Below are positions 1 through 17,080 of a DNA stretch of 17,080 nt, piece after piece. Under the pieces are notes generated by a model. It was not told the origin of the DNA. It did no database searches and saw nothing but the letters and a program-made list of their open reading frames with translations. Every line of letters starts with the position of its first letter. The stretch's first letter is position 1. The DNA lies in assembly GCA_017633615.1 (NCBI GenBank), contig JAGBPB010000076.1:1-17080 (forward strand). The letters are read 5' to 3'. Position numbers and translations under genes: made by a program. The DNA is from Bacteroidaceae bacterium (GTDB lineage: Bacteria > Bacteroidota > Bacteroidia > Bacteroidales > Bacteroidaceae).

Positions 1-874
1 CACCGGTCTGGCCGTATTCCTGGATTTCAAGTACGCTATCCAGCGTTTGGGCAAGCAGGCCGTTGCTGATAAGTACGGTAACCTGTTTGACATGTATGAG
101 GAGATTACCGATGTTAATCCGTATGAGAACCCCATGATGATATTCCCCGCCATCCACTACACAATGGGCGGTATCTGGGTTGACTACGAGCTGCAGACCT
201 CTATTCCCGGTCTGTTTGCCATCGGTGAGTGCAACTTCTCAGATCACGGAGCAAACCGTCTGGGTGCTTCTGCTCTTATGCAGGGTCTTGCTGACGGTTA
301 CTTTGTACTCCCCTACACCATCCAGAACTATCTGGCTGACCAGATCCAGGTTCCGCGCTTCAGCACAGACCTGCCTGAGTTCGAGGCTGCAGAGAAGGCT
401 GTCAAGGAGAAGATTGCCAAGATAATGAGCATTAACGGAAAGCGTTCTGTTGATTCTATCCATAAGGAGCTTGGCCACATTATGTGGGAGTACGTAGGTA
501 TGGGCCGTACAGAGGAGTCACTTAAGACTGCTCTCAAGAAACTGGATGAGGTAGAGAAGACCTTCTGGTCAGACCTGCGTGTTCCCGGCGATGCCCAGAC
601 TCTTAACGTTGAGCTTGAAAAGGCTCTGCGTCTGCTTGACTTCATCGAGATAGGCAAGTTGATGGCTTATGACGGTCTTAACCGTGAGGAGTCATGCGGC
701 GGTCACTTCCGTGAGGAGCATCAGACACCTGAAGGCGAGGCACTGCGTCATGATGACAAGTTCTCATACGTAGCCTGCTGGAACTATCAGGGTGAGGGCA
801 AGGCACCTGAGCTGCTCAAGGAGCCTCTCAACTACGAGTATATCAAGGTTCAGACCCGTAATTACAAGAACTGA
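1..874 (+). CDS. frdA: Fumarate reductase / succinate dehydrogenase flavoprotein subunit, C-terminal part
   Basis: The reading frame is already open at the window edge (codons from base 2) and continues to a TGA at 872-874, so the N-terminal FAD-binding part lies outside the window. The visible ~290 residues contain the substrate-site histidine motif HYTMGG (His at 155-157), the AIGEC segment and HGANRLG (Arg at 257-259), which match the dicarboxylate-binding histidine and arginine of the FrdA/SdhA family. The subunit interconverts fumarate and succinate at a covalently bound FAD on the cytoplasmic face of the membrane and passes electrons through FrdB to a cytochrome b subunit. In Bacteroides fragilis the enzyme is encoded as frdCAB and serves anaerobic fumarate respiration; here frdB follows 15 bases downstream and frdC would be expected upstream. 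SdhA is an equally valid name, because sequence alone does not fix the direction of the reaction. Confidence 0.95.
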   Translation, partial: TGLAVFLDFKYAIQRLGKQAVADKYGNLFDMYEEITDVNPYENPMMIFPAIHYTMGGIWVDYELQTSIPGLFAIGECNFSDHGANRLGASALMQGLADGYFVLPYTIQNYLADQIQVPRFSTDLPEFEAAEKAVKEKIAKIMSINGKRSVDSIHKELGHIMWEYVGMGRTEESLKTALKKLDEVEKTFWSDLRVPGDAQTLNVELEKALRLLDFIEIGKLMAYDGLNREESCGGHFREEHQTPEGEALRHDDKFSYVACWNYQGEGKAPELLKEPLNYEYIKVQTRNYKN

Positions 875-889
875 TAAATAAGCATCAAT

Positions 890-1645
890 ATGGAAAAGAC
901 TATAAGCTTCAAACTGAAAATATGGCGCCAGAGAGGTCCTAAGGAGAAGGGCCAGTTCAAGGTGTATGAAATGAAGGATATCCCCACCGATACTTCATTC
1001 CTTGAGATGCTTGACATTCTGAACGAGCAGCTCATCAATGCCGGTGAGGAACCCGTGGTTTTTGACCACGACTGCCGCGAGGGTATCTGCGGTATGTGCT
1101 CACTCTATATCAACGGTCATCCGCACGGCCCCGCTACAGGTGCTACCACTTGCCAGCTTTACATGCGCCGTTTCAAGGATGGTGAGACCATCACCGTAGA
1201 GCCGTGGCGTTCAGCCGGTTTCCCGGTTATCCGTGACCTTATGGTTGACCGCCGTGCATATGACAAGATCATGCAGGCCGGCGGTTACGTATCAATCAAC
1301 ACCGGTGGTGTACCCGATGCCAACGCAATTCCTATCTCAAAGGAGAAGGCTGATCTGGCTATGGATGCTGCAGCATGCATCGGTTGCGGTGCCTGCGTAG
1401 CAGCCTGCAAGAATGGTTCAGCTATGCTGTTCGTGAGCGCCAAGGTTAGCCAGCTTGCTCTTCTCCCGCAGGGTAAGGTTGAGGCTGAGCGCCGCGCCAA
1501 GGCTATGCTCTCCAAGATGGATGAACTGGGATTCGGTAACTGCACCAACACCCGCGCCTGTGAGGCCGAGTGCCCCAAGTGCATCTCTATCAGCAACATT
1601 GCACGCCTGAACCGCGAGTTCATCGTAGCCAAGCTGAAAGACTGA
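890..1645 (+). CDS. frdB: Fumarate reductase / succinate dehydrogenase iron-sulfur subunit
   Basis: This 251-aa protein carries the three iron-sulfur centres of the FrdB/SdhB family. The N-terminal ferredoxin-like domain has Cys62, Cys67, Cys70 and Cys88 (CREGICGMC plus a distal Cys) for [2Fe-2S]. The C-terminal domain has [11 protein letters not shown] (Cys163, 166, 169, 173) and [14 protein letters not shown] (Cys218, 224, 228, 231) for the [4Fe-4S] and [3Fe-4S] clusters. It relays electrons between the FAD of FrdA and the membrane cytochrome b. The ATG lies 15 bases after the frdA stop behind an A/T-rich leader without a Shine-Dalgarno sequence, as is usual in Bacteroidetes, and the two genes are clearly one operon. 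A strong hairpin follows immediately, so this is the last gene of the operon. It could equally be called sdhB. Confidence 0.96.
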
Positions 1646-1661
1646 TTCCAAGTAATCTATA

Positions 1662-1705
1662 AACAAAACCGTGGTGAAAAAAAGCCTTTTCACCACGGTT
1701 TTGTT
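1662..1705. terminator. Bidirectional intrinsic terminator hairpin
   Basis: The arms 1662-1680 (AACAAAACCGTGGTGAAAA) and 1687-1705 are perfectly complementary over 19 bp, with a 6-base loop at 1681-1686. The A-run in the left arm and T-run in the right arm make it suitable for terminating transcription from both sides: frdAB from the left and the minus-strand NPWL gene from the right. The right arm contains the stop codon (1690-1692) and last few codons of the minus-strand gene. Confidence 0.85.
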
Positions 1706-3111
1706 GTTTGCATATCAGGGATTTGTGTCTTATAGGTGAAAGTGTCAGAGTGATATAAGTGAAATCCCTGTTTCTCCAGACTACTTGCAATCTCTTCTCT
1801 TTTGAATTTGTCATAGTAGAACATGTGGTTCACCTCAAGATCAGTGAACTGTATAAGTTGAGCAAGATGGTTTATGTTATATATTTTTAGGGTCCTTTTT
1901 ATTACATCGTCAAGTTCCATATCGTCAATGGTGGTAAGCAGAACAGGGTAGTCTCTTATTTTTTTGACCAAAGCCTGTTCTGTGATGAAATCCATCCATT
2001 TTTTGCGTCTCCTGTTTTCACAAAATTCCCTGTATTGATCGTGTAATTCAGCATCAGTGAATGGTGTCCGGTATTCCATTATTATTTCCTGCAGCCACGG
2101 GTTAAAAGGCCACTCATTCCAAGGCTTGTCCTTTATTTTGAAACACAGCTCAAAATACAAGATAAGACTTCTATAATCCATCCGCATGGTAATATGCTGT
2201 ACCATCAATAACTGTAATTCTTTATTCGTTTCTTTTTCACAGACGTCCACCTTGTCTTCATTGTTAGCGTTAAAATACTCTTCCAGTGAACAGCTATGCA
2301 TTATTGATAACTGTTCCAGATCTGAAACAAAAGCGCTTATGGCATCTTTCTCAAGCGTAATGAAATCATCAAGCGGAAAGGTCTTGAGGTCTTGAAATGA
2401 CTCAGGAATCTTAACGGTCTGAAAAACAGGTTTAATGTTATACTTGTCAAGTATGGCGTGATGGGCTTCCAGTAAATCCTTGAGACTTATAAAATAATCA
2501 GTAAAATCAGAGGGCATCTCGTCACGCATCAAACCGACAGTGACAGGTACCAGTTTCCGGGATAGTATTTTCTCTTCTTTAGCATATTCGTACCTTTTGT
2601 AGTATTCATCAACCCATTCAGGGTATGATGTGGGTCTTGACAGATTGAATGTATTTATGTTTCCTGGTGCTTTGATAATCCATTTATCAAGTTTTGTGGC
2701 GTATTCAGCCTGCAGTGAACTGTTTGATGAAATCTTGAATGTTCTCTCCGAACCGTGAAGCAAGGTGTATCCGTGATAAGAGAGATAACTTGTTATATGG
2801 TCGTAGTAATCGGTTTGTTCTTTGGTTATTGCCCGTAATTCTTCATCTGTCATTTGGATCAGATCAACCACCCGGTCAACATTGTTCCAATACAGCCATT
2901 TCTTTAGATTGTAATCCAAATCCATGTTATAACGGTGTACGGCTAGAAACGGGTCTTGATTTATTGCATCCTTGAGCGCTCTCCACATCAGATACTCCTT
3001 CCAACCCAGGTCTTTGGTCTTGCCATACAACTTGTTATAATCCTTGCTCAACTCATCATCACTATGAGTCGCATGAAATGCCTGGACTTTCTCTTCAAGC
3101 CAAGGATTCAT
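1690..3111 (-). CDS. Protein with two NPWL/alpha-CTD-like modules, function unknown
   Basis: I do not recognise this 473-aa protein as a named family. It contains two copies of one module, at residues 2-127 and 337-461. Each opens with NPWL, has an (S/T)D-x-EL motif some 15 residues later and a central aromatic segment, and ends in a helical stretch (77-118 and 412-452) of the form h-DLIQ-x-T-x-x-E, a bend, an I-x-x-x-L helix and a final GF/GY-x-L. That layout resembles the helix-hairpin-helix of the RNA polymerase alpha C-terminal domain. The middle (about 128-336) looks helical and featureless. There is no signal peptide or membrane segment. I chose the ATG at 3111 because it places NPWL at residues 2-5, close to its position in the divergent neighbour; an in-frame TTG at 3150 would add 13 residues. 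The gene is divergent from the TPR gene carrying a third copy, and its stop codon lies in the shared terminator. A role as a scaffold or regulator for the adjacent AAA+ protein is inference. Confidence 0.8.
   Translation of the reverse strand: MNPWLEEKVQAFHATHSDDELSKDYNKLYGKTKDLGWKEYLMWRALKDAINQDPFLAVHRYNMDLDYNLKKWLYWNNVDRVVDLIQMTDEELRAITKEQTDYYDHITSYLSYHGYTLLHGSERTFKISSNSSLQAEYATKLDKWIIKAPGNINTFNLSRPTSYPEWVDEYYKRYEYAKEEKILSRKLVPVTVGLMRDEMPSDFTDYFISLKDLLEAHHAILDKYNIKPVFQTVKIPESFQDLKTFPLDDFITLEKDAISAFVSDLEQLSIMHSCSLEEYFNANNEDKVDVCEKETNKELQLLMVQHITMRMDYRSLILYFELCFKIKDKPWNEWPFNPWLQEIIMEYRTPFTDAELHDQYREFCENRRRKKWMDFITEQALVKKIRDYPVLLTTIDDMELDDVIKRTLKIYNINHLAQLIQFTDLEVNHMFYYDKFKREEIASSLEKQGFHLYHSDTFTYKTQIPDMQTTKPW
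1729..2103 (-). repeat. NPWL/alpha-CTD-like module, copy B (protein level)
   Basis: This encodes residues 337-461 of the minus-strand protein. It has NPWLQEIIMEY, TDAEL, KWMDF, then LAQLIQFTDLEV and IASSLEKQGFHLY, and ends SDTFTYK. Its ending matches copy C (SSAFYTY) more closely than copy A. Confidence 0.75.
2731..3108 (-). repeat. NPWL/alpha-CTD-like module, copy A (protein level)
   Basis: This encodes residues 2-127 of the minus-strand protein. Shared features are NPWL at the start, SDDEL, a GWKEY segment, and VVDLIQMTDEEL followed by ITSYLSYHGYTLL. It aligns by eye with copy B in the same protein and copy C in the divergent gene. The repeat is visible only in the translation; no DNA-level repeat is claimed. 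Confidence 0.75.
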
Positions 3112-3187
3112 TTTTGCAATGTCAAGTTGGGTCTGTCTTGCCACGACCAATAATGTGTTATAGTTCTGCTAAGTTACAAAAAATGTT

Positions 3188-3195
3188 TATTTTTG
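3188..3195 (+). promoter_or_regulatory. Possible Bacteroidetes -7 element for the TPR gene
   Basis: TATTTTTG fits the TAnnTTTG consensus and ends 25 bases before the ATG at 3221. No TTTG lies at the right distance upstream; TTCTG around 3164-3168 is the nearest candidate. The 109-base divergent spacer (3112-3220) must also hold a promoter for the minus-strand gene, but I see no good match for it there. Confidence 0.4.
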
Positions 3196-3220
3196 TGTTT
3201 ATCAACAGCAAAAAGGACTT

Positions 3221-4339
3221 ATGGAAAATGAACCTGTCAATCCTTGGTTAGGAGAAATAATATTGGATTTCCGCCGTAACTGCTCTGATGAGGAGTTGCG
3301 TAAAGGGTACAGGGACTGCATCAAAGGAGGTTCCTCTTATTATTCTTGGGAGGAATTTGTAGGCCTTTATGCACTCAAGGTATATACACAGGATCATCCA
3401 CTGTTCCTTATGTCGCGCAGAGAGATGCCAATATCTGAACATGCACGCGATGTTTTGAATTATCTTTTGGTTAATTGTCTGGCCGACCTCATGCAGATTA
3501 CAGTTGAGGATATGAACGTACTAATTGGTGATATGGACGACCGGCAGCAGATAACCAGATTTCTTGAAGAAAATGACCTGCATTTGCGTAGCAGTGCTTT
3601 TTATACATATAGGCTCTCTTTAGAACGTATTGGTAAGGAGAGGATTGTATTTAATAGGACTCTGAATGAGATGATAAACAAAATCAAGGGCACCTTGTTA
3701 GATTATAATAGAGACCGTATGACGCTTGCTCAGTTCAAGGAGCTGATTGATATGTTTGAACAGGCAGAATGCTATGCCCGGCAGCATGATTGCGGAGTAG
3801 AGGAACGTGAAAACTTATATCATCAATACGCATTCCTTATGGAACTTAAGTCTCCATTTTTTGAAGGTTACTCAGAACATGCAGTCAGAATAGCGGAACG
3901 TATGATGTATTACTTGCAGATAATGCAGCCAGAGTACATAAAAAGAGCCGATGGATACATGATTTTTGGCAATATATATTCAATGATGAGTGACAACGCA
4001 AAAGCATTGGATAAGTATCTTTCCGCGCTTGATACATTACAGAAAGCTCCTGATACGGGAGAGAGGGATAAATGGCTAAACCGTATCCATAGCAGACTGG
4101 GTGGTTGTTACTGGAATCTGAAAGAGCATGAAAAGGCTATAGAGTCATACAAAAACGCTTTAGAATATTCTGACAAACTTTTGTTCTCAAGAGATTCAAG
4201 CAAGGAACAGATTTTTGAGAACCTGGCAGAAATCTATTCCGAGATGGGTGACCAGAAGAACGCAGACTATTACCGTGAACTTGCTACAGATGATGATTCA
4301 GACGATGATTTTGGTGATGATTTTGATGATCTGTTCTGA
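3221..4339 (+). CDS. NPWL/alpha-CTD-like module plus TPR protein with acidic tail
   Basis: This 372-aa protein has three parts. Residues 7-131 are the same module as in the divergent gene (NPWLGEIILDF, SDEEL, YSWEEF, then LADLMQITVEDM and ITRFLEENDLHL). A helical linker runs to about 240. Then come three tetratricopeptide-like repeats at roughly 242-275, 288-321 and 328-358, with typical pairs such as LGGCYWNLKEHEKAIESYKN. The C-terminus (359-372) is a strongly acidic Asp-rich tail ending FDDLF. TPRs bind other proteins, and the tail resembles acidic docking tips such as that of SSB. There is no membrane segment or signal peptide, so it is probably cytoplasmic. The triple AAA+ gene begins 52 bases downstream on the same strand, making that ATPase the likely partner; T7SS EccA proteins likewise combine TPR-like helices with a CbxX-type AAA+ domain, though in a single chain. 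No enzymatic function is apparent. Confidence 0.85.
   Translation: MENEPVNPWLGEIILDFRRNCSDEELRKGYRDCIKGGSSYYSWEEFVGLYALKVYTQDHPLFLMSRREMPISEHARDVLNYLLVNCLADLMQITVEDMNVLIGDMDDRQQITRFLEENDLHLRSSAFYTYRLSLERIGKERIVFNRTLNEMINKIKGTLLDYNRDRMTLAQFKELIDMFEQAECYARQHDCGVEERENLYHQYAFLMELKSPFFEGYSEHAVRIAERMMYYLQIMQPEYIKRADGYMIFGNIYSMMSDNAKALDKYLSALDTLQKAPDTGERDKWLNRIHSRLGGCYWNLKEHEKAIESYKNALEYSDKLLFSRDSSKEQIFENLAEIYSEMGDQKNADYYRELATDDDSDDDFGDDFDDLF
3239..3613 (+). repeat. NPWL/alpha-CTD-like module, copy C (protein level)
   Basis: This encodes residues 7-131 of the TPR protein. It is the third copy of the module found twice in the divergent gene and shares the NPWL start, the (S/T)DxEL motif, the DLxQxT helix start and the closing L-E-x-x-x-x-x-L helix. 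Confidence 0.75.
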
Positions 4340-4355
4340 CATTTGTTTTTTTATG

Positions 4356-4363
4356 TATATTTG
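4356..4363 (+). promoter_or_regulatory. Possible Bacteroidetes -7 element for the triple AAA+ gene
   Basis: TATATTTG fits TAnnTTTG and lies 28 bases before the ATG at 4392, inside the 52-base gap after the TPR gene. No TTTG occurs at a proper -33 distance; TTCTG at 4334-4338 is the nearest. It may let the AAA+ gene be transcribed independently of the TPR gene. Confidence 0.35.
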
Positions 4364-4391
4364 TAATTACTTGTATTCAAAATAGTTTCTT

Positions 4392-7300
4392 ATGAAACGA
4401 TCCAATACTTCAAAATCGGATAAAGGCGAAAATGATGAAATGTTCAACTATATGTTGGATAAATTCATTTCTGAAGCATTTTCAGATGAAAATACCATTA
4501 CAGAAGATGATGTTGAAAATAATGACGCTAATATGACTGAAGAGGAACTGAAACAGAAGTTTGGTGATTCCGTAAGCCTGTATTCATACCGTTTTCACTG
4601 TGATACAGATGATTCTCCGGCTGAATTCCCTGTCCAAGGCATGATAAAGTCATTCCGTCCGCTTGATGACACCTATATCCATATTGATCTTGAAGTGCCA
4701 TATCCACATGAGGAGAAAGACCTTAAGGTGGAGATTACTATGGCCAGTGACCAGCGACGTTTTGAGAATGCGTGGGACACAAACTCAATTATGATGTTCC
4801 GTGACGGGAACCATCTTCATTGCACTCCGTTCCGTATATCGGATATGGTTTATATAGATTACAAGCTGGAACCGGACAAGACTGATACCATCATCATGAA
4901 ACTGTTCAAAGAAGGCATAGAGATACTTAAGAATGAGGTTATCATGCAAGGTCCTTGGCCGCCAAATGAGAGTTTCTATCAAGGAGGCACCAATCTTGAG
5001 GAGAAACTTGAAAACCTCAGGAACATGCCCGGAATGGAGAGCCTTAAGAAGCGTGTTGATGAGATGGTGGTACGCAGCAGGGTTAACCGTACCCGTATGG
5101 ATGCGGGGCTTCCGGTGCTTAATCCGTCCCTGCATACAATACTGATAGGCGGCATAGGCACAAGCAAGACAGCCTGCGTCAACATCCTGGCCGATATCTA
5201 CAAGTCACTGGGCTTGTTGTCAAGCACAGAGGTCCAGACTTTCAACGTGACAACACTTCTCACAGACAGCATGAGCAGCGGAGGTGCCGATGCCATTACC
5301 CATAAGATAAGGGATTCATATTCAGGAGTACTGCTGTTTGAAAACGCGCATGAACTGTTCAAGCCTGAATACAAATATCTGGACACCGAGCCCCAGATAA
5401 TACGAGCCCTTATAGATTCCTTGCGCGAGGCCAGGAACAAGAAGGGCTGGATGATGGTACTCACGGGTTATGAAGATGGCCTGGAGAGCCTGTTTGCAGC
5501 CAATCCGGAGTTGAGAGGTTTCTTTACGGCGCCCATATACATAAACAACTTCAAGTCACAGGAGCTGTTCAAGCTGATTGATCCCGTATGCAGTGAATTC
5601 AGTCTCAAGATAACACCCGATGCCAAGCGTAAGCTGGAGATGTACATAGACCACAAGCAGAAACACAGCAGCGTGGGTTATGAAAACGTTGACCTGATAA
5701 GACGCATCTTTGATGACCAAATAATTCCGGCCATGTTCAAGCGCATTGACGCCATTGAAAAGCCCACTGCCACTGAGATGGAACTTATAGAGCTTGAGGA
5801 CATCCCTGAACTGAACGGTGAGGCCGGCGAAGCTATGGCTGAACTGGATGCCCTGATAGGTCTGGGTAGCCTTAAGAAAAAGATCCATGACTACCTGAAT
5901 GTTATCCGTCTGGTAAATCTGCGTATGGAGAAAGGTCTGCCCACCAAGATGCCACGCCTGCATATGGCATTCTTAGGCAATCCTGGTACAGGTAAGACCA
6001 CCGTGGCCCAGATAATAGGCAAGATATTCGCCTCATGGGGAATACTGTCAACAGGCCATGTAATACGCACTGAGAAGAGCCAGATGGTAGGTCAGTACAT
6101 AGGTGAGACGGAATTCAAGATGCGTAACCTGCTGGCGCGTGCCCGAGGCAATGTGCTGTTCATAGATGAAGCCTATCAGCTCATAGTAGAGGGTATGGAA
6201 AGAGACCACGGCCGCATTGTGATGAACTCGCTGCTTACTGAACTGGGCAATGATGACTCTGACCTGGTTGTAATCCTGGCCGGATATACTGCTCCCATGA
6301 AGAAACTGCTGGAGAGTAACGAAGGTATAGAGAGCCGATTCCCCAACGTATTCAACTTTGAGGATTACACTACTGATGAACTCATGGCCATAGCCCAGAT
6401 AATGATAAAGCAGCAGGGGCTTGAGCTGACCAAGGGAGCAGAGACAAATCTGCGCACCATCATTGATGAGGAGAGCAAGAAACCGTCACCACGGTTTGGC
6501 AACGGCCGTTTTGTATCAAATCTTATTCAGAACCAGGTCCTTGCCACCATGGGATCCAGGCTTGCTTCAATCAAAAGTCCCACTAAAGAACAACTTATAA
6601 CCATCCTGCCTGAGGATGTAGTAATAGGCAAGGGACATAAAGACGTAGAATTTGATGACTTGGCCATAGATTCTGCATTAGCCAGCCTTGATGCTTTGGC
6701 CGGTCTGAGCACCGTAAAGAAAGCCATCCATAACTTTGTACAGTCAGCCCGTTACCTCCATTCCATTGGTGAGCCATACGTAGGCAAGGGACTGCTTTCA
6801 TGGCGTTTCATCGGTAAATCCGGCACAGGCAAGAGCACTGTGGCCGAGATTATGGCCCGCATTCTCAAGGGTATGCATCTGATAGCAAACAGCTATATCA
6901 CCCAAGTCAAGGCCGAGCGCCTTTTCATCGGTAATAACACCATTAGTTATGAGGTATTGAGAGACGCTGTAAAGAAAGCCTGCAATGGCCTTATCCTGAT
7001 TGATGCCGATGAAACCAAGTTCGGCATGAGCATGGACGGTTATGGCCGTATGGTAGAGCAGATACGCCTCAAGATGGAGGAACTGACCATTGAATCCGGC
7101 GGTGAATGCGCCCTTATTCTTGCAGAACTTGATGCTCCCAACAAGACCGTTGCGGAGCAGATGACGGATTCCGGAATCTACGAGTTTGACCACACCCTGG
7201 TATTCAAGGACTTTACCCCCGATGAACTCTTTGAGATACTCTGTAACTGCTTGAAGAAATTCAAGGTTACGTTCACCCCTGCAGCCGAGGCTCACATAAG

Positions 7301-7493
7301 AAAATACATTACAACCCTAAGTTCCAATTATGAGGCTAACGCCCGCACCATGAAACTGATGTCCCGCACCATCCACCAACAGGTTATCCTGCGTGAATCC
7401 GGCTTGACGCGCCGTCCTAAGGAGCATCAGGTTCAGTTGGCAGATATTGAGACCTTCAAGTGGAATAGCCGCAAGGGTCGGGTAGGTTATTGA
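4392..7493 (+). CDS. Triple CbxX/CfqX-type AAA+ ATPase
   Basis: This 1033-aa protein has an N-terminal region of about 200 residues (acidic, then beta-rich, unrecognised) followed by three tandem AAA+ modules of the CbxX/CfqX/SpoVK family. Each opens with a similar L-x-x-(M/L)-x-G-(M/L)-x-x-(L/V)-K-K helix (from residues 206, 485 and 766). Module 2 looks fully active: Walker A GNPGTGKT (529-536), Walker B LFIDEAY (Asp592, Glu593) and the ESRF arginine (Arg649). Module 1 is degenerate: GGIGTSKT (253-260), and Glu317-Asn318 in place of Asp-Glu. Module 3 keeps GKSGTGKS (808-815) and IDADE (871-874) but has GIYEF where module 2 has the ESRF arginine. Relatives remodel proteins as ring ATPases (RuBisCO activase CbbX, EccA of T7SS). 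There is no membrane segment. The substrate is unknown; the TPR and NPWL neighbours and the tubulin-like operon nearby are candidates. The first ~150 codons look more A/T-rich than the rest. Confidence 0.93.
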   Translation: MKRSNTSKSDKGENDEMFNYMLDKFISEAFSDENTITEDDVENNDANMTEEELKQKFGDSVSLYSYRFHCDTDDSPAEFPVQGMIKSFRPLDDTYIHIDLEVPYPHEEKDLKVEITMASDQRRFENAWDTNSIMMFRDGNHLHCTPFRISDMVYIDYKLEPDKTDTIIMKLFKEGIEILKNEVIMQGPWPPNESFYQGGTNLEEKLENLRNMPGMESLKKRVDEMVVRSRVNRTRMDAGLPVLNPSLHTILIGGIGTSKTACVNILADIYKSLGLLSSTEVQTFNVTTLLTDSMSSGGADAITHKIRDSYSGVLLFENAHELFKPEYKYLDTEPQIIRALIDSLREARNKKGWMMVLTGYEDGLESLFAANPELRGFFTAPIYINNFKSQELFKLIDPVCSEFSLKITPDAKRKLEMYIDHKQKHSSVGYENVDLIRRIFDDQIIPAMFKRIDAIEKPTATEMELIELEDIPELNGEAGEAMAELDALIGLGSLKKKIHDYLNVIRLVNLRMEKGLPTKMPRLHMAFLGNPGTGKTTVAQIIGKIFASWGILSTGHVIRTEKSQMVGQYIGETEFKMRNLLARARGNVLFIDEAYQLIVEGMERDHGRIVMNSLLTELGNDDSDLVVILAGYTAPMKKLLESNEGIESRFPNVFNFEDYTTDELMAIAQIMIKQQGLELTKGAETNLRTIIDEESKKPSPRFGNGRFVSNLIQNQVLATMGSRLASIKSPTKEQLITILPEDVVIGKGHKDVEFDDLAIDSALASLDALAGLSTVKKAIHNFVQSARYLHSIGEPYVGKGLLSWRFIGKSGTGKSTVAEIMARILKGMHLIANSYITQVKAERLFIGNNTISYEVLRDAVKKACNGLILIDADETKFGMSMDGYGRMVEQIRLKMEELTIESGGECALILAELDAPNKTVAEQMTDSGIYEFDHTLVFKDFTPDELFEILCNCLKKFKVTFTPAAEAHIRKYITTLSSNYEANARTMKLMSRTIHQQVILRESGLTRRPKEHQVQLADIETFKWNSRKGRVGY

Positions 7494-7507
7494 ATTCCTG
7501 TTCTTGA

Positions 7508-7539
7508 TTTGGAATTATGTAATTAAAACATTATGTTTG
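7508..7539 (+). promoter_or_regulatory. Bacteroidetes-type promoter for the DUF234 ATPase gene
   Basis: TTTG at 7508-7511 and TATGTTTG at 7532-7539 match both boxes of the Bacteroidetes primary sigma consensus, separated by 20 bp. The predicted start site near 7546 would leave a leader of about 15 bases before the ATG at 7561. The site also argues against a longer reading of the gene from the TTG at 7504, which would begin upstream of the promoter. Confidence 0.7.
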
Positions 7540-7560
7540 CAGTGCATAATTGTTTTCAAG

Positions 7561-8931
7561 ATGAATTTCGTAGACAGAAAAAAGGAGTTTACGCGTCTAA
7601 ATGCGCTTTTAAGTAGTGACAGACCTGTTTTCGTAATTGTCAGAGGGCGTCGCAGGATAGGAAAATCGGCACTGATTGGTCGCGTGCTGACAGAAAAAGA
7701 TATCTATTTTGAGGCAGACCGTACTGACGCTATAGAGCAGATTAGATTGTGTGCCCAAGTTATTTCTGCACATCTTCCCGGTTTTGCCGATGCTGAATAT
7801 AAGGATTGGAGAGCACTTCTAACTGCATTGAATTATCGTGTGACTGAAAGGTTTACCCTCTGTCTTGATGAATTTCCTTATCTGGTAGAAAATACTCCGG
7901 CACTGCCCTCCATTATACAGGGACTGTTGGAAAACAATGGTCTGAAATATCATTTGATTCTGTGCGGATCGTCCCAGACAATGATGTACAATCTCACTCA
8001 CGATGAACAGTCCCCACTCTATGGCCGAGGTGATTCTGATTTCAATATGCGTCCCATAAAGTTGCCATACTTGAGAGAAGCTTTGGGGTTGGATGCTGTT
8101 CAGACTATTGAAGATTATGCCGTATGGGGTGGTGTGCCGCGATATTGGAAACTCAGAGAAGGGACTGCCAGTGTACGCCAGGCCATAGATATGCATATTC
8201 TCTCAACGTTGGGAATTCTCTATGAAGAGCCTCAGAGACTATTCAAAGATGATATTAAAGACTCTGTAAAGGTATCTACAATCATGTCAATTGTGGGCAG
8301 TGGTGTTAATCGTCTGAGCGAGATTGCTTCCCGATTAGAAGAACCCGCAACCAATCTTTCCCGTCCACTTGCAAAGTTGGTGGATTTGGGGTATCTGGAA
8401 AAAGAGACTCCGTTCGGTGAATCCTCCAAGAACAGTAAAAAGAATCTGTACCGCATTGCGGATCCGTTTCTCAGTTTCTACTATAAGTTTGTTGTGCCCA
8501 ACCGCTCATTTATAGAATTAGAAAGACGTGGGCCCATTGACTTGTCTATTGAGAATGGTTTTTCTGGACATGTAGGCTATTGGTGGGAGCATCTTTGCCG
8601 CGAAGCCATTACCGGTAACACCATCAACGGTGTCCTTTACGGCGAAGCCCGACGATGGTGGGGAAAGGTAAAAATAGACGATGAATGGGAGGATGTTGAA
8701 TTGGATTTGGTGGCAGAATCATTAGACCAGAAAACAATTCTGATAGGAGAATGCAAATGGACGACAGGTGAAAACGGACGTTTGCTCACAAAGCGTCTGG
8801 ATAAAATAGCCTCCGCCCTTCCTTTTACGCAAGGAAAGGATGTGAAAACAGTGTTATTCACCAAGCTGCCCCCTGTAGAGGATGTAGGTAATACAATGGG
8901 GCCTGAGGATATTATCAGGTTGCTGTATTGA
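7561..8931 (+). CDS. ATPase_2/DUF234-type AAA ATPase with nuclease-like C-terminus
   Basis: This 456-aa protein begins MNFVDRKKEF, a start typical of the COG1672 'archaeal-type' ATPases. It has Walker A GRRRIGKS (residues 29-36, Lys35), Walker B CLDEFPYL (Asp103, Glu104) and a CGSS sensor-like segment in the STAND-like P-loop domain. A winged-helix-like region (about 235-290: SIVGSGVNRLSEIASRLEEP, then LVDLGYLEKE) follows. The C-terminal DUF234 region has Asp382 (VELDLVA) and Glu397-x-Lys399 (GECKW), the arrangement of PD-(D/E)xK nucleases. These proteins are common and scattered in Bacteroidetes and archaea, and no firm function is established. The ATG at 7561 is preferred over an in-frame TTG at 7504, because a good promoter lies between the two. 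It has its own promoter and converges with the transglutaminase-like gene across 34 bases, so it may be unrelated to the flanking system. Confidence 0.9.
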   Translation: MNFVDRKKEFTRLNALLSSDRPVFVIVRGRRRIGKSALIGRVLTEKDIYFEADRTDAIEQIRLCAQVISAHLPGFADAEYKDWRALLTALNYRVTERFTLCLDEFPYLVENTPALPSIIQGLLENNGLKYHLILCGSSQTMMYNLTHDEQSPLYGRGDSDFNMRPIKLPYLREALGLDAVQTIEDYAVWGGVPRYWKLREGTASVRQAIDMHILSTLGILYEEPQRLFKDDIKDSVKVSTIMSIVGSGVNRLSEIASRLEEPATNLSRPLAKLVDLGYLEKETPFGESSKNSKKNLYRIADPFLSFYYKFVVPNRSFIELERRGPIDLSIENGFSGHVGYWWEHLCREAITGNTINGVLYGEARRWWGKVKIDDEWEDVELDLVAESLDQKTILIGECKWTTGENGRLLTKRLDKIASALPFTQGKDVKTVLFTKLPPVEDVGNTMGPEDIIRLLY

Positions 8932-8965
8932 TCAGATAATTAAGGCAATAATGGCTGTTTAGATA

Positions 8966-10630
8966 TTAACTGATTGTTATTATAGAATCTTTGTCAACGT
9001 CCTTGGGTACATCGCCTGGATGGAATCCATGCCCTGTGGATTCACAATATACACCTTGCCCGGGATAGAACTCCACATATTCAGGAGGAAGTTGTATCGG
9101 GGCGTCAGCCTTGTTTTTCAGGACAATTGCTACGTGATTGTACACGTCTTTTCCTCCTGATTTGACGGTTACCATATCTACATCAACGCCAAGTTTTTCA
9201 AACATCCTATATGCCAGAACAGACTTGCAGTCGCAGTCTCCTTCGCGGTCCACAAGTGTTTCGCTGGCATAGCGGAAATACTCTCTCACCTTGCCAATGG
9301 ATTCAGATTCCTCATCAATGACATATTTGACATTTGCCTGAACAAAACCCAGCACAAGATCGAACATCTCAAAATCTGCCAGACCGTATTGGAGCGTCAG
9401 TTGATATGCACTGTTAAGAATTTTGGCAATAGCGGAATCCTCACTGCCGTCGGCTGTCTTTGCTCCGGCAATCACCTGCTTTGCCCGGTTAGAAAGATCA
9501 TCTTCTGAATTGACAGGGCCGCTGCGGAATGGATTGGCCATTCTGACGAGAGAGTTGACTCCATTGAAATCTGATTCAGCGAAAGACAATTCAATCTCAT
9601 CTTTGCAATCCTTAAAGCCCTTTAAAGCCATAATGGGAGCCCATGAGAAAGTACGTGTTATCCGTTTGGACGAACTTGCCGGGGCAGGATTTTGAGGAAT
9701 GGGAATTACCGGGATGCGGCCTGACCAGCTGGATCCAGGTTGCTCAAGATACCATTTTCCGTTGAAACAGGCAAGGTTAAAAAGGAATCCCGCCAGAATT
9801 ACCGCGAATAGAGGCAGTAATGCCGGAGTAGAAATCCGCAGAGCTATCACAGCCGTAATAATGATGAGAATATTCAGCCATTTTACGCCAACATTTCTGT
9901 CTATCAGCCCGATGACGTAATCAATGGATTGGTTCTGCATGGTTTTCTCGTATTTGATGACATAGAGTATACCAACCATCAATACGTAGTAAAGAAGCAT
10001 TACCAACATATACAACGCAGAATAACTACTGGTAAATGTTTCAGTGAGCAGGCGGAAAGGATAGAATAGCACCATAAAGGCAAGGGCAGCGGGGAGCATC
10101 AGATCTTTAAATCCTACGCGGACATCAAATACAGAACGATCTCCTTCCTCTTTTTCGTGTAGGATTGCGAAACCGGCACCGCGTACAATCAGATCCTGTT
10201 TGGCTCTCAGGGCTCCACGAAGGAATCCCACTTTGTCTCCGTTGTTGTCAATAACAGCTGTTGTCCTGGTTTGAGTGTTTTCGCAATGTGCCACAGGATT
10301 TCCATTCAGGTCATAAACCTTGCCGTCATCTGTAAAAGTTCCCAATGTTTTCTGTACTTTGTTCTGCTGTACGTTTACCACTAGAGGGCGGATTTCATAT
10401 CCTTTTATAAAGCCTATTCTGGAGGAACTGAAAAGCGGGAGTAGAGAATCGTACAATACGTATTCCCCCTTGATGCGCCAAAGATAGCCCACTTTCTTTT
10501 TTTGGCCGGAAGGCATAACCCGATAAATTACCGTGTACATGCCCAGTATAAAAAAGAGCAGGTATATGAGTAAAACTGCGCCGAGAATTTCTCCCAGCGA
10601 TTGTAGTAGATGCGATAACGATTCAATCAT
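8966..10630 (-). CDS. Membrane protein with C-terminal transglutaminase-like domain
   Basis: This is a 554-aa protein. Hydrophobic segments lie near residues 14-35, 177-195, 203-225, 250-264 and 269-289. Between the first and second lies a soluble region with beta-hairpin-like repeats (GKVYDLNGNPVAH, AVIDNNGDKVGF). The C-terminal half ends in a transglutaminase/papain-fold core: GDCDCKS with Cys466 in the nucleophile position, YNHVAIV with His499, and CESTG with Glu530 where the usual acidic residue would be. A basic stretch after the first span (RVMPSGQKKK) suggests by the positive-inside rule that residues 36-176 and the catalytic domain face the cytoplasm. The family includes proteases, amidases and crosslinkers, and which of these applies here is unknown. 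It is the last gene of the operon, starting 5 bases after the VWA stop, and there is no obvious terminator in the short convergent gap. The intact triad suggests an active enzyme. Confidence 0.85.
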   Translation of the reverse strand: MIESLSHLLQSLGEILGAVLLIYLLFFILGMYTVIYRVMPSGQKKKVGYLWRIKGEYVLYDSLLPLFSSSRIGFIKGYEIRPLVVNVQQNKVQKTLGTFTDDGKVYDLNGNPVAHCENTQTRTTAVIDNNGDKVGFLRGALRAKQDLIVRGAGFAILHEKEEGDRSVFDVRVGFKDLMLPAALAFMVLFYPFRLLTETFTSSYSALYMLVMLLYYVLMVGILYVIKYEKTMQNQSIDYVIGLIDRNVGVKWLNILIIITAVIALRISTPALLPLFAVILAGFLFNLACFNGKWYLEQPGSSWSGRIPVIPIPQNPAPASSSKRITRTFSWAPIMALKGFKDCKDEIELSFAESDFNGVNSLVRMANPFRSGPVNSEDDLSNRAKQVIAGAKTADGSEDSAIAKILNSAYQLTLQYGLADFEMFDLVLGFVQANVKYVIDEESESIGKVREYFRYASETLVDREGDCDCKSVLAYRMFEKLGVDVDMVTVKSGGKDVYNHVAIVLKNKADAPIQLPPEYVEFYPGQGVYCESTGHGFHPGDVPKDVDKDSIITIS

Positions 10631-10635
10631 GGCTC

Positions 10636-13611
10636 TTATCGGATAGGTCTGTCATACAAATTACAAATGGTCGGGTTCCCAAAAAGTAAAGATTTGAGCT
10701 GCTCTCTGTCATTCAGATCGGCGCAGTTCTCATCCAGTCCGGCCCACAGGAAATCCCGTAAAACAACACCTCTGGTTAAAATCAGAGTAGCGAGCATCAG
10801 AGGACCTTCCAATGCATCCCGGACAGGATTGCCTATTTTCTCCTCCACAACAGAAATAAACTGTCTGTTTTCTATAGCCTCTTTATCTAAACCAAGTAGA
10901 TATTGTTCATCAAGTACATCGGCAGTCTGGGAAAGAGAGGCCCCGTGTTGGGTAACATGAGCCCATTCGTAAAGTCCCTTGCCAGGATAGCGTGCAATGA
11001 GGAAAGGCAGACTGGCTGCCTCGGACAGAATCCGGGATGAAGTAAAGATGTGTAATGCACGGGCGCATCCCGGAATATGACACTTGGCAATGAGTTCGCC
11101 AAATGAGAACTCGCCATTCTCTCCCAGTTGGACGATGGATTGCATCTTTCCTTCCCAGTGGATAATCTCCTTGACTTCATTTACTACAATTTGCACGCCG
11201 CCTGTCTTTTCAGATAGTTCCTTCATAACAGAAGCACCATCATTTCCAATGGAAATAGTGTTTAGCGGTTGTTGCAGCTCATAAGCTACTTCAAGAATAT
11301 CTTTTATATCTTCAAACGGACAGCCGTCGCTGATTAGGATGATATCATCGTAGATAGCCTCCTTGACCTTTTGAACAGCCATAGTCAGAGGTGGAATGAA
11401 GTTAGTTCCACCACCGCTGTGGAGTTTGTCAATATCGTTATTATCAAAGCTGGAAGCTACAATTTTGTCATCAAAGGCAATCCATTCCACTACATAAGAC
11501 TCTTTTAGACTATGGACAGCTTTCTTGAGGTCTTCAAGCGGTTGCCCTGACATACTGCCTGATACGTCCAGAAGGAGAAGCGTCTTTCCCTGAACATCGC
11601 GGGATAAAAAAGTAGTCTCACGCTCGATACTCCTATTGACTTTTGTTCTGGTTTCCATAAGCTGTTTGACTAGCTTGCTCAAATATTTGTTGTTTTTGAC
11701 AACAGCTTTGATATCATAACTTATACCTTCTACATTGATTTGATGCATGGGTGATGAAGCATCGAAGTTCAGTAAAGGCTCATAACCAAAAGAACCGGAC
11801 AACTGAATGTCATCAATAGCATCCAGTGTAACGGGAGGAATCAAGACTAAATTCTCTTCATTTGTATTGGAATTTCCAGCCTTGAGAAGTGGCTGTAGGA
11901 CAGCAGACTCCACAAACGAGAAATCCGATGGGGATAGAACCGACAAATGTTTTTTGAGGAAATCAAGTTTGTTGGTTTTCAACCAGTCACAATACTGTAG
12001 CAGTTCCTGGTAAGTTACTTGTAGGCATTTAAGAATGTCTACACGTAACTCTTCTTCACAGCGGAGCAACATGATACCCACATATTGTTGTTTCAAGGCT
12101 TCAATCCTGATACGCATGGTGCGGAATTGAAGCAATGAAATACACAAAGGAAAAAGTCCCAAACCGGCAGTGACGGCCATTGCGACGGTTTGACCTGTAA
12201 GTACAGGAAGAAGGGTCCATGAAAGAAAGCCTAACAGGAATCCTAGTACGATAGCGCGAACCAGAAGCGCAAAGACGGCCACTGGATGGTGTGAAATCTT
12301 ATCTTCCAGAACGGCTATGGCTTCCTGTGGAGTACGGTTTTCTGCTTGGGCCTGTCTTGCGGCATTCTTCAGTTCTGAAGGTGTGGCAAACGGAGTGACT
12401 TTTTCATTGTCGGCTCCAGAGGCAACGTCTTCGATTTTTCGCTTGTAACGTGAAAGAATCTCCTCGGCTTGGGCCAAACTCACGTATTCTGAAGCACTTC
12501 CATCTACAAAAATGCGGAAAACCTGCTTCTGGAGTCCTCCAGCGACCCTTGTCACTGCATCTTTCTGGTTGATGTAGAGTTTTTCCCTATAATCTCGTGC
12601 AAAAGTTTGTAGGTTACGCTTTACCCGATTGACAAGATTCTTTTTGTAATTGGGGATGAAATCGCAATAATACTCAGTCCAAACCTTCTTGAGTTTGGAA
12701 GACCAAGGTGAAATCCTGGGTACAAGGTCATAGGCATAGGTTTTGCCGTCAGGAGAAGGACACTCATCTGTCAACTCTCCAACAAGAGTGTCACAGGCAA
12801 ATGTGTCCAGGAAATCTTGGTTTCCATCCACAAATTTTTGCGCAGCAGAAGCATTATAGAATTCGCTGTCCTTACTATTGACTATTTTGTCCATCAGGGC
12901 ATTAGATAAAAGGAATTCTCCTTGCTCTGTATGAACAGCCGCCTCATAGAAAACGCCTGTGGCCGACAAATCAACAAATCGTCTGTGTGCATCATCGTCC
13001 AGATAATCATGTGCTGATAGATGCAAAACTGCAAGATTCATCTTTTCAAAAGCGGCGGACTTGTCTTCAGGACGGTCTGGAGATTCCACGAAAGCCACAC
13101 TACGGAAAGGGGCGTGGTTTATGTCCTGACTCATGAACATATTTAGTTCCTGCAGGAATCCGCGTGTTTTTGACGATACGCCAGGTGCGACGGCTGCTGT
13201 ATTTGGCCGCCAGAGCATACCGTAGAAGTGGACGCGGGTAACAGTTGTCCATTGTGTTTCCTCCTTGAGCAAGGCAAGACGTAGTCTTGCAGCCCAGAAA
13301 TGGAAATATGGGATGGTCAGTTGTTCATCCGTTACATCTCCTAGAAAAACAACATTCAATTCTTGTGGGGTAGGTTTTTTTTTGAAAGCCGGAATCAATG
13401 GGTCACGGCCGTCGCGAATCAATGTCAAGTGTCCGGCATCGTACAGGATGTCGTCAAAGGACTTACCGTCGGCTAGAGTGATATAGTACCAGAGGTCATC
13501 CGTAAGAGGGGCTTTTTCGGAATTCTGGCCATAGGCTTTCCACCACCGGTCCAGAAATTCTTGAATGCGGCTTTCTTTATTGAAATTTATGATCCAGAGC
13601 GGTGTTCTCAT
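10636..13611 (-). CDS. Membrane-anchored VWA (MIDAS) protein
   Basis: This 991-aa protein has an unrecognised N-terminal domain (about 1-430), a tight membrane hairpin (spans near 446-468 and 475-495 with only a few residues between), a helical region, and a von Willebrand A domain. The VWA metal-ion-dependent adhesion site is complete: DVSGS (Asp682, Ser684, Ser686), Thr736 in GGGTNF, and Asp762 in ISDG. The short hairpin loop puts both large domains on the same side of the membrane, presumably the cytoplasm. A further ~170-residue region follows the VWA domain. The ATG overlaps the tubulin-like stop by 4 bases (ATGA), which usually means translational coupling. VWA proteins beside FtsZl-2/Tubulin_2 proteins were reported by Makarova and Koonin (2010) as part of a putative membrane-remodelling system. 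The likely role is a metal-dependent membrane adaptor for the tubulin-like protein; that role is inference. It is unlike the MoxR-partner VWA proteins of Bacteroides aerotolerance operons, which have a small N-terminus. Confidence 0.9.
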   Translation of the reverse strand: MRTPLWIINFNKESRIQEFLDRWWKAYGQNSEKAPLTDDLWYYITLADGKSFDDILYDAGHLTLIRDGRDPLIPAFKKKPTPQELNVVFLGDVTDEQLTIPYFHFWAARLRLALLKEETQWTTVTRVHFYGMLWRPNTAAVAPGVSSKTRGFLQELNMFMSQDINHAPFRSVAFVESPDRPEDKSAAFEKMNLAVLHLSAHDYLDDDAHRRFVDLSATGVFYEAAVHTEQGEFLLSNALMDKIVNSKDSEFYNASAAQKFVDGNQDFLDTFACDTLVGELTDECPSPDGKTYAYDLVPRISPWSSKLKKVWTEYYCDFIPNYKKNLVNRVKRNLQTFARDYREKLYINQKDAVTRVAGGLQKQVFRIFVDGSASEYVSLAQAEEILSRYKRKIEDVASGADNEKVTPFATPSELKNAARQAQAENRTPQEAIAVLEDKISHHPVAVFALLVRAIVLGFLLGFLSWTLLPVLTGQTVAMAVTAGLGLFPLCISLLQFRTMRIRIEALKQQYVGIMLLRCEEELRVDILKCLQVTYQELLQYCDWLKTNKLDFLKKHLSVLSPSDFSFVESAVLQPLLKAGNSNTNEENLVLIPPVTLDAIDDIQLSGSFGYEPLLNFDASSPMHQINVEGISYDIKAVVKNNKYLSKLVKQLMETRTKVNRSIERETTFLSRDVQGKTLLLLDVSGSMSGQPLEDLKKAVHSLKESYVVEWIAFDDKIVASSFDNNDIDKLHSGGGTNFIPPLTMAVQKVKEAIYDDIILISDGCPFEDIKDILEVAYELQQPLNTISIGNDGASVMKELSEKTGGVQIVVNEVKEIIHWEGKMQSIVQLGENGEFSFGELIAKCHIPGCARALHIFTSSRILSEAASLPFLIARYPGKGLYEWAHVTQHGASLSQTADVLDEQYLLGLDKEAIENRQFISVVEEKIGNPVRDALEGPLMLATLILTRGVVLRDFLWAGLDENCADLNDREQLKSLLFGNPTICNLYDRPIR

Positions 13612-16600
13612 CGGATAATGTTGTTAAGGAATTGTCTGACTTCGTTAAGTAACAACTCATTCTCAGAGTGATTTTGTTTGATCCATGCATTTAGGAGTAC
13701 TGCAAAATTAGGATTATTCTTGTCTCCAGCCGTAAGGAATGCTATACGGGCATCACTCTTGACACGGTAAACAGCATCTTTGATAGAGGAATGCTGCAAG
13801 GCTTTTTCAATCTCATCAACTTTTCCCATCATAGTCATAAGAGAAATACTTGATGGATAAGATACGGCATCAAGCAGTGCTTCTGCAAAAAGTTTTGGAG
13901 TACGGACATCAGCAAGCGTGTAAGTCTCTTCAGCCAACTCTGCAAAGAAGTGGCAACTTGTGTCAACTCCGGCATTGTGCATGGTGATATTCATTCCGAG
14001 AGGATTAACTAGTTGAAGACGGGCATTAAAGAATTCATCCTGTACCGTACCAGAGCCCAGTTCTACGACATTGTCCTTAGGTTCAGATGCAGGAGCACCA
14101 CTCAGGAATTCACTGATATCCAACTGATTTGAATTAGGAGTGGGAGTAGGATTAGAATTGGAAACCGTAAAGTCAAAGACATCAAATAATCCCATCAAGT
14201 CGCGGTAAGCAACAGGTTCTTTCTCTTTGAGTTTTAGTATAACTTGCTGGTAAAAAAGATTCTTAAGGAAGTATCGTACAGCTTCCAGTTTGGCTGGTTC
14301 ACGCACAGCGGCAAGGCTCTTGTCCAGATCAAGGAATCGGAAAGCTTTGTGGATATGGCATCCCTCACGCTCTGCCAAAACACCTTCACGATGCTGGAAA
14401 TAGTGGTCCTGGATTTTATCGAAATACTTGTATGAATAGAAATCCAGACCAACTGGAATCTTTATGATTTGGAAGCGGTCTGACATATTCTTGTCCTGTT
14501 CAAAAGATGTATTCTCTGCGTTTGGTACGAATCCGAACTTCTCAGCAAGAGACATGGATGCACCTACATACAGATATCTTGTAAGGGTGGCATCAGTGTG
14601 GGCGGCCTTCATCGGATATAGTATTGGGATCAGGTCAGGGTTGGTGAGAGTCTCAAAGTCGATATCTTTCTTGTTGATGGTAATATACTCTTCAAGACTG
14701 CGCTTGAGCCAAATATCAGCCGGTGTACCTTCTGCAGTAACAGCCTTGTCCAGCACTTGTGAAAGAACATCGTTGATTATTTTATCGAACTTGTTCTGGC
14801 AAATAACGGGGTCTTCCATAGCTAAGTTTACGAACAAAGCTGTATCGGTCTTCAACAACAGTTGCTGGATGTAATAGGTCAGATTGTTGGATCCTCCGTT
14901 AAGACGGGCAGGAACGCGAACTCCATTTATGCCACGTGCCCGTTCATGATCGTAGTCCAGAATACTTGTATAATACAACTTCTCGAACTCGTTATCTTGT
15001 GCCCATGTGCCGTTTTCGCCATTTGCGATATTCACAAGCGATGGAAGATATAGTGTAAGAGCGTCATTTTGAGATTCGATAAATTGTCTGGCCAGGGTGG
15101 AATAAGCCGTTTCAGCTTCAACTACGCGTGAACTGACCATATCACACAACTTCTGCAAGCCGGAGCGGTCCACTCCGTTGCCTTTACGTACTTGCTCAAG
15201 ATAGCCTTCGGGAAAAACTGTAAGCCCATCAATGATTTTGCGAGTAATCTTGATACAGGCTGCATTCTTGCGGGCTTCATAATATTTTTTTCCAGTCTGT
15301 GCGGCGGCAGATGCGTTTTTCTTGTTTATACCCTTGCCAATAAAACCGTCCAGTTCGGCGCGAAGCGCCAAAGAATTGTTTTCGGCCTCAGTTTCCATTT
15401 TGGAAAGAATGCCGCTATTGAGATTGGTCAAATAGATGTCATCAACATGATTAAGAAGTGTGATGGTATATTTAAGACCATGTTCGGCAACCTCCTTACC
15501 TATGCCGGTATTAATAGCGGTTTTAATCTTTTCAAGATACTCATCTTGGATAGCGGTGGTGTTATCCAACGCGTCATCCACCTTGCGCACATAATTCCTA
15601 ACACGTGTAGCGTCCAAATCTTCAGGATTCAGTTTACCTACATTGAACTCTTCATCTATATGGGTCTGAACACTATCCTCAGCAGCTGTTATGCCGTCAA
15701 CATCGGTTAGAAAAGGCAGAATATAAGTTGCGGCGAACTTCTTCCGGGCTTCATCTGCAAGTTTGGGGTCATTGCCCATTCCTTCGCCCAGGAGTCCGTC
15801 ACGCAGGATTTCAAGCGTGGCGCGGGTCTTCATATAGTCCTTAAACTCCAGATCGGCCTTGCGGATGACATGGTAACCATAAGGAACAAGCCAAGTGCCC
15901 CATTTATAGGGACTGTCAGAGAACTTTGTGAGGTCAGTTGATGGTTTGCTGGCTTTTACAATGTCGTTGCATAGCCTGGATACAATCTCGCGGGCACCGG
16001 AACCCACATTCAGATAATACATCATTTCTGCTGTGGTGGAGTAGAGGTTGTTCATGCCAATTTTGGTATTGCGGTTGGTTTCCACGTCCACGGGTATGAC
16101 AAAGCGACAGAGGTCATACTGCTCACCAGGTCTATAGCCCCATGGATAAGCACTGAAATAACTGAAGATATCCTTTCCTCCATCTACAATACGCTGTTTG
16201 AAAGCATTAAGTTCCCATATATAGGAATAGCCGTTCATTATATGGTTGTTCACCTCGTGAGCTTTGCCTTTGTTGTGCTCAATAAATGGTTCCGGCATGA
16301 AAAGAACCAGCTTCACGTACGCATCTTTGGTCTGCTGCTCATTTGTGATGCGGTTAATCAGGTATAACAAGTCCAGCGACAGGGAACTGCCGGTTCCTCC
16401 GCAGGAAGAAGCCACCACCCATATATCAGATTCAACAGTTCGTGAACCGGCATCTTTGTGAGTCTGAAATTGCACAAGACGGTCGGTAAGTGCTTTCTTT
16501 ATGGCTTCTGAGTGTTTGGCAAGTCCCATACGGCCTATCATGCGCTGTGCCATGGCACCGTCTGCCAAGGAATGGTTCGGGAAAGTTATATGTCCCAGTT

Positions 16601-16901
16601 CCTGTGTTGAAGCCCATTCAAGAATCCTTTTGTATTTAGGATCATTTCCTTTGGCGACAGCACCTTTTGACGCCTGGTCATACACCTTGTAGGGGTTAGT
16701 GTCGCCTAAATTGATAAAATCAGTGGTGGAGATGATATTCCCCTCCTTTTCGTTGATGTCGCTGCGGGTCTCCTCATCTGTATCAATGTAGAGATACATG
16801 TACTTGACATCATCATTTTCCTGAACTGCAAGTTTCTTGGCTAACAGGGCAACGGTTTCAAGACCGCAACCGCCCAAACCGATAAACAAAGTCTTCTTCA
16901 T
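13608..16901 (-). CDS. Tubulin/FtsZ-superfamily protein (Tubulin_2 / FtsZl-2 type)
   Basis: This 1097-aa protein begins with a Rossmann-type nucleotide-binding start, FIGLGGCGLETV (Gly8, Gly10, Gly11, Gly13). It has YIDTD at 38-42 and the tubulin signature loop SSCGGTGSS at 165-173, equivalent to GGGTGSG of FtsZ/tubulin. The order and spacing of these loops identify a GTPase of the tubulin superfamily. It is far longer than FtsZ (about 350-400 aa). The GTPase part ends near 390; beyond it lie a long helical region and, near residue 915, an Asn/Pro/Thr-rich linker leading to a ~165-residue C-terminal domain. There is no membrane segment, so membrane contact probably runs through the VWA partner encoded next. 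The best fit is the Tubulin_2/FtsZl-2 family, proposed from genome context to act with VWA proteins in membrane remodelling. Whether it polymerises is unknown. The start ATG follows the upstream gene by 17 bases, so it is internal to an operon. Confidence 0.9.
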   Translation of the reverse strand: MKKTLFIGLGGCGLETVALLAKKLAVQENDDVKYMYLYIDTDEETRSDINEKEGNIISTTDFINLGDTNPYKVYDQASKGAVAKGNDPKYKRILEWASTQELGHITFPNHSLADGAMAQRMIGRMGLAKHSEAIKKALTDRLVQFQTHKDAGSRTVESDIWVVASSCGGTGSSLSLDLLYLINRITNEQQTKDAYVKLVLFMPEPFIEHNKGKAHEVNNHIMNGYSYIWELNAFKQRIVDGGKDIFSYFSAYPWGYRPGEQYDLCRFVIPVDVETNRNTKIGMNNLYSTTAEMMYYLNVGSGAREIVSRLCNDIVKASKPSTDLTKFSDSPYKWGTWLVPYGYHVIRKADLEFKDYMKTRATLEILRDGLLGEGMGNDPKLADEARKKFAATYILPFLTDVDGITAAEDSVQTHIDEEFNVGKLNPEDLDATRVRNYVRKVDDALDNTTAIQDEYLEKIKTAINTGIGKEVAEHGLKYTITLLNHVDDIYLTNLNSGILSKMETEAENNSLALRAELDGFIGKGINKKNASAAAQTGKKYYEARKNAACIKITRKIIDGLTVFPEGYLEQVRKGNGVDRSGLQKLCDMVSSRVVEAETAYSTLARQFIESQNDALTLYLPSLVNIANGENGTWAQDNEFEKLYYTSILDYDHERARGINGVRVPARLNGGSNNLTYYIQQLLLKTDTALFVNLAMEDPVICQNKFDKIINDVLSQVLDKAVTAEGTPADIWLKRSLEEYITINKKDIDFETLTNPDLIPILYPMKAAHTDATLTRYLYVGASMSLAEKFGFVPNAENTSFEQDKNMSDRFQIIKIPVGLDFYSYKYFDKIQDHYFQHREGVLAEREGCHIHKAFRFLDLDKSLAAVREPAKLEAVRYFLKNLFYQQVILKLKEKEPVAYRDLMGLFDVFDFTVSNSNPTPTPNSNQLDISEFLSGAPASEPKDNVVELGSGTVQDEFFNARLQLVNPLGMNITMHNAGVDTSCHFFAELAEETYTLADVRTPKLFAEALLDAVSYPSSISLMTMMGKVDEIEKALQHSSIKDAVYRVKSDARIAFLTAGDKNNPNFAVLLNAWIKQNHSENELLLNEVRQFLNNIIR

Positions 16902-16918
16902 ATATAGCTTTTTTATTA

Positions 16919-17080
16919 TTAATCAAGTGAAATCTTATAATCTGTCTTACCTTTTTCTTTGATCCGGATATTCACGGCTGTGGATTTTCCGGGAGCACAT
17001 AGGAATAAACTTTCTCCTACAGAAATGGTGCGAGGCTCATCATCGTAATCAGTTTCAACATCGGCAAAACCACCTTGTTC
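16919..17080 (-). CDS. C-terminal end of an unidentified operon gene (partial)
   Basis: On the minus strand a frame is open from the window edge to a TAA at 16919-16921, giving the last 53 residues of a protein. The segment starts EQGGFADVETDYDDEPRTIS and ends KGKTDYKISLD. Alternating hydrophobic and polar residues suggest a beta-rich domain, but no motif identifies it. It lies 17 bases upstream of the tubulin-like start in the same direction, so it belongs to the same operon. Its length and function cannot be judged from this window. Confidence 0.6.
   Translation of the reverse strand, partial: EQGGFADVETDYDDEPRTISVGESLFLCAPGKSTAVNIRIKEKGKTDYKISLD

What the first reader, a model, noticed from the sequence alone, without database searches (positions are those of the whole stretch)
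8966..17080. Tubulin-like, VWA and transglutaminase-like genes in one tightly coupled operon
A 1097-aa tubulin-superfamily GTPase, a membrane-anchored VWA protein (4-bp overlap) and a membrane transglutaminase-like enzyme (5-bp gap) are co-transcribed with at least one more gene upstream. The tubulin-VWA pairing matches the FtsZl-2 systems proposed for membrane remodelling. A cytoplasm-facing transglutaminase/protease-fold enzyme as a core partner is not something I know to be described, and could provide processing or crosslinking of the filament or of its membrane substrate.
Basis: partly seen in the sequence, partly recalled or inferred. Interest (0 to 1): 0.72.

Follow-up and report, generated by a model that had tools for sequence, protein, structure and literature searches.

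The report
Tubulin-like operon with membrane cysteine protease
Some gut Bacteroidales carry an operon that links a large tubulin-like protein to two von Willebrand-type proteins and a membrane-bound cysteine-protease-like enzyme, a combination I did not find described, and it may be a signalling or immune-like machine rather than a cell-shape filament.

Summary
On the minus strand lie an FtsZ-like-1 (FtsZl1) protein (PF13809, 1097 aa), a VWA protein with a membrane hairpin (4-bp overlap) and a polytopic enzyme (5-bp gap). The cut gene upstream is the tail of a second VWA-type protein (F4), probably facing the periplasm.

All 13 informative genome loci keep F4–FtsZl1–VWA. The enzyme follows in 6; the 7 lacking it form one clade. 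A distant locus keeps it together with a metallopeptidase.

Best reading: a membrane-spanning signalling complex that controls a protease, probably facing the cytoplasm. In one clade the operon sits beside TIR/STAND gene arrays, so an immune-like role is open. New variant of a known kind.

The parts
16919..17080 (-). C-terminal tail (53 aa plus stop; gene cut by the window edge) of F4, a VWA-type protein with one strong membrane helix and a short C-terminal domain
   Evidence: Open frame aligned with the C-termini of 14 F4 homologues. Relatives L001-L003 show DISSSM and a signal-like start by eye; L004 gives VWA_2 at E=0.041 and one membrane helix at 396-431, its start not passing the hydropathy threshold
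13608..16901 (-). FtsZl1 / Tubulin_2 protein, 1097 aa
16863..16880 (-). T1 nucleotide loop GLGGCG
   Evidence: G8, G10, G11, G13 invariant in 60 of 60
16383..16403 (-). T4 tubulin signature CGGTGSS
   Evidence: G168-G169-T170-G171-S172 invariant in 60 of 60
15987..16016 (-). T7-like loop YLNVGSGARE; the acid expected two residues after the Asn is Gly in 57 of 60
   Evidence: Alignment column counts; assignment to T7 by motif and helix order is inference
14610..15788 (-). Large mostly helical insert (about residues 372-764) that splits the tubulin fold; borders approximate
   Evidence: Model secondary structure and VIA alignment: 302 residues matched over model range 1-844
14325..14609 (-). Tubulin C-terminal-domain strands and helices (about residues 765-859)
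   Evidence: borders inferred
10636..13611 (-). VWA protein, 991 aa, with membrane hairpin
12124..12291 (-). Two-helix membrane hairpin (about residues 441-496)
   Evidence: Hydropathy, coordinates
11551..11568 (-). MIDAS motif DVSGSM (with T736 and D762 further on)
8966..10630 (-). Polytopic enzyme of transglutaminase/LapG-type fold, 554 aa
10214..10537 (-). N-terminal beta domain (about residues 32-139), weakly like 5-fold beta-flower; absent from the shorter L001 and L013 versions
   Evidence: (PF21785 E=0.014, below cut-off)
9224..9241 (-). GDCDCK, presumed nucleophile C466
   Evidence: 57 of 57 aligned sequences; motif in 74 of all 76 hits, the two without it being shorter entries of 464 and 376 aa
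9134..9136 (-). Presumed catalytic His499
   Evidence: 57 of 57
9041..9043 (-). Presumed third catalytic residue Glu530
   Evidence: 57 of 57

Best explanation
The operon encodes a membrane-spanning signalling complex. Shown by sequence or model: F4 relatives carry a VWA-type domain, one strong membrane helix and a small domain behind it; FtsZl1 has a full tubulin fold with intact GTP-binding loops; the second VWA protein has an intact metal site and a membrane hairpin; the last protein is a polytopic enzyme with a transglutaminase/papain-like fold and invariant Cys, His and Glu. Inferred: F4's VWA domain lies in the periplasm and senses something there; FtsZl1 assembles at the membrane with GTP, docking on the second VWA protein through its metal site; assembly switches on (or releases) the cysteine enzyme, whose active site most likely faces the cytoplasm and which cleaves a local substrate. 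A membrane-anchored or secreted metallopeptidase (F5) joins in some lineages. Limited proteolysis is preferred to crosslinking because the top fold match is a LapG-type protease chain, but fold alone cannot decide.
For: Order F4-FtsZl1-VWA in 13 of 13 informative loci, the enzyme next in 6 of 13 with gaps of 3 to 88 bp. Same four genes plus F5 in distant locus L045. A still more distant locus, L074, has VWA, FtsZl1, a 722-aa gene and the enzyme. In 11 cases an FtsZl1 and an enzyme cluster share the same longest-contig length, against 0.2 expected. Distances of the two proteins correlate over 18 linked pairs (Mantel r 0.884, 0 of 5000 permutations); these pairs were chosen for linkage. One loss explains the absences. 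Fold and residues. Topology.
Confidence: 0.4

Rival explanations
1. The operon is the membrane arm of an immune-like conflict system: FtsZl1 and the two VWA proteins sense or scaffold, and the cysteine enzyme (or neighbouring TIR/STAND proteins) is the effector. It would be a Bacteroidales cousin of the tubulin-plus-two-VWA conflict systems of Kaur et al. 2020.
For: Kaur et al. section 29 describes tubulin genes with two VWA proteins, one extracellular. In the L009/L013/L014 group the operon lies beside TIR genes: 7 of 8 genome-wide TIR_2 matches in G013, 3 of 3 in G014, 3 of 11 in G009, including TIR-STAND-TPR, TIR-WD40 and TIR-LRR proteins and a DUF4062-TPR protein with a weak STAND match, on the operon's strand. 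In L013 a TPR-TIR gene starts 6 bp after the enzyme gene. In L045 the enzyme is fused to an FGE-sulfatase domain.
Against: Only 3 of 15 genomes show the TIR link (0.5 expected, P about 0.012 if independent), they are related, and two of the three have lost the enzyme; TIR genes in the other carriers that have any lie on other contigs. No PADLOC model hits the core proteins. No Pfam GTPase or FNIII domain in the core genes scanned.
Confidence: 0.3
2. A membrane-remodelling filament as proposed in 2010; the enzyme trims or crosslinks filament or membrane partners.
For: Original proposal for FtsZl1 with VWA; F4, VWA and the enzyme all have membrane helices; full tubulin fold suited to protofilaments.
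Against: Nothing found here points to lipid or vesicle functions; the apparent loss of the T7 acid argues against treadmilling. The FtsZ_C family of canonical FtsZ is also present (9 of 10 carrier genomes), so division itself is unlikely to be its job.
Confidence: 0.17
3. The enzyme is a tubulin-tail processor like eukaryotic vasohibins, cutting FtsZl1 itself.
For: Vasohibins are transglutaminase-like proteases that detyrosinate alpha-tubulin (search listings only); enzyme and FtsZl1 distances correlate.
Against: FtsZl1 C-termini are not conserved across lineages. The only FtsZl1 run found missing in the enzyme-lacking clade is a short linker that enzyme-bearing L013 and P0147 also lack. The third residue differs (Glu here; Ser in vasohibins by the title of PMC4866520).
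Confidence: 0.05
4. The enzyme gene is an incidental neighbour.
For: Absent in 7 of 13 loci, and found by profile in 1 of 8 more distant FtsZl1 neighbourhoods.
Against: Retained next to the module in divergent lineages, with one loss in the sample; among the 14 carrier genomes strong matches to its profile lie only at the operon.
Confidence: 0.03

Closest known systems
FtsZl1 / vWA predicted operons (Makarova and Koonin 2010, PMC2875224; sections 4 and 6 and passages read)
   Same: N-terminal FtsZ-like domain, long helical region, neighbouring VWA genes, often membrane-linked; Bacteroides caccae is among the species they aligned
   Different: Their main text names kinases, GTPases and OmpA-like proteins as partners, not a transglutaminase-fold enzyme (0 occurrences of the word in the held main text; supplements not read). 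They saw no similarity of the C-terminal part to FtsZ-tubulin C-domains; the model here shows one after a large insert.
GAP1-N2 tubulin conflict systems (Kaur et al. 2020, PMC7159879; section 29 and passages read)
   Same: Tubulin gene plus two VWA proteins, one with an outside VWA domain; TIR, STAND and FGS domains recur in the wider set
   Different: Those are built on GTPase and GAP1 components with FNIII-repeat proteins and, in the tubulin form, are given for Firmicutes and Actinobacteria; in the core genes scanned here Pfam shows no GTPase or FNIII domain, and a cysteine enzyme is added
LapG (periplasmic transglutaminase-like cysteine protease; search listings of PMC3032545 and PMC4359373 only)
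   Different: LapG is periplasmic (and, as recalled, soluble with Cys-His-Asp); this enzyme is polytopic, probably with a cytoplasmic active site, and has Glu at the presumed third position
CetZ and tubulin
   Different: Large helical insert inside the C-terminal part, extra region after about residue 860, T7-like acid apparently missing. A 2023 survey (PMC9871819, passages read) notes that Tubulin_2 proteins lack the FtsZ_C and Tubulin_C Pfam domains and sets them apart from the FtsZ/tubulin family

Membership tests
FtsZl1 (PF13809 Tubulin_2) | PF13809 above curated cut-off | tested here: met
   120.7 bits against cut-off 27
FtsZl1 (PF13809 Tubulin_2) | VWA gene in the operon | tested here: met
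   Window and 13 of 13 informative loci
FtsZ/tubulin superfamily | Tubulin fold with T1 and T4 loops | tested here: met
FtsZ/tubulin superfamily | Catalytic acid in T7 loop | tested here: inconclusive
   Position reads Gly in 57 of 60, Asp in 2, Thr in 1, but the register is inferred; profile alignment to FtsZ was too weak to confirm it
FtsZ/tubulin superfamily | GTP-dependent polymerisation | not testable with these tools
   Needs protein
   1097 aa with a long helical region and conserved neighbours, against the description
Transglutaminase-like superfamily | Pfam Transglut_core or related model | tested here: not met
   No hit for the window protein; the distant L074 homologue hits PF01841 at E=0.0017, below cut-off
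Transglutaminase-like superfamily | Papain/transglutaminase fold with Cys-His-Asp/Glu | tested here: met
LapG/BTLCP | Significant sequence similarity | tested here: not met
   E=0.21 for 4u65_E
GAP1-N2 tubulin conflict system | GTPase, GAP1 and FNIII genes in the cluster | tested here: inconclusive
   No GTPase or FNIII domain by Pfam in the core genes scanned; GAP1 was not searched for by itself, and the flank survey lists only 25 of 81 families
Vasohibin | Cys-His-Ser triad | tested here: inconclusive
   Glu at the presumed third site, but the site is assigned by alignment only
Vasohibin | Tubulin carboxypeptidase activity | not testable with these tools
   Needs assay

The most novel reading that the evidence does not exclude
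Gut Bacteroidales use a tubulin-fold filament as the switch of a transmembrane, NLR-like immune system: an outside VWA sensor signals through FtsZl1 assembly to a cytoplasm-facing LapG-fold protease, and in some lineages to neighbouring TIR-STAND receptors. FtsZl1 would be a tubulin with a long helical insert and a disabled T7 acid, that is, a GTP-locked one-way assembly rather than a dynamic filament.
Probability: 0.2. Interest if true: 0.88.

Novelty: new variant of a known kind. Interest (0 to 1): 0.6.

Why it matters
FtsZl1 proteins were described in 2010, and I found no paper in the held library that tests their function (listings). This locus offers a compact operon with a testable enzyme, a named set of likely catalytic residues, and one clade that lost the enzyme as a natural control. 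If the enzyme is controlled by the tubulin-like protein, it would be a bacterial case of a cytoskeletal protein gating proteolysis. The model also revises the published statement that the C-terminal part of FtsZl1 resembles no FtsZ-tubulin domain.

Tried and rejected
Enzyme cleaves a VWA linker: the linker around VWA residues 577-604 is missing in four enzyme-lacking loci (L005, L006, L008, L012), but L014 and partly L009 keep it, and the same four also lost an F4 loop, so this is probably general shortening. Rejected.

Mobile or viral origin: none of 14 pattern matches in viral contigs encodes a relative of FtsZl1, no plasmid match for FtsZl1, three weak partial plasmid matches for the enzyme. 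Not supported; the phage collection was not searched.

Wider transglutaminase-like matches: 17 of 393 genomes; beyond the centre genome all are weak (E 1e-17 or worse). I fetched six of these neighbourhoods (L048-L053); the profile scan of their longest non-overlapping ORFs showed no FtsZl1, VWA or F4 match, and Pfam was run on 6 proteins of L048 and L050.

Distant FtsZl1 loci: of 10 genomes above cut-off in 395 Bacteroidota genomes, 8 neighbourhoods were fetched (G004 was already known, G748 left out as borderline). The enzyme profile hit 1 of 8 (L074); the F4 profile hit L075 and the VWA profile hit L074 and L075; three of the eight stretches are short. So the association is not universal among FtsZl1 proteins.

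AAA neighbour: the window's AAA protein and L001:5694-7520 fall in one cluster, in no other of the window plus 14 loci. Not a partner.

Profile alignment of FtsZl1 to FtsZ was not significant, so the T7 reading stays inference. The VIA list for the enzyme spans residues 308-554, so the beta and membrane parts are untested.

Slips and limits: the tree left the window out by a script error; one search includes it and gives the same grouping. 'Loss' depends on L045 and L075 lying outside, as drawn. The protein searches scored about 8000 candidates each. One search matches contig lengths of cluster representatives, not the contigs themselves. The enzyme alignment of 57 left out short, fused and two-domain hits. 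An earlier count gave a percent identity for L045 that I never measured; it is not used here.

Full report
What is there. Three tightly packed minus-strand genes lie where the finding says: FtsZl1/Tubulin_2 (13608-16901), VWA (10636-13611, 4-bp overlap) and a 554-aa membrane protein (8966-10630, 5-bp gap). A fourth gene enters from the right edge; its 53-aa tail (16919-17080, 17 bp upstream) aligns with the C-terminus of a family of about 520-555 aa, here called F4, that precedes FtsZl1 in 14 of 14 genome loci. F4 of L001, L002 and L003 shows a DISSSM motif and a signal-like start by eye. For L004, Pfam sees a VWA domain only weakly (E=0.041), and hydropathy finds one strong membrane helix at 396-431 but no N-terminal one. 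A periplasmic VWA domain is therefore likely, not shown. The operon ends at the third gene, convergent with an ATPase gene.

The VWA protein. MIDAS residues are invariant in 22 of 22 aligned sequences, and a two-helix hairpin at about 441-496 leaves both ends on one side, most simply the cytoplasm.

Is the enzyme a true partner? In the 13 genome loci with enough sequence (L011 is cut), F4-FtsZl1-VWA is kept in 13, the enzyme in 6, and an HExxH metallopeptidase (F5; DUF2268 E=1.1e-5 for L004) after it in 4. In the whole genomes, the six enzyme-bearing ones have it only at the operon. Of the seven lacking it there, six have no match anywhere and G009 has one weak match elsewhere (E=6e-5); G011 has none. 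In a tree of 27 FtsZl1 proteins, the seven enzyme-lacking rows form one clade (97/94), next to enzyme-bearing L013 and P0147. L045, on a long branch, keeps F4-FtsZl1-VWA-enzyme-F5, the enzyme being fused to an FGE-sulfatase domain. L074, still more distant, has VWA-FtsZl1-722 aa-enzyme. Of 8 FtsZl1 neighbourhoods fetched from a Bacteroidota sample, the enzyme profile hit only L074; three of the stretches are short. So this partner belongs to a subset of FtsZl1 lineages, is old there, and was apparently lost once in the sample.

Rarity. In 393 genomes of the order only the centre genome had a close FtsZl1 of this type, with two distant matches. The FtsZ_C family is present in 9 of 10 carriers searched.

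Surroundings. In L009, L013 and L014, TIR genes cluster beside the operon: 7 of 8 genome-wide TIR_2 matches in G013 within about 25 kb, 3 of 3 in G014 within about 12 kb, 3 of 11 in G009. In G013 and G014 these encode TIR-STAND-TPR, TIR-STAND, TIR-WD40 and TIR-LRR proteins beside a DUF4062-TPR protein with a weak STAND match, in the operon's direction; in L013 a TPR-TIR gene starts 6 bp after the enzyme gene. The expected number of genomes with such proximity is 0.5 of 15 against 3 seen, but the three are related and two of them lack the enzyme; in the other nine carriers with TIR genes these lie on other contigs. An M48 peptidase with a TerB domain (sub-threshold in L014) lies near both L014 and the distant L074.

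Interpretation. The parts make a likely outside sensor, a membrane-docked tubulin-fold assembly and an enzyme. The steps from sensing to enzyme control are inferred. Protease is preferred to transglutaminase with a modest margin. The conflict-system reading is encouraged by Kaur et al. (PMC7159879, section 29 read), who report tubulin with two VWA proteins, one outside, in Firmicutes; it is weakened by the limited TIR linkage and by the lack of a visible GTPase. Membrane remodelling remains possible. In searches of the held library I found no paper on a transglutaminase-like partner of FtsZl1 (listings); supplements were not read, so the 2010 neighbourhood tables may list the gene without a name.

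Noticed in passing
L085, L086 (G013), L087 (G014), L088 (G009): Dense arrays of TIR proteins (with STAND, WD40, LRR, Macro or Sel1 partners) right beside the FtsZl1 operon in three related genomes.
   Followed up: partly
window 1690-4339: Two divergent genes (1690-3150 minus, 3221-4339 plus) share an unnamed domain beginning NPWL; it occurs twice in the first and once, with TPRs, in the second (E=2e-15 and 8e-12).
   Followed up: partly
window 4392-7493: AAA protein matching SpoVK/CbbX/EccA models in three stretches, below their cut-offs, directly after the TPR gene and converging on the FtsZl1 operon.
   Followed up: no
window 7504-8931: Archaeal-type ATPase with DUF234; matches PADLOC candidate PDC-S27 at E=1e-41.
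   Followed up: no
L045:1319-4594: Enzyme homologue of 1091 aa with an FGE-sulfatase domain, a domain type that Kaur et al. link to diversity-generating elements in other conflict systems.
   Followed up: no
L014:19477-20709 and L074:13979-15301: M48 peptidase with a TerB domain (sub-threshold in L014) near two very different FtsZl1 loci.
   Followed up: no
L073:3923-7486: Protein kinase fused to HSP70 near a distant FtsZl1 gene, recalling the HSP70/tubulin systems of Kaur et al.
   Followed up: no
flanks of L001-L014 (ORF not located): The PADLOC scan of 85 flanking ORFs shows type III CRISPR models (Cas10, Cas7_IIId, Cas5_IIId, Cas6), each in one member.
   Followed up: no
L007:5226-7969: VWA gene split into two overlapping frames in this contig; intact copies exist in relatives. 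Left as is.
   Followed up: no
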